A stretch of 64,000 nt of DNA from Bacteroidota bacterium (GTDB lineage: Bacteria; Bacteroidota; Bacteroidia; UKL13-3): NCBI GenBank assembly GCA_947477885.1, contig CANJUD010000001.1:234632-298631 (forward strand), written 5' to 3'. Both the position numbers and the translations under genes were made by a program. Shown here piece after piece: positions 1 to 64,000 of this stretch. The notes below the pieces were generated by a model, which was given only the letters and a program-made list of their open reading frames with translations, was not told where the DNA came from and made no database searches. The stretch's first letter is position 1; the number at the start of each line of letters is the position of its first letter.

Positions 1-666
1 AATATCCATGCTGTGTTTGTAGGTGCGTTTATCGAAACGTAAAACAGCGATACCTTGCGATGCGAGCCCTTCAGCCAAATCCTTAAATGGCATGCAGCCA
101 CCAATTTCTTCATTCATTCCATTGGGACCCGAGCCCCATGCCAATATAATAGCAGGACTATTTTTTGCATTGCTTGGCACGGTGAGTTTGCCTTTCATCT
201 TATAGTCACCGGTCACCACATCAATATCTGTTTCATAATACATTTTTTTGTTTGCGTACGTAGGCTCGGTATATCCACTTTTAAATTCGAGCGGGGCAAA
301 CCAAAGACTAGTAATTTGACCTGTATCGTTAAAAGATATTTGTTCCATCAAACTTCCACGTTTAAAGTGGAATTTGGTCAAAAAATTCAAAATACCTTTT
401 TTGGAAGCAGTGTCTGTGGTTTCATAATGACTGTAATCTCCATAATAAGCAATCAGTTGTTCCCACAGCGATTCCATCTTACTTGGGGGGAGAAAACTCG
501 ACATTTTTGAATCGTAATATGCCGTTGTGCTGTCCCACTGCTGTTTTGCAATTGTCATATTATAATGAGATATTATATTCAGTTTGTCTTTAGTACTCAG
601 ATTTTGGGCAAATGCAGCATTGCCAATAAGAGCTGTAATAAGTATAATTTTTAATTTGCTTAGCAT
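1..666 (-). CDS. alpha/beta hydrolase family protein with DUF3887-like N-terminal region, partial (continues past left edge)
   Basis: Minus-strand frame from ATG at 666 reads MLSKLKIILITALIGNAAFAQNLSTKDKLNIISHYNMTIAKQQWDS... then GKLTVPSNAKNSPAIILAWGSGPNGMNEEIGGCMPFKDLAEGLASQGIAVLRFDKRTYKHSMD; signal peptide and hydrolase-like strand pattern; open at window edge. Confidence 0.7.
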   Translation of the reverse strand, partial: MLSKLKIILITALIGNAAFAQNLSTKDKLNIISHYNMTIAKQQWDSTTAYYDSKMSSFLPPSKMESLWEQLIAYYGDYSHYETTDTASKKGILNFLTKFHFKRGSLMEQISFNDTGQITSLWFAPLEFKSGYTEPTYANKKMYYETDIDVVTGDYKMKGKLTVPSNAKNSPAIILAWGSGPNGMNEEIGGCMPFKDLAEGLASQGIAVLRFDKRTYKHSMDI

Positions 667-692
667 TGTAGTATGATTATATTTGCAATGTT

Positions 693-1109
693 ATGATAAA
701 TTTCCATATCAAAAAAATAATATTCTTGCTTGCGGTATTCACTTATGGTCAATCTATGCTTGCACAAGTAATTTTGCTTCCTGATACGCTTACAGTTCCC
801 GACACGGTGAGCAATATATGGAGCGAACGTATTAGCGGCGATAGCCTGAGCAGCGGCTTTATCATAGTGATTAAAAACGAGGTGAAAGCCCACAAACACT
901 TATATCACAGCGAGCATATATCAGTTTTGGAAGGCACTGGCATTATGAAACTCGGAAAAAAAACCTTTGAATTAAAAGCTGGTATGGTAGTCTTTATCCC
1001 GAAGGGAACAGTACATTGGGTAAAAACCACTTCAAGAATTCGCCTTAAAGTACTATCCGTGCAATCGCCCTATTTTGATGGCAAAGACCGCGTAATGGTG
1101 GAACAGTGA
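693..1109 (+). CDS. secreted cupin-domain protein
   Basis: Signal peptide; HKHLYHSEHISVLEGTGIMKLGKKTFELKAGMVVFIPKGTVHWV cupin motif. Confidence 0.8.
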   Translation: MINFHIKKIIFLLAVFTYGQSMLAQVILLPDTLTVPDTVSNIWSERISGDSLSSGFIIVIKNEVKAHKHLYHSEHISVLEGTGIMKLGKKTFELKAGMVVFIPKGTVHWVKTTSRIRLKVLSVQSPYFDGKDRVMVEQ

Positions 1110-1213
1110 CGGATTATAATAGTTTATATGAAAATCTCACTTTACCTTTGTTTAGCTTTTGGAAAGTTATTTAAAATAAATCATTCAATCACAAATCATT
1201 CAATCATTAAGTA

Positions 1214-2464
1214 GTGGACGGCCCAATAATCATATTCTTCACCCTTATTGCTTGTGCGTTTTTTTCAGGAATAGAGATAGCCTTTATTTCTGCAAACAAA
1301 TTGCGAATTGAACTCAAAAACAAACAAGGTAGCTTTTCAGCAAAAATCTTATCACCATTTGTAAAAACACCTTCCAAATTTATCAGTACTACGTTGGTGG
1401 GCAATAATACAGCCTTGGTTATTTATTCTATTTTTATGGAAGAAAAATTCTTGCATCCCATGTTGGAACCATATTTTCATGAACATAAATATATATTACT
1501 CATTCTTGCTACTTTTATTTCTACTATATTTATATTATTCACTGCCGAGTTTTTGCCCAAAGTATTATTTCGTATAAATCCTGATTTGATTTTGGAATTT
1601 TTTGCAGTACCATTTTTAATTATATATTATATATTTTATCCTTTGGTGCATTTTATAACCTGGTTGGCAAAGTCGATGCTTAATGGCATTTTTCGGTTGG
1701 ATTGGAAAGAAGGAGCTCCCGTTTTTGGCAAGGTCGATTTGGATGAATATATATCACAGTCGGCAAAAATGGATTTGGAAGAAGATGCAGATGTGGATAC
1801 GGAAATATTTAAAAATGCGCTTGATTTTGGTAATGTAAAAATTCGTCAGTGCCTTACGCCACGAACCGAAATCATTGGCATTGAGCAAAGTCAGTCTGTT
1901 GAAAAATTATATGAAGTATTGATTGAATCGGGCCATTCAAAAATTGTAGTATATGAAGAAAGTATTGACCATATAGTGGGATATATCCATCAAAATTCCT
2001 TATTGAAAAAACCCAAGAGTGTACGACATGCAATGATGCCCATTACCATTTCTACCGAGAGTATGCCAGCTCGTGATTTATTGAACCAACTTACCAAACA
2101 ACGTAAAAGTATGGCCGTGGTAGTTGATGAATTTGGCGGCACAGCTGGTATAGTAACTACAGAAGATATATTAGAAAAAATATTTGGTGAGATAAACGAT
2201 GAGTATGATAATGAAACGGTAACCGAGCAAGAAAATTCTCAACATGAGTGGGTATTCAATGCACGATTGGAGATTGACCATTTGAATGATAAGTATGAAT
2301 TAGATTTGCCACACGGAGAATACGAAACCTTAGGAGGATATATATTTTCTATTTACCAAAATATCCCTGAACCAGGCACCGTGATAGAGAGTGAGCATTT
2401 TGTATTCACTATTTTATCTGTTGAGAATACAAAAATTCAGGATATCAAAATTACACGAAAGTAA
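1214..2464 (+). CDS. CNNM-domain / CBS-domain hemolysin-family membrane protein (GldE-like)
   Basis: N-terminal membrane DUF21 region, CBS pair (LTPRTEIIGIEQ..., DEFGGTAGIVTTEDILEKIFGEINDEYD), CorC/HlyC C-terminal domain; GTG start. Confidence 0.85.
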   Translation: MDGPIIIFFTLIACAFFSGIEIAFISANKLRIELKNKQGSFSAKILSPFVKTPSKFISTTLVGNNTALVIYSIFMEEKFLHPMLEPYFHEHKYILLILATFISTIFILFTAEFLPKVLFRINPDLILEFFAVPFLIIYYIFYPLVHFITWLAKSMLNGIFRLDWKEGAPVFGKVDLDEYISQSAKMDLEEDADVDTEIFKNALDFGNVKIRQCLTPRTEIIGIEQSQSVEKLYEVLIESGHSKIVVYEESIDHIVGYIHQNSLLKKPKSVRHAMMPITISTESMPARDLLNQLTKQRKSMAVVVDEFGGTAGIVTTEDILEKIFGEINDEYDNETVTEQENSQHEWVFNARLEIDHLNDKYELDLPHGEYETLGGYIFSIYQNIPEPGTVIESEHFVFTILSVENTKIQDIKITRK

Positions 2465-2493
2465 TATATTTTCGAAATTCAAAACCTAGCAAC

Positions 2494-3255
2494 ATGAGAA
2501 AAAAAGTATATGGACTAATAGGTTGGCCATTGGAACATTCTTTCTCTCCACAGTATTTTACCAATAAATTTAATGAGCTTAATCTGGCTGGTTATTCCTA
2601 TAAGTTATTTCCCCTGAATAGTATATTGCAGTTTCCTGATTTGATTATGCGTAATATTGGTTTGAGCGGATTGAATGTTACCCTTCCCTACAAGGAAGAT
2701 ATCATTAATTACCTAGACCATATGGACCCAGAAGCAGCATTGGTAGGGGCTGTAAACTGCATTAGATTTAGGCAAACCAAAGGCGATTTGTTATTGAAAG
2801 GATATAATACCGATATATATGGTTTTGAAAAATCTTTGCAAAATAAACATGATTTAACCCAAATAAAACATGCAGTGATATTGGGAAATGGAGGTAGTTC
2901 AAAAGCAGTAAAATATATATTGGATAAATATAAAATACAATATCATATAGTGTCACGAACAGTGCAGGATGATGAAAAAAATATTATAACATACGAGCAG
3001 CTTACTGATGAATATTTGGGTGTTATAGATTTGTTGGTTAATTCATCACCTGCAGGCATGTGGCCCAATGTGGATGAAGCACCAGCGATAAATTACAATG
3101 CTATTAATCAAAAATGTTTGTGTTACGATATGATATATAATCCTGAGGAAACTTTATTTTTGAACCACTGCAAACAACAAGGATGCAGCACCCAAAACGG
3201 ACTTGATATGTTGAAGTATCAAGCAGAGAAATCGTGGGAAATCTGGAATTTATAA
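2494..3255 (+). CDS. aroE: shikimate dehydrogenase
   Basis: YGLIGWPLEHSFSPQYFTNKF, GLNVTLPYKE, GAVNCI, ILGNGGSSKAV, NSSPAGMWP, NGLDMLKYQAEKSWEIW. Confidence 0.93.
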   Translation: MRKKVYGLIGWPLEHSFSPQYFTNKFNELNLAGYSYKLFPLNSILQFPDLIMRNIGLSGLNVTLPYKEDIINYLDHMDPEAALVGAVNCIRFRQTKGDLLLKGYNTDIYGFEKSLQNKHDLTQIKHAVILGNGGSSKAVKYILDKYKIQYHIVSRTVQDDEKNIITYEQLTDEYLGVIDLLVNSSPAGMWPNVDEAPAINYNAINQKCLCYDMIYNPEETLFLNHCKQQGCSTQNGLDMLKYQAEKSWEIWNL

Positions 3256-3363
3256 AATTTATTTAGCTGATAACCAATATGGTTTTTGCTAATTAAATAT
3301 TTTCCCCTATTTTTGGAACTTCATTTGAAATAGCCCCATCGCACAATTAAAAATTAAAAGGAT

Positions 3364-4776
3364 ATGAAAAATCTATTGACAATTTTATTAACCGTGTTTG
3401 CCTTGAATGTCTTTGCACAAAACGGTAACATGATTTTTTTTACTGAAGATAATGAGAACTTTATTTTGCTAGTAAACGGCATCACAATAAACACCGTGCC
3501 TTCAAATAATGTGCGTGCAGACAATCGCCCTGTGGCGCGATATAAAGTGATGGTAAAATTTCAAAAGCCAGAATTGGGAAATATTATTGACAATGTGTAT
3601 ATAGTTGCTGGCAACGATAAAACATTTGTGATTAAACCTCGCCCAACTGCAGATATACAGGCTGAGCGAGTGAAGAATATGAAGAATCCCAAAACTAAAA
3701 ATAACTATGTAGCTAAATACGCAATCAGGTTATTTTCTTCAAACCCCACAGTAATTACCACACAAGTTCCCTCTCCCGATCCAGGCTATAATAATGGCGG
3801 AACTAATAGCAATGGTTATAATAGTGGCGGTGCCAATAATGGCACAGGAGGTATTGATATGAATGTAAACCCTAATGGTGCCAATATCAATACAGGTGCA
3901 AATGATCCATTAAATCCCAGCTTAAATATCAATATAAATCCCAATGGGGTGAGCATAAATGGCGGTGGTATTAATTTAAATGCAAATGGAACAGGAACTA
4001 CCACTGGTCAACAATCAAGTTCTTATTCTACAACCACAACAACCACTACCTCCACCTCATCAGGAACAGGAACAGGAACCGCTGCTGGAACTTGGTCAGG
4101 CTGTGCGGCACCTTTAAATAATCTTGTTTTCCAAACAGAAGAAAGAAAAGTGAGAAACCAAACAACTGAGGCAGGAAAGATTATTACAGCTCAACAATTA
4201 TCTACCAATCACTGCCTTACTGCTGCTCAAATTAAAACACTTTGTACTGATATATTCCAAGAAAGAGACAGGTTAGCTTTTGCAGAATATGCATACCCGC
4301 GTTGCTACGATCCCGCAAATTACACCTTGGTATATGCTGCCTTTTATATAGATGCCAATGTGCAAGAATTAAATAGGTTTGTAACTGCTTATAGTGGCGG
4401 TGCAGGTACCACAGGTTACAATACAAATAGCGGATACAATAATGGGGGAGGTTATGTTCCAGGATACAATGGCCCTTATGGTTGCCCCATGCCAATGAAT
4501 GGCAATGATTTTAATACCGCAAAAGAAAGCATCAGAAGCAAAACTTTTGAAAGCACGAAATTGGAAATTGCCAAGCAAGTAACAGATGCCAATTGTTTTA
4601 CAGCACAACAAATAAAAGAGCTAGTTCAAGTGTTCGAATTTGAAGCTAGTAAATTGGAATTCGCCAAATACGCGTTTCCACACTGTTACGATAAAAATAA
4701 CTATTATAAAGTGAACGATGCCTTTACATTTGAAGCATCAATGACAGAATTGAGTAATTTTGTTAAAGGAAAATAA
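3364..4776 (+). CDS. secreted protein with two DUF4476-like repeats joined by an Asn/Gly/Thr-rich linker
   Basis: Signal peptide; two homologous Cys-containing blocks (...CLTAAQIKTLCTDIFQERDRLAFAEYAYPRCYD... and ...CFTAQQIKELVQVFEFEASKLEFAKYAFPHCYD...). Confidence 0.75.
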   Translation: MKNLLTILLTVFALNVFAQNGNMIFFTEDNENFILLVNGITINTVPSNNVRADNRPVARYKVMVKFQKPELGNIIDNVYIVAGNDKTFVIKPRPTADIQAERVKNMKNPKTKNNYVAKYAIRLFSSNPTVITTQVPSPDPGYNNGGTNSNGYNSGGANNGTGGIDMNVNPNGANINTGANDPLNPSLNININPNGVSINGGGINLNANGTGTTTGQQSSSYSTTTTTTTSTSSGTGTGTAAGTWSGCAAPLNNLVFQTEERKVRNQTTEAGKIITAQQLSTNHCLTAAQIKTLCTDIFQERDRLAFAEYAYPRCYDPANYTLVYAAFYIDANVQELNRFVTAYSGGAGTTGYNTNSGYNNGGGYVPGYNGPYGCPMPMNGNDFNTAKESIRSKTFESTKLEIAKQVTDANCFTAQQIKELVQVFEFEASKLEFAKYAFPHCYDKNNYYKVNDAFTFEASMTELSNFVKGK

Positions 4777-4795
4777 GGTACAATATATATAAACA

Positions 4796-4834
4796 TAAAA
4801 AAGAGTGTAGCATTTAGTTATACTCTTTTTTTGT
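4796..4834 (+). terminator. putative rho-independent terminator downstream of DUF4476 gene
   Basis: aaaaaagagtgtagcatttagttatactcttttttt: A/T-flanked stem with T tract. Confidence 0.6.
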
Positions 4835-4932
4835 TTATATATAATTTAAAAAATAAACTCCTTTTGAATATTTAGATACTTCAACATCATTATTTTTGCA
4901 GTAATATAACTATGCATTAAACCATCTTAACT

Positions 4933-5973
4933 ATGAAGATATTATTTGCGATACAAGCTACCGGTAATGGCCATTTGAGTAGGGCTCGTGAAGTAATTCC
5001 ATACTTAGAAAAACACGGGGAGTTAGATATTATGGTAAGTGGCTCAGATGCTGAAGTGAGTGTGCTTTACCCTGTAAAATATAGTAAGCATGGATTGGGA
5101 TTTACATTTGGAAGCAAAGGTGGCGTAAATTATTGGAGCACATTAAAAAAATTTAAACCCATAAGATTATTGAAGGATATACGTTCGTTCCCAATTGAAA
5201 AATATGATGTAGTTATTAACGACTATGAAGCTATTACTGCGTGGGCTTGCCAAATGAAAGACAAACCTTGCATTGCACTTAGCCACCAAAGTAGTTTTAG
5301 AAGCAAGTTAATGCCCAGGCCAGCAAAGAGAGATATGGCTATCGAACTCCTGTTTAAATATTATGCACCTTTTACTGGAGCTGTTGCTTTGCACTTCAGC
5401 AATTATGATAAATTTGTTCATACCCCAATTATCAGGAGCGAAATTCGACAACTAGAGTCAATGGATCAAGGACATTGCACCGTATATCTTCCTGCCTACC
5501 ACGATAAATTATTGTTGCCCATATTGAAACAGGTGAGAGATGTGGAATGGCATGTATTTACCAAACACAGCAAGCACCCTTATACCAGTGGTAATGTAAA
5601 AGTAAAACCTATTAATAATCAGGATTATGTGCAAAGTTTAGCTACCTGCACGGGGCTTGTTTCTGGAGGTGGTTTTGAAGGGCCTGCAGAAGCGATGTAC
5701 TTGGGTAAAAAATTATTTGTAATACCACAGAAGGGACAATATGAGCAACAATGTAATGCCGAGGCACTGCATTTAATGGGCGTTCCGGTAGTAAACCAAT
5801 TGACTTCTGATTTTGTTGATACTTTAAAAAATTGGCTGCACCAAAGTAAACGTATTGAAGTGAATTATCCTGACCAAACTGAAATGCTGGTGGCTAAAGC
5901 CGTGCAAATGGCGTTGGATGGAGCTAACGTAAATAATGGTAATGGCCATAGGTCCTTATCTTCAGGGGTATAG
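4933..5973 (+). CDS. glycosyltransferase family protein (GT-B, MurG-like fold)
   Basis: MKILFAIQATGNGHLSRAREVIPYL; C-terminal GLVSGGGFEGPAEAMYLGKKLFVIPQKGQYEQQCNAEALHLMGVPV. Confidence 0.78.
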   Translation: MKILFAIQATGNGHLSRAREVIPYLEKHGELDIMVSGSDAEVSVLYPVKYSKHGLGFTFGSKGGVNYWSTLKKFKPIRLLKDIRSFPIEKYDVVINDYEAITAWACQMKDKPCIALSHQSSFRSKLMPRPAKRDMAIELLFKYYAPFTGAVALHFSNYDKFVHTPIIRSEIRQLESMDQGHCTVYLPAYHDKLLLPILKQVRDVEWHVFTKHSKHPYTSGNVKVKPINNQDYVQSLATCTGLVSGGGFEGPAEAMYLGKKLFVIPQKGQYEQQCNAEALHLMGVPVVNQLTSDFVDTLKNWLHQSKRIEVNYPDQTEMLVAKAVQMALDGANVNNGNGHRSLSSGV

Positions 5974-6112
5974 CTTCCTTATAAGTGCAAATATTTTTAC
6001 CTCGCCATCCTAAATTTTTTTCCAACTTTATATCATACTTTTAAATTATAGATTTGGGGTTTTCTCAATATTGACTTTTTATTTGCTATAATTGCATGCT
6101 AAATTCAGGGAA

Positions 6113-8425
6113 ATGAATATAAAAACAATAAAAAATCTTCTGTTTGTTACACTTTTTTGTGCAGCATCCCTGCGAGTTTGTTCTCAATCGGATATTGATT
6201 TTGACAAATATACAACTTTAAAATCTTCGGGTAAACTACCAGAAGATATTACCAAACTATCCATCGATAAATACAAAGAAGAATTAGCCAAAATTAAGCA
6301 AAAAGATTTGCCTAGATCTGAACGCAAGTTGGAACAAAAATTTCAGCTAGACGCAAACTATTCGATTGACCGCATGCTTTTAAGCGGAAGAGTATTGTGT
6401 AATGATCCTTTATCAATATATGTAGCAAAAGTAGCCAAAGAGATATTAAAAAACGACCTTGAAACTTATGAAAAACTTAGGTTTTATACCGTACGATATA
6501 CCCGTGTTAATGCATTTACTACACCCAGTGGAATTATATTTATTAATATAGGTCTGCTGGCACAGTTAGAGAATGAAGCACAACTAGCCTATATTCTTTG
6601 TCATGAAATAACACATTATAAAAAACAACATTCATTGTTAGGGTTTAAATTTGAAAATAAACTAGAAAAGAAAATATCTAAAAGTAACTACCGCAATAGT
6701 GGACAGGATAATTTTTTAACCAAATGTGCTTTCAATAAGGAACAGGAAGTTGAAGCAGATGAAGAAGGCTTTATGTTATATAAAAAATCGGGATATAGCT
6801 TGGCATCATTAGATGGTGTTTTTGATGTATTACAATTTGCCAATTTGCCTTTTGATGAAGTACCTTTCAACAAACGATTTTTAGAAGACAATACTTTAAA
6901 ATTTCCTAATGAATTTCAATTGGTTGACAGCTTATTGAAACCTGTTGGCCAAGACGATGACGACGATGACGAAGAATCGACACATCCATCTATTCGCAAA
7001 AGAAGGAAGTTGCTAGAAAATATGTTGGAAGGCCTTAGCAACAAAGATCGTAAAAACTATATAGTATCTAAATCGGAGTTCGAATCTACGAGAAAAATTG
7101 CACGTTTTGAATTGCTTCATTTATATTTGCTTAATCACGATTATGAGTACGCATTATATAGTGCTTTTATATTGAGTGAAACTGACTCCAATAGTTATTA
7201 TATAAATAAAACCATCGTAAAGAGTTTATATGCTCTTACTAAAATATCGGGCAAAGAAGAGTCAGGATTTAAAGATATACATACCGATTATGAGAAAATA
7301 GAAGGAGCATCAGGGGCTTTATATTATTTGATTGAAAAGTTACATGATGAGCCCATTGCATTGAATGTGCTGGCATTGAAAAAAGCTTGGAAATTAAAAT
7401 TAAAACATCCTGACGATGAAGAGTTGGAGAAAATAACCAATGAATTATTTATGTTGCTCATTAAAGAAAACAAAGCAAGTTTTTCTGATTTCGAAGATTA
7501 TAAAAATGATGAAAAAGGACCAGTAACTGCCGAGAAAAAAGTAGAGGATGAAGAACCAGTTAAAAAAAGTAAGTATAATAAAATTAAAAAAGCTAAAAAG
7601 GAAACTGCAAGCAAATCGGGATATAATAAATCATTTGTATATGCCGGGATGACCGATTTGGTTAAAGATCCTGAATTTAGAAAAGCATTTAAGAAAGCAG
7701 AAAATATTGTATTAAAAGTTACCAAAAAAGAAGATAGCGATACCAAACTAAAAAAGGAAAAAAATAACGAAGATGGAGGTGACGATGGTGAAGAAATAAC
7801 AGCAGCAACAGAACCTATTAATAAAGTAATCGTATCTGAGCCATTTTATTATAAAGTAGATTTGCGCAAAAAGGAATCTTTTAAACAGCAAGAAAGTGAA
7901 AGAGCTCTTGTTAATTTAGATGAAAAAATATCGAGGTTAAGCGATAAAGCTGATATAAAAGCGGTGAGATATAATTCCAAAACATTAACCGCTGATCATG
8001 TAGATGTGTTAAACAATATTATGCTGATTAATGATTATTTGCGAGACAATAACCAAAATGAAGAAAGTAATTTAATAAAAGTAGATTATAAAGGTATTGC
8101 AAAACTTATCCAACAAAATAATACACCTTACTTAATGAACATGGGAATTATATATGCAGTTGAAGACCATAACCCAGGAGAGAGGACATTGCATTATTGT
8201 CTGTGTTTTGCTACCTTTGGATTATATACACCAGTTTTAATTTACGAATTAATCCGTCCTAATTTTGTTACCTACATCATATCAGAAACAATTGATCTGA
8301 GAACGGGGAAATATGTATATAATTCTGTTAAAAAAATTAACAATAAGGATAAGGATTATGTAATAGAAATGCATTTATATGATATGCTATTACAAGTTAA
8401 ACAAAATAAAACCCAAGATAATTAA
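6113..8425 (+). CDS. M48-family metallopeptidase with long C-terminal extension
   Basis: HEITHYKKQHS zinc motif and EVEADEEGF; ORF track begins at a TTG at 6092, but ATG at 6113 is followed by a signal peptide. Confidence 0.8.
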   Translation: MNIKTIKNLLFVTLFCAASLRVCSQSDIDFDKYTTLKSSGKLPEDITKLSIDKYKEELAKIKQKDLPRSERKLEQKFQLDANYSIDRMLLSGRVLCNDPLSIYVAKVAKEILKNDLETYEKLRFYTVRYTRVNAFTTPSGIIFINIGLLAQLENEAQLAYILCHEITHYKKQHSLLGFKFENKLEKKISKSNYRNSGQDNFLTKCAFNKEQEVEADEEGFMLYKKSGYSLASLDGVFDVLQFANLPFDEVPFNKRFLEDNTLKFPNEFQLVDSLLKPVGQDDDDDDEESTHPSIRKRRKLLENMLEGLSNKDRKNYIVSKSEFESTRKIARFELLHLYLLNHDYEYALYSAFILSETDSNSYYINKTIVKSLYALTKISGKEESGFKDIHTDYEKIEGASGALYYLIEKLHDEPIALNVLALKKAWKLKLKHPDDEELEKITNELFMLLIKENKASFSDFEDYKNDEKGPVTAEKKVEDEEPVKKSKYNKIKKAKKETASKSGYNKSFVYAGMTDLVKDPEFRKAFKKAENIVLKVTKKEDSDTKLKKEKNNEDGGDDGEEITAATEPINKVIVSEPFYYKVDLRKKESFKQQESERALVNLDEKISRLSDKADIKAVRYNSKTLTADHVDVLNNIMLINDYLRDNNQNEESNLIKVDYKGIAKLIQQNNTPYLMNMGIIYAVEDHNPGERTLHYCLCFATFGLYTPVLIYELIRPNFVTYIISETIDLRTGKYVYNSVKKINNKDKDYVIEMHLYDMLLQVKQNKTQDN

Positions 8426-8426
8426 A

Positions 8427-9173
8427 ATGAAGAATGTATTATTAATATTCTCAATTTTCTTTTTTCTTTTTGTCCCTTGTAAGGCTCAAGTGCCAGGGTT
8501 TGTAGGAAAGAAGTTTATTGTAAGTGGTGGGATGATGTTTTTTACAGCCCATAACCCAACATATAGTAACCGAGAAAATTTAAGTTTCTTTAGCAGCCTA
8601 TCCGATGCTACCATTGGCGAAAAAGATTTCTATCCTATTTATGGTATGAACTGGGCCAAAACTTTAGCTGTGGATTATACAATAGCAAGAAACAAAACGG
8701 TGGGTGTGAGTTTTCAAAATATGAGAACTTCCGATTTTGCCAATGTAGAACGTCTCAATCCTTTTGGAGGCAGTTATTCTGCGAAGCTTATTCGATATGT
8801 ATATGGTAATAGTATTGGAGCCAATATTAAATTTTTTAATGAAAATAAAGGAGCATTAGCACCTATTGGCAATTTTCAGAAACTGGGACTTAGTTTATTG
8901 CTCGCCAGAAGTTATGATACTTTAGATAATATAGCCAAAACCGCCCCAACTAAAAATCACTTTGTTACTTTCACTTATGGCTTCGGTAAAACTTTAATTT
9001 TTCAAAAAGTTTTTACCTTTACTTATGGTATGGATGTCACAATAATGCTTGATAGAAACGTTGGACCTCTTGAGGGCCAAACTGATACTCGCAGGTACTC
9101 CGACGCTGCCTTCTATAGGTTGCGAAAAATGCAATTGTTCAACGCCTACACGTCAATAGGCTATATTTTTTAA
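8427..9173 (+). CDS. hypothetical outer-membrane beta-barrel protein (paralog of 10023-10739)
   Basis: Signal peptide, CKAQVPGFVGKKFIVSGGMMF; aromatic C-terminal strand SIGYIF. Confidence 0.6.
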   Translation: MKNVLLIFSIFFFLFVPCKAQVPGFVGKKFIVSGGMMFFTAHNPTYSNRENLSFFSSLSDATIGEKDFYPIYGMNWAKTLAVDYTIARNKTVGVSFQNMRTSDFANVERLNPFGGSYSAKLIRYVYGNSIGANIKFFNENKGALAPIGNFQKLGLSLLLARSYDTLDNIAKTAPTKNHFVTFTYGFGKTLIFQKVFTFTYGMDVTIMLDRNVGPLEGQTDTRRYSDAAFYRLRKMQLFNAYTSIGYIF

Positions 9174-9184
9174 TATATATTTTT

Positions 9185-9967
9185 ATGAATAAATTCTTTA
9201 TTTTGGGTGCATTGTTAATAGGGTTGTGTTTCTCATCGTGCGACCATGTAACCACCTGCAAAATCCCCATACCCACATTTGATTCGCTAACTGTAAACCT
9301 AAAAACTTCATCAAATTCACAATCAATTTATCCAGGTAAGTTTGATGAGCTTGCTTACTATATTTGGTATCTGGTGAGTACACCTGCAATAGCTTCAACA
9401 CCTGCAATAGCTTCTCAAGGGTCAACCCCAACATTACAATATATTTTTTCTCAAGAGGGAAAATATAAATTTGGTTTAATATCTAATAAGTATGATTGTG
9501 TAAGCGATACTTTGTATCTAACGGTGAATTCGGCAAAAGGAAATACTAGCGGTGGAGGGGGTGGGCCATGTTCGCTGCCAGTGAGCAAAAATTTTAAGAT
9601 ACAAAACAATAATTACGTTTCTATTCTTACTCCCTCGCTCTCCGGATCTTCTTCTACTTATCAATCTACAGGTCTTAATGACAATAGTGGTAATTCAGTA
9701 TACTTTATTTTACCTAAAACTTTTAAAGCCACGCCCACTTTTGGCGATTATATAATTAACAGTTCAAAAATATATCCAAATTTATCAGGTCTTGAATGTG
9801 CGATAGAAATAAGAGGGACTAGATATGCTGCTGCGAATCCTTCTGCTGCTCGTGTTCATATTTTAGCTGGCAGCACCAAAGCTATTGAATTATCTGTTTG
9901 TAATTTTCAATATCTTTATAATGGGAATAGATATACTTTGGAAGCCAAATTTGAGTTTGATAATTAA
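9185..9967 (+). CDS. hypothetical lipoprotein (paralog of 10743-11504)
   Basis: Lipobox FSSC; CDHVTTCKIPIPTFDSLTVNLK block shared with downstream copy. Confidence 0.6.
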   Translation: MNKFFILGALLIGLCFSSCDHVTTCKIPIPTFDSLTVNLKTSSNSQSIYPGKFDELAYYIWYLVSTPAIASTPAIASQGSTPTLQYIFSQEGKYKFGLISNKYDCVSDTLYLTVNSAKGNTSGGGGGPCSLPVSKNFKIQNNNYVSILTPSLSGSSSTYQSTGLNDNSGNSVYFILPKTFKATPTFGDYIINSSKIYPNLSGLECAIEIRGTRYAAANPSAARVHILAGSTKAIELSVCNFQYLYNGNRYTLEAKFEFDN

Positions 9968-10022
9968 TAAAATAGTATAACAAAATATTTCATCTTTATA
10001 AAAATACAAACAAATTAATATA

Positions 10023-10739
10023 TTGAAGCACAATATAATTATATTATTGTTCATCATTCTTATTTTGAACCCTTGCAAGGCCCAGGTGCCTGGATTTATA
10101 GGGAGAAAATTCGTTGTAAGTGGCGGAATGATGTTTTCGCCAGCCTTTTATTCAACCTATAAAACGCATAAAAATACTGGAGATAATTCAGTAATCCCAT
10201 TCGGAGTTAATTTGGTGAAAAATGTACAAGTTGATTATACAATTTCACGAGAAAATACCATTGGACTCGAGTACCAAAATCTAAGGTCTTGTAGTTTTGT
10301 TTTACGAGATTTTTATATACCAAGTACGGGTAAAAAAACTACTGTTAGAGATGTGAGATATGTATATATGAATTCAGTTGGGATTAATATCAAAAAGTTT
10401 AATATTGAAAAGGGAGCCATTGCTCCCATTGGGGATTACCAAAAATTTGCATTTAACGCAGTCTTTTGTAGATCATACGATTCATTAGATAATATTGAAA
10501 AATTATACCCCACTAAAAACAAATTTCTAACCTTTACCTATGGTATCGGTTCAAGTAGGGTTTTATATAAAAATATAACGCTGAATTATGGAGTTGATTT
10601 GACGGTGATGTTTGACAGGAGATTCTTTTCTTTTTTTCCAAAAAAACCGAATTCTGTATTATATAGTGATGCTAGTTTTTATAGAGTAAAAGCTGTGAAA
10701 GTATTCAATTCTTTTGTGTCATTGGGTTATGTCTTCTAA
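10023..10739 (+). CDS. hypothetical outer-membrane beta-barrel protein (second copy)
   Basis: CKAQVPGFIGRKFVVSGGMMF...; ends SLGYVF; non-ATG start. Confidence 0.6.
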   Translation: MKHNIIILLFIILILNPCKAQVPGFIGRKFVVSGGMMFSPAFYSTYKTHKNTGDNSVIPFGVNLVKNVQVDYTISRENTIGLEYQNLRSCSFVLRDFYIPSTGKKTTVRDVRYVYMNSVGINIKKFNIEKGAIAPIGDYQKFAFNAVFCRSYDSLDNIEKLYPTKNKFLTFTYGIGSSRVLYKNITLNYGVDLTVMFDRRFFSFFPKKPNSVLYSDASFYRVKAVKVFNSFVSLGYVF

Positions 10740-10742
10740 AAT

Positions 10743-11504
10743 ATGAAAAAAGAATTTGTATATTTAAGTTTTGTAATTAGTATTATATTGTCTTCATGCA
10801 ACCATTCTACTATTTGCAAATTACCTCCATCTTTCAAATTTGATTCTACCACGATTCATTTGAAATTTTCAAACGACCCGCAGACTATTAGCCCAGCATT
10901 GTTGGATAGTACTTTAAGATTTAATTGGAATATAATAAAAACACCTTTAAATAATTATTCCAACTCTAGTTTCTCAAAATTAACCCAATTAAGTTTTATA
11001 TTTAATCAAATAGGAACTTATCAATTGGCATTTAGTTCAGATAAAAGTGGCTGCAAAGATTCGGTGATTATTAATGTAGTTGTAACTGGAATAGGCAATC
11101 CGCCTTCGCCCTGTGGTTCGCTCTTTCAAGGTAATTATAATATAAGTGGAGGATATTACCAATCGGTTAATGATATACAAATAGACGCTACTTGGGGAAA
11201 TTATTGTGCCATTGATGTGCATGATGATTTTAGGCAGCACCCTTTCACTATATATTTGCCTAAGACATTTAAAACAGCACCGCTGAATGGGACTTATAGC
11301 ATACAGAATATTACTAAAACAACTTCGCAATTGGTAGGGCGTGAATGTATTATAATAGTAGATGGACAATTGTTTAAACCTGATAATCCTGGCACAGTTT
11401 GTATTTTGCCAGGCAAATCAAAATTGTTAAGAATAGCAATTTGTGGTGTTCAGTATCAACATTACCCTCTAAATTTTGATGCTGATTTTGAAGTGAATCC
11501 TTAA
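10743..11504 (+). CDS. hypothetical lipoprotein (second copy)
   Basis: Lipobox LSSC; CNHSTICKLPPSFKFDSTTIHLKF. Confidence 0.6.
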   Translation: MKKEFVYLSFVISIILSSCNHSTICKLPPSFKFDSTTIHLKFSNDPQTISPALLDSTLRFNWNIIKTPLNNYSNSSFSKLTQLSFIFNQIGTYQLAFSSDKSGCKDSVIINVVVTGIGNPPSPCGSLFQGNYNISGGYYQSVNDIQIDATWGNYCAIDVHDDFRQHPFTIYLPKTFKTAPLNGTYSIQNITKTTSQLVGRECIIIVDGQLFKPDNPGTVCILPGKSKLLRIAICGVQYQHYPLNFDADFEVNP

Positions 11505-11597
11505 TAGTTTTTTAGGTCGGTTTTGGAGATTTATTCTTTCAACGACATTTGTTTTTTGCCTAACCCAACTTGATTTTTAACTCCCTCAAAAATCCCG

Positions 11598-11607
11598 TAA
11601 ATTTGCA
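11598..11607 (+). promoter_or_regulatory. candidate Bacteroidota -7 element (TAnnTTTG) upstream of icmF
   Basis: TAAATTTGCA 24 nt before the ATG. Confidence 0.4.
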
Positions 11608-11630
11608 CGGTAACCCAAACCCAGCAAATT

Positions 11631-14600
11631 ATGATTGAAGCCGAAAAATATATACCCCACAATAAGATAAGAATCGTAACAGCCGCAGCACTCTTCGATG
11701 GGCACGATGCCGCTATAAATGTCATGCGTCGCATCATTCAAGGTACCGGTGCCGAGGTAATCCACTTGGGCCACAACCGTTCGGTTCAAGAAATTGTGGA
11801 CTGTGCCATACAAGAAGATGCCCAAGCAGTGGCTATTACAAGCTATCAAGGCGGCCACAACGAATATTTCAAATATATGCACGACCTCTTAAAAGAAAGA
11901 GGTGCTGGGCATATCAAAATTTTTGGAGGAGGAGGTGGAACAATTCTCCCCAGCGAGATTGCCGATTTACACAAATATGGTATTTCACGCATTTATCATC
12001 CCGATGATGGTCGTGAAATGGGCTTGCAGGGTATGATAAACGATATGCTCAAGCAGTGCGATTACGAAACTGTAGTTTCTTTGAACGGGCATGCAAAACA
12101 TTTAGAAAATAAAAATCCCAGAGATATTGGGCAATTGATTACACTTGTTGAAAATCATCCCGACAAAACGGATTCAACGATAAAGAGTTTTCAAGATTTA
12201 AATACGAAAACAATTCCTGTTTTGGGAATTACAGGTACTGGAGGTGCTGGAAAATCAAGTCTTGTGGACGAATTGGTGCGTAGATACCTATTGGAATTTA
12301 AAACACAAACCATCGCTATTATATCGGTTGACCCAAGCAAACGCAAAACTGGCGGAGCTTTATTAGGCGACCGCATTCGCATGAATAGTATCAGCAATCC
12401 GCGTGTATATATGCGGAGTATGGCTACGCGTCAAAGTAATTTGGCCCTGAGCAAATATGTGCAGGAAAGTATTGATATATGCAGAGCTGCTGCTTATGAT
12501 TTGATTATTGTTGAAACATCAGGCATCGGGCAAAGTGATACAGAAATTACGGATCATTGTAATGTTTCTTTATATGTAATGACTCCCGAATTTGGTGCCG
12601 CATCGCAATTGGAAAAAATTGATATGCTCGATTTTGCTGATATGGTTGCCATCAATAAATTTGACAAACGCGGAGCCCAAGATGCATTGCGTGATGTACG
12701 TAAACAATATAAACGCAACCATGTAATGTTTGATGCTAAAGATGCTGACCTTCCTATCTATGGAACCATCGCATCGCAGTTCAACGACCCAGGCATGAAT
12801 CGTTTATATAGAAACATCATGAACAAAATTGCGGATAAAATGGAACTCGAAAAATTCAGTAGCACGTATCCGGTGAGTGATGATGAATCGCAAAAAATAT
12901 TTTTAATACCACCAAGCCGTAATCGGTATCTGGCTGAGATTTCTGAAGAGAATCACCGTTATGGAGAATGGGTAAATGAGCAAGCAGTTGTGGCATCGCA
13001 ATTATATAAATTGAGAGGGGTAATTGATATGTTGACAGAGAAAAAATCAGCAACAGATGAACTTGAAAAACTATATAAAGAACTTGAACAACGATTGCAT
13101 GCAGATTGCAAAAAAGCTATAGAAACTTGGCCAGAAAAACAAAACATATATACTGCCGAAAACTATATATATAATGTTCGTGGTAAAGAAATCAAGCAAC
13201 CATTATATACGGAGAGTTTAAGCCATATAAAAATAGCAAAAGTTTCTCTGCCGAAGTACAATGATTGGGGAGATGTATTGAGATGGCAACTCACAGAAAA
13301 TGTTCCTGGAGAATTTCCGTATGCTGCAGGCGTGTTCCCCCTTAAACGTACCGGTGAAGACCCAACACGTATGTTTGCTGGCGAAGGCGGACCCGAAAGA
13401 ACCAATAAACGTTTCCATTATGTATCGCTTGGGCAGCCTGCCAAACGCTTATCTACAGCTTTTGACTCCGTAACATTATATGGAGAAAATCCAGATGTGC
13501 GTCCTGATATATATGGAAAAATTGGGAACAGTGGCGTGAGCGTTCCCACACTTGATGATGCAAAAAAACTATATAGTGGTTTTAATTTATGTGCTGCGGC
13601 TACTTCAGTTTCCATGACTATAAATGGACCAGCTCCGATGCTACTTTCTTTCTTCATGAATGCAGCTATTGACCAACAATGTGAATTATATATAAAAGAA
13701 CATAAATTAGAAAAAGAGACTGAGAAAAAAATAGAAGAAATATATAAAAGCAAAGGAATAAAACGACCTGTATATGATGGTGATTTGCCTGAAGGGAATG
13801 ATGGTCTAGGCCTGATGTTGCTTGGCGTGACAGGAGATATGGTTTTACCAACAGATGTATATGAAAAAATAAAAAAAGAGACCATGGAAAATGTTCGTGG
13901 TACGGTGCAGGCAGATATATTGAAAGAAGACCAGGCACAAAATACTTGTATATTTTCCACTGAATTTGCACTGAAAATGATGGGTGATATACAACATTAT
14001 TTTATCCTCAATAAAGTGCGTAATTTTTACTCAGTTTCTATATCAGGTTATCATATTGCTGAAGCTGGTGCAAATCCAATTTCACAACTTGCTTTTACAC
14101 TTTCAAATGGATTTACATTTGTAGAATATTACTTAAGCAGGGGAATGAATATCGATGATTTTGCTCCCAACTTATCGTTCTTCTTTAGCAATGGAATTGA
14201 TCCTGAATATGCAGTGATAGGCCGTGTGGCACGCCGCATATGGGCTAAAGCAATGAAGCATAAATATAAAGCCAATGAGCGTAGCCAAATGTTGAAGTAT
14301 CACATCCAAACAAGTGGTCGTTCACTACATGCACAAGAGATAGATTTTAATGATATAAGAACCACTTTGCAAGCATTATATGCCATATATGACAATTGCA
14401 ATAGTTTACATACCAATGCGTATGATGAAGCCATCACAACGCCTACAGAAGAAAGCGTTCGCAGGGCTATGGCGATACAACTTATTATAAACAGAGAACT
14501 TGGTTTGGCCAAAAATGAAAACCCAATTCAAGGTTCATTTATTATAGAAGAATTAACCGATTTGGTAGAAGAAGCCGTACTTGCCGAATTTGAAAAAATT

Positions 14601-14996
14601 AGTGAAAGAGGTGGCGTATTAGGAGCGATGGAAACCATGTACCAACGCAATAAAATACAAGAAGAAAGTTTATATTATGAAACCCTAAAACATACCGGAG
14701 AATTTCCAATAGTTGGTGTCAATACTTTCTTGAGTAGCAAAGGATCTCCTACTATATTACCCAAAGAAGTTATAAGAAGTACCGAAGAAGAAAAACAATG
14801 GCAAATCAATAATTTGCAAGCCTTCCACGAACGCAATAAAGATGTTTCTGCCATGGCATTGCACAACCTGCAACAAGCCGCTATCACCAATCAAAATGTA
14901 TTTGAACATTTAATGCAATGTGCCAAGACTTGCAGCTTGGGCCAGATGTCGGGGGCATTGTATGAGGTGGGGGGACAATACAGACGCAACATGTAA
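11631..14996 (+). CDS. icmF: fused isobutyryl-CoA mutase (B12-binding domain, MeaB-like GTPase and mutase domain)
   Basis: [36 protein letters not shown]12-binding start; [21 protein letters not shown]-loop; mutase domain ([38 protein letters not shown]); 1121 aa. Confidence 0.93.
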
Positions 14997-15006
14997 TGAT
15001 ATAAAT

Positions 15007-15150
15007 ATGAATAGTAAAAACAAAGATTTCGATACCGTTAAAACTTTTAGAGAAATTAAAGACAAAATATCATCTATGAGTTTTGAACAGATAAAAGAAT
15101 ATTTGAAAGCTAAAAGTCAAAAACTACAAGCTGAAAATATACAAAATTAA
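15007..15150 (+). CDS. 47-aa small protein directly upstream of HicB-like gene
   Basis: MNSKNKDFDTVKTFREIKDKISSMSFEQIKEYLKAKSQKLQAENIQN. Confidence 0.5.
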   Translation: MNSKNKDFDTVKTFREIKDKISSMSFEQIKEYLKAKSQKLQAENIQN

Positions 15151-15175
15151 CTCCTATTTTTAATTCAAGTATTCA

Positions 15176-15388
15176 ATGAAAAATAAATATGAAATTATCA
15201 TTTATTGGAGCAAAGAGAATAAAAAGTTTATTGCTGAAGTACCTGAATTAGCAGGATGTGCCGCTGATGGTAAGACACAAATGGATGCTTTAAAAAATGT
15301 AGATATTATTATCGAGGAGTGGATTGAAACAGCAAAATCTTTGGGAAGGAATATTCCAGTACCTAAAGGAAAATTGATGTATGCATAA
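15176..15388 (+). CDS. HicB-family antitoxin-like protein
   Basis: YEIIIYWSKENKKFIAEVPELAGCAADGKTQMDALKNVDIIIEEWIETAKSLGRNIPVPKG. Confidence 0.8.
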   Translation: MKNKYEIIIYWSKENKKFIAEVPELAGCAADGKTQMDALKNVDIIIEEWIETAKSLGRNIPVPKGKLMYA

Positions 15389-15397
15389 AGATATAAA

Positions 15398-15535
15398 ATG
15401 AAGAATCTATATCTAATTCTTTTTTGTTTGATAATATTCTCATGCGGAAGTTCTGATGAAAGCAAAACTAGAGCAACCATTGATGCCGCATTTAAGAATC
15501 TAGATTTTTCAAATTTGTTTTTGGCAAAAACATAA
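15398..15535 (+). pseudogene. truncated lipoprotein N-terminus (45 codons)
   Basis: MKNLYLILFCLIIFSCGSSDESKTRATIDAAFKNLDFSN then runs into antisense of another gene. Confidence 0.5.
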
Positions 15536-15696
15536 TCGGCACTTGGAGTTTCTATATTGGGGATATTATTATATAGTTCAGTAAGTTTTTCTTCATCACC
15601 CAAACCATCAACTGCAATATGCGGGAAAGGTTTGGCTGCTAAAAATTCTTCACGAAAACGGTCTTGGTTCGCTTCTAAGTATTCAAATTTTATCAT
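15495..15696 (-). pseudogene. N-terminal fragment of a probable 2OG-Fe(II) oxygenase / prolyl 4-hydroxylase-like protein
   Basis: MIKFEYLEANQDRFREEFLAAKPFPHIAVDGLGDEEKLTELYNNIPNIETPSADYVFAKNKFEKS, then reads antisense through the lipoprotein and HicB genes. Confidence 0.5.
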
Positions 15697-15810
15697 AATA
15701 TTTATACAATAGTTAATGATACAAATTTCATTAACTATCGTACTTATATAAAATGATTTTGGTCAGTTTTACAACTGCTTTTGGTTGGCGGAGTTCCGCA
15801 AGATTACCAA

Positions 15811-16773
15811 TTATATAATCCCTTCTCTATTCAAGTCATGAATATGAAGAAGTCCAGCATATTTCCCCCCATCGGTTACCAATAGTTGTGAGATTTTATA
15901 TTCTCTCACAATCTCCAAAGCCTCTGTAGCCATAGCGTCTTTCGATATTTGTTTGGGATTGGCATTCATCAAGTCTGTAGCAATTATTCCCGAAAGATTA
16001 TCAGTTTTTTCTATGAGCCGGCGAAGGTCTCCGTCGGTTATAATACCGCAAGTTTTTCCATTATCAATGATAACAGTAGCACCCAATCTTCCACTACTTA
16101 TTGAATATATAACTTCTTTTAAGGTAGAATTGGGATTCACTTCAGGTTTTTCGTTTGATATAATATCTGCCACTTTCAAATATAGTTTTTTGCCCAAGGC
16201 ACCACCTGGATGAAACTTGGCAAAATCTTCGGGTCCAAAATTTCTGCACGAGAGTAATGCAACCGCTAGTGCATCGCCAATTACCAACTGTGCTGTTGTG
16301 CTACTTGTAGGTGCTAAATTATTGGGACAAGCTTCATTGTTCACCGTACAATTTAATATCATATCAGCATGTGTTGCTAAATAGGAATGTATATTTCCTA
16401 CCAAGGCAATTAATTTATTTCCTGCACGTTTTAATAAGGGTGTGAGTACTTTTATTTCGGCAGTTTCGCCACTTTTGCTAATAGCAATTACGATATCATT
16501 TTGTTGTATAGTTCCCAGGTCTCCATGCACCGCATCGGCTGCATGCATAAATACGGCAGGCGTACCCGTGCTATTGAGTGTAGCAACAATTTTTTGTCCT
16601 ATAATAGCACTCTTGCCAATACCTGTTACCACTACTCTGCCCTTGCTTTTTATAATGCAGTTCACCGCATCAGCAAATCCTGAATCTATATATTGTTCCA
16701 GTCCCAAAATTTCAGCACCTTCTGTGCGGATTGTTTGGCGGGCGTTGTCTATAATTTGTTCTGTAGTGAGCAT
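15811..16773 (-). CDS. kdsD: KpsF/GutQ-type arabinose-5-phosphate isomerase (SIS plus CBS domains)
   Basis: GIGKSAIIGQKIVATLNSTGTPAVFMHAADAVHGDLG, FHPGGALGKKL, CBS domains; internal ATG (MLTTEQIID) preferred over upstream ORF start. Confidence 0.9.
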   Translation of the reverse strand: MLTTEQIIDNARQTIRTEGAEILGLEQYIDSGFADAVNCIIKSKGRVVVTGIGKSAIIGQKIVATLNSTGTPAVFMHAADAVHGDLGTIQQNDIVIAISKSGETAEIKVLTPLLKRAGNKLIALVGNIHSYLATHADMILNCTVNNEACPNNLAPTSSTTAQLVIGDALAVALLSCRNFGPEDFAKFHPGGALGKKLYLKVADIISNEKPEVNPNSTLKEVIYSISSGRLGATVIIDNGKTCGIITDGDLRRLIEKTDNLSGIIATDLMNANPKQISKDAMATEALEIVREYKISQLLVTDGGKYAGLLHIHDLNREGII

Positions 16774-16804
16774 GGCTATTTTTTGGTACTGCAATTTTAG
16801 GATA

Positions 16805-16858
16805 TTTTTTGTGTAAGTGGTGTAAGGTGTTTCCACCTTACACCACTTACACAAAAAA
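16805..16858. repeat. 25-bp perfect stem, 4-nt loop hairpin
   Basis: TTTTTTGTGTAAGTGGTGTAAGGTG-TTTC-CACCTTACACCACTTACACAAAAAA. Confidence 0.9.
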
Positions 16859-16882
16859 AACGCCCGATTACTCAGGCGTTTT
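16857..16882 (-). terminator. rho-independent terminator of secDF
   Basis: Minus strand AAAACGCC-TGAGTAATCG-GGCGTTTT followed by T tract. Confidence 0.75.
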
Positions 16883-16909
16883 ATATAGTATTATTAATTA
16901 GTTTTTAAC

Positions 16910-19759
16910 TTAACTCTTGTCTTTATCAAGGTCAACCACAATAGGAGTAGCTATACATATAGAAGAATAAGTTCCTATCACAATACCTATAAGTAGTGAG
17001 AATGAGAATCCACGTATTACTTCGCCACCAAATATAAAGATAGCCAAGATAACCATAAAGATAGTCAATGAAGTAATCAAGGTACGACTCAATGTATTAT
17101 TAAGAGCGTGGTTAATTACGGTTACTTTTTCTTCACCTTCAAGTTCACGTTTCTTACGCAAGTTCAAGTATTCTCTTATCCTGTCAAACACCACCACAGT
17201 ATCAGTCATCGAGTAACCCATTACAGTTAATATAGCCGCAATAAAATCTTGGTCTATCTCAAGGGTGAATGGCATTACACCATTTAATATAGTAAAGAAC
17301 GAAAGGATAATCAGCACGTCATGGAACAGAGCCACGGTAGCACCCAGTCCATATTGCCATTTGCGGAATCGAATCATGATAAATAAGAACATCATTACGC
17401 ATGAGAATAATATTGCCCATATCGCAGTTTGTTTAATATCATCGGCAATAGTTGGTTCTACTTTTTGCGAACTCTTAATATCTTGTTTGGTTACTCCATA
17501 TTTCTGCAACCCAGTTATTAAAGCTCCTTCTACAATAGAGTCGGTTTTATTATCAGTTTCATTGATTTTAAAAGTAGTTGTTATTTTTTTGCGGCTCTCT
17601 CCAAATGTTTTTACTTCAGGTGGGTTACCCAATGTTTTGGCGAGTTCCGTGCGAAGCTCGTCATTGGTTGCGTCCTTTTTAAACTCAACTGTATAGGTGC
17701 GACCTCCTTTAAAACCAACACCGAAATTAAATCCATTGATAAAGAAAAATATGACACCAAGCAATATTATACTGGACGAGAATAAATAATACTTCTTGCG
17801 ATGTTTTACAAAATCTATATTTATATTACGGAAAGCTCCTTTACTAAAATTGGTACTGAACCTGATTTCTTTGTTTTTGCCCAACCAACGTTCGAAAACC
17901 ATGCGGGTAATAAAGATAGCTGAGAACAATGAAGTAAGGATACCTATAATAAGTGTGGTAGCAAATCCTTGTACCGGACCTGTTCCAAATAAATATAATA
18001 TTATACCAAGTAATAAGGTTGTGATGTTCGAGTCCAAGATGGATGACATCGCATTTTTATAGCCATCACGTATAGCGTTGCTTGTGGCTTTACCACTTAA
18101 CAATTCTTCACGTATACGTTCAAATATCAGAATGTTCGCATCCACTGAAAGTCCTATGGTAAGCACGATACCTGCGATACCTGGCATGGTAAGCACTGCA
18201 TTAAGCGACGCAAGCACACCCATTATAAAGAATACGTTGCAGAACAAAGCAATATCAGCAACTATACCGGCATTGCTATAATAGAACACCATAAATATAA
18301 GCACCAATATCAAAGCTATAATAAATGAAAGCAGTCCTGCTTCAATTGATTCTTGACCAAGTGTTGGTCCCACAATAGCTTCTTCTACAATATGTGCTGG
18401 AGCTGGCAACTGACCTGCTTTTAATATATTGGCCATGTCACTGGCTTCTTCATCGGTAAAGTTTCCTGTAATTTGAGATTGCCCGTTTGGTATTTCATTA
18501 ATAACTCGCGGTGCGGAGTATACCACACTATCGAGCACAATGGCTATAAATTTATCTTTGTTTTGCCCCGTTATCACTTTCCAATCGTGAGCTCCCTGAC
18601 TATTCATGCTCATCGAGATTTCTTTGGCACCGCCTTGGTTCACATCTTTACGTGCATCGGTTATTACGCTACCATCTAATAATGGTGAGCCGTCATTTTT
18701 AGTTTCAATAACATATAAGCCATAGAAAGGCTCTGTTTTAGAACGTTGCTTGGCTGAATATAGGATACGGATATTAGGAGCTAAAGCCTTCATATCTGCC
18801 AATTGAATGAGGGTATTAAATTTAGGTGTATCTTTTACAGATACATAACCCAACACATTTTCTTCACCTTGGTTATTTACACGTTGGAAATATTTCGCAA
18901 AAGGAATAGAATCATAAATTTTACTTTGCTGAGCAGTTTGGCTAGTGTCTTTCACTCTTGCAGTATCTACTTTTATACCACCCATTTTATTGCGGACAGT
19001 AGTGTTCATCCTGTCCCACACACCATCTTTTTGCAAGAATGTTTTTAGCTCGAACGTCCTATAAAACTCTAAACGGGCAGTTCCTTGCAAAAGTTTCTTA
19101 ACACGAACAGGGTCGCTCACACCAGGCAATTCTACCAAAATACGGCCTGTAGAACCTAGTTTCTGTATATTAGGTTGTGTAGTGCCGAACTTGTCGATAC
19201 GCGAACGAAGGATTTTGAAAGTACGATCAATCGCATCGGTTGCTTGTTTCCTTATATAAGCAATCACTTCATCGTTGGTAGAAGTATTGGTTATATACTT
19301 TGAATTGTCTTTATTGGCAAAAATGCCAGCTAAACTTTTACTTGGGCTTTTGTCTTTAAATGATTCGTAGAACAAATCCACAAAACCTTTTTGACTGGTG
19401 AGCTGCCTTTTATAGGCTTCATCCATGGCACCCATAAAATCTGGGTTGGTGCTGTTTTTAGCAAGGTTACGAATAAGGTCAGGAATTGACACTTCTAAAG
19501 TGGCGTTCATTCCTCCTTTTAAGTCAAGACCCAAATTTATTTCGCGGTCTTTACATTGTCTATATGTAAAGGGAAGTAATGGATATACTTTTTCGGAACT
19601 AACCGAATCGAGATATTGTTTTTCGAGAATGGGGTTTCCGTTTGCAAATTCAGCAGCATCGCTCTCTACCGACTTTGTTACCAATGTAAATGACAGTTGG
19701 AACAGACACACCACTGCAAATGCTATGGCAAATACCTTAATGGCTCCTTGGCTTTTCAT
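16910..19759 (-). CDS. secDF: protein translocase subunit SecDF (fusion)
   Basis: LGLDLKGGMNATLEV, SecD then SecF (FGVGFKGGRTYTVEF, VMGYSMTDTVVVFDRIREYL). Confidence 0.95.
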   Translation of the reverse strand: MKSQGAIKVFAIAFAVVCLFQLSFTLVTKSVESDAAEFANGNPILEKQYLDSVSSEKVYPLLPFTYRQCKDREINLGLDLKGGMNATLEVSIPDLIRNLAKNSTNPDFMGAMDEAYKRQLTSQKGFVDLFYESFKDKSPSKSLAGIFANKDNSKYITNTSTNDEVIAYIRKQATDAIDRTFKILRSRIDKFGTTQPNIQKLGSTGRILVELPGVSDPVRVKKLLQGTARLEFYRTFELKTFLQKDGVWDRMNTTVRNKMGGIKVDTARVKDTSQTAQQSKIYDSIPFAKYFQRVNNQGEENVLGYVSVKDTPKFNTLIQLADMKALAPNIRILYSAKQRSKTEPFYGLYVIETKNDGSPLLDGSVITDARKDVNQGGAKEISMSMNSQGAHDWKVITGQNKDKFIAIVLDSVVYSAPRVINEIPNGQSQITGNFTDEEASDMANILKAGQLPAPAHIVEEAIVGPTLGQESIEAGLLSFIIALILVLIFMVFYYSNAGIVADIALFCNVFFIMGVLASLNAVLTMPGIAGIVLTIGLSVDANILIFERIREELLSGKATSNAIRDGYKNAMSSILDSNITTLLLGIILYLFGTGPVQGFATTLIIGILTSLFSAIFITRMVFERWLGKNKEIRFSTNFSKGAFRNINIDFVKHRKKYYLFSSSIILLGVIFFFINGFNFGVGFKGGRTYTVEFKKDATNDELRTELAKTLGNPPEVKTFGESRKKITTTFKINETDNKTDSIVEGALITGLQKYGVTKQDIKSSQKVEPTIADDIKQTAIWAILFSCVMMFLFIMIRFRKWQYGLGATVALFHDVLIILSFFTILNGVMPFTLEIDQDFIAAILTVMGYSMTDTVVVFDRIREYLNLRKKRELEGEEKVTVINHALNNTLSRTLITSLTIFMVILAIFIFGGEVIRGFSFSLLIGIVIGTYSSICIATPIVVDLDKDKS

Positions 19760-19939
19760 ACTTTAAATTATTCCTTTTTAATTAATTGATTTTAATGTTG
19801 TTATATCTATTTACGGTTTTGTAAAAAGAGGGGCAAATATAGACGCATACCCGCACCATTCCAAACCCATTCACAAGTTTTTCACAAATCTTTTGCTTTG
19901 CTCTTTAGAAATGTTCTAAATTGCACCCGATTTAAACGC

Positions 19940-20188
19940 ATGTACTTGTCCGAACTAAAAAAGGGGGAAACCGCTGTAATAGAAGCCATTGAAGCCGATG
20001 ATTTAGTGGCCAAGTTATTTGAAATGGGCTGCGTTCCTGGCGAAAAAGTAAAAATGGTTTTGGTTGCCCCTTTTGGAGACCCTGTTGCCATACAAGTAGC
20101 AGGTTATACTTTAGCCATGCGAATACAAGAAGCTGCAAAAGTGCGGATCAGAAAAGATAATTTTAGTTCTCAAAAAATTAAACTCTAA
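19940..20188 (+). CDS. feoA: ferrous iron transport protein A
   Basis: MYLSELKKGETAVIEAIEADDLVAKLFEMGCVPGEKVKMVLVAPFGDPVAIQVAGYTLAMRIQEAAKV. Confidence 0.9.
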   Translation: MYLSELKKGETAVIEAIEADDLVAKLFEMGCVPGEKVKMVLVAPFGDPVAIQVAGYTLAMRIQEAAKVRIRKDNFSSQKIKL

Positions 20189-20194
20189 AAAAAT

Positions 20195-22261
20195 ATCAGC
20201 CCAAAACTTCTCCATATTGCTTTAGTCGGAAATCCCAATTCAGGGAAATCTACGCTATTTAATGTAATTACTGGCCTTAACCAAAAGGTGAGCAATTTCC
20301 CGGGCACTACCGTCGATTATAAGTGGGCCGATATAGGGAATGCGCGCATCATTGATTTGCCAGGCACCTATAGTATTTATCCCAAAAGTGGCGACGAGCA
20401 GGTAACCGTATCTACCATCCTTGGGCAAAAAACTGGATTTGAACCCAATAAACTCATTGTGGTTGCAGATGCATCAAATTTGAAACGCTCGCTGCTATTG
20501 TGTTTACAAGTAATCGACTTAGGGCTGCCAACAGTACTAGCGTTAAATATGTTAGACGTGGCTGCACAAAAACATATACAAGTTGACTCGGTAGAGCTTT
20601 CAAAACTTTTGGGAATACCTGTAGTTGAAATTAATGCACGCAAAAAGCAAGGCATTGATTTATTAGAACAAACTGTAGCCAGTTTAAAAACTCCCACAAA
20701 GATTTTCTATCATATCAATCCTGCCATTGTTGAATTTTTGGAGGAATTAAAAATTGTAATCAATACCGGCAATATATATAAAGATTTGGTGATGGCCCAC
20801 CAAGTTTCAAATGCCTCACATGCAAAGCAGAATATAGCGAGGGTATTCTCAAAATACGAATTTGAAACGGGCAAACTTCAAGCACGAGAGACTGTAGAGC
20901 GTTTTAAGCAAATAGATGAAATACTTATTGAATGTATTACAAAAACTGCGCATGTAACTGATAGAAGCAATTTCGCTGATAAAATTATCACCCATAAAGT
21001 ATGGGGATTGCTTATATTTTTCGCATTACTGTTTGTGATGTTTCAAAGTATTTTCTGGTTAGCACGCTGGCCTATGGAATTAATTGAACAAGGGTTCGAC
21101 AGTCTAAGTTCTTTTACATTGCATATGTTCCCCAATAATATGTGGAGCGATTTATTTGCCAATGGTGTGCTTGCAGGTGTATCAGGAGTGCTGGTTTTCG
21201 TACCGCAAATAATGATTTTGTTTTCGTTGCTCACCTTGCTCGAAGACAGTGGTTATATGGCCCGCGTAAGTTTTATTATGGACAGGCTAATGCGAAGTTT
21301 TGGATTGAACGGAAAATCTGTAGTGCCGCTAATCGGGGGAATGGCCTGTGCAGTTCCTTCTATTATGGCCACACGCAATATTGAAAATGTGAGAGACCGT
21401 CTTATTACTATCATGGTTATTCCGCTAATGAGTTGCAGTGCCCGCTTGCCAGTATATGTTTTACTGATTGGCCTCATAGTGCCTGACACGCAAGTATGGG
21501 GCGTGTTCAGCATGCAAGGACTTGTGATGCTGGGTATGTATTTGGTTGGATTTATTGCTGCATTATTAGTAGCATGGATATTTAAACTTGTGTTAAAGCA
21601 AAACAAGAAAAACTATTTTATATTGGAAATGCCTGCATATAAATGGCCAACAATAAATAATGTGTCATTAGTAGTATGGAGTCGTGTAAAAATATTTGTG
21701 AAGGAAGCTGGACTTATTATACTTTGTGTGTCTGTTATACTCTGGTTTTTGGGTAGCTATGGACCGGGAGATAATATGCAACAAATAGAAAAAAAATATA
21801 GTCAAACAATATATAAAGATTCATCATTTGCACAAGCAAAAATGCAAGCTGAAAAATTGGAAGCATCGTATGCCGGGCATTTTGGCAAATGGATTGAACC
21901 CGCAATTAGTCCCTTAGGATTCGATTGGAAAATTGGTATTGCATTATTAAGTTCCTTTGCTGCACGCGAAGTATTTGTAGGTACTATGTCAGCTATATAT
22001 AGTATTGGGGATGGAGAAGGCCACCAAAGTTTGAAACATAAAATGCAAGCAGAAGTTGATACACTTACTGGCAAACCTCGATATAGTATGGCCACAGTTT
22101 GGTCGCTCATGTTCTTTTATGCGTTTGCATTGCAATGTACCAGCACAGTGGCAGTAGTATATCGAGAAACCAAATCGTGGAAATGGCCCTTGTTGCAAAT
22201 AATTATTCTTACAGGAATGGCTTATTTGGCGAGCTTGGCTATATACCAGGGTTTTTCTTAA
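20195..22261 (+). CDS. feoB: ferrous iron transport protein B; start non-canonical or ambiguous
   Basis: HIALVGNPNSGKSTLFNVITGLNQKVSNFPGTTVDYK G1 motif lies upstream of the first GTG (20288); same frame back to the feoA stop has no ATG/GTG/TTG. Confidence 0.88.
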   Translation: MSPKLLHIALVGNPNSGKSTLFNVITGLNQKVSNFPGTTVDYKWADIGNARIIDLPGTYSIYPKSGDEQVTVSTILGQKTGFEPNKLIVVADASNLKRSLLLCLQVIDLGLPTVLALNMLDVAAQKHIQVDSVELSKLLGIPVVEINARKKQGIDLLEQTVASLKTPTKIFYHINPAIVEFLEELKIVINTGNIYKDLVMAHQVSNASHAKQNIARVFSKYEFETGKLQARETVERFKQIDEILIECITKTAHVTDRSNFADKIITHKVWGLLIFFALLFVMFQSIFWLARWPMELIEQGFDSLSSFTLHMFPNNMWSDLFANGVLAGVSGVLVFVPQIMILFSLLTLLEDSGYMARVSFIMDRLMRSFGLNGKSVVPLIGGMACAVPSIMATRNIENVRDRLITIMVIPLMSCSARLPVYVLLIGLIVPDTQVWGVFSMQGLVMLGMYLVGFIAALLVAWIFKLVLKQNKKNYFILEMPAYKWPTINNVSLVVWSRVKIFVKEAGLIILCVSVILWFLGSYGPGDNMQQIEKKYSQTIYKDSSFAQAKMQAEKLEASYAGHFGKWIEPAISPLGFDWKIGIALLSSFAAREVFVGTMSAIYSIGDGEGHQSLKHKMQAEVDTLTGKPRYSMATVWSLMFFYAFALQCTSTVAVVYRETKSWKWPLLQIIILTGMAYLASLAIYQGFS

Positions 22262-22330
22262 TTAGCTAATGAACATAAATACCACTAAGATGGTATATTA
22301 TAATTGTGAAGAAACGATTTACTTTGCAAC

Positions 22331-23959
22331 ATGAAAATATTTTCAATATTCATTATAATGTTTGCTTTAGTAAGCCAATCATTTGCACAAAAATTTAGTT
22401 ATAATATGATGACTTCGATGTATAGTCTTCAGAATAAAAAAGGTAAAACTATTTGTGCAGACTGTTATGTAGATGTGAAATCTTTCAAAGATGGTAAAGC
22501 GTGGGTAAAGGACACCAGTGGTAGTTTTCATAGCCGCGAGAATACAAACAGAGGATTTGATGATTACCCTCGCTATGAGTATGCTTTATGGGGAATGATT
22601 GACAAGAATGGCAAATGGATTATTAAACCATGTTATAATAAATTAGATACTTTTATCAACGGGGTGTCACTAATGGGTAAACATCATTATAAGTATGTTT
22701 GGGTAAAAGATTCTTCATATTATACAATTCATGTAGATTCATTTAAAGGAATTGAAAAAGATTCTAATTATAGATATGTTAGGGAATTTGAATTTTCAAT
22801 TCATTGGGGTACTGTTAGTGAAAAAGGCAAAGAAATTGTACCTGTTATATATCCTGAATTATATAGATATATTGATGGTTACGCCTTGGCGGCCATGGGA
22901 ATTCGCACTAATAATATCATCAAGAACGATACCCAAACAAGATATGTATTGTTAGATCCAAAAGGGAACATATATAAAAGATTTTATCACCAAGAAATCT
23001 TACCACAATATGCAATTACTACTTCAGAATATTATACAAATTCTTATGAGGGGTTATTTACAAATATTAATTATAAAAAAGTTCCTCCCTTATATTCCTA
23101 TATGGATTTGAAAGAAGGTGCGGGATACTACGGCTTGCTTGATAGTAAAGGAAATGAACTCATACCTCCTTATACTTTTACCAATAAACAACAAACTGTA
23201 GTAATGGTAATGGACGACCCCAATGACCCTTACAATGCACACGATACTGCTTTAACGGTATACAACCGTCCTCCCTTTTTTTATGATTCTCTTAGTGGAC
23301 AATTATTTTATAAATTCCAAAATGAAAAAACAAATAGTTCTATTATAGCAAATGAAAAAGGAGAAATATTATATAAAAGTAACAATACAGATTTTTTCAA
23401 TTCATTCCCTTCAAATAATACCTATATAAATTTTGTTCGTAAAAATGGCGACTATGAAATAAATTTCCCCCGCCCTATCAGTGAAAAATATGATACCGTC
23501 ACAAAGTATTTTGACCAGTTCAAACCCTTTCCCAACATGGAGATTAGCCCATTTGTACAAATGGATTCTGATAGCCCCTTTAATAATATTACGCATCAAC
23601 TTTATATAACACACAGGGACACCTTATTTGGATTGCTCAATAAAAATTTAAAAGAGATTATTCCATTAAAGTACACCAATCAAATGCAAAGGATGGACGA
23701 TGAGTATATGTTCGATCCCATGTATCTTTATACTACCCCAACTATATTATATATTAAACCAACAAATCAATATACCTTTTCTGCCAAGAATATTTCTACT
23801 GACCATTGGGAAGTAATTATTATATCGGGCGAAGGGGAAATAGTGGCGAACATACCCGATTGTACTTACATCATCTGGGAGCCAGTAAAGCTAATGTATT
23901 CAATAACATTAGTTGGCGGAGTTAACAAATTATGCGACACCAAAGGCAGTATTAAATAA
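22331..23959 (+). CDS. WG-repeat-containing protein
   Basis: WGMIDKNGKWIIKPCYNKLDTFINGVSLM, WGTVSEKGKEIVPVIYPELYRYIDGYALA. Confidence 0.75.
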   Translation: MKIFSIFIIMFALVSQSFAQKFSYNMMTSMYSLQNKKGKTICADCYVDVKSFKDGKAWVKDTSGSFHSRENTNRGFDDYPRYEYALWGMIDKNGKWIIKPCYNKLDTFINGVSLMGKHHYKYVWVKDSSYYTIHVDSFKGIEKDSNYRYVREFEFSIHWGTVSEKGKEIVPVIYPELYRYIDGYALAAMGIRTNNIIKNDTQTRYVLLDPKGNIYKRFYHQEILPQYAITTSEYYTNSYEGLFTNINYKKVPPLYSYMDLKEGAGYYGLLDSKGNELIPPYTFTNKQQTVVMVMDDPNDPYNAHDTALTVYNRPPFFYDSLSGQLFYKFQNEKTNSSIIANEKGEILYKSNNTDFFNSFPSNNTYINFVRKNGDYEINFPRPISEKYDTVTKYFDQFKPFPNMEISPFVQMDSDSPFNNITHQLYITHRDTLFGLLNKNLKEIIPLKYTNQMQRMDDEYMFDPMYLYTTPTILYIKPTNQYTFSAKNISTDHWEVIIISGEGEIVANIPDCTYIIWEPVKLMYSITLVGGVNKLCDTKGSIK

Positions 23960-24030
23960 ATGCACCCTATAAATAATTTGCAAATTCCATATTTCTGTTG
24001 TTCGTTTGCTGTATTATATATTAATTTCAA

Positions 24031-24405
24031 ATGAACTATACCGTTAAATTAGATAAAATGTATTTCAGAGCCAATCATGGGCTCTACGATTTTGAAAAAG
24101 AACAAGGAAACGATTTTTATTTAAATGTGGAAGTAAAACTTATCCTGCCCAGCACCCACGTATTTGCCAATATTGACCATACCACCAACTACGAAATTAT
24201 TGCCGCTGTTTGCAAAAAACACATGGCCGAAACCTACGATTTGCTTGAGCAAGTAGCACATATTATAGCTTTAGATTTATTTCAAGTACTACCATTGGCT
24301 GGTATTATAACCGTAGAAATTACCAAATCAAAACCTCCTATTGATTTAAATTGCGAAGGTTCGGTGGTAAGGCTTGAGTTGAATCGAGGAGAAATTGGTC
24401 GTTAA
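24031..24405 (+). CDS. folB: dihydroneopterin aldolase
   Basis: MYFRANHGLYDFEKEQGNDFYLNVEVKL... ITKSKPPIDLNCEGSVVRLELNR. Confidence 0.88.
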   Translation: MNYTVKLDKMYFRANHGLYDFEKEQGNDFYLNVEVKLILPSTHVFANIDHTTNYEIIAAVCKKHMAETYDLLEQVAHIIALDLFQVLPLAGIITVEITKSKPPIDLNCEGSVVRLELNRGEIGR

Positions 24406-25492
24406 ACGGAAGCTTTAATTGCAAATCGAAAGCAACAGAAAGACTTAATTTTGGAGGAGTCTGTTCTTCATTATTCAAGTTGGATATGCTTATCCCCAGC
24501 AACCTTACAGACTTTTTTGGTAACTCGGGAATATATAATAGTTCGATAGCATGTGCCAATAATTCTTCCGCATCGTTAATCCAATTTGTAAAAGTTTTGC
24601 TTCGTGTTTTTAGTTCAAAATCGTGATACTTTATTTTTAAAGTAACGGTATGCCCTTTCAATTCTCTTTTCTCTAACCGGTTTGAAACTGTTTTGGCAAT
24701 TATAGATAATTGTGCAATCAAATCTTCTGGTTCTATAATATCTATATCGAATGTTTCCTCGGCTCCTAGCGACTTCCTCACCCACTCTGTTTTCACTTCC
24801 CTATTGTCGATGCACCGCACTATATGATAATAAAATGAACCTGCTTTGCCGAAATGTTTTTCTAAAAAGTCCAACTCTTTCAGTCTTATATCATAACCAT
24901 TATGTATTCCATGTCTACGCATTCTTTCTGCTGTTTTCTCTCCTATGCCATGAAATTTTTCGATAGGTAAAGTATCTAATAATGCTTGTGCATCTTTAGG
25001 TAATATTACTTTCAGTCCATTGGGCTTATTCATATCGCTTGCTATCTTGGCCAAGAACTTATTGAATGAAACACCTGCTGATGCTGTAAGTCCTGTTGTT
25101 TCAAATATTTTATCCTTGATTGATTTGGCAATTTTCGCAGCATATATATCGCCTATTTTATTTTCGGTAACATCCAAATATGCTTCATCCAAACTCATTG
25201 GCTGCACCAAATCTGTATATTCATGAAAGATATCCATTACTTGCCCCGATACTTCTCTGTATCTTTCAAAATGGGGTCTTACAAATATTAAGTGCGGGCA
25301 TTTCTGTTTAGCTATTTTGCCTGACATGGCTGAACGTACGCCAAATTTTCGAGCTTCATAACTAGCTGCAGCAACTACGCCTCTATTTTCGCCTCCTCCA
25401 ACAGCAACAGGTTTTCCTTTAAGGAATGGATTGTCGAGTTGTTCAACTGATGCAAAAAACGCATCCATATCTACATGGATGATCTTACGCAC
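24338..25492 (-). CDS. dinB: DNA polymerase IV
   Basis: IIHVDMDAFFASVEQLDNPFLKGKPVAVGG, SLDEAYLDVT, TASAGVSFNKFLAKIASDMNKPNG. Confidence 0.95.
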   Translation of the reverse strand: MRKIIHVDMDAFFASVEQLDNPFLKGKPVAVGGGENRGVVAAASYEARKFGVRSAMSGKIAKQKCPHLIFVRPHFERYREVSGQVMDIFHEYTDLVQPMSLDEAYLDVTENKIGDIYAAKIAKSIKDKIFETTGLTASAGVSFNKFLAKIASDMNKPNGLKVILPKDAQALLDTLPIEKFHGIGEKTAERMRRHGIHNGYDIRLKELDFLEKHFGKAGSFYYHIVRCIDNREVKTEWVRKSLGAEETFDIDIIEPEDLIAQLSIIAKTVSNRLEKRELKGHTVTLKIKYHDFELKTRSKTFTNWINDAEELLAHAIELLYIPELPKKSVRLLGISISNLNNEEQTPPKLSLSVAFDLQLKLPFNDQFLLDSTQALPPNLRNLNQ

Positions 25493-25521
25493 AATAAAAA
25501 AGGTGGAATGTTTTGTTAAAA

Positions 25522-26199
25522 CTAAAAATCGTCTTCGTCGGGTATTTTCGGGTTTTCGAGCGACTTCTTAATTTCATCAAGTAATTTCTTGATATCTATG
25601 TCTGCTCCTTGAAGCATAGCATCAGTTTGCCTCTTTTTATGCTTCACTTGTATATAATATTCAAATGGAGTTATATCCAATGGTTCTTTTTTAGCTTCTT
25701 TATCTAAAAGGTCAACTTCCGGCTCATAAATAATATTGTCTATAATATATTTATATTTTTCGTCTTTAAAAATAAGAGTGAGGTTGAAAACTATAAAGCC
25801 ATTACTTTGCTTACTATATTGATTTCCAGCTGGCGTACAAGCAAGTCGAGCCCTTAGCACCAATTTCTCATTGGGTTTATCTAATAATATTAGTTTTTTG
25901 TTTTTGGCTAATTGATATTTTCCATTAGCCCAACGTTTGGCTCGTAGATAAAAGGAATCAGCTGCAGTTTCTGTTTGATCAACAATTGCTTTATAAGTAA
26001 CTAATTGTGTAATCGAATCAACGTTCATTTTAAATCGAACATATTTAGGAGCGGCAGGTTCTTGAGCTGCTGAATCAACAACCGATGCAGTATCGGGGGG
26101 GGCAGAGGGAGTAGTATCTTGAGCTATAGCATTATAGCTAATCATCAACATTATTATTAATGTTTTGCTCCACTTATTTATATTGGGAATTCGTGCCAT
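25522..26199 (-). CDS. hypothetical secreted protein
   Basis: MARIPNINKWSKTLIIMLMISYNAIAQ signal peptide; downstream Met chosen over ORF-track start. Confidence 0.55.
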   Translation of the reverse strand: MARIPNINKWSKTLIIMLMISYNAIAQDTTPSAPPDTASVVDSAAQEPAAPKYVRFKMNVDSITQLVTYKAIVDQTETAADSFYLRAKRWANGKYQLAKNKKLILLDKPNEKLVLRARLACTPAGNQYSKQSNGFIVFNLTLIFKDEKYKYIIDNIIYEPEVDLLDKEAKKEPLDITPFEYYIQVKHKKRQTDAMLQGADIDIKKLLDEIKKSLENPKIPDEDDF

Positions 26200-26350
26200 T
26201 TTAAAAGTGATTATACTGCTTTTTAGATTAGTTAATTTGATTTGAGGACACGAAAATATGGGATATTTTTGAATTCCTTTTAAACAATACAAATTTTTTT
26301 GTTCAACTTGCGTCCAAATAACTAAACTTTGATGTAAGTATTTTTGCGAT

Positions 26351-28216
26351 ATGAAAAGATTTTTAAAATTCGAATTGAAACAATTCCCTTTATTGGCTTT
26401 AATTTTAGCCATAAATTGTACTGATAAGGACTTGAAAAACAGCATGTCAGATATTGACAAACATTCTTTCGCAATTCCTGACCAAGCCAAAGTGGTCCAT
26501 TTAGACTTGAATTTGAAGGTGGATTTCATAACGAAAACATTAGGTGGATATGTGGATTTATTAGTTGAAAACAAAACCCATACCAAGCAATTGGTTTTAG
26601 ATTCCAGAGATTTAGTCATTGAAAAAGTTGAACTTGATGGAAATTACTCAAAAGCAGAATTTAAATTGGGCGACTCAATCAAATTTTTAGGCAGGTCATT
26701 AACCATTCAGATAAAACCCGATACCAAAAAAGTAAAAATATACTACCACACATCGCCTATGGCAGCTGCCATTCAGTGGCTAGACCCAAGTCAGACAGCT
26801 GGGGGCAAATACCCATTTATGTTTACACAAAGCCAAGCCATACTTGCCCGAAGTTGGGTGCCCCTGCAAGATGGACCTGGTGTTAAATTCACTTATAATG
26901 CTACCATTGCCTGCCCAGTTAACCTAATGGCACTAATGAGTGCTGAGAACGATACTGTAAAGCATACAGATGGAGTTTATCATTTTAAACAAACCAATCC
27001 TATCCCTAGCTATTTAATGGCATTGGCTGTGGGAGATATCGCATTCAAAAGCTTGGGAAAAAATTGTGGAATCTATGCAGAACCATCATTGCTACCATCG
27101 GCTGCTTGGGAATTTGCAAATATGGAAACTATGATACAATCCGCTGAAGAATTATATGGGAAATATTTGTGGGGCAGATATGATTTGCTAGTTCTACCGC
27201 CTAGTTTCCCATTTGGAGGTATGGAAAATCCTTGCCTCACATTTGCCACCCCAACTGTAATAGCGGGAGATAGGAGCTTGGTATCACTGGTAGCTCATGA
27301 ACTTGCACATAGTTGGAGCGGCAACTTAGTAACAAATGCCACATGGGACGATTTTTGGCTTAATGAAGGATTTACTGTTTATTTTGAGCACCGCATCATG
27401 GAAAAAATATATGGAAAACCTTATGTAGACATGCTTTGCAAACTTGAGTTTGACGAAATGAAAAAAGAAATTTCAGTAATGGGAGATGCCAATGCCGATA
27501 CAAAACTAAAATTAAACCTAGTGGGGCGTGACCCAGATGATGGCGTAACCGACATTGCTTATATAAAAGGTTGTTTCTTTTTAAAGACAATCGAAAATGC
27601 CGTTGGCCGGCCAAAATGGGACTCGTTCGTGAACAAATATTTTAAAACATTTGCTTTTCAAAGTATTACAACCGAAAAATTTCTAGTTTATCTGAACCAT
27701 GAACTTATTCATGATAATAATATATTGAAACAAAAAATCAGGATAGATGATTGGGTATATAAAACAGGGATTCCATCAAATTGCCCGATTATAGAAAGTA
27801 CAGAATTGCAAAAATCGGAAAGGGCGGCAAAAGATTATATACACCCTCAGAAGCTAGATACAAAAGGATGGACCACACACCATTGGTTGCATTTCTTAAG
27901 ATGCTTACCATCAAAAATAAATACCACAGATTTACAGAAACTTGATGCGAAATTCAAATTTACCCAATCGGGCAATTGCGAAATTTTGTGCGACTGGTTT
28001 CAAATTGCTATTTCAAATGATTATGATATTGCCTATAATGCTATGGAAAAATATCTATGCTCAGTTGGGCGTCGTAAATTTGTACAGCCCTTGTATGAAA
28101 AACTATTGGCCAACCCAAAAACAAAAGCCACAGCAAAAGAAATTTATAAAAAAGCCCGACCAGGTTATCATTCAGTTGCCAGAGCAACTGTTGACCAATT
28201 GATGGAAAACAAGTAA
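26351..28216 (+). CDS. M1-family metallopeptidase (leukotriene A4 hydrolase-like)
   Basis: PFGGMENPCLTF, VAHELAHSWSGNLVTNATWDDFWLNEGFTVYFE. Confidence 0.92.
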   Translation: MKRFLKFELKQFPLLALILAINCTDKDLKNSMSDIDKHSFAIPDQAKVVHLDLNLKVDFITKTLGGYVDLLVENKTHTKQLVLDSRDLVIEKVELDGNYSKAEFKLGDSIKFLGRSLTIQIKPDTKKVKIYYHTSPMAAAIQWLDPSQTAGGKYPFMFTQSQAILARSWVPLQDGPGVKFTYNATIACPVNLMALMSAENDTVKHTDGVYHFKQTNPIPSYLMALAVGDIAFKSLGKNCGIYAEPSLLPSAAWEFANMETMIQSAEELYGKYLWGRYDLLVLPPSFPFGGMENPCLTFATPTVIAGDRSLVSLVAHELAHSWSGNLVTNATWDDFWLNEGFTVYFEHRIMEKIYGKPYVDMLCKLEFDEMKKEISVMGDANADTKLKLNLVGRDPDDGVTDIAYIKGCFFLKTIENAVGRPKWDSFVNKYFKTFAFQSITTEKFLVYLNHELIHDNNILKQKIRIDDWVYKTGIPSNCPIIESTELQKSERAAKDYIHPQKLDTKGWTTHHWLHFLRCLPSKINTTDLQKLDAKFKFTQSGNCEILCDWFQIAISNDYDIAYNAMEKYLCSVGRRKFVQPLYEKLLANPKTKATAKEIYKKARPGYHSVARATVDQLMENK

Positions 28217-28221
28217 TTTTG
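28214..28221 (+). promoter_or_regulatory. candidate Bacteroidota -7 element (TAnnTTTG)
   Basis: TAATTTTG overlapping the stop of the M1 peptidase and 5 nt before the next ATG. Confidence 0.35.
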
Positions 28222-28226
28222 CACCT

Positions 28227-28724
28227 ATGAAATTACGTATAAATATTTGTATTATATTCTTTAGCCTAATTGCTGTGCAGGCAAATTCGCAGAACACAGT
28301 AAAAGATACATCCACCGTATTGAAATTATTTTCAGGTTTTGGCGAGCATACCATTCGTACCAATCAAAAGATAACTTTTAAAATGAGCAATTCCACAGCA
28401 AAGTTTAAAGGATCCATTATGTATATGGACCCCGATACTTTGTTTATGAAAAATGGGATGAAAGTACCCTTGCACCGAATTCGCGAAATAGGTTATATAG
28501 GACGTCAAGAAAAAATAGTAAGAGCAGCTGCTGTTGCATTAACGCTCATTTCAAGTTACTTAATATATAGGTATGCCACTGAGCAAGACAACACTATTAT
28601 GCCCTTGATTACAGTTCCAGCAATGACTATTGCTCTTTTTGCATATCCCAAACGTATGTTTAAAGTACCCCAGCCATGGACTTTGCAGGTTATGCGACCG
28701 TTTAAGTCGCCGTTTAGTTATTAG
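28227..28724 (+). CDS. hypothetical secreted/membrane protein
   Basis: Signal peptide, KMSNSTAKFKGSIMYMDPDTLFMKNGMKVPLHRIREIGYIGRQE. Confidence 0.55.
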   Translation: MKLRINICIIFFSLIAVQANSQNTVKDTSTVLKLFSGFGEHTIRTNQKITFKMSNSTAKFKGSIMYMDPDTLFMKNGMKVPLHRIREIGYIGRQEKIVRAAAVALTLISSYLIYRYATEQDNTIMPLITVPAMTIALFAYPKRMFKVPQPWTLQVMRPFKSPFSY

Positions 28725-28771
28725 CATAACTAATTACGGCAGCTTCACTGCCACGAATCACTGCTGTTAAG

Positions 28772-29104
28772 TTATGGACTATATAATGATAGTCTATCAG
28801 TAGTTTTTGTAGAGACACCAACTGGTTGAAATATAAATCGGAGAACAGAAAAGCTATTATAATAATCAGGACGAGTCACATATTCACTTGCTATATTCTT
28901 GGATTTAAAAGTAAGGTTTAAACCTTTTAAAAAAATAGTATCATGCAATTCTTGTTTAAAAATATAGTCATTATCATATATATCTATTTCGGCAGTAACA
29001 GGTTTTTGACCAGCACATGGGTTATAGTTCTCACAATCCATATTACTTGGGTCTTGGCACTTATGCCTACAGCTGTTTAATATAGCTGCAACAAAAAATA
29101 TCAA
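28772..29104 (-). CDS. putative small lipoprotein; start uncertain
   Basis: MIFFVAAILNSCRHKCQDPSNMDCENYNPCAG; no ATG start seen (TTG). Confidence 0.4.
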   Translation of the reverse strand: MIFFVAAILNSCRHKCQDPSNMDCENYNPCAGQKPVTAEIDIYDNDYIFKQELHDTIFLKGLNLTFKSKNIASEYVTRPDYYNSFSVLRFIFQPVGVSTKTTDRLSLYSP

Positions 29105-29222
29105 TATGGTTTTCTGGTATATTTGGATTTAGCAAAAACAGGATAATTATTTGAATATTAAAATTATTGGTTATTGATTCTGTTTTAATAGCTCATCTCT
29201 TAAAGGAAGTTCGATTCTATTG

Positions 29223-29516
29223 CCCTGCTCTTTAGAGCAGGGGATTTGGGATATATAATATATTGGCTTTAGCCGAATTGTTTTATGTGGCTAAAGCCGA
29301 ATACATCTCCATTTTAATCCCGTTGGCTGAAGTCAACGGCAATAGATAGTACTCCGTTGTTTCCATTCTTTGAACGGGAACTATATATATAAACAAGGGT
29401 TTGCAACCCGTTCCGCGGCGGCGGCGGAGCACGATCTCATGACTGAGCAGTTTTATTTGTATCGCCGTTCACAGAACGGTTTTCATAGATGGTCACCGTT
29501 TTTGTAAAACGGTGAC
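29223..29516. repeat. cluster of six short palindromes / hairpins
   Basis: CCCTGCTCTttAGAGCAGGG; GGCTTTAGCC...GGCTAAAGCC; CCGTTGgctgaagtCAACGG; GGGTTtgcAACCC; CCGTTCacaGAACGG; GTCACCGTTTTtgtAAAACGGTGAC. Confidence 0.75.
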
Positions 29517-29564
29517 AACTCGAAGGCTTCTTTTATTTTGAGCAATAAGTATTAATATTGCACC

Positions 29565-30404
29565 ATGAAATTGATAGCCGATAGCGGCTCCACCAAAACC
29601 GATTGGGTGTTGATACATAATAACAGCGAGGCAGGCCGTTACCATACGCCCGGCTATAATCCGTTTTATTTTGATTCGGAATTTATATATAACTCGATTA
29701 AGGAGAACTTGCTTCCACAAGTACAAGCTTCGGAAATAAAAGAAATATTTTTTTATGGTGCAGGTTGTTCATTGCCTGCAAAATGTGATATCGTTCACAA
29801 AGCATTGCAGCAAGCTTTTCCCAATGCGAGTATTATAGTAACGCATGATTTATTGGCATCAGCCAAAGCCTTGCTGGGCGACAATCCTGGCTTTGCTGCG
29901 ATACTTGGTACAGGAGCAAATACTTGCTTATATGATGGCGAAAAAGTAATATTAAATATTGATTCGCTGGGCCACATGTTGGGCGATGAAGGTAGTGGTT
30001 GTTATATAGGCCGAAAATTGGTGCGTGATTATATGCGTAAATTAATGCCCCAAAATTTGTGGGACGATTTTAAAGAAACTTATAAATTGAATAACGAACA
30101 ATTATATGATATCATATATAATAAACCTTCGCCAAATCGTTTCCTGGCAAGCTTTGCCAAGTTTGCCTATAAACACAAACAAAGTGAATATATCAGAGCC
30201 AAAATACAAGACAGCTTTCACGATTTTTTTGAAAACCTAGTAAGCCATTATCCAAACTATACAGATTATGAATTAAATTGCGTGGGTTCCATTGGTTTTT
30301 TATTTAAAGATATATTATTAGATAAAGCAGATGAATACAATATGAAACCCGGAAAAATTATACAAAGCCCCATGAACGATTTAATACAATACCACCTTAA
30401 ATAG
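29565..30404 (+). CDS. BadF/BadG/BcrA/BcrD-type ATPase family (N-acetylglucosamine kinase-like)
   Basis: MKLIADSGSTKTDWVLI, GAILGTGANTCLYDG-like block, HMLGDEGSGCYIGRKLVRDY. Confidence 0.88.
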   Translation: MKLIADSGSTKTDWVLIHNNSEAGRYHTPGYNPFYFDSEFIYNSIKENLLPQVQASEIKEIFFYGAGCSLPAKCDIVHKALQQAFPNASIIVTHDLLASAKALLGDNPGFAAILGTGANTCLYDGEKVILNIDSLGHMLGDEGSGCYIGRKLVRDYMRKLMPQNLWDDFKETYKLNNEQLYDIIYNKPSPNRFLASFAKFAYKHKQSEYIRAKIQDSFHDFFENLVSHYPNYTDYELNCVGSIGFLFKDILLDKADEYNMKPGKIIQSPMNDLIQYHLK

Positions 30405-30452
30405 TTTTGGCATGATTTTGAATATATACAATATATTATTAATTATCATCTT

Positions 30453-31415
30453 ATGAAAAGATATTATATACTCTCTGTTCTTATTGCTGCTGTAAGCTTT
30501 GCACACGCTCAAAGCGTTCCATTATATGTTGGTATTTCGGGCCATGCGGCTTTGCCAAAATCGTCATTTGAAAAAAATGCATACGAAAAAGGCGGAGGTG
30601 TGCAGTTACTTTTATTAAGTGGTGCCATCAATAAAGATGGTTCTACAAATCCATGGAACCAAGGTTTCAAATTACAAATAGGATTTGGATTGGAATTTAA
30701 TAAATTTGGTGCCAAATCATTTGATATAGATCTAGCGAATCCTCCCGGTGCAAGAGGCAAGCAAGAAATTACTAATAATTCTGCAGCATGGTATGGCATA
30801 GCCCGCGGCTCATTTACCAATAACCGATTTATTATACCTTTTGCCGAAGTACTGCTGGGTGCACGTAGTTTTACATCGCGTGAAGTATTGAGCGTCCTTC
30901 CTCCTGGCCCCGCAGTTGAACCCATTACCACCGATACATTTAAAGCAAGTGTGGGAACCCTAGGACTGGGCATCGGAATCGCATTAAAAATTACCGATCA
31001 CTTTTTTATTGAAGCGAAAACTACTTATTTTATAGGAGGTAGCGGCACTTATTTGCCTATTTCAAAAGCACAACAACCCAGCAACCAAGTATTTTACTAT
31101 CCGCAAACATCAAACACCAATGTACTACTTACCCAAGTTGGCATTACTTGGAGAATTGGTCCCATGTTTAAATCATGCGGATCTATTATGGGGGTATGCG
31201 GAAGCATGAACAATAGTGGAAATTACACACCCACAAGCAATACACGCACTACCAGTAAACCCACTCCACAAAAAACTGACCCGATGCAACGTGGCACAAG
31301 TAAAACCACTACACCTCAAATCCCAGGCGGTTCAGCCACTACACCATCTAACCCCACTGCCCCTAAGAAACGTATCGAAGTAAAACCTGATACAACGAAA
31401 CCTGTTCCTAGGTAA
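30453..31415 (+). CDS. hypothetical outer-membrane beta-barrel protein with Thr/Pro-rich C-terminal tail
   Basis: Signal peptide; alternating beta strands; TPQKTDPMQRGTSKTTTPQIPGGSATTPSNPTAPKKR tail. Confidence 0.55.
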   Translation: MKRYYILSVLIAAVSFAHAQSVPLYVGISGHAALPKSSFEKNAYEKGGGVQLLLLSGAINKDGSTNPWNQGFKLQIGFGLEFNKFGAKSFDIDLANPPGARGKQEITNNSAAWYGIARGSFTNNRFIIPFAEVLLGARSFTSREVLSVLPPGPAVEPITTDTFKASVGTLGLGIGIALKITDHFFIEAKTTYFIGGSGTYLPISKAQQPSNQVFYYPQTSNTNVLLTQVGITWRIGPMFKSCGSIMGVCGSMNNSGNYTPTSNTRTTSKPTPQKTDPMQRGTSKTTTPQIPGGSATTPSNPTAPKKRIEVKPDTTKPVPR

Positions 31416-31466
31416 AAAATTTAAAACTTATAAACTCAGCAGGGTTTGCCTTAATTTTGAACCCTG

Positions 31467-32369
31467 TTGCAGCAAGAAAATATTATAGAAGGTGTAAAAA
31501 GGGCCGATTTAAAATCGATTGCCCGTGCCATCACTTTGGTAGAAAATGAAACGGAGGGAAGTTGGGAATTACTATCTGCTTTGTCGCACACAAAAAATGT
31601 CCCGGTGATAGGTTTTACTGGACCTCCGGGTGCTGGCAAAAGCACCCTCATCAATGCATTTACCCAATATATTATACAACAAAATAAACGTGTTGCTATT
31701 ATAGCTGTTGACCCCACTAGCCCATTTACCAAAGGTTCATTACTGGGCGATAGGGTTCGGATGTCGCAGCATTTTTTACACCCGAATGTATATATACGCA
31801 GCATGGCCACGCGAGGCAGCTTGGGTGGACTTAGCCCCAAAGTATTTGAAGTGGTTGATATATTAAAAAGTGCCAACTTCGATTATATAATAATTGAAAC
31901 CGTAGGCGTTGGCCAAAGTGAAGTGGAAATTGCTGGCCTTGCGGATACCACAGTATTGGTATTGGTTCCCGAGTCGGGCGACGAAGTGCAAGGAATTAAA
32001 TCGGGCGTGATGGAAATTGCCGATGTGTTTGTAGTGAACAAAGCTGATAGAGCCGGTGCGGCATCTTTTTATAAAAATATATGTATGGTAGCTATGAGCA
32101 ATTCTTCTGAAAAATGGGAAATACCTGTAATAAAAACTGTGGCAACCGATAGTAGTGGTATCGAAGAATTGTATAATAGTATTTTAGCCCATCAACACAC
32201 CGAACATAGTAATGAAAAACGCGGTAAAATATTGGCAGAGAAGGCGATGCAGCTTATTAGAAAAAAACGTACTGCCGATATTAATTTTCAAAAATTGGAA
32301 ATCGATATACAAAAAGCAAGCACCCAAAAAGATTTTAACCTATATTTGTTCCTTGCAGATAAATTTTGA
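31467..32369 (+). CDS. meaB: methylmalonyl Co-A mutase-associated GTPase MeaB
   Basis: VIGFTGPPGAGKSTLINAF, VAIIAVDPTSPFTKGSLLGDRVRM, IIIETVGVGQSEVEIAGLADTTVLVLVPESGDEVQGIKSG. Confidence 0.93.
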   Translation: MQQENIIEGVKRADLKSIARAITLVENETEGSWELLSALSHTKNVPVIGFTGPPGAGKSTLINAFTQYIIQQNKRVAIIAVDPTSPFTKGSLLGDRVRMSQHFLHPNVYIRSMATRGSLGGLSPKVFEVVDILKSANFDYIIIETVGVGQSEVEIAGLADTTVLVLVPESGDEVQGIKSGVMEIADVFVVNKADRAGAASFYKNICMVAMSNSSEKWEIPVIKTVATDSSGIEELYNSILAHQHTEHSNEKRGKILAEKAMQLIRKKRTADINFQKLEIDIQKASTQKDFNLYLFLADKF

Positions 32370-33334
32370 CTTTAACTAATACATACAGAATTTGGATTTC
32401 CATTGGCAAATGGTTGCTAGCCCTGATTGGTTTTGCATTTATATATAAACAAGTTTTTTTGAATAGTGAATACGAATTGTTAAGAACCAATTTTATACAT
32501 TATTATACAGTTGCCAATATTATATATTTCCTAATTCCTGCGGCCGCGTTGGTGCTGGTGAATTGGGGTATAGAAAGTTATAAATGGAAACATATTATAC
32601 AACCCCTAGAAAATATTAGTATATTACAAGCCATAAAAGGAGTACTTGCTGGCGTTGCCACAGGGTTTTTCACTCCTAACAGAATTGGTGAATTTGGTGG
32701 CAGAATATTATATCTAAATCATGCTGATAAAATATCATCGTCTATATCAACTATAGCCGGAAGTTTTGCCCAGTTAATTGCTACCGTAACCTTTGGTTGC
32801 CTAGCTATGGTAGCCTATAATATTGATTTACATTTGACCAATTATTATATTACTGCCCTATTATTTTTTATTGCAATTATACTAAGCACTTGCTTATTGG
32901 TATTATATTACAACTTCTCTAAGATTGCCGATTTGTTTAGCCTCAGGCTATATATACCTAGGTTTTACGACAAGTTTGCCCATTTAAAAAATGCCAGTTC
33001 AGCTTACCTAAGCAAAATTATGTGGCTTTCGATATTTCGGTATTTTACTTTCTGCGTGCAGTATGTTTTACTGTTAAACTTTTTCCATGTGAATATTAGC
33101 ATCGAACATGCCTTTGTGTGTGTATCTGTTATATACTTATTGCACACAGCTATACCTACTATAGCTATTATAGAGGCAGGTGTGCGTGGAGCTGGAGCAC
33201 TAGCCGTTATTGGACTCTACACCAATCAGCCTACTGAAATTTTGCTAGCTGCGTACACGCTGTGGATTGTTAATATCATACTTCCCTCACTATTGGGACT
33301 GTACTTGATAGCCCGAATAAATATTAAAAATTAA
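32366..33334 (+). CDS. lysylphosphatidylglycerol synthase transmembrane region family (UPF0104-like) membrane protein
   Basis: Multi-TM; GVLAGVATGFFTPNRIGEFGGRILYL. Confidence 0.7.
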   Translation: MTLTNTYRIWISIGKWLLALIGFAFIYKQVFLNSEYELLRTNFIHYYTVANIIYFLIPAAALVLVNWGIESYKWKHIIQPLENISILQAIKGVLAGVATGFFTPNRIGEFGGRILYLNHADKISSSISTIAGSFAQLIATVTFGCLAMVAYNIDLHLTNYYITALLFFIAIILSTCLLVLYYNFSKIADLFSLRLYIPRFYDKFAHLKNASSAYLSKIMWLSIFRYFTFCVQYVLLLNFFHVNISIEHAFVCVSVIYLLHTAIPTIAIIEAGVRGAGALAVIGLYTNQPTEILLAAYTLWIVNIILPSLLGLYLIARINIKN

Positions 33335-33348
33335 TAATTAAAAAACTA

Positions 33349-34458
33349 ATGGTTTTAGTTTTTTCCTTCCTGGGATTATATATCATACTTATTGCTACTA
33401 TCATCATATATAGCGGCAAGAAAAAGAATATACTTTCTCATTCGAATAAAGAATTAACAAAAGTATCTATAATAGTAGCAGCAAGGAATGAAGAACAAAA
33501 TATAACTAAACTGTTAGAATGTTTGCTCACTCAAAATTATCCCAAAGATTTGTATGAAATTATTATTGTTAACGACCATTCAAATGATAATACAGAAAAG
33601 CTATTGAAAGCATGCGGCAATCGAATAAAATATATAAATCTGCCTGAAAAAATAATAGGTAAAAAGCAAGCAATGGCGCATGGAGTGAGCCTTGCAAGTG
33701 GCGAATTAATTATTACTACTGATGCCGATTGTACTATAAATACAAACCATATCAGTATCATAGAAAAGTTTTATCGCAATACCCAAGCAAAGTTTATTTC
33801 AGCACCTGTATTGTTATATCATCCTCGCAATTCTATTTTTTCTAAGTTATTATATCATTTTCAAGTAGTAGAATTTGGTGCACTTATAGTAGGTGGCAAT
33901 GCATTAATTGGCATGCGAAAACCACTGTTATGTAATGGTGCAAATATGGCTTATCCTAAAAGAGTTTTTGAAGAAATAAATGGTTATGAGGGCAATGAAC
34001 AAATACCCAGTGGCGATGATGAGTTTTTACTGAAAAAGATTGCCGCGAAGTTTCCCAATGATATATACTTTTTGACAGATACAATAGCTGCTGTTCATAC
34101 TCCTTCTGTCGTTAGTTTTAAAGAATTGGTGCAACAAAGGATTCGCTGGGCATCGAAACACAAAAATTATAATATAGGCAATAGGGCAATTTTAGTGCTG
34201 ATTTTTATGGCAAATATCATGTTGTACATAACCCCATTTTTAGGCAACCTTTCATGGTTTTATTTTGTCTTATATTTTATGATTAAAACATTGGCAGATG
34301 TGGGTATCACAAGTATATATTTACGCTATATGAAGAGTTATAAAACTATAATTTATTTGCCTATAATTGAACTACTATATCCCATTTATTTGGTATATAT
34401 TGGTATCAGTGCTAACTTCTTAAAATATGAATGGAAAGGGCGGTTGCAAAAGGCTTAA
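33349..34458 (+). CDS. family 2 glycosyltransferase
   Basis: VSIIVAARNEEQNITKLLECLLTQNYPKDLYEIIIVNDHSNDNTEKLL, TDADC, QQRIRWASK; C-terminal TM. Confidence 0.9.
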   Translation: MVLVFSFLGLYIILIATIIIYSGKKKNILSHSNKELTKVSIIVAARNEEQNITKLLECLLTQNYPKDLYEIIIVNDHSNDNTEKLLKACGNRIKYINLPEKIIGKKQAMAHGVSLASGELIITTDADCTINTNHISIIEKFYRNTQAKFISAPVLLYHPRNSIFSKLLYHFQVVEFGALIVGGNALIGMRKPLLCNGANMAYPKRVFEEINGYEGNEQIPSGDDEFLLKKIAAKFPNDIYFLTDTIAAVHTPSVVSFKELVQQRIRWASKHKNYNIGNRAILVLIFMANIMLYITPFLGNLSWFYFVLYFMIKTLADVGITSIYLRYMKSYKTIIYLPIIELLYPIYLVYIGISANFLKYEWKGRLQKA

Positions 34459-34514
34459 GGAAATGTTTCTTTCTTTTTTTTGTAAAATCCCTTATTTTTG
34501 CTAATTATATTTTG

Positions 34515-36338
34515 ATGAACTGGAAGAAAATTCATATCCAAACTACTTTATATTTTTTAGGGTTTGTTGTGTGCATGGGCATTGCGAAGGCTCAGCCAAC
34601 GGCCAACTTCAGCTTTACCGACTCGGTTTGTGGCACTAAAACGGTGAAATTTATCAATAGCTCAAGTAATGCGAATAAGTTTTTTTGGTTCATCAAAGGG
34701 TCTTTCCAAACGTCGACCAACCTCAATTATACTTTCGATTCGTTCAAAACTTATACTGTTACTCTTATTGTGTCGGACAATAGCGGGAATACCGACACCG
34801 TTCAGAAAGATGTGCACTTGTTCGACTATCCACAATTCACTATAAGTCCTGCTCCACCAGCGGGATGCCCGGGCAGTGTGGTTTTCTTATTGGCCACTTA
34901 TAATTCCAATTTCTTATACCAATGGAGCCCAACAACCTATCTGAGTGATGGCTACGTGCACAACCCAAAGGCAGCTCCGCTCATTACAACTACCTATCAC
35001 CTATTAGTCACTGATACCAGTACCAAGTGCTCAGCCACTGATTCTGTAAAAATCAGCGTAAAGCTCTGCAATACACCCACTGCGAAATTTAAGAGTGGCC
35101 AACTTACTTGTGGAAATTTCACCGTTTCATTCCGAAATTATAGTACGAAAGCCTTTGGTGTTTTATGGAATTTTGGAGACGCCAATAGTGGAACTTCAGA
35201 TACTTCTACACTCATGGATACGATGGTTACACATACTTTTAGCGGACCCGGCACCTATAAAGTTTTGCTCACTGTTATTGATAGCTTGGGGCTTTACCCA
35301 GATACTGTTTCAATGTATATTGGTGTTGATAGTGTGCTGAAGGCAACTATTGCAACTGCCCCACAAACTATTTGCCCTGGCGATTTGGTGCAGCTCGTTT
35401 CAAATGTAACACTTGCTGGAGGTGCTAACGTGCTGTGGCAACCTGGCACCAGCCTTAATGATTCTGTATCACTAAAAGTATCAGCAAAACCTACCAGCAC
35501 TACACGGTATAAATTGACCTATAGCAGAAATGGTTGCAGCGATACAAATTCTGTGTTGATTACGGTACTTGCTCCCCCATTATTTGATATATTATTCGAT
35601 ACTGTATGCCTTGGTGCTCCTACTTTTATTCGTACTGTTCAACCTATTTCTTCTACCTTGAAATATTTATGGCAACTTGGCGATGGCGATACCAGCAACA
35701 GTAAAACGCCGATGCATACTTATAAAGCTCCAGGTAATTATAATGTTTCCATCAATGCTGTGCAGGGTTCTTGCTCTCAACTTTCATCTCGCACTATTGC
35801 AGTGAAACCACTCCCTGAAACTACTTTTTCAAATTACCCAAATGAAGTTTTTATCGACAATCCCAAAATAACTTTTGTAGATGGTGGCCATGATATTGTT
35901 CGTCGTTTATGGGATTTTGGTGATGGCATTACCGATACGGATTCTGTAGTGATTCATACATTTGGAGATACTGGATTCTATGATGTATCGCTCATTAACT
36001 TTAGTCCGTTTGGTTGCACTGATACAGTTTCTCAAAGAATATTGATTAGGCCTGTAATATTACTTTACGTGCCCAATGCATTTACACCCAATAGGCAAGG
36101 TCCAACAGAAAATGAAACATTCTACCTAACTTGCAACGACCACCTGCCCGAATTTTATTTTCTGATATATAATAGATGGGGTGAAAAAGTGTTTGAAACA
36201 CACGACCAACATTTTGTGTGGGATGGCACCCTGAAAGGCAAACCACTTGAAACTGGACTTTATGTTTGGCGTATGAATTTTCGTATCTCTGCCGAAAAAG
36301 GTGAAACGAGAACAGATATATTATTGTTATATAGATAA
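34515..36338 (+). CDS. PKD-domain protein with gliding-motility-associated / T9SS type B C-terminal domain
   Basis: Repeated LWNFGDANSG/LWDFGDGITD PKD motifs; C-terminal VPNAFTPNRQGPTENETFYLTCNDHLPEFYFLIYNRWGEKVFETHDQHFVWDGTLKGKPLETGLYVWRM. Confidence 0.85.
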   Translation: MNWKKIHIQTTLYFLGFVVCMGIAKAQPTANFSFTDSVCGTKTVKFINSSSNANKFFWFIKGSFQTSTNLNYTFDSFKTYTVTLIVSDNSGNTDTVQKDVHLFDYPQFTISPAPPAGCPGSVVFLLATYNSNFLYQWSPTTYLSDGYVHNPKAAPLITTTYHLLVTDTSTKCSATDSVKISVKLCNTPTAKFKSGQLTCGNFTVSFRNYSTKAFGVLWNFGDANSGTSDTSTLMDTMVTHTFSGPGTYKVLLTVIDSLGLYPDTVSMYIGVDSVLKATIATAPQTICPGDLVQLVSNVTLAGGANVLWQPGTSLNDSVSLKVSAKPTSTTRYKLTYSRNGCSDTNSVLITVLAPPLFDILFDTVCLGAPTFIRTVQPISSTLKYLWQLGDGDTSNSKTPMHTYKAPGNYNVSINAVQGSCSQLSSRTIAVKPLPETTFSNYPNEVFIDNPKITFVDGGHDIVRRLWDFGDGITDTDSVVIHTFGDTGFYDVSLINFSPFGCTDTVSQRILIRPVILLYVPNAFTPNRQGPTENETFYLTCNDHLPEFYFLIYNRWGEKVFETHDQHFVWDGTLKGKPLETGLYVWRMNFRISAEKGETRTDILLLYR

Positions 36339-36817
36339 TGAAAATAAAATTGAAAAATATCGCTGTTGTAACTATTATATTAACTTCTGTTTTTATAAGT
36401 GCCACTTCATTTATTCATCATACAAAAGCCGAAGTAGAACTTATATGGAAGGCCGAAATTAGCCCCGCAGGAAAACTAAAGAAAGGTGATACCGCATGGG
36501 TATTATTACAAACTGATATACCCGAAAATTTTCATTCATACTCCAATGAAACCTCAGCAGATGTAGGCCCGATAGTTACACAACTTGCTTTTGAAAAGAA
36601 GTACAAACCCATTGGTAAAGATATTATAGAAGGCAATAAAAAAGAAGTGTATGAAGAAGTGTTCAAGTCCAAGTTTACTGAACTCAGAGGCCATATTACT
36701 GTGAAGAGAAAATTTAAAGTACATAAAAATATGATTAAGTTTAAAGTTCTCACACAGGTTTGTGATGATAATATTTGTGTGATGAAAGAAAAAGATTTTG
36801 AACTAAAAGTATATTAA
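36338..36817 (+). CDS. DsbD N-terminal-like (DsbDalpha) stand-alone protein
   Basis: WKAEISPAGKLKKGDTAWVLLQTDIPENFHSYS... KVLTQVCDDNICVMKEKDFEL. Confidence 0.65.
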   Translation: MKIKLKNIAVVTIILTSVFISATSFIHHTKAEVELIWKAEISPAGKLKKGDTAWVLLQTDIPENFHSYSNETSADVGPIVTQLAFEKKYKPIGKDIIEGNKKEVYEEVFKSKFTELRGHITVKRKFKVHKNMIKFKVLTQVCDDNICVMKEKDFELKVY

Positions 36818-36829
36818 TTGAATTTGCGA

Positions 36830-38905
36830 ATGAAAAATATAAAGTATATATATATTGTAATATTTGTTGTATTATTTAAAAGTGGGTTTTCTCAGAAAGT
36901 ACAAAAAATAAGCTGGGAATTTAAAATTAATTCTTCGAAATTAAAAGTAGGAGATGAGGCCACAATAACGGCCACAGGCATTGTTCCCCCAACACAAACA
37001 CTATATACTACCACCGATTGTACCTACCCCTGCGTTATCGAATTTAAAACAAAAGATGGAATTAGCTTGATGGGTAACTTACAAACTATGGGAAAACCAA
37101 CCACTCATTATGATGATATTTTTGCGTGCGACCGGGTATTTTTTAATGGCAAAGGCGTATTTACACAGAAAATAAAAATCACGAAAATTATATCATCTAT
37201 TATAGTTAGGATGGATGCCCAAACTTGTTCAGATGAAAGCTGTAATAATGAAAGACAACCTTTCGTTACCATCCCAATCTCTGTATCTGAGGCAGCCAAA
37301 GGAAATATAATAGATACTACCAAACCTTTAGATACAAGCACTCAAATAAATACCAATAAAGCAGATAATTTTAAACATAAAACTGCAGAGATAAAACCCG
37401 CAACTGCCAAGACTGAAAACAAGGATGACGACCTGTTTGGATTTATGTTAGAAGCCCTCGCTGTAGGATTCTTGGCCATCTTCACCCCTTGTGTATTTCC
37501 GATGTTACCCATGACGGTTTCATTTTTTATTCGCAGTGCCGCAAAAGATGAAGAAGAAAAGAAAAAAGCAAAACGAAGAGGTATTCGAAGTGCATTATTA
37601 TTTGGATTATTTGTAATAGTTATATATACCATTCCTGGTGCTTTAATTTCTGGAACCAAAGGCCCCGAATTTAATAATTGGCTGAGCACACACTGGGCTC
37701 CCAATATATTTTTCTTTTTGGTCTTTTTGGTATTTGGCTTTTCATTTTTGGGTTGGTTCGAAATTATATTACCAAGCAGATTTGTAAATAAAATGGAGAG
37801 CAAATCGAGCAAGGATTCAATAGGTGGTTTATTCTTTATGGCCTTTACTTTGGTATTGGTTTCTTTCTCGTGTACCGGCCCATTTGTAGGAAGTTTATTG
37901 GTGGAAGCATCGACTGGGCATATATTAAAACCAGTGATTGGCATGTTCTTTTTCTCTTTAGCTATAGCATTGCCTTTTGTATTGTTTGCCATCTTCCCCA
38001 GTATGATGCTCAGCTTACCCAAACCAGGTCGTTGGCTTAATGCAGTAAAAGTTTCATTTGGATTTTTTGAGCTGGCTTTTGCGTTCAAATTTTTATCAAT
38101 CCCCGATCAAACATACCATTGGGGTATATTAAGCCGCGATATATTCTTTGCTATTTGGATAGTTGTTTTTCTGCTATGGGGCTTATATCTTTTGGGCAAA
38201 ATTAAACTGCCGCACGATACTGATATGACGCATATTGGAGTGCCACGTTTGCTAATGGCTATTATAGTTTTGGCATTCACCGTATATATGATACCCGGCA
38301 TGTGGGGAGCCCCAGTAAAATTATTGGCGGGAATTACACCACCCATGCAATACCAAGAGTTTAACATAAATGGCGGAAGTGCTAAAGTAGAAAACCACTC
38401 AGATGGTAGTATCGATATGAGTAAGGTGAAATATCATGAATTACACCAAATGCCAAACGGCCTCAAAGGTTTTTTCGATTTCAATGAAGCAAGTGCCTAT
38501 AGCAAAAAAGTAAACAAACCTATATTGATTGACTTTACCGGAAATGCTTGTACCAATTGCCGCAAAATGGAAGAAAATATATGGGTAAAACCAGAGGTAT
38601 TAAATAGAATGAAAGATAGTTTTGTATTGGTTTCATTATATACTGATGACCGATTTGAACTTCCCGAGAATGAATGGTATACTGGCAAGCGAGATGGTGA
38701 GGTAAAGAAGACATTGGGTGACCAAATCAGTGATTTGCAAATCACTAGATACAAAACTTCTAGTCAGCCACAATATATTATAACCGATTCAGAAGGCAAT
38801 AATTTGTTGGGGTTAGAAACAGCTACTTACAATTCTGATGAACAAGTATATATTAAGTTTTTGGACAAAGGATATACCGCCTACAAGAAAAAACTTAACA
38901 ACTAA
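36830..38905 (+). CDS. thiol:disulfide interchange protein DsbD family
   Basis: N-terminal DsbD-like domain (CSDESC), AIFTPCVFPMLPMTVSFF membrane domain, C-terminal thioredoxin PILIDFTGNACTNCRKMEENIW. Confidence 0.9.
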   Translation: MKNIKYIYIVIFVVLFKSGFSQKVQKISWEFKINSSKLKVGDEATITATGIVPPTQTLYTTTDCTYPCVIEFKTKDGISLMGNLQTMGKPTTHYDDIFACDRVFFNGKGVFTQKIKITKIISSIIVRMDAQTCSDESCNNERQPFVTIPISVSEAAKGNIIDTTKPLDTSTQINTNKADNFKHKTAEIKPATAKTENKDDDLFGFMLEALAVGFLAIFTPCVFPMLPMTVSFFIRSAAKDEEEKKKAKRRGIRSALLFGLFVIVIYTIPGALISGTKGPEFNNWLSTHWAPNIFFFLVFLVFGFSFLGWFEIILPSRFVNKMESKSSKDSIGGLFFMAFTLVLVSFSCTGPFVGSLLVEASTGHILKPVIGMFFFSLAIALPFVLFAIFPSMMLSLPKPGRWLNAVKVSFGFFELAFAFKFLSIPDQTYHWGILSRDIFFAIWIVVFLLWGLYLLGKIKLPHDTDMTHIGVPRLLMAIIVLAFTVYMIPGMWGAPVKLLAGITPPMQYQEFNINGGSAKVENHSDGSIDMSKVKYHELHQMPNGLKGFFDFNEASAYSKKVNKPILIDFTGNACTNCRKMEENIWVKPEVLNRMKDSFVLVSLYTDDRFELPENEWYTGKRDGEVKKTLGDQISDLQITRYKTSSQPQYIITDSEGNNLLGLETATYNSDEQVYIKFLDKGYTAYKKKLNN

Positions 38906-38937
38906 TAAATATTCAGCGATTAATTTTGGCAAATTCT

Positions 38938-40440
38938 ATGATGAAATTATATATCAAATTTGCAATTATTATACTAGTTATTGGTGCTTGTCGCTCTAGT
39001 TTTAAAGGCGATAAAAATACTAACAAAGCACCTAGAACTTTCTTAACCTGCGATACAATTAACCGCAGTGGCAGCAATCGACTCTCATCGCAAGTACGGC
39101 TGCAATGGTGGGGCGATGATGCCGATGGCTATGTAGCTTCTTATAAGTTTTCATTTGATGGAAGTCATTGGTTAAGCACTACCAAACAAGATAGTATATT
39201 TAATTTACAAATTCCCCCAGGAATAGACACTTTCGATTTTAAATTTATGGTAAAGGCCGTCGATAATATGGGCTTGGAAGATCCTGTGGGAGCCACATTG
39301 GGCGTACCTGTAAAGAATTCTGCTCCTACTATTGATTTTATAACTCCCATGGGCAGTGCGGGTTCAACCACTCGCAATCCCGTTAAATCTTTTCCCGTAC
39401 TTAAATATTATTGGGAAACAAATGATCCTGATGGTGCAGGAGATGTGGACTATATAGAATTATATTTGAATGATACAAATAATATACCCGTAAAAGTTTC
39501 GGCAATATATAATGAAGTAACGATTGTAGCACAAAACCCAAAACAAAATACCAGTGATTGTAATATATTACAAGGCGGTAAACAAACCCTGTTAGCCAGC
39601 ACCCTAAGGGGTTTGTTGCTGGATGCTCCCAATGTATTATATATACGTTCGGTAGACAAGGTGGGTGCAAAATCTGTATATAAAGTATCGCATAATATAT
39701 TTGTAAAAAAAGTACATGGACAAGTTTTATTGGTGAATGGGATGCTAAGTAGTAGCGGTAAAATTAATACACAGAAATTTTATCAAGATGCTTTAGCGAA
39801 TATGAATATCTTATATTATGATACTTTATTAAGCAGCGATATCCAAAATAACAACTATACAGAACTAGCTCCCGATAACCAAACACAAGCCCTGATATTT
39901 GGGCTGTTCCCACATATTATATGGTTTACTGATGATGCCAATACTTCACTCAATTTTGCCAAGAAAACATTAACGAATTTCTTTACAAACAATGGAACTA
40001 TATTCATGAGTGCTGTCTTTAATTCATCATTCGACACCACAGCCAATGTTCTCGATTTTACACCCGTACGCCAATTGGTATATATGCCCCAAGGATTAAC
40101 TTTTAGATTGAACAACGCATCCAATTTGGATCCTATAGTCAGTGGTTGGCCTAATTTAAGCAGCAATTCACCACCCTTTGTGTGCCGACCTTTATATAAA
40201 GCCGACAACAATCAAAACTACAATTACGAATACATATATAATGCACTCATTAATGTATCAGGCATTATAAACAAAGCATGGCAACAACCTGATTCAACAA
40301 ACGTAATAGCAAAGCGAACCAAAGTAAGTAACAGCAAAATAGATTTTATTCTCACATCAGTACCACTAGAAAAAATAAATGGCAACAATAATATACAACA
40401 GTTTTTAGATAAAGCACTGAAGGTAGAATTAGGGTTTTAA
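38938..40440 (+). CDS. hypothetical lipoprotein
   Basis: MMKLYIKFAIIILVIGACRSS lipobox; QVRLQWWGDDADGYVASYKFSFDG FN3-like segment. Confidence 0.6.
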   Translation: MMKLYIKFAIIILVIGACRSSFKGDKNTNKAPRTFLTCDTINRSGSNRLSSQVRLQWWGDDADGYVASYKFSFDGSHWLSTTKQDSIFNLQIPPGIDTFDFKFMVKAVDNMGLEDPVGATLGVPVKNSAPTIDFITPMGSAGSTTRNPVKSFPVLKYYWETNDPDGAGDVDYIELYLNDTNNIPVKVSAIYNEVTIVAQNPKQNTSDCNILQGGKQTLLASTLRGLLLDAPNVLYIRSVDKVGAKSVYKVSHNIFVKKVHGQVLLVNGMLSSSGKINTQKFYQDALANMNILYYDTLLSSDIQNNNYTELAPDNQTQALIFGLFPHIIWFTDDANTSLNFAKKTLTNFFTNNGTIFMSAVFNSSFDTTANVLDFTPVRQLVYMPQGLTFRLNNASNLDPIVSGWPNLSSNSPPFVCRPLYKADNNQNYNYEYIYNALINVSGIINKAWQQPDSTNVIAKRTKVSNSKIDFILTSVPLEKINGNNNIQQFLDKALKVELGF

Positions 40441-40466
40441 TTTATAATAACGAATAATAGAATATC

Positions 40467-40625
40467 GAACAAGGATTAACGAATGATGATTTTAGAAGGA
40501 GGTGTCGGTCTGAGTTTATCGAAGACGACAGGAGAAGTACTCCCCACATGGTTTGCCGCCCTTCGAGAAGGCTCAGGTTAACAAGCTAGGAAACTTCATA
40601 AATCGCAAATCGTTAATCCTTGTTC
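40467..40625. repeat. MITE-like 159-bp element with perfect 16-bp terminal inverted repeats
   Basis: GAACAAGGATTAACGA (40467-40482) and TCGTTAATCCTTGTTC (40610-40625) are exact reverse complements; inner inverted CTGAG...TCGAAG arms. Confidence 0.75.
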
Positions 40626-40657
40626 TTAAATCAATTTTAATATTAGCTATATAAAAC

Positions 40658-40933
40658 ATGAACGACGAAATAGACCCTTTAGAAATGGACGTACTCAACT
40701 GCCTATACTTTGTTGAGCCCTTTGAAACCATATTGGAAGAGACTGGTTTAAGCCCAGCCATAGCAGGCGATGTATTAAAGATATTGATTTCCAAAAAATG
40801 GGTAACACCCATGAAATTCGACGAAAAGGAACAAGAATATATACGCAGTTTTATATATGATACCGACCGCATGCACGATTATAGATATATGGCAACCAAA
40901 GAAGGGTTGATGCGGCATAATGGGGTGGGGTGA
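40658..40933 (+). CDS. hypothetical small protein, possible winged-helix
   Basis: EMDVLNCLYFVEPFETILEETGLSPAIAGDVLKILISKKWV. Confidence 0.5.
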   Translation: MNDEIDPLEMDVLNCLYFVEPFETILEETGLSPAIAGDVLKILISKKWVTPMKFDEKEQEYIRSFIYDTDRMHDYRYMATKEGLMRHNGVG

Positions 40934-42436
40934 TTATAATACTTTCAACTTCCCATAATCAATCTTCGTATGATGCCTTGGGTCTTTTGGTAATACATTC
41001 AGTTGTTTGGTTTCTATATTTTCTAAGCCTAGTTCATTTAAAGACAAATTAATACCTTTTATATCGAAGTTGGTATCAGGCACAAAGAATATAATCGGGT
41101 TGTCATTAATTTGTATAATAGTTCCTTCTTTAATTCCTGCAATATTTTTTAAGCGATATTCCATAATAAAAGGGAATATATATTGGGTATTATATATAAA
41201 TGATTCTTTGCAGCGACCTAATAAATGTAGTTGTCCTTGTGCGTCTAATTTGCCCGCATCGCCTGTGCGGTGCCACAAGCCTTGTGGTGTTTTAATTTTA
41301 TTACTCAGTTGGTTTTTGTCTAATCCCAGATAATTCTCTAATACGTGCTTTCCTTTTACTACTATTTCTCCATGTTGTCCAGTTTTGCATTTTAGTTTAT
41401 CAAATTCTTCATGAGAATATTCGTGGTAGGTATCGGGTAGAAATTGTACAATACAAAGCTCTGTTTGTGTGTCAGGAATACCCACAAGAAGTCCATTATC
41501 AACCGTGTAATTTTGTAATACATTCGCATCTATATTACTAATAGGTTCTGCTTCTGTGCTGCCATATACAATCATATTTTCTGCTTCTGGGAAAGTATAT
41601 ACAATATCACGAGCAACGTCAGGGAATACAGGCCCACCACCAGTTATTAGATGTTTAATTGTTCTGTTCTGTAGTTTGTTTTCTAATCCGTATTTTCCTA
41701 AAGATGCAGTATAATAAGGCGAGGCTATCATACTTTCTATATGATACTTTTCTATATCACTAAATAATTGTTCTGGTTTGAATGATTTGGGTTTAGAGGT
41801 TTTGAAATTGGGAATTACCGTAGTTTTTCCATGTCCCAAATTGAGCATAGTAACGATGGGTAGTGTACATAACTCTGTATAGTTTTCAGTTCCTTTTATT
41901 AAATGTTCCAATGCCTTAAATTGCTCGAACAGGAAAGCGTGGGTTCTGTTTGCAGCCTTGGGTATGCCTGTGCTACCAGTTGTGAGCGTAATTAGTGCTG
42001 CGTCGCTCTCTTGCATATCACAAGGCTGATTATTATAGTGCAAATTATCATTTGTAATAAATACTTTAACAGGAATATTTCGTAAATCCTTATTAAATAA
42101 TGCAAACAATTTTGCTTTCCATCCCCCAGCAAACCCCTTGCAATCCATCATCTTACAACATTGACTAATACGTTCTTTATTAGCCCATTCGTCAATAAAT
42201 ACCGCCACCGAACCATTATAGAAAATAGCGAGGAGCATAATATATAAATCGATACTCATGGGAATATATACAAGCACCTTATCGTCTGTTTGTATATTTT
42301 TAGTTTGCAAATACGCTACTTGCTTTAATACTTTTTCTTTAAGTTTAGCATAGGTAATTTCCTTGCCTTTATGTATCAAAGCAATTTTATTTGGATTCTG
42401 CCCTGCCGCTTCCAGAAAAAGAGTGACAATATTCAT
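40934..42436 (-). CDS. AMP-dependent synthetase/ligase
   Basis: ALITLTTGSTGIPKAANRTHAFL, NMIVYGSTEAEPIS, LWHRTGDAGKLDAQGQLHLLGR. Confidence 0.88.
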   Translation of the reverse strand: MNIVTLFLEAAGQNPNKIALIHKGKEITYAKLKEKVLKQVAYLQTKNIQTDDKVLVYIPMSIDLYIMLLAIFYNGSVAVFIDEWANKERISQCCKMMDCKGFAGGWKAKLFALFNKDLRNIPVKVFITNDNLHYNNQPCDMQESDAALITLTTGSTGIPKAANRTHAFLFEQFKALEHLIKGTENYTELCTLPIVTMLNLGHGKTTVIPNFKTSKPKSFKPEQLFSDIEKYHIESMIASPYYTASLGKYGLENKLQNRTIKHLITGGGPVFPDVARDIVYTFPEAENMIVYGSTEAEPISNIDANVLQNYTVDNGLLVGIPDTQTELCIVQFLPDTYHEYSHEEFDKLKCKTGQHGEIVVKGKHVLENYLGLDKNQLSNKIKTPQGLWHRTGDAGKLDAQGQLHLLGRCKESFIYNTQYIFPFIMEYRLKNIAGIKEGTIIQINDNPIIFFVPDTNFDIKGINLSLNELGLENIETKQLNVLPKDPRHHTKIDYGKLKVL

Positions 42437-42439
42437 AAC

Positions 42440-43444
42440 CTAAATCGCTTTACCGTATAAAGTATATTTTCTAAAATCATGTCCTGAAAATTTTGCCGAC
42501 GCATTTATGGATTTATTATTAACATGCATAAAAGCATGATATATCTTGGTGATATGATTTTCAGATGCATTCTGGGTAATCATGTCACAAAGTAATTGGG
42601 TAATACCTGCATATTTCCTCGCAGGGTTTCGTGCCAATGTTTTTACTATAATACTTTGCTTTTTTTCATCAAACAAATTAGGAATCGCAAATATAAATCC
42701 TGCTAGCTTATTGTTAGTCCTGTCTTCTGCCAATAATATCAAATCCTTATTTATCAAGGGCATTAGAGGAACATATAAATCTAAAAATTCTTTGGCAGAA
42801 ATTGGTGTATATAGAAAATTATGTATAAATACTTTACTGCATAAATCATATAATAATAATAATTCCTTTTCCAAATTGTCCATATCAATGGAGCGAATTT
42901 GTATATTTTCTTGCTTGAATCTCTCATTTAAATATAAGAATTTCCCAAACACTAATTTAGTATCAACTTGCGAAATATAGTTAGATATTGCCCCAAATCC
43001 ATTTTCTGTAAATTGCCGAGTATAGTATGGCTGATGCAAATTCTCGGTAAAAAATAGGGGATTGGTTTGGTCATCCATAAAACGGTAATTCTTCCATGTA
43101 CTGCCATTCATAGGCCCTATAATGTATTTATATCCTTTTTGTCGAGCTAAATCAAATGCTGATTCTAATAGTATTGCTGAAGCTTTATTATCATCAATGC
43201 ATTCATAATTTCCAATGGTAATGGAAGGCGTGTTGTTATATACTAAATCTTTATTTTCATATAATGCCAAACGGCCACTTATTTTATCTTCATTCAATAA
43301 TAACAAGCAAGTAGCTGGCCCACTTAAAGCAAATTGATTTTTAAATTGCAGGGCTATATCACCATATAACTCAAATGGAAAATTATTGAACTGCTTATAA
43401 GAACCATCCTCTTCACTAACTATAATAGTATGGTAATTACTCAT
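42440..43444 (-). CDS. GNAT-like N-acyltransferase family protein
   Basis: ARQKGYKYIIGPMNGSTWKNYRFM; LARNPARKYAGITQLLCDMITQNASENHITKIYHAFMHVNNKSINASAKF. Confidence 0.6.
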   Translation of the reverse strand: MSNYHTIIVSEEDGSYKQFNNFPFELYGDIALQFKNQFALSGPATCLLLLNEDKISGRLALYENKDLVYNNTPSITIGNYECIDDNKASAILLESAFDLARQKGYKYIIGPMNGSTWKNYRFMDDQTNPLFFTENLHQPYYTRQFTENGFGAISNYISQVDTKLVFGKFLYLNERFKQENIQIRSIDMDNLEKELLLLYDLCSKVFIHNFLYTPISAKEFLDLYVPLMPLINKDLILLAEDRTNNKLAGFIFAIPNLFDEKKQSIIVKTLARNPARKYAGITQLLCDMITQNASENHITKIYHAFMHVNNKSINASAKFSGHDFRKYTLYGKAI

Positions 43445-43446
43445 AG

Positions 43447-44142
43447 TTAGGCTATAATATTAGATACCCAAAAATAGTTTACAAAAATCGCCACAGCTGG
43501 AATAAAGATATTGTCAGAACCCTTGGTGGTAAAAAGTTCTGTAGCTGCAGTACTTATAGAAACCACTAAAAGAAAATATAGATGAACACCCACTATAGGA
43601 GCATTTAATAGATGAACCAATATACCGGTTACAAAAAAAGATACTATGATAAAAGATACAAATCCAGTAACTGTTTTCTTATCTCCGTTGATATGCATAA
43701 CACCTTTAGGGAACTTCTTTCCAAATATCGCCGCAGCTGGATCGGCTAAGGCCATTACCAATACAGGCTGGTAGAACCAGAAATAACTTTGCACACCAGT
43801 CTTCTCACACATATAATTATACGATAAAAAACTCATATACACAGCCACGGGATACAATACACTACCATGCGATTTACGGTCGATGGCATTGATAGACCGA
43901 AGAAAATTATATTTCTGACTCACGAACAACAATAATACAAACGAAGAACAGATACCCAATACCCACCAATGCGAACTGAACAAAATGGGAAATAACATGG
44001 TCAACAAGCCAGAACCTATATGAACAACCTTTCTGGAATATTCTGCTTGTATTTTAAATTTGTGATACAAAATTTCGGCAGTAGCAAATAAAACTATATA
44101 TGCTCCAATTAGTATAATATAATGTAATAAATCGGTATTCAT
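43447..44142 (-). CDS. phosphatidate cytidylyltransferase / dolichol (phytol) kinase-like integral membrane protein
   Basis: SRKVVHIGSGLLTMLFPILF, VMALADPAAAIFGKKFP, GDKKTVTGFVSFI, TTKGSDNIFIPAVA. Confidence 0.72.
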   Translation of the reverse strand: MNTDLLHYIILIGAYIVLFATAEILYHKFKIQAEYSRKVVHIGSGLLTMLFPILFSSHWWVLGICSSFVLLLFVSQKYNFLRSINAIDRKSHGSVLYPVAVYMSFLSYNYMCEKTGVQSYFWFYQPVLVMALADPAAAIFGKKFPKGVMHINGDKKTVTGFVSFIIVSFFVTGILVHLLNAPIVGVHLYFLLVVSISTAATELFTTKGSDNIFIPAVAIFVNYFWVSNIIA

Positions 44143-45221
44143 ATTTTTTGGTCTATAATGAATTGATTATAAAAAAAACATTTGTCTATTGCCTGTAATT
44201 GTTCCGACAATTCCTTTTGAAACACAAATTGATCAGGATAACTTTCACTCAAATGCCTTGGTACCATAAGGTTCCAATAAGCCACACGGGCATTGAGATT
44301 TGAATAATTATATATAATATCCGCATTCTCTTTCATTTGCGTTTCACTCATATATTCAAAAATATCTGATAAATTAAACCCGTCAAACTTACCATATTTG
44401 CTTAAAATTTCTTCTGCTGTTCCTTGTGCAAATTTTATGTGATTGATATTCTCTCTTACCTTTTTCAAATTTTCTGGCAATAAATAATGTGGCAACTGTG
44501 ACTTAAATTCTCCAGTAAAAATATAGGATAAATATTCATTATTTTGACAACCTACAGATTTCAAATGTTTCTCAGCGGTTTGATATATAAATTCACTTAC
44601 ATTAAGTTGCACATGTTTCATGAACTCAGGCGAACGGCCTGCACTTCCCATTACTTTCTTGCTATAGAATAGTTTAAACAACAATTTCCATCTCCACGAA
44701 TTCCATTTGTTAAAATAAAATAATTCTTGCTCTTTTTCTGATTTCTTTTCAAGTAATTTTCTTGTCGTAGATTTTGAATGAATAAATGGCAGTACCCATT
44801 TTTGAAACAGTGAAAAATAGTTCTCGAATTTTCCTGCATGAATGACGCCCTTTTCTATTGCTGTACTATGTTGGTCGAAATAATTTCTAGCATCAGTGCT
44901 CAGTTCATTTTTAATTGACTCATATACTTTATTTCTATTCAGATGTACTGTAAAGCCTAGGAATCCTATTAACTCGGCATCCTCAAGCTTAGTAATGGCA
45001 AGCTTCTTCAACTCACATAAATACAATTGAATTGGATTCAAATCGCCTGCAACTATCAGTTCTGGATTTAACGTGAGTAGCGAAAAACTATTATCTCCAG
45101 CTGAAGCGATGGAGAATATTTTTCCATTTTGTGCTGTATTTAATCCTTCCAATAAAACTGATGCATCTTCCCAACAATTGGCATATCGTATAATATCAAA
45201 ATTGGTATTTTTAAATTGCAT
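44139..45221 (-). CDS. DUF3419 family protein (BtaA-like SAM:diacylglycerol 3-amino-3-carboxypropyltransferase family)
   Basis: YANCWEDASVLLEGL, IFSIASAGDNSFSLL, VAGDLNPIQLYLCELKKLAI, FDGFNLSDIFEYMSETQM. Confidence 0.75.
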   Translation of the reverse strand: MQFKNTNFDIIRYANCWEDASVLLEGLNTAQNGKIFSIASAGDNSFSLLTLNPELIVAGDLNPIQLYLCELKKLAITKLEDAELIGFLGFTVHLNRNKVYESIKNELSTDARNYFDQHSTAIEKGVIHAGKFENYFSLFQKWVLPFIHSKSTTRKLLEKKSEKEQELFYFNKWNSWRWKLLFKLFYSKKVMGSAGRSPEFMKHVQLNVSEFIYQTAEKHLKSVGCQNNEYLSYIFTGEFKSQLPHYLLPENLKKVRENINHIKFAQGTAEEILSKYGKFDGFNLSDIFEYMSETQMKENADIIYNYSNLNARVAYWNLMVPRHLSESYPDQFVFQKELSEQLQAIDKCFFYNQFIIDQKI

Positions 45222-45225
45222 AGTA

Positions 45226-47814
45226 TTATTTATTGTCTATTATTTTTATATTACCTGTTGAACCATCCATCTCCACCCAATCTCCAGTTTTTAATCTTTG
45301 TAATAGTCCTGAAATACCCACCACGCATGGGATTCCCATCTCTCTTGAAACAATTGCAGAATGACTCAACAAACTTCCCCGTTCAACTAAAATACCTGAA
45401 GCCGTTGGAAATAAAGATACCCAACCTGGGTCGGTGCTGCTCGTTACTAATATATCACCATCCAACCCTTCTGCTTCCGATGGATGTGTTAATACGCTCA
45501 CCTTAGCTTTTATAATACCCGCACAGCAAGGGATTCCTTTCAAATCGCCTTCCAATATTTTTATATTGATTTCTGCAGCCATTTTATTTCCTGCATATAA
45601 AGGTCCGTAACTTTTAATCCGTTCAGCAGGATTCTGCTTTTCAAAATCAAGGTACATTTGTTTGCGAAGTAAAACTAAATCCTTCAAATTACTATGTATA
45701 AATGTTCCTTTTATAGCTCCGAATATTTCAATTTGGGTGAGGTAAAATATATCAGCAGCATTGTCCAATAAATTCTCGGCATAAAACTTATTTCCCATTT
45801 CCGTGAAAATATTTCTCACCATCGCAAATCCTCTAGTCCTTTCATAGCGTAGGTTTTCACGGTTGCTTACCAAGTAGCGTGCTTTGCCCATAATATAATT
45901 GAAGAAGAATTTCTTGATGGGTTTTCCTTTCAATTTGCTATATATAAATTGCTCTGCTTGTGTCCGCACCACAGGTTCGGTAGTAGCACCTTTTATATTC
46001 TCAGCTTTCAAATATCCCTTCAGTATTTGCATATACATTTCTGGTTTTTGGCGATAAGTGATAGTTTCTAATTTAAGTTCTCCCACTGTTCTATCTCCCC
46101 AACGATCTAGATATTTGTCTATTTTTTCTTTCAACAATATATACTTTTCATGGTGCAAAGTTCTCCATATTTCGATATTCTCTTTTTCATCAAATACGCT
46201 TTTATATATTTCGCTTTTTTTGATCAAGGAAGCAATCTCAAGCCCCATCTTTACTGGTTCTACAGAAACTATATCGCCTGAGCCTGCCATCAAATCATTG
46301 TGCAAATTGGTGTCCGCATCGCCCGATATTTTAACAACTATTTTCTGCAATAATCCAAAATATATCATACAAAAAAAGTCGTTGGTCAATGGAGCTTTCC
46401 ATTTGTTTACTAAAGTTTCTTCAAATTCCAAATAATCTTTCATCAACTCATCGGGTCTGCGTTTAGAAAAATCTATCTGCTTATATTTTGTAATTACTTT
46501 ATTGAAATGTGCTAAAAACTCTCTGCGTTGTTTGTCAACCGTAAACAAATTATATAATATATATCTAAGTGCTCTTAATACATCTAAATAATCTCGAAAC
46601 CCTGCCTTTTTGGGCTCCTCCGTATTGAATGATTCTTTAACGCCCATCATTTTTTCCATGAATTTGGCATTGATAGAAAAACCCGGAAGTAATGCCAGGG
46701 CATTATACCAATTATTCAAATTATAATATACACGCCCATATATATGTCCGAGCATATTGGCATATACTTCGCCGTTAGCTGCAATTATACTCGGGCGAAT
46801 ACCCATAATCGCACTAAACTGACGATAAACGCTATCATACATTTTCACAATAAAAGAAAAGGTGAGCGGTAAAGATAAACCCGGATACGACTCTATAATA
46901 TTGCTGTTATCCCAAATGGTGAACTTGGATCCTGCATCAGGAACATGCACATGGCTGGTGATGGGGCGGGCTTGCAACAAGTATAATATATTGTTTTTGT
47001 ATGCAAATTCTATATCCTGATATTTGTGAAAATATTTATATAATACATTTAGTATTTCTGCAACTTCTTTTAATTGTATATCACTTAAAGATGCTTCATT
47101 TTGTTTGTTATTGGGAACTTGTATTTGTTTTACACCAGATTTGTTTTCTGTATCAAAAACAAACATGTCAGTCTTATTTGCAATTTGCTTTTCAATATTA
47201 CTTTCTTTCACAATAAAAGTATCTGCCAGCAATTCTCCCGATACCAAACCTTCTCCCAAACCATATAATGCATTAATCGTTTTCTCCGTTCTGTTCCCAT
47301 CCAAAGGATTGATACCAAAGGCTACACCCGCAGTATCGGCATCAATCATTTCTTGTACAATTACTGATACGGGCACTATTCTACTCTCGCCCGCATTATA
47401 TACTTTTACCCTGAGTGCATAAGCTGATTTCCATACTTGTTTTATTGCATTATATATTTGATTGTATGGAACATATAATAAAGTTTCATACTGCCCTGCA
47501 AACGATTTGTCGCCAGTATCTTCTGCAATTCCTGATGAACGCACAGCACAAAACTTAGATTCACCCGCTCCAAAATATGTTTTTAGACTCGCTAATATTG
47601 TTTCATCAAAAATATAATTATCTATAATAGTTTCTGGATTTTCATTTGGCTTATTTTCTATCTCAGTTATTATAATACTTGCGGGAACAACAGCAAAATC
47701 AGGTACTCGCAGACCAATACTTTGCAAGTGGAATAAATTCCAAGCTTTCATACCAGTGATCTGTTCATCACCCATATTGATTTTATAGTCTTTGGAAAAG
47801 ATAAGTTTTTGCAT
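45226..47814 (-). CDS. PEP/pyruvate-binding dikinase resembling rifampicin phosphotransferase architecture
   Basis: N-terminal ATP-grasp (FCAVRSSGIAEDTGDKSFAGQYETLLYV, DIEFAYKNNILYLLQARPIT), long middle region, C-terminal swivelling His domain GILVERGSLLSHSAIVSREMGIPCVVGI; no PEP-binding barrel. Confidence 0.8.
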   Translation of the reverse strand: MQKLIFSKDYKINMGDEQITGMKAWNLFHLQSIGLRVPDFAVVPASIIITEIENKPNENPETIIDNYIFDETILASLKTYFGAGESKFCAVRSSGIAEDTGDKSFAGQYETLLYVPYNQIYNAIKQVWKSAYALRVKVYNAGESRIVPVSVIVQEMIDADTAGVAFGINPLDGNRTEKTINALYGLGEGLVSGELLADTFIVKESNIEKQIANKTDMFVFDTENKSGVKQIQVPNNKQNEASLSDIQLKEVAEILNVLYKYFHKYQDIEFAYKNNILYLLQARPITSHVHVPDAGSKFTIWDNSNIIESYPGLSLPLTFSFIVKMYDSVYRQFSAIMGIRPSIIAANGEVYANMLGHIYGRVYYNLNNWYNALALLPGFSINAKFMEKMMGVKESFNTEEPKKAGFRDYLDVLRALRYILYNLFTVDKQRREFLAHFNKVITKYKQIDFSKRRPDELMKDYLEFEETLVNKWKAPLTNDFFCMIYFGLLQKIVVKISGDADTNLHNDLMAGSGDIVSVEPVKMGLEIASLIKKSEIYKSVFDEKENIEIWRTLHHEKYILLKEKIDKYLDRWGDRTVGELKLETITYRQKPEMYMQILKGYLKAENIKGATTEPVVRTQAEQFIYSKLKGKPIKKFFFNYIMGKARYLVSNRENLRYERTRGFAMVRNIFTEMGNKFYAENLLDNAADIFYLTQIEIFGAIKGTFIHSNLKDLVLLRKQMYLDFEKQNPAERIKSYGPLYAGNKMAAEINIKILEGDLKGIPCCAGIIKAKVSVLTHPSEAEGLDGDILVTSSTDPGWVSLFPTASGILVERGSLLSHSAIVSREMGIPCVVGISGLLQRLKTGDWVEMDGSTGNIKIIDNK

Positions 47815-47817
47815 ATT

Positions 47818-48735
47818 TTATATCAATTTACCAATCATAGGTCCTGCTCCCAAAATTAAGTACATGCACAAACTCCAAATGCCCGACGATATCTCGATTT
47901 GCTTGGCATATTTGGTTTGCATATTGTTTCTGAACATCAAAGCAGGTATGCAGCAGCTTATAAATAATACAGCCAATATAATATAAGGAACTATATTATA
48001 CTTTGCATAATAACAGGCTGCCATTGCTAATAACATGGAGCCGAATAAGCATAGTATCCAATACACGGGAGCTTTTTTATGCCCCATTAAATTGGTATAT
48101 GAAATAACACCCGGTTCTTCTTTTTCCGGTATTTTTATTTTGCGTCCAATCTCTAAAACTATTCCGCTCATAAATGAAACCAAGAAGAAAAATATTAATC
48201 CCTTGGGAGCTGCTGCACCTGCAATAAACCAATCGTAGCCACTTGCATATACATCAACCAGCGGTATTATAAGCATATGCGAAACCACATACCAAAACTG
48301 ACGTTTACGCAACCACTCTACTACAAAAAATTCTTTCAACATCAACATCATATATAACATGGCAACAAAGTACAATATAAGCATGTGGGGATAGGTTAAT
48401 ATCTGCACGGTAATTTGTAACCCTGCTACAAAAAAACCTATATACTTTAATTCTTGTAATGATATAATACCACGCGGTACTGGCAAATAACTTCTATATA
48501 ATTTATCATCTTCTGCATCTTTATGTTCATCGCAAATACGCAATAATAAAAACATGCCTATGGTATTAAATATACAAATGAGATATGGTTGCCAAGCAAT
48601 GAAACCCTCGGCACCACGGCAGATACGTGAATATGATATCGCAGAAAAACTAAATGCTGCAATCAATAATCCATGCGTAGCAAATGGAAATCTTTCCTTT
48701 TGATATATATAAAAACGTTTGATGAATAATCCCAT
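47818..48735 (-). CDS. UbiA-like prenyltransferase family membrane protein
   Basis: Multi-TM; LLRICDEHKDAEDDKLYRSYLPVPRGIISLQEL Asp-rich motif and conserved loop. Confidence 0.65.
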   Translation of the reverse strand: MGLFIKRFYIYQKERFPFATHGLLIAAFSFSAISYSRICRGAEGFIAWQPYLICIFNTIGMFLLLRICDEHKDAEDDKLYRSYLPVPRGIISLQELKYIGFFVAGLQITVQILTYPHMLILYFVAMLYMMLMLKEFFVVEWLRKRQFWYVVSHMLIIPLVDVYASGYDWFIAGAAAPKGLIFFFLVSFMSGIVLEIGRKIKIPEKEEPGVISYTNLMGHKKAPVYWILCLFGSMLLAMAACYYAKYNIVPYIILAVLFISCCIPALMFRNNMQTKYAKQIEISSGIWSLCMYLILGAGPMIGKLI

Positions 48736-48821
48736 ATTTTCTTATACTTATTTATAAATTATTAATAATATTTACCAAAAAAACCGCCTCAAACAATTAA
48801 CTTTCAATTGTCAATTATCAA

Positions 48822-50096
48822 TCATTTCTTTCTCCCAAAAATCTTATGAGCCTTCGAAAAATTACCCGATGCCATTGCAGCGGCGATTGATAGCTCACCA
48901 CATAGTATTGTTGCACCACAAATTTCTGCAAACTTTCTTGCTGAACCAGGCCCCGTACAATCCAATAAACTCAAGCATTCGCGTTGGGTGGGCAATCCTG
49001 TTCCACCACCGACAGTACCCACCATTAAGCTGGGTAATGTAACAGCTAAATATAAATCTCCACTTGTGGTTACTTCCATTCTTGTTACACCTACATATGC
49101 TTCCGATACGCATGCTACATCTTGACCGCAAGCCATAAATATAGCGGTGAGTCCGTTTGCAAAATGTCCCTGTATTCCTATACTACCACTTTGTACTGCC
49201 GCCACCGACGAAGTTTGCCAGTATATAGCTATATCTTCGGGTGTGGAACCCAATATTTCTTTTACTACTTGTCTTGTTATAAGTGCTTCGGCTGATACTT
49301 TTTTGCCACGCACGGTGGAGAATGAAACTGCTGTTGCTTTTTTATCGCCCGCATAATTACTTTCTATATACCATTGTTTTGGTTTGATGGGAATGTGTTC
49401 TATTATATATTGACAAATTGCTTCGGTGCATATAGTCACCATATTTTGTCCCGCAGCTTCGCCGGTGATATAATCAAAAATTAAAACGGCTTGGTTGCCT
49501 TCCATATTTATTCTAAAATCTTCCAGCTTTGCATGGTTACTGTTTTTGCCTACAATTTCGCGGAACACTTCTATTTTATCCAATACCCAAAACATAAAAG
49601 TACCTACTTCGCTTAGCGAATTAAAACGAAAGATAGGAGCACGCTGTACCGCCTCAGTGAGGCATACTGATGTAATACCTCCACACAATCGTGTAGCTCT
49701 CGCACCGCGGCTATATGATGCCACCAACGCACCTTCGCTAGTGGCCATGGGCACATAAAAATCTCCCTGTGCTATGGTGCCATTAATTAAGAGTGGCCCC
49801 ATTAAACCCGTGGGCACTTGCGTCATACCTATATAGTTTTCAATGTTGCCCCGCAGCGATTCTGTATCTTCAAATTTTGATACGCCGGTTAAGAAAGGCA
49901 TCTCTGTATTTTTTTGTTCCTTAAGAAAGTCCAAACGGCGTTGCCATGCTTCTTGACTCCATGATATCTGCCCAGGAATACTTGGTGGAGTAAACGAGCC
50001 TTCTCGCAGTTTCACATCCTCGAGCACTTGCTCAAACGGCTTGATACGTGTAAAGAGTTCAATAAGTTTACGTGCTTTCTCGCTGCTGGTTGACAT
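48822..50096 (-). CDS. hydroxymethylglutaryl-CoA reductase
   Basis: MGLIP-type IGMTQVPTGLMGPL, PMATSEGALVASYSRGARA, GEAAGQNMVTICTEA, LMVGTVGGGTGLPTQRECLSLLDCTGPG. Confidence 0.93.
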   Translation of the reverse strand: MSTSSEKARKLIELFTRIKPFEQVLEDVKLREGSFTPPSIPGQISWSQEAWQRRLDFLKEQKNTEMPFLTGVSKFEDTESLRGNIENYIGMTQVPTGLMGPLLINGTIAQGDFYVPMATSEGALVASYSRGARATRLCGGITSVCLTEAVQRAPIFRFNSLSEVGTFMFWVLDKIEVFREIVGKNSNHAKLEDFRINMEGNQAVLIFDYITGEAAGQNMVTICTEAICQYIIEHIPIKPKQWYIESNYAGDKKATAVSFSTVRGKKVSAEALITRQVVKEILGSTPEDIAIYWQTSSVAAVQSGSIGIQGHFANGLTAIFMACGQDVACVSEAYVGVTRMEVTTSGDLYLAVTLPSLMVGTVGGGTGLPTQRECLSLLDCTGPGSARKFAEICGATILCGELSIAAAMASGNFSKAHKIFGRKK

Positions 50097-50533
50097 ATGT
50101 TGTTTTTGGGATTAGGTGGTCAAAGATATGGAATTTAGGGATATTAAATTTTGATTTTTGGGGCGATGTAGAAACTTAGAATTTTGTTGCTATATTTTGT
50201 AGGATTGTATAACACTTTTTTTTATAATTGCTAGCTCAAATGACCGGGGAAGACATTCTAAATACTTTATATAATTCTTATTGTTCTTTTGTTGCCCTTG
50301 GCAATGCTGACAGAGATTACTGACAAAAAAATATCTTTACAAAACTTTTAGTGTTTGGGAGTAAAACAAACAGCTAACTAAATCATTAATAAAATTTATA
50401 ACAGTAGAGCTTTTAATAACTATAATAGTTTTATTTCTGCAGAGTTATATTACCAAGCACGCACTCAAAAGGATTGACTTTGTCGAATTAAAATTGCCAC
50501 ATTGCAAGTCTTCTCGCATTGAAGGTTATATAA

Positions 50534-52897
50534 TCACTCCACAATCCATTTCAAACTCTCCAATACCTGCCCACTAGGCGATTCGTATTTGACAATATAT
50601 ATTCCTTTGGAATTTGCACTAATTTCATAATATAATTTTCCTGGTTGGGTAGTTATTGTTTGTAATAAACTTCCTTTCAAATCATATAATACCAAGTTGC
50701 CTTTTATATTATTTTCTTTGAGTTCAATGGTAGCCAAACCATTGCTGGGATTGGGATAGAACTTAGCAATATATTTGTTCTCGGGTTTCAAAATGTTGGG
50801 TAATGCCAAGTGTGTATTGTAAGCACCAAAAGTATAATCACCAGGTCGGACATGTTTGATCAATACATTTCCTTTTAGGTCGGTTTTACCACCCATATTT
50901 TTTATATAATCAATATCTTCTACCCATGGACTGTCTGAATTTTCTCGGTATAATAATACCAAACTATCTTCTGTTTTATAAAACAAATTGCTATCTAATC
51001 CTGGAACACCGCTTGCATCTTTGGCTCCTGAATAATTGAGTGAGGCATCCGCATCAAATGTAGGTCCGACAATGCTTTGCACGGTCCAGTAATGTGTGGG
51101 TGATATATATAGTCCCGGTATTTTAGTGGCACCTGTTGCCCCCAACCAATGGTGTTCTACTCGTAACCAATTCGAATCATTTTTAGAAATTGTTTTCACG
51201 ACCAAACTCAATCGGGCATTTGTATATTTATATGTTTTCGCAGAGTCGATACTATAATACTCATCGGTAATGGCATCACTTATTTTTTCATATAAATCTT
51301 GGCATATTAGAACAGGTTTAAATGGAATATTTTTAATTTCAAAATGGCTATAATACCCACCCAAAATAGCTTGGGCGGTATATTTTTCTAAGTTGGGGCC
51401 AATGGCAGTGAAATCAACGGGTACAGAGTCATACAGTTTTTGTGTAGCCAATAATCTTTGTAATATTGTTCCCGTAATATGATATAATGAACCCGCAGAG
51501 TCTATTTGTATATTGGTCATTTCGAAATGCGGGAACCCTTTTTCATATATCCAATTATCAAAAAATTTGGTCATGCTTTGTGTAGTATGTTTTCGAAAAA
51601 TATTCTTTAAATCATCACTACTAACGGCACTAAATTTATAGGTGTTTTGAAAATCTTTACACGCATCAAAAAAATCTTTATCGCCCATATATCCGCGTAA
51701 GGTATGCACCACATCCGCACCTTTTTTATACACAGTTGTGCCATACGTATATTCGTGCGGAATGCCTGATATTGCTCGATATCCACCATCATTCACATGG
51801 GCTTTTTGCAATACCAAAGAATGGTTATCTGATATTTGTTTTCTATATGACTCCTTGCCATATATATTCTCTAAAAATAGGGCTTCATTATAACAAGCCC
51901 ATCCTTCATTCAACCACATTTCTCCTTCATTTTTGCAGGTAGTGTGGTCGCCCCACCATTGGTGTGAAAGTTCATGTGCCCATAATGTTTCATAAGTTTT
52001 TGTGCCATCACTTGCATATAATGGGTATGATATATTTCCTGCATGTTCCATTGCTCCGCTATTGAATGGAACCATACAATATCCTACTCTGTCGAAGGGG
52101 TAGGGGCCATAGTTTTGTTCAAAAGCTTTGAGGCAATTATTCAAATTTGCAAACGATTTAATTGCATTGGAAGTATCTACTGCCTTGGAAGAGAGCCATA
52201 CAGGAATATCTTTCCCCGTAATACTATTATATATATATTTAGCAGGCTTATAGGGTGCCACAGAAACATTGGCCAAATAGGTTGGAATAGGTTGTCCCAG
52301 TTTCCATTGCCAGGTAATTGTACCATCTACATTTTGTATATTTGATATAAGTAAACCATTACAGATGGCTTGGTCAATACTGTCGGTTATAATATTAAAA
52401 CTAAATAATTGACGTTCGATAAAATTATCGAAACAAGGAAACCAGCAACGCCCATAAACATGAGGGTCTACCTGAAACCCAACGCCCAGATTATAGACAT
52501 AAGGCGGCGAAAAATAAAATCCTCCCCAGCCTGATGGATCGCCTTGTGGTTGCCCATGGTAATATACCTTTACTACTTCTGTATCAGTTTTAACTAGGGA
52601 TTTGAATAAGTTTACATATATAGTTGTATCATTATAGTTGTAATATAAACGTGCACTATTTTGTACAATACTATCTATAGTCATTTTAAGCAAATCGAAG
52701 TGAACATACGATATCGCAAAATTTACAGCTTTAAGTTTGATGGCCGCGAAACCTGCAATCTGATTTTTACCCGTCGTGCCGCGTGTCATGTTCAAGTTAA
52801 TATCGATATGGGTGATATCCACGCTGTCGCTACGGCGGTCTTGACTATAGCCGTTTAAGCAGAACAGAATTAATATAATAGTTGAAAAATATTTCAT
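50534..52897 (-). CDS. M1-family metallopeptidase with T9SS type A sorting domain
   Basis: GAMEHAGNISYP, LWAHELSHQWWGDHTTCKNEGEMWLNEGWACYNE; C-terminal FYPNPSNGLATIELKE...GIYIVKYESPSGQVLESLKWIVE. Confidence 0.92.
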   Translation of the reverse strand: MKYFSTIILILFCLNGYSQDRRSDSVDITHIDINLNMTRGTTGKNQIAGFAAIKLKAVNFAISYVHFDLLKMTIDSIVQNSARLYYNYNDTTIYVNLFKSLVKTDTEVVKVYYHGQPQGDPSGWGGFYFSPPYVYNLGVGFQVDPHVYGRCWFPCFDNFIERQLFSFNIITDSIDQAICNGLLISNIQNVDGTITWQWKLGQPIPTYLANVSVAPYKPAKYIYNSITGKDIPVWLSSKAVDTSNAIKSFANLNNCLKAFEQNYGPYPFDRVGYCMVPFNSGAMEHAGNISYPLYASDGTKTYETLWAHELSHQWWGDHTTCKNEGEMWLNEGWACYNEALFLENIYGKESYRKQISDNHSLVLQKAHVNDGGYRAISGIPHEYTYGTTVYKKGADVVHTLRGYMGDKDFFDACKDFQNTYKFSAVSSDDLKNIFRKHTTQSMTKFFDNWIYEKGFPHFEMTNIQIDSAGSLYHITGTILQRLLATQKLYDSVPVDFTAIGPNLEKYTAQAILGGYYSHFEIKNIPFKPVLICQDLYEKISDAITDEYYSIDSAKTYKYTNARLSLVVKTISKNDSNWLRVEHHWLGATGATKIPGLYISPTHYWTVQSIVGPTFDADASLNYSGAKDASGVPGLDSNLFYKTEDSLVLLYRENSDSPWVEDIDYIKNMGGKTDLKGNVLIKHVRPGDYTFGAYNTHLALPNILKPENKYIAKFYPNPSNGLATIELKENNIKGNLVLYDLKGSLLQTITTQPGKLYYEISANSKGIYIVKYESPSGQVLESLKWIVE

Positions 52898-52954
52898 ATA
52901 AAATTCACTGTTTAAAATCGGCATTGCTTAGCAAATATAAATACACAAATTTGA

Positions 52955-53941
52955 TTACCGATTTTTTTCTTTTTCTCGCATTTGCGAGCTCGTCTGCGTG
53001 CTTCCGTCATGACTCCATCCCGGTGGGCCAAAAACATATTTGAATTTATCTTTTAATTTTACGGGTTTTCTTAAATCATGATATATATTTTTCCATTCGT
53101 GAAAAACCATCGTAACAGGATGCACCGTTTTTATATTGGTGGTGAGTCCATATTTGATAGGTTCGTAGGTCTCATCTTCTTTTTGGAAAGTGCCAAATAT
53201 TTTGTCCCAAATTATCAAAAGCATACCCATATTCTTGTCTAGATATTTTACATTAGATGCATGGTGAACGCGATGGTGACTGGGTGTACACATAATGTAT
53301 TCAATAGGTTTCCAAAGTTTACCTACTGATTGGGTGTGAACAAAAATCCCCCACATCTGCGTGAATGCATATGTGAACATAATATCTTCAGGTCTGAACC
53401 CTGCAAATGCAATCGGAATAAAATATATAAATCGATATAATGGCTGAAATACGGAGGAGCGGAAACCTACGGTGAGATTGTACTCTTCACTGCTATGGTG
53501 CGTAACATGTGCGGCCCAAAAAAATCTGCAAAAATGATCGATACGATGCTCCCAATAATACATAAAATCTTCGAAAACGGTAATTACTATCCAATATAAT
53601 ACCGGTGCCCAAATCATATTTATTTGCAAACCTCCTGCATCATAGCACCTACCCAAAAACCAAAGACAAAATACACGCAATGCCAAGTCGAAACCCATAT
53701 TGAGAGCGGTTAAATATATATTGGACAGAATTCCTTCGCCACTGTAATACTTTTTTTCTTTTAAAAAGCTGAACAATATTTCGGCTGCAATTACTATAAC
53801 ATATATAGGAACAGTAGCAAGGATCAACAAACGTTCCCGAAGTTCATCAGAACCCTTTACCAAGTAACTGCCTGCAACATCGGCAGCAATAACCATGAGG
53901 GTAACAAAGATGAGGAGTTTTTTTTCGTTAGAGATTTTCAT
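52955..53941 (-). CDS. sterol desaturase / fatty acid hydroxylase superfamily protein
   Basis: His-box motifs YYWEHRIDH, AAHVTHHSSEEYN, CTPSHHRVHHA. Confidence 0.9.
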   Translation of the reverse strand: MKISNEKKLLIFVTLMVIAADVAGSYLVKGSDELRERLLILATVPIYVIVIAAEILFSFLKEKKYYSGEGILSNIYLTALNMGFDLALRVFCLWFLGRCYDAGGLQINMIWAPVLYWIVITVFEDFMYYWEHRIDHFCRFFWAAHVTHHSSEEYNLTVGFRSSVFQPLYRFIYFIPIAFAGFRPEDIMFTYAFTQMWGIFVHTQSVGKLWKPIEYIMCTPSHHRVHHASNVKYLDKNMGMLLIIWDKIFGTFQKEDETYEPIKYGLTTNIKTVHPVTMVFHEWKNIYHDLRKPVKLKDKFKYVFGPPGWSHDGSTQTSSQMREKEKNR

Positions 53942-53983
53942 TTTCGCTACAAAAATACGATAAGAACTTGATATAAACCTTAA

Positions 53984-54103
53984 GTGCGAGGAGCGGTGTG
54001 TATGGCCAAACGAGGCACGACGAAGCAATCTACTATCTTAAACGGGAGATTGCTTCGTTGCCCTGCCAGCAGCCCTAAACTCGATGCTCCTGGCAATGAC
54101 GAC
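53984..54103. repeat. inverted-repeat intergenic element (gcgaggagcg...gaagcaatct...agattgcttcg...gctcctggcaatgacg)
   Basis: Nested inverted arms around 54020-54058 and outer GAGGAGC/GCTCCT arms. Confidence 0.55.
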
Positions 54104-54117
54104 AATGGTCAAATATA

Positions 54118-55674
54118 TTAAAACTTGATTTTAAATATCATAAAAACCAACCACACCAAACTTACCCAGCAACATGCCAAAGCAAGATAATCTCCATATT
54201 TTACATAAAAAGTTAAACTGGATTCTGCTCTGAAAGATGCTTCTACTACTGAAGGTTCCCACCATTTTGTTTCGTGAGACGAAGCTCCATTATCATATAT
54301 CACGCCTGATATTCCCGTATTAGCTGAACGCAATATTGTTCTGCGTGTTTCTATAGCTCTTAATCTAGCATAATTAAAATGCTGGCGGTAGCCGGGTGTG
54401 TTTCCCCACCACCCATCGTTGGTGATTATACATAATACATTCGCACCCTTTTTTATATACTCAGTTACATATTCACCAAACACCGATTCATAACAAACAA
54501 CCGGGGCAATCTTAAATTTATCCTGCACGTTAAATACTTCTCTTTCTTCCTGCACACCCAGTGAACCTGAAATCCCACCTTCATCAATGGCATATTTTTC
54601 AAGGAATTTAAATACTTGAGGATAGGGCATTTTCTCCACCCCGGGCACCAATTTCGATTTATAATAAAGCTCTGTTTTTTTGTTTTTTTCTAAATAGATA
54701 GCCGTATTATATATATCATACATCATTCCTCCAGGGTATTTGCGGGCAGTGGGTTGTGGCACTTCACCATTTTGATATACATGATAAACATTTCCGCCAA
54801 TTAATATGGAAGTTTGTGGGAAACAATCTATAAATTTCCGCAGTTTAAGTATATTCTCATTTTCTTCTATTTTGTTATCTTCTATATTGTCTGTTAAGGC
54901 AGTTTCAGGAAACATGACAAGTTTCGTTTCTGGTTTTATTTTGTTTGCAGCTAATGCCAGCATCTTATCCAATTGCTCGCTGGCTGATAGTTCGCCAAAC
55001 TTTTCGTTATAGGGGTCAATATTCGGCTGTACGATGATTGTATGATATTCCTTTTGTATTTTATTATTGATATTCGAATATAATAATATAGAAATGAGTA
55101 ATGGAATTACTATAATACTTGCAACGGGAATTAAACGAATAAATGCTTTTTTAGCACTTTGGTTAGTATAATACTTCCAAATAAATATATTAAGTAACAA
55201 TACCCATATACTCCCACCTAGATGCCCCGTAAATTCGTACCACTGCACCCAAAATGGAACGCCCGCAAAAACATTGCCCAACGTGAGCCAAGGCCAAGTT
55301 AACTCCCAACGCAAATGCATATATTCAAACGTGAGCCAATAAAAGATTAAGGAGAAAATCGACCAAGGTTTTTGTATTCTTTTTTGAGTATAATAATATA
55401 ATAGCAGGGGCAAAGTCATCAGCAAACTATTGGCAACAATGGCCGCAATGCCACCCTCAACTGATGCCAAGCAAACCCACCAAGTACTGCCTGTATTCCA
55501 TAGCAACATATTTACATAAGTGTATACCCAAAACTTAAAAGCTTTTTGCTCCGTATTTGCTTTTTGTATAATAGGAATAAAAGCAATAAATATAAAAAAG
55601 AAAGTATAATCATGGAGCCAACTTGCAGATAGCAACAGTCCAGGGAGTATATAATAAAACAGTTTTTTAAGCAT
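54118..55674 (-). CDS. lnt: apolipoprotein N-acyltransferase
   Basis: Multi-TM N-terminus plus nitrilase domain (VMFPETAL-like KLVMFPETALTD, CYESVFGEYV, NDGWWGNTPGYRQHFNYARLRAIETRRTILRSANTGIS). Confidence 0.93.
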   Translation of the reverse strand: MLKKLFYYILPGLLLSASWLHDYTFFFIFIAFIPIIQKANTEQKAFKFWVYTYVNMLLWNTGSTWWVCLASVEGGIAAIVANSLLMTLPLLLYYYTQKRIQKPWSIFSLIFYWLTFEYMHLRWELTWPWLTLGNVFAGVPFWVQWYEFTGHLGGSIWVLLLNIFIWKYYTNQSAKKAFIRLIPVASIIVIPLLISILLYSNINNKIQKEYHTIIVQPNIDPYNEKFGELSASEQLDKMLALAANKIKPETKLVMFPETALTDNIEDNKIEENENILKLRKFIDCFPQTSILIGGNVYHVYQNGEVPQPTARKYPGGMMYDIYNTAIYLEKNKKTELYYKSKLVPGVEKMPYPQVFKFLEKYAIDEGGISGSLGVQEEREVFNVQDKFKIAPVVCYESVFGEYVTEYIKKGANVLCIITNDGWWGNTPGYRQHFNYARLRAIETRRTILRSANTGISGVIYDNGASSHETKWWEPSVVEASFRAESSLTFYVKYGDYLALACCWVSLVWLVFMIFKIKF

Positions 55675-56356
55675 GTCCTTTTATTACAATAACAAATTCA
55701 CCTTTCGGTTCTTTTTTGGTGAAGTGTTCAATACAATATGATACCGTTCCGTTTATAGTTTCTTCAAACATTTTGCTCAACTCTCGGCTTGCTGAAACTT
55801 GTCTGTCCGCACCAAAATGCTCTTTAAGTTCTTCCAATAATTTAAGCACACGATAAGGTGATTCATATAATATAATAGTTCGCTTTTCCGTAGCGAGTTC
55901 TTTCAGTTTTGTTTGCCTCCCTTTTTTATGTGGCAAGAAACCTTCGAACACAAAACTATCTGTGGGAAATCCAGATTTTACTAATGCGGGAACAAACGCG
56001 GTTGGGCCAGGTAAACATTCTATGTATATACCTTTTTCAACACACTCATGCGTGAGCAAATATCCTGGGTCGGAAATTGCTGGTGTGCCTGCATCGCTGC
56101 ACAGGGCAAGGGTTTTCCCTTCTTGTAATATACTTATATAATGACCTAAAGTTTTATGTTCATTGGCCAAATGGAATGGCTTGAGTGAATTTTGTATATT
56201 AAAATGTTTGAGCAGATTGCCTGTAACACGAGTATCTTCAGCCAAAATCATATCACAGTTTTTGAGCACTTCCAAAGCTCGCAAAGTAATGTCTTGCAAA
56301 TTACCTATGGGTGTAGGAACTATATATAACCCCGGCTTCAGAACTTGTTGCTCCAT
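55667..56356 (-). CDS. rsmI: 16S rRNA (cytidine(1402)-2'-O)-methyltransferase
   Basis: GLYIVPTPIGNLQDITLRALEVLKNCDMILAEDTRVTGNLLKHF, LCSDAGTPAISDPGYLL, LPGPTAFVPALVKSG. Confidence 0.93.
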   Translation of the reverse strand: MEQQVLKPGLYIVPTPIGNLQDITLRALEVLKNCDMILAEDTRVTGNLLKHFNIQNSLKPFHLANEHKTLGHYISILQEGKTLALCSDAGTPAISDPGYLLTHECVEKGIYIECLPGPTAFVPALVKSGFPTDSFVFEGFLPHKKGRQTKLKELATEKRTIILYESPYRVLKLLEELKEHFGADRQVSASRELSKMFEETINGTVSYCIEHFTKKEPKGEFVIVIKGHA

Positions 56357-56472
56357 TACTTGAAATGTGGGCAGTTGCAACCTCTACTACCACTTTTCTT
56401 TGCTTTGCATGATGAATTTAAAGAAACCACTGCGGTAACTAATACTAATATGATGACGATACGCTTTAACAT
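56356..56472 (-). CDS. 38-aa Cys-rich lipoprotein-like peptide overlapping rsmI start
   Basis: MLKRIVIILVLVTAVVSLNSSCKAKKSGSRGCNCPHFK; lipobox LNSSC. Confidence 0.55.
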   Translation of the reverse strand: MLKRIVIILVLVTAVVSLNSSCKAKKSGSRGCNCPHFK

Positions 56473-56575
56473 ATATATAATAAACGCAAAAATTAAAATC
56501 TTATTGTATTGTAAATCTCCATGCAAATATATGTATTTTTGACGGCTAAATAAAAACACCCAACAAAAAAATAAT

Positions 56576-57106
56576 ATGTTAGAAAACTTAGGCATAGGCA
56601 CACGCCTTGAACATGCTCGTTATGGCAAAGGCGTAGTGGTGAACGAAAAGTCAGCTTTATATGTAGTTAGTTTTATAGAGCATGGACTACGCGAAGTAAT
56701 GAAAGACGAAGAAGTCACCATCATTGACCAGCTTGATCCAGACTCCGATATGGTAAGCATGTTCGATGTGGAACGTATTCTGAAAAGTGTGTTGCAACGA
56801 TATGTAGAATACCCCGAACCAATAGAACTAGGACAAAAATGGGTGGGGGGCAAAATGATTTTAAAACCTGGTGACAATGGCTTAGCTTCTAAAGAAATTT
56901 CCATCGATCAATTGTTCCATAAAATTGTAATGATTCGCGACCGCGTTCGTGTTATGGAACAACGCGTTAATGCAAGCAATATGACCGATGAGGAAAAAGT
57001 AAATATACAACAATATATCACCAAAATATATGGAAGCCTCACCACCTTCAATGTATTATTCAAAAATAAAGAAGATCAGTTTACTGGAGAAAAAGGAGAT
57101 TACTAG
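56576..57106 (+). CDS. conserved hypothetical protein
   Basis: Clean ORF with start after intergenic region: LGIGTRLEHARYGKGVVVNEKSALYVVSFIEHGLREVMKDEEV. Confidence 0.65.
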   Translation: MLENLGIGTRLEHARYGKGVVVNEKSALYVVSFIEHGLREVMKDEEVTIIDQLDPDSDMVSMFDVERILKSVLQRYVEYPEPIELGQKWVGGKMILKPGDNGLASKEISIDQLFHKIVMIRDRVRVMEQRVNASNMTDEEKVNIQQYITKIYGSLTTFNVLFKNKEDQFTGEKGDY

Positions 57107-57453
57107 GCCTAAGTTTCGCCACTGTTTCATGGGTCTTCAGCTATTTGCAGCGGCTAAAGTAGGCCCCAATACTTTCGGAGTTTCCTCAGCTTTTTTAATT
57201 TATAGTAATTTTTCATAGCTAAGCATCAGCGTTATATAGCTTATTAATAGCTTGCAGTGCTGCATGCATTTTGGGCCCTCGGCCTGCAGAAAGTCCGCCT
57301 TTTTACTGCATTCAAGAAATTTTTTTTTGTTTGAGCAATACCTCTTAATATTGCAGCACAATCAAGTCAGGCTTTTCTTTAACAACTCTTAAGGAACATA
57401 AGTCTACCCCTCAAAATTCTTGTTATTATTATTTTAACTATTCATATTTCTAC

Positions 57454-59370
57454 ATGTACGACATTGCTTATCTGAACAACTTGTTGTTGTCAGAACTCAA
57501 AGACATTGCCCAAAAGGAGCTCAAAATGAGCAACGTGGACAATCTTCCCAAACAGGATTTGGTTTACAAAATTATCGAAACACAATCGGTAATGCCCGAT
57601 ACCAAAGATTTCAAAGAAAATCCTAACGATGCTTCACCGCCGCTCAGCATAACACCAGCCGCTAAAAAACTCCGTAAGCCCCCAGTTGTTAAAGCTGAAG
57701 GTGCGGATGGAGAGCCCGCCAAACGTGGTCGCAAGCCCAAGACAAAAGATGAAGCAACACCCCAAGCACAATTACCTTTGGCCGATGAAGCTAAAACTGC
57801 CGAAACTATTTCCCCTGTGCAAAAAGATATAGTAGCAGCTCCAGTTAATCCAACTGAAAATCGCAATCCACGCCCCGAAAGACAAGATCAGCAGCGTCCA
57901 CAAAATCCGCAAAACCGTGAGCCTCGTGTCCCTTACACTGAAAGGGAAAACCGGCCACAAAATCGCCAGCAAAACGATGGCACGAATACAAATCCAAACC
58001 AGAATCCAAATCAGAATCCGCCACGTGAACAAAGGGTGAACCCAAATCAAAACCCTAACCAACAGCCAAGAGAACCTCGCGAAAATCCCAATCAAAACCA
58101 GCAGAGAGAGCAACGCGAAAACCCAAACCAACAACCTCGGGAACAACGTGAAAACCCTCAGTTGCCACGTGAGCCAAGGGAAAATCCAAATCAGAATCCC
58201 AATCAAAATCGTGAGCCTCGTGAGAATCCACGTGACCAAATGAACCAACTCATTAGCGAATTGGAGGGATTGGTTGCCTCTTCAGGTGTGCTGGAACTAT
58301 TGCCTGATGGCTATGGTTTCCTCCGCTCGCCCGACTATAACTATATGCCATCGCCCGATGATATATATGTATCGCCCAACCAAATAAAAACAATGGGGCT
58401 TAAAACAGGTGATACTGTGAAAGGAACGATACGCCCTCCTAAAGAAGGCGAAAAATATTTTGCACTTACAGGTGTCGAAAACATCAATGGCAAAACCCCG
58501 CAAGATGTGCGTGACCGCGTCGCTTTCGAGCATCTCACACCTTTGTTCCCCGATGAGAAATTAAACCTTGGGGGCAAAGCACTTTCCACACGTATTATAG
58601 ACATGCTCTCGCCTATTGGTAAGGGCCAACGCGGACTGATAGTGGCCCAACCCAAAACTGGTAAAACCGTTTTGCTAAAAGATGTGGCCAATGCCATTGC
58701 AGCCAATCACCCCGAAGTATACCTTATTATATTATTGGTAGACGAACGCCCCGAGGAAGTTACCGACATGGCACGCAGTGTGCGTGCCGAGGTAGTGGCT
58801 TCTACCTTCGACGAGCCTGCCGAAAAACATGTAAAGCTTGCCAATATGGTACACGAAAAAGCCAAACGCTTGGTTGAGTGCGGACATGATGTTGTTATAT
58901 TATTAGATTCTATTACCCGCCTAGCCCGTGCCTACAATACCGTAGCTCCATCATCGGGCAAAGTACTGAGCGGTGGTGTAGAAGCCAATGCCCTACAAAA
59001 ACCCAAACGTTTCTTCGGTGCAGCCCGCAAAATCGAGAATGGCGGCTCACTCACTATTATAGCAACAGCGTTAATTGATACCGGCTCCAAAATGGACGAA
59101 GTAATCTTCGAAGAATTTAAAGGAACCGGTAATATGGAACTACAGCTCGACCGCCGCTTGGCCAATAAGCGTATCTTCCCCGCTATCGATATCCTTGCCA
59201 GTGGTACCCGCCGTGAAGACCTCTTGATTGAGAAAAACATGCTCCAAAAAATATGGGTACTCCGCAACTACCTCAACGATATGAATCCCGAGGAAGCTAT
59301 GGAAACCCTGAAGAAGCACATGAAAGATACCAATAGCAACGAGGAGTTTTTGGTATCGATGAATAATTAG
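57454..59370 (+). CDS. rho: transcription termination factor Rho with Asn/Gln/Pro/Arg-rich low-complexity insert
   Basis: [79 protein letters not shown]; repeats [14 protein letters not shown] in residues ~145-265. Confidence 0.95.
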
Positions 59371-59385
59371 GGAATCCCCCTCTCC

Positions 59386-59443
59386 GCGTCATTGCGAGGA
59401 GCAGAAGGGAAAGGCTGTGCGGGAGGGCGACGAAGCAATCCCC
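59386..59443. repeat. half-copy of the cgtcattgcgagga...gacgaagcaatc intergenic element
   Basis: cgcgtcattgcgaggagcagaagggaaaggctgtgcgggagggcgacgaagcaatcccc, related to 53984-54103. Confidence 0.5.
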
Positions 59444-59489
59444 TAAACGCGAAGCATTGAACAGTTTTAATCATTTTATTCCACGATCC

Positions 59490-59518
59490 CAATTGTGTGT
59501 ACACTGTGGGCACAATTG
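59490..59518. repeat. 29-nt palindrome copy B (intergenic)
   Basis: CAATTGTGTGTACACTGTGGGCACAATTG; 11 Watson-Crick plus 2 G-T of 14 pairs. Confidence 0.75.
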
Positions 59519-59537
59519 AATATTTAACCTTAATTTT

Positions 59538-59566
59538 CAATTGCGAACGCAGTGCATTCGCAATTG
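59538..59566. repeat. 29-nt palindrome copy A (intergenic; arms extend to 59535-59569)
   Basis: CAATTGCGAACGCAGTGCATTCGCAATTG; 13 of 14 pairs. Confidence 0.9.
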
Positions 59567-59729
59567 AAATCAGATAGTTATAGAGTCTATGGTTGGTGTC
59601 CCCACCGACCGGCCCCCATTGTATATGTTAATTTCTTTGTGAATACATTATGGATTCTTTGTCGCCTTACATCATTATTATATATAAAATGTTATACTAA
59701 GTTTGTTCTTTAAACTTATATAATATTAT

Positions 59730-60788
59730 ATGAAACAAGACAAACTTGAATTAAAAGATGCCTTAGTAAGCGAAATTAAAACCCTTATTGAGCAAAGCAA
59801 ACAGCAGGTTGCAGTAACTGTAAATGCCACTATAACCATGCTTTATTGGCAGATAGGAAAGCGAATAAATACAGAAATACTTAAAGACCAAAGGGCTGAG
59901 TATGGAAAGCAAATTGTGAACGCACTGAGTGCACAATTAACAGCAGAATATGGAAATGGCTGGAGCGAAAAACAATTGAGACACTGTCTCCGCTTTGCAG
60001 AGACAATGCCAGAGGAACAAATTGTCTCCGCACTGCGGAGACAATTGAGTTGGACCCATATAAAGTGTATTATTTATCTCGAAGATGAGCTCAAACGCAT
60101 GTTCTACATAGAAATGTGTAAAATTGAAAAATGGAGCACACGAGCATTGCAAGAACGAATACAATCTATGCTTTACGAACGCACTGCCATTAGCAAAAAG
60201 CCCGAAGACATTATTAAAAATGAACTACAACAGCTTACAGAAACCAAGCAAATAACAGCCGACCTGGTTTTTAGAGACCCTTATTTTCTTGACTTTTTAG
60301 GACTGAAAGATGCCTATTCCGAAAGAGATTTAGAGACCGCAATTATTGCTGAACTGCAAAGATTTATTTCTGAGCTTGGGAGCGATTTCGCATTCATTGC
60401 CCGACAAAAGAGGCTGATGATTGACAGCAAAGATTATTATATTGATTTGCTTTTTTATCACCGAAAATTAAAATGCCTAGTAGCCATTGATTTGAAAATT
60501 GGCGAATTTGATGCGGCCCACAAAGGCGAAATGGAACTATACTTGGGCTTCCTCGAAAAATATGAAATGGTGGAAGGTGAAAACCCACCGATAGGTTTAA
60601 TACTATGTGCTGGTAAAAGCCCCGAGCATATCGAATTACTGCAACTGCACAGAAGCAATATTAAAGTGGCCGACTATTTTACCATTCTCCCCTCAAAAGA
60701 GATTTTATTGGATAGGTTGCATAAGGCAATTGAGATTGCACAAAATCAGTTCGCCGCGGTGGAAGGGGGATCTGATGTAAACGGGTAA
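59730..60788 (+). CDS. DUF1016 / YhcG-family PD-(D/E)XK nuclease
   Basis: GKQIVNALSAQLTAEYGNGWSEKQLRHCLRFAETMPEEQIVSALRRQLSWTHIKCIIYLEDELKRMFYIEMCKIEKWSTRALQERIQSMLYERTAISKKPE; nuclease domain YIDLLFYHRKLKCLVAIDLKIGEFDAAHKGEMELYLGFLEKYE. Confidence 0.92.
   Translation: MKQDKLELKDALVSEIKTLIEQSKQQVAVTVNATITMLYWQIGKRINTEILKDQRAEYGKQIVNALSAQLTAEYGNGWSEKQLRHCLRFAETMPEEQIVSALRRQLSWTHIKCIIYLEDELKRMFYIEMCKIEKWSTRALQERIQSMLYERTAISKKPEDIIKNELQQLTETKQITADLVFRDPYFLDFLGLKDAYSERDLETAIIAELQRFISELGSDFAFIARQKRLMIDSKDYYIDLLFYHRKLKCLVAIDLKIGEFDAAHKGEMELYLGFLEKYEMVEGENPPIGLILCAGKSPEHIELLQLHRSNIKVADYFTILPSKEILLDRLHKAIEIAQNQFAAVEGGSDVNG
59912..59940. repeat. 29-nt palindrome copy F (inside YhcG CDS)
   Basis: AAATTGTGAACGCACTGAGTGCACAATTA; 11 of 14 pairs; encodes IVNALSAQL. 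Confidence 0.65.
60019..60047. repeat. 29-nt palindrome copy C (inside YhcG CDS)
   Basis: AAATTGTCTCCGCACTGCGGAGACAATTG; inner 27 nt fully palindromic around central C; encodes IVSALRRQL. Confidence 0.9.
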
Positions 60789-60865
60789 TAATTTTACCTA
60801 GGCACAGTGCACTTGTAGAAAATACTGGAATGCTCTAAAAACAAAACTTAAAACAGAAGGAAGTG

Positions 60866-60890
60866 AGTTGTCCCAAAGCTTGGGACAACT
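60866..60890. repeat. 25-nt palindrome (inside BRO-like fragment)
   Basis: AGTTGTCCCAAAGCTTGGGACAACT; 11 of 12 pairs; encodes LSQSLGQL. Confidence 0.8.
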
Positions 60891-61021
60891 GAAAATGAAA
60901 TCAGTGGACGGCAAATTTTATATGACCGATGTTGCAGATACCATACAACTGCAACCTGAGTATGGTGGTGGTTATTCAAAAAGGCAAATGCAGCGGTATC
61001 GCCAGTTTTATAGAACTTTCC

Positions 61022-61050
61022 CAATTGCGTCCGCACTGCGGACACAATTG
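61022..61050. repeat. 29-nt palindrome copy D (end of YhcG-like remnant)
   Basis: CAATTGCGTCCGCACTGCGGACACAATTG; 13 of 14 pairs; encodes IASALRTQL. Confidence 0.9.
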
Positions 61051-61069
61051 AACGATTGGGATTAATTAT

Positions 61070-61098
61070 TAATTGCGAATGCAGTGCGTTCGCAATTG
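61070..61098. repeat. 29-nt palindrome copy E (intergenic)
   Basis: TAATTGCGAATGCAGTGCGTTCGCAATTG; its reverse complement matches copy A except at two positions. Confidence 0.9.
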
Positions 61099-61182
61099 AA
61101 GGACCGTTGGTAAGTTATTATTTACTAGGTAGTCTATCATTTTTCACTTTTATTTGTCAAACAATAAGAAATAAATCAGAAT

Positions 61183-62007
61183 ATGGATTGGACAGAAGTG
61201 GAAGTAGAATTAATCGTAGCTGATTATTTTCAAATGTTGGAGCGTGAACTCAAAGGAATTAAATATGTTAAATCAGACCATAATTCTCATCTCCAAACGT
61301 TAATCAAAAGAAATCGTGGGTCGATTGAATTTAAGCACCAAAATATTAGTGCCGTGCTAATAAATAAAGGATTGCCTTATATTAACGGATACAAGCCAAG
61401 GGGTAATTACCAACGTTTACTGGAAGAAAAGATAATTGATTATATAATAAAAAACCCTTCGATAGAAAAGGTGTTTTATGACTTTGCGAATAGGCAGATT
61501 AAAATTAATTCATCACAGCTAAATTATGATAATTGGAATGTAACTCCTCCAACTTCAACTAATGCAAATGAGCCAGAAGTGCATTACGACAAAGCTATAA
61601 AAAGGAATTATCTTGAAATGGAACAGCGAAATTCTTCTATAGGAATGGCTGGAGAAGAATTGGTATTTGATTATGAAAAGTGGGCTTTGAAAAATGCAGG
61701 ATTTCCAAAATTGGCATCAGCTATCTCATGGGTTTCTCAAGATCGTGGGGATGGTTTAGGTTATGATATTCTTTCCAAAAATATCGATGGGACAGATAAA
61801 TTTATTGAAGTAAAGACCACCACTCAGGGAAAGGATGCACCCATATTCTTTTCTAAAAGAGAAAATTCTTTCTCCGAAGACATGAAAGATTCTTATCACT
61901 TGTATAGAGTTTTTGATTTATTAAAACAGCCCAAAATGTTCAATAAGAAAGGTTCTTTTAAAGAAATATGTACATTTGAGCCTATTAATTTTAAAGGGTA
62001 TTTCTAA
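61183..62007 (+). CDS. DUF3883-domain protein (predicted nuclease-like, restriction-associated)
   Basis: IGMAGEELVFDYEKWALKNAGFPKLASAISWVSQDRGDGLGYDILSKNIDGTDKFIEVKTTTQ. Confidence 0.8.
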   Translation: MDWTEVEVELIVADYFQMLERELKGIKYVKSDHNSHLQTLIKRNRGSIEFKHQNISAVLINKGLPYINGYKPRGNYQRLLEEKIIDYIIKNPSIEKVFYDFANRQIKINSSQLNYDNWNVTPPTSTNANEPEVHYDKAIKRNYLEMEQRNSSIGMAGEELVFDYEKWALKNAGFPKLASAISWVSQDRGDGLGYDILSKNIDGTDKFIEVKTTTQGKDAPIFFSKRENSFSEDMKDSYHLYRVFDLLKQPKMFNKKGSFKEICTFEPINFKGYF

Positions 62008-62062
62008 AAATTTAAATATAATTATTTATGATATTAAATAAACTTGGTTTGTAATTCAATAA

Positions 62063-63364
62063 TTGAAATTAAAAAAAATAAAAAAGGTGCTTACAAAAAA
62101 ATTTAAATTCATAGATTTATTTGCAGGACTTGGTGGTTTTCATATTGCGTTGCATGATTTAGGACATACATGTGTATTTGCCAGTGAAATAAATGAAGAC
62201 TTGCGAGAATTGTATAAAGTTAACCATGGGGTTAAATGTAGTGGCGATATTAATGCAATCGAAGTTGAAAATATACCTAAGCATGACATAATTTGTGCGG
62301 GGTTCCCTTGTCAACCGTTTTCAAAAGCTGGAAAGCAAAATGGGCTGGAAGATGTAACTAATGGTAATTTCTTTAACAGAATTATGGAAATAGCAGACCT
62401 GCATAAACCAGAGTACATATTTTTAGAAAATGTTCCAAACCTGAAAGGGCATGATGATGGAAATACTTGGAATTATATCCATAAAAAGTTATCTGTTAAA
62501 TATGAAGTTGCGGAAAAAGTTATGTCTCCTCATACATTTGGAGTTCCACAACATCGGTCAAGAATATATATAGTTTGCAGATTAAGATCAAAAGGTGGCT
62601 TAAAGGATTTTGCATTTCCTGAGGGAGATTACAATGGAAAACTATCCATCAAATCTATAATAGAAAAAAAGCCAAAAGAGTATACAGCCATTAAGCCAGA
62701 TTCCTTAAATCATATAAAAGTATGGCAAGAATTTTTAGATCATTTACAACCAGCAGAGGTGCCAAGATTCCCGATTTGGGCCATGGAATTTGGAGCGACC
62801 TATCCTTATGAGGATTTAGCTCCTATCCAACTATCTGCGGATAATCTTAAAAAATTTAAAGGAAAATTCGGACAAAAAATTAAAGGCCATTCTTTTGATG
62901 AAATATTGGAATGCCTACCTATATATTCGCAGATAGACCAAAAAGAATTTCCACATTGGAAAAAATATTATATTAGAGCTAATAGAGAATTTTATCTAAA
63001 ACATAAAAAATGGCTAGACAATTGGATTCCGAAAATTCTTGATTTCGAAAACAGTCACCAAAAATTCGAATGGAATTGCGGTAATAAAATTCCGTTGGAA
63101 ATTAATGACAAGATTTTGCAATTCAGACCTTCGGGCATTAGGGTAAAGATGCCAGATTTTTCCCCAGCCTTAGTTTTAACATCAACTCAAATCCCAATAT
63201 TCCCTTGGCTGGGTAGATATATGACACCAAGAGAAGCCTCGAAATTACAGTGTATGGATGGACTCAAAGAATTGCCAAGTACAACGGCAAAGGCATTCCG
63301 TGCATTTGGCAATGCAGTCAATGTTTGTGTTGTTAAGAACATTGCTAAAAATTTATTGAAATAA
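62063..63364 (+). CDS. DNA (cytosine-5)-methyltransferase
   Basis: FIDLFAGLGGFHIALHDLGHTCVFASEI, ICAGFPCQPFSKAGKQNG, YIFLENVPNLKGHDDG, PQHRSRIYIVCRL, CMDGLKELPSTTAKAFRAFGNAVNV; TTG start. Confidence 0.95.
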   Translation: MKLKKIKKVLTKKFKFIDLFAGLGGFHIALHDLGHTCVFASEINEDLRELYKVNHGVKCSGDINAIEVENIPKHDIICAGFPCQPFSKAGKQNGLEDVTNGNFFNRIMEIADLHKPEYIFLENVPNLKGHDDGNTWNYIHKKLSVKYEVAEKVMSPHTFGVPQHRSRIYIVCRLRSKGGLKDFAFPEGDYNGKLSIKSIIEKKPKEYTAIKPDSLNHIKVWQEFLDHLQPAEVPRFPIWAMEFGATYPYEDLAPIQLSADNLKKFKGKFGQKIKGHSFDEILECLPIYSQIDQKEFPHWKKYYIRANREFYLKHKKWLDNWIPKILDFENSHQKFEWNCGNKIPLEINDKILQFRPSGIRVKMPDFSPALVLTSTQIPIFPWLGRYMTPREASKLQCMDGLKELPSTTAKAFRAFGNAVNVCVVKNIAKNLLK

Positions 63365-63369
63365 ATACC

Positions 63370-64000
63370 ATGGAAAAAATAAATACAATATCAATAAAAT
63401 TCAAGCCCGATTTTTATGGTCAATTTGAAAACTTTAGCAATAAGGTCTGGAATGTCATTGGCGAGTATGTTGATAATGCTTGGCAAAGCTATGATAGTAA
63501 TAAATCATTGCTGAAAAAGGCTCATAATGGAAAATACACATTAGAGGTTTACATTACTCTTGATAAAGAAAATGATCTAATTACAATCTCTGATAATGCG
63601 GCAGGTATAGATTATATAAATATCGTTCGTGCTTTAGAAGTAGCAAATACGCATTCAGATGTAAGTGGGTTAAATGAGTTTGGGATGGGGTTGAAGACTT
63701 CCTCAAATTGGCTTTCAAAATCATGGAACTTAAGAACGAAATCATTGGGCGAAAAAATAGAACGATATGTAGAGTTTGATCTAAAAAATGTAAAGGAAAA
63801 TAAATTAGAAGAATTACCAATAACGAGTAAAACTGCTGATGTTAATTCGCATTACACTATTATAACACTTACTAAACTTACTAAAAATGCACCATCAATC
63901 TATCAACTAGATAAAATCAAAAAACACCTAGCAAGTATATATAGAAAGTTCATTCGAAAGGGTGAAATGAAACTATATATTAATGACGAACTATTAATTT
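63370..64000 (+). CDS. GHKL-type ATPase (HSP90/MutL/MORC-like), partial at right edge
   Basis: MEKINTISIKFKPDFYGQFENFSNKVWNVIGEYVDNAWQSYD...ITISDNAAGIDYINIVRALEVANTHSDVSGLNEFGMGLKTSSNWLSKSWNLRTK: EYVDNAW, DNAAGI and NEFGMGLK motifs. Confidence 0.8.
   Translation, partial: MEKINTISIKFKPDFYGQFENFSNKVWNVIGEYVDNAWQSYDSNKSLLKKAHNGKYTLEVYITLDKENDLITISDNAAGIDYINIVRALEVANTHSDVSGLNEFGMGLKTSSNWLSKSWNLRTKSLGEKIERYVEFDLKNVKENKLEELPITSKTADVNSHYTIITLTKLTKNAPSIYQLDKIKKHLASIYRKFIRKGEMKLYINDELLI

Follow-up and report, generated by a model that had tools for sequence, protein, structure and literature searches.

Proteins of the MORC family are GHKL ATPases proposed to act as DNA remodellers in restriction-modification systems, and the third type of MORC operon defined by Iyer and colleagues in 2008 (PMC2292703) combines a MORC GHKL-S5 ATPase with an SF2 helicase bearing a Z1-type C-terminal region, an RE-fold protein with an E-D-ExK signature, a C5 methyltransferase and, in some relatives, Vsr. 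The operon described here is alike in these components, and differs in that AIPR is absent and an MTaX1 protein is present. The figure of Iyer, Abhiman and Aravind also names undefined X1-X3 domains, and MTaX1 may already be drawn among them.

Like the operon studied here, CglI and NgoAVII combine a DNA methyltransferase with a Z1-domain SF2 ATPase that must act with a nuclease partner; ATP hydrolysis by their N protein, which bears the Z1 domain, requires that partner and unmethylated sites, and site-specific cleavage depends on it (PMC4267653). Their nuclease is a PLD enzyme with a B3 domain, whereas ours is of the PD-(D/E)XK kind (DUF4420), and our operon has an extra MORC ATPase and MTaX1; it is related to the CglI/NgoAVII class, yet outside it. 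The mzaABCDE system, reported as validated (Gao 2020, as described in PMC9523054), likewise holds a MutL-like ATPase, a Z1 protein and a DUF4420-type nuclease in one operon, but it has AIPR (MzaE) and a sigma-like MzaA, both of which our operon lacks. The NCBIfam equivalog models match only weakly (17.6 bits against a cut-off of 850 for MzaB, 125.9 against 1500 for MzaC and 32.8 against 420 for MzaD), and membership in mzaABCDE was ruled out by these scores and the missing genes; mzaABCDE is a more distant relative.

Three core genes are also held in common with types I and II of a candidate Z1 - PD-(D/E)XK - cytosine methyltransferase defence system put forward in 2022 (PMC9523054). Its Z1 protein has 925 aa compared with 725 here, and its type I comprises six genes, with a link to DNA repair endonucleases. 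Our operon fits well into a known, poorly tested class, predicted from gene neighbourhoods since 2008, and the literature searched contained no experiments on a MORC-Z1-DUF4420 operon. Our additions are the exchange of AIPR for MTaX1 and settled operon borders. A compact, intact five-gene copy offers a route to how the bacterial counterparts of eukaryotic MORCs act on DNA, and lets one ask if a Z1 motor cooperates with a GHKL clamp in restriction.

A five-gene operon across the window edge

The window is a stretch of 64 kb, located in the host genome at G000:C1:234632-298631. The initial annotation had recognised near its end adjacent, co-directional genes for a DUF3883 protein, a C5 methyltransferase and a GHKL ATPase, the start of a MORC/MutL-like restriction-modification operon; ORFs and Pfam agree on all three, the third being cut by the window edge, and the arrangement is far beyond chance. 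Reading onward in the host genome, we completed the ATPase ORF, which is 3'-open at the edge, to 511 aa (ending at G000:C1:299536) and followed the operon for 4.8 kb beyond the window:

61183-62007, + strand: DUF3883/NOV_C protein (PD-(D/E)XK-type), 274 aa; Pfam PF13020, E 1.5e-22; GEE..D..EVK pattern in the sequence
62063-63364, + strand: C5 cytosine DNA methyltransferase, 433 aa, first gene of the conserved operon; Pfam PF00145, E 1.5e-63
63370-64000 (window edge), + strand: MORC-family GHKL-S5 ATPase, N-terminal 210 of 511 aa inside the window; HATPase_c_3, E 6e-12
G000:C1:299540-301717: Z1 helicase, 725 aa; Pfam Z1, E 3e-34
G000:C1:301719-302702: DUF4420 PD-(D/E)XK nuclease, 327 aa; Pfam, E 6e-34
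G000:C1:302712-303437: MTaX1 protein, 241 aa; PF20296, E 1.4e-20

The methyltransferase ORF has a TTG start, with an alternative GTG at 62087. Z1 and DUF4420 genes, both predicted to lie to the right, were met within 4.8 kb of the edge, and with the GHKL-S5 ATPase beside them and the methyltransferase the operon type is borne out. The prediction of an AIPR gene did not hold: none was found downstream in the host genome read past the operon, and MTaX1 stands in its place. As a control, AIPR was readily detected in a related operon (L066), which has the order Vsr - GHKL - Z1 - DUF4420 - AIPR - methyltransferase.

The order is C5 methyltransferase - MORC ATPase - Z1 - DUF4420 - MTaX1, with gaps of 3, 1 and 9 bp separating the last four genes and all gaps inside the operon falling within 1-9 bp; all five genes are full length in the host genome, with catalytic motifs intact. 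The gene 3' of MTaX1 encodes a protein that weakly matches Y1 (IS200-like) transposases, its match to REP-associated transposases being below the cut-off, and beyond it are core genes, the first of which, on the opposite strand, is read as a lytic transglycosylase gene. The conserved unit spans five genes, from the methyltransferase to MTaX1. A Bacteroidota-type promoter pattern had no match near the operon and showed no excess over shuffled sequence.

The DUF3883 gene had been taken as a 5' component of the operon, and we consider it unlikely that it is a functional sixth one, serving as a second nuclease or target-recognition subunit. It lies on the same strand, 55 bp upstream of the methyltransferase, and DUF3883 is a PD-(D/E)XK-type domain, listed among presumptive type II restriction enzymes in a survey of such systems in archaea. 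An operon of another type (L067:3932-9727, G412), with the order Vsr - C5 methyltransferase - GHKL with a Hypoth_Ymh domain - AAA ATPase - DUF3883, also joins a homologue to such genes. However, the 55-bp gap exceeds every gap within the operon, and no DUF3883 homologue adjoins the operon at any of 20 other loci of the same type where 1 kb or more of sequence precedes the methyltransferase (some are close relatives of each other), a neighbourhood count that rules it out as a conserved component; it is likewise missing from every other Z1 locus examined. Homologues elsewhere have defence-like settings, and also stand alone near gyrA (L069, L070). The initial annotation had proposed running defence-system models: the PADLOC candidate family PDC-S36 matches the DUF3883 protein over its full length (residues 2-273, E 4.3e-94), whereas the Mza equivalogs stay far below their cut-offs. 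The DUF3883 gene is probably a defence-island neighbour, outside the operon.

The same operon in other genomes

Homologous operons were drawn from genome contigs, searched genomes, plasmids and IMG/VR. All five genes occur in a single run on unrelated Bacteroidota contigs (L010, L012, L013, L020, L037 and L016, the last with a damaged methyltransferase start), and MTaX1 lies on the opposite strand in L036 and in L011, a contig that begins inside GHKL; the MTaX1 assignment held for 13 of 13 homologues. A four-gene core without MTaX1 is seen in L038, L063 and L064, on a Rathayibacter plasmid (L061) and on IMG/VR contigs (L084-L086, L088, L089 and L093). MTaX1 accompanies the other four genes in a close clade from Bacteroidota, L036 being the sole carrier outside that clade in a tree of Z1 proteins, and the four-gene cores are more distant operons; the basic mechanism therefore does not require MTaX1. 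Immediately 5' of the methyltransferase, the neighbouring gene varies between loci. Vsr adjoins the operon in L013 and L089, and such neighbours are expected for 5-methylcytosine systems.

Not all Bacteroidota copies are intact: in L014, L015, L017 and L095 GHKL is gone and the helicase region partly or wholly gone, so the system is often lost. These copies would fit a domesticated or decaying operon in which an active methyltransferase with idle partners does epigenetic marking only; for our operon we regard this as very improbable, since in the host genome the five genes are full length and their motifs intact.

Members of a protein family of ~170 aa sit in or against C5 methyltransferase genes:

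L014:1812-2333: ~170 aa family member
L015:9448-9960: ~170 aa family member
L016:1074-1580: ~170 aa family member
L017:5420-5935: ~170 aa family member
L034:9829-10335: ~170 aa family member
L095 near 6018-6527: ~170 aa family member
L096:2772-3278: ~170 aa family member

The family has no Pfam match, and its predicted fold resembles OkrAI/BamHI (Foldseek E 7.6e-4). In L014, L015, L017 and L095 the gene accompanies the loss of GHKL and the partial or total loss of the helicase region, and the remoter members L098, L099 and L101 occur by themselves. The small QLF protein was considered as a cognate restriction enzyme replacing the ATPase module and not adopted; the methyltransferase is truncated in most QLF loci. 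Matches to Rfam Flavo-1 (RF01705) flank the ~170 aa gene (L017:5304-5382, L017:5930-6009, L014:1710-1791, L034:10330-10408 and L096:3273-3351), in inverted orientation on its two sides in L017; the L014 match and the first L017 match reach the gathering score and the others fall below it. It is possible that Flavo-1 serves as the repeat-type terminus of some mobile cassette.

Conserved motifs and a proposed mechanism

The methyltransferase aligns with all of its motifs intact (FAGLGG, PCQPFS, ENV, QHRSR and GNAVN), and its nearest solved relative is M.HhaI (E 1.3e-47). The motifs EYVDNAW, DNAAGI and NEFGMGLK, from which the initial annotation had recognised the GHKL ATPase, are present, and their key residues, E32..D35N36, D75-x-A-x-G79 and E103-FGMG-x-K109, are invariant in 11 aligned homologues; from the sequence, K312 is likely the Lys finger. 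The S5 motif GLSLFRRGRVI of this protein fits the pattern GhXhhpXXRhl, which is satisfied in 11/11 aligned homologues with an invariant S5 core and which, in Iyer 2008 (PMC2292703), unifies and defines the MORCs; this motif places the operon in the third (Z1) type of prokaryotic MORC restriction-modification systems.

The Z1 protein carries GYVQSGKT, IDDEAD and TATP, and its motif DTIQQRCRFFG matches the third-type consensus DThhQXuRhFG at 9 of 11 positions and departs at two. Residues 65-716 are homologous to a Psychrobacter Z1 protein (24% identity, E 4e-27) whose operon has a CglI-like layout (methyltransferase-PLD nuclease-Z1). In DUF4420, the residues E150, D176 and E185-x-K187 are invariant in 11 aligned sequences, the E-D-ExK of the RE fold being present, and the literature searched holds no demonstrated nuclease activity for this family.

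We propose, with a probability of roughly 0.78, that these genes form a self-contained, ATP-dependent five-gene restriction-modification system from which DUF3883 and YhcG are separate, on the basis of gene content, gene order, conservation and intact catalytic motifs. We infer a division of labour with an anti-phage outcome, in which the methyltransferase would mark cytosines in a short host site and so protect host DNA. On unmarked incoming DNA, a complex of the Z1 motor and the DUF4420 nuclease, the presumed cutting engine by analogy with CglI/NgoAVII, would assemble with MTaX1 and MORC. MTaX1 would be the likely subunit that tells modified from unmodified sites, and a MORC dimer may be an ATP-driven clamp that closes on DNA. 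The complex would then move along or remodel DNA, activating DUF4420 cleavage of unmethylated invaders.

One published suggestion is that MTaX1 distinguishes modified DNA (PMC10853773). Sequence searches returned no solved relatives of Z1 or MTaX1. A structural model of MTaX1 (mean pLDDT 76) has as its top fold match SPARDA effector domains of the PD-(D/E)XK-like kind (E 5.5e-4, with a query TM-score of only 0.33), and Holliday-junction resolvases are also among the top matches, so that the model gives a hint only of a PD-(D/E)XK-like fold. We tentatively speculate that MTaX1 is a modification reader that replaced AIPR in one lineage, possibly with a PD-(D/E)XK-like fold whose active site was lost, and that the operon represents a distinct two-ATPase restriction class in which a MORC clamp and a Z1 motor are gated by a methylation reader.

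Because MTaX1 occupies the place of AIPR in the related operon L066, and the MzaB, MzaC and MzaD models do match weakly, the operon could instead act by abortive infection of the mzaABCDE type, with the AIPR toxin swapped for MTaX1, killing or stalling the cell with no cutting of phage DNA. We consider this improbable: the Mza scores are far under the equivalog cut-offs, neither AIPR nor the sigma-factor-like MzaA is in the operon, the Z1 protein of AIPR-bearing L066 groups with that of L065 on a separate branch (support 100), and the MTaX1 model has no clear toxin active site. Restriction by the five-gene system is the reading that we prefer.

The surrounding island

The island sits between rho and the lytic transglycosylase gene (G000:C1), and looks like stacked defence genes. 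The same interval in a second genome of this genus (G001, contig C9, L043), whose contig edge matches the 3' end of rho, holds a gene with a GmrSD_N domain and a further gene for a C5 methyltransferase; each of the two genomes is a draft assembly. With restriction genes that differ between two members of a single genus, the interval is likely a defence hotspot.

The initial annotation had read DUF3883 beside a YhcG nuclease as a variant composition of the operon, and this reflects the island neighbourhood: a remnant of a second DUF1016_N (YhcG-type) gene (window 60868-61065) separates YhcG from DUF3883, which are separate items of one island. Since YhcG is separate and DUF3883 is not conserved, the proposed composition is not operon structure. 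Near-palindromes of 29 bp (CAATTGNNNNCGCASTGCRNNNNCAATTG) lie at window 59490-61098: on either side of the YhcG/DUF1016 gene, within it in frame, and in the remnant next to it. At no more than 2 mismatches, this palindrome occurs at five places in the 3.1 Mb genome, all of them in this stretch, and similar palindromes are found within two other YhcG genes (L044:2818 and L045:4902).
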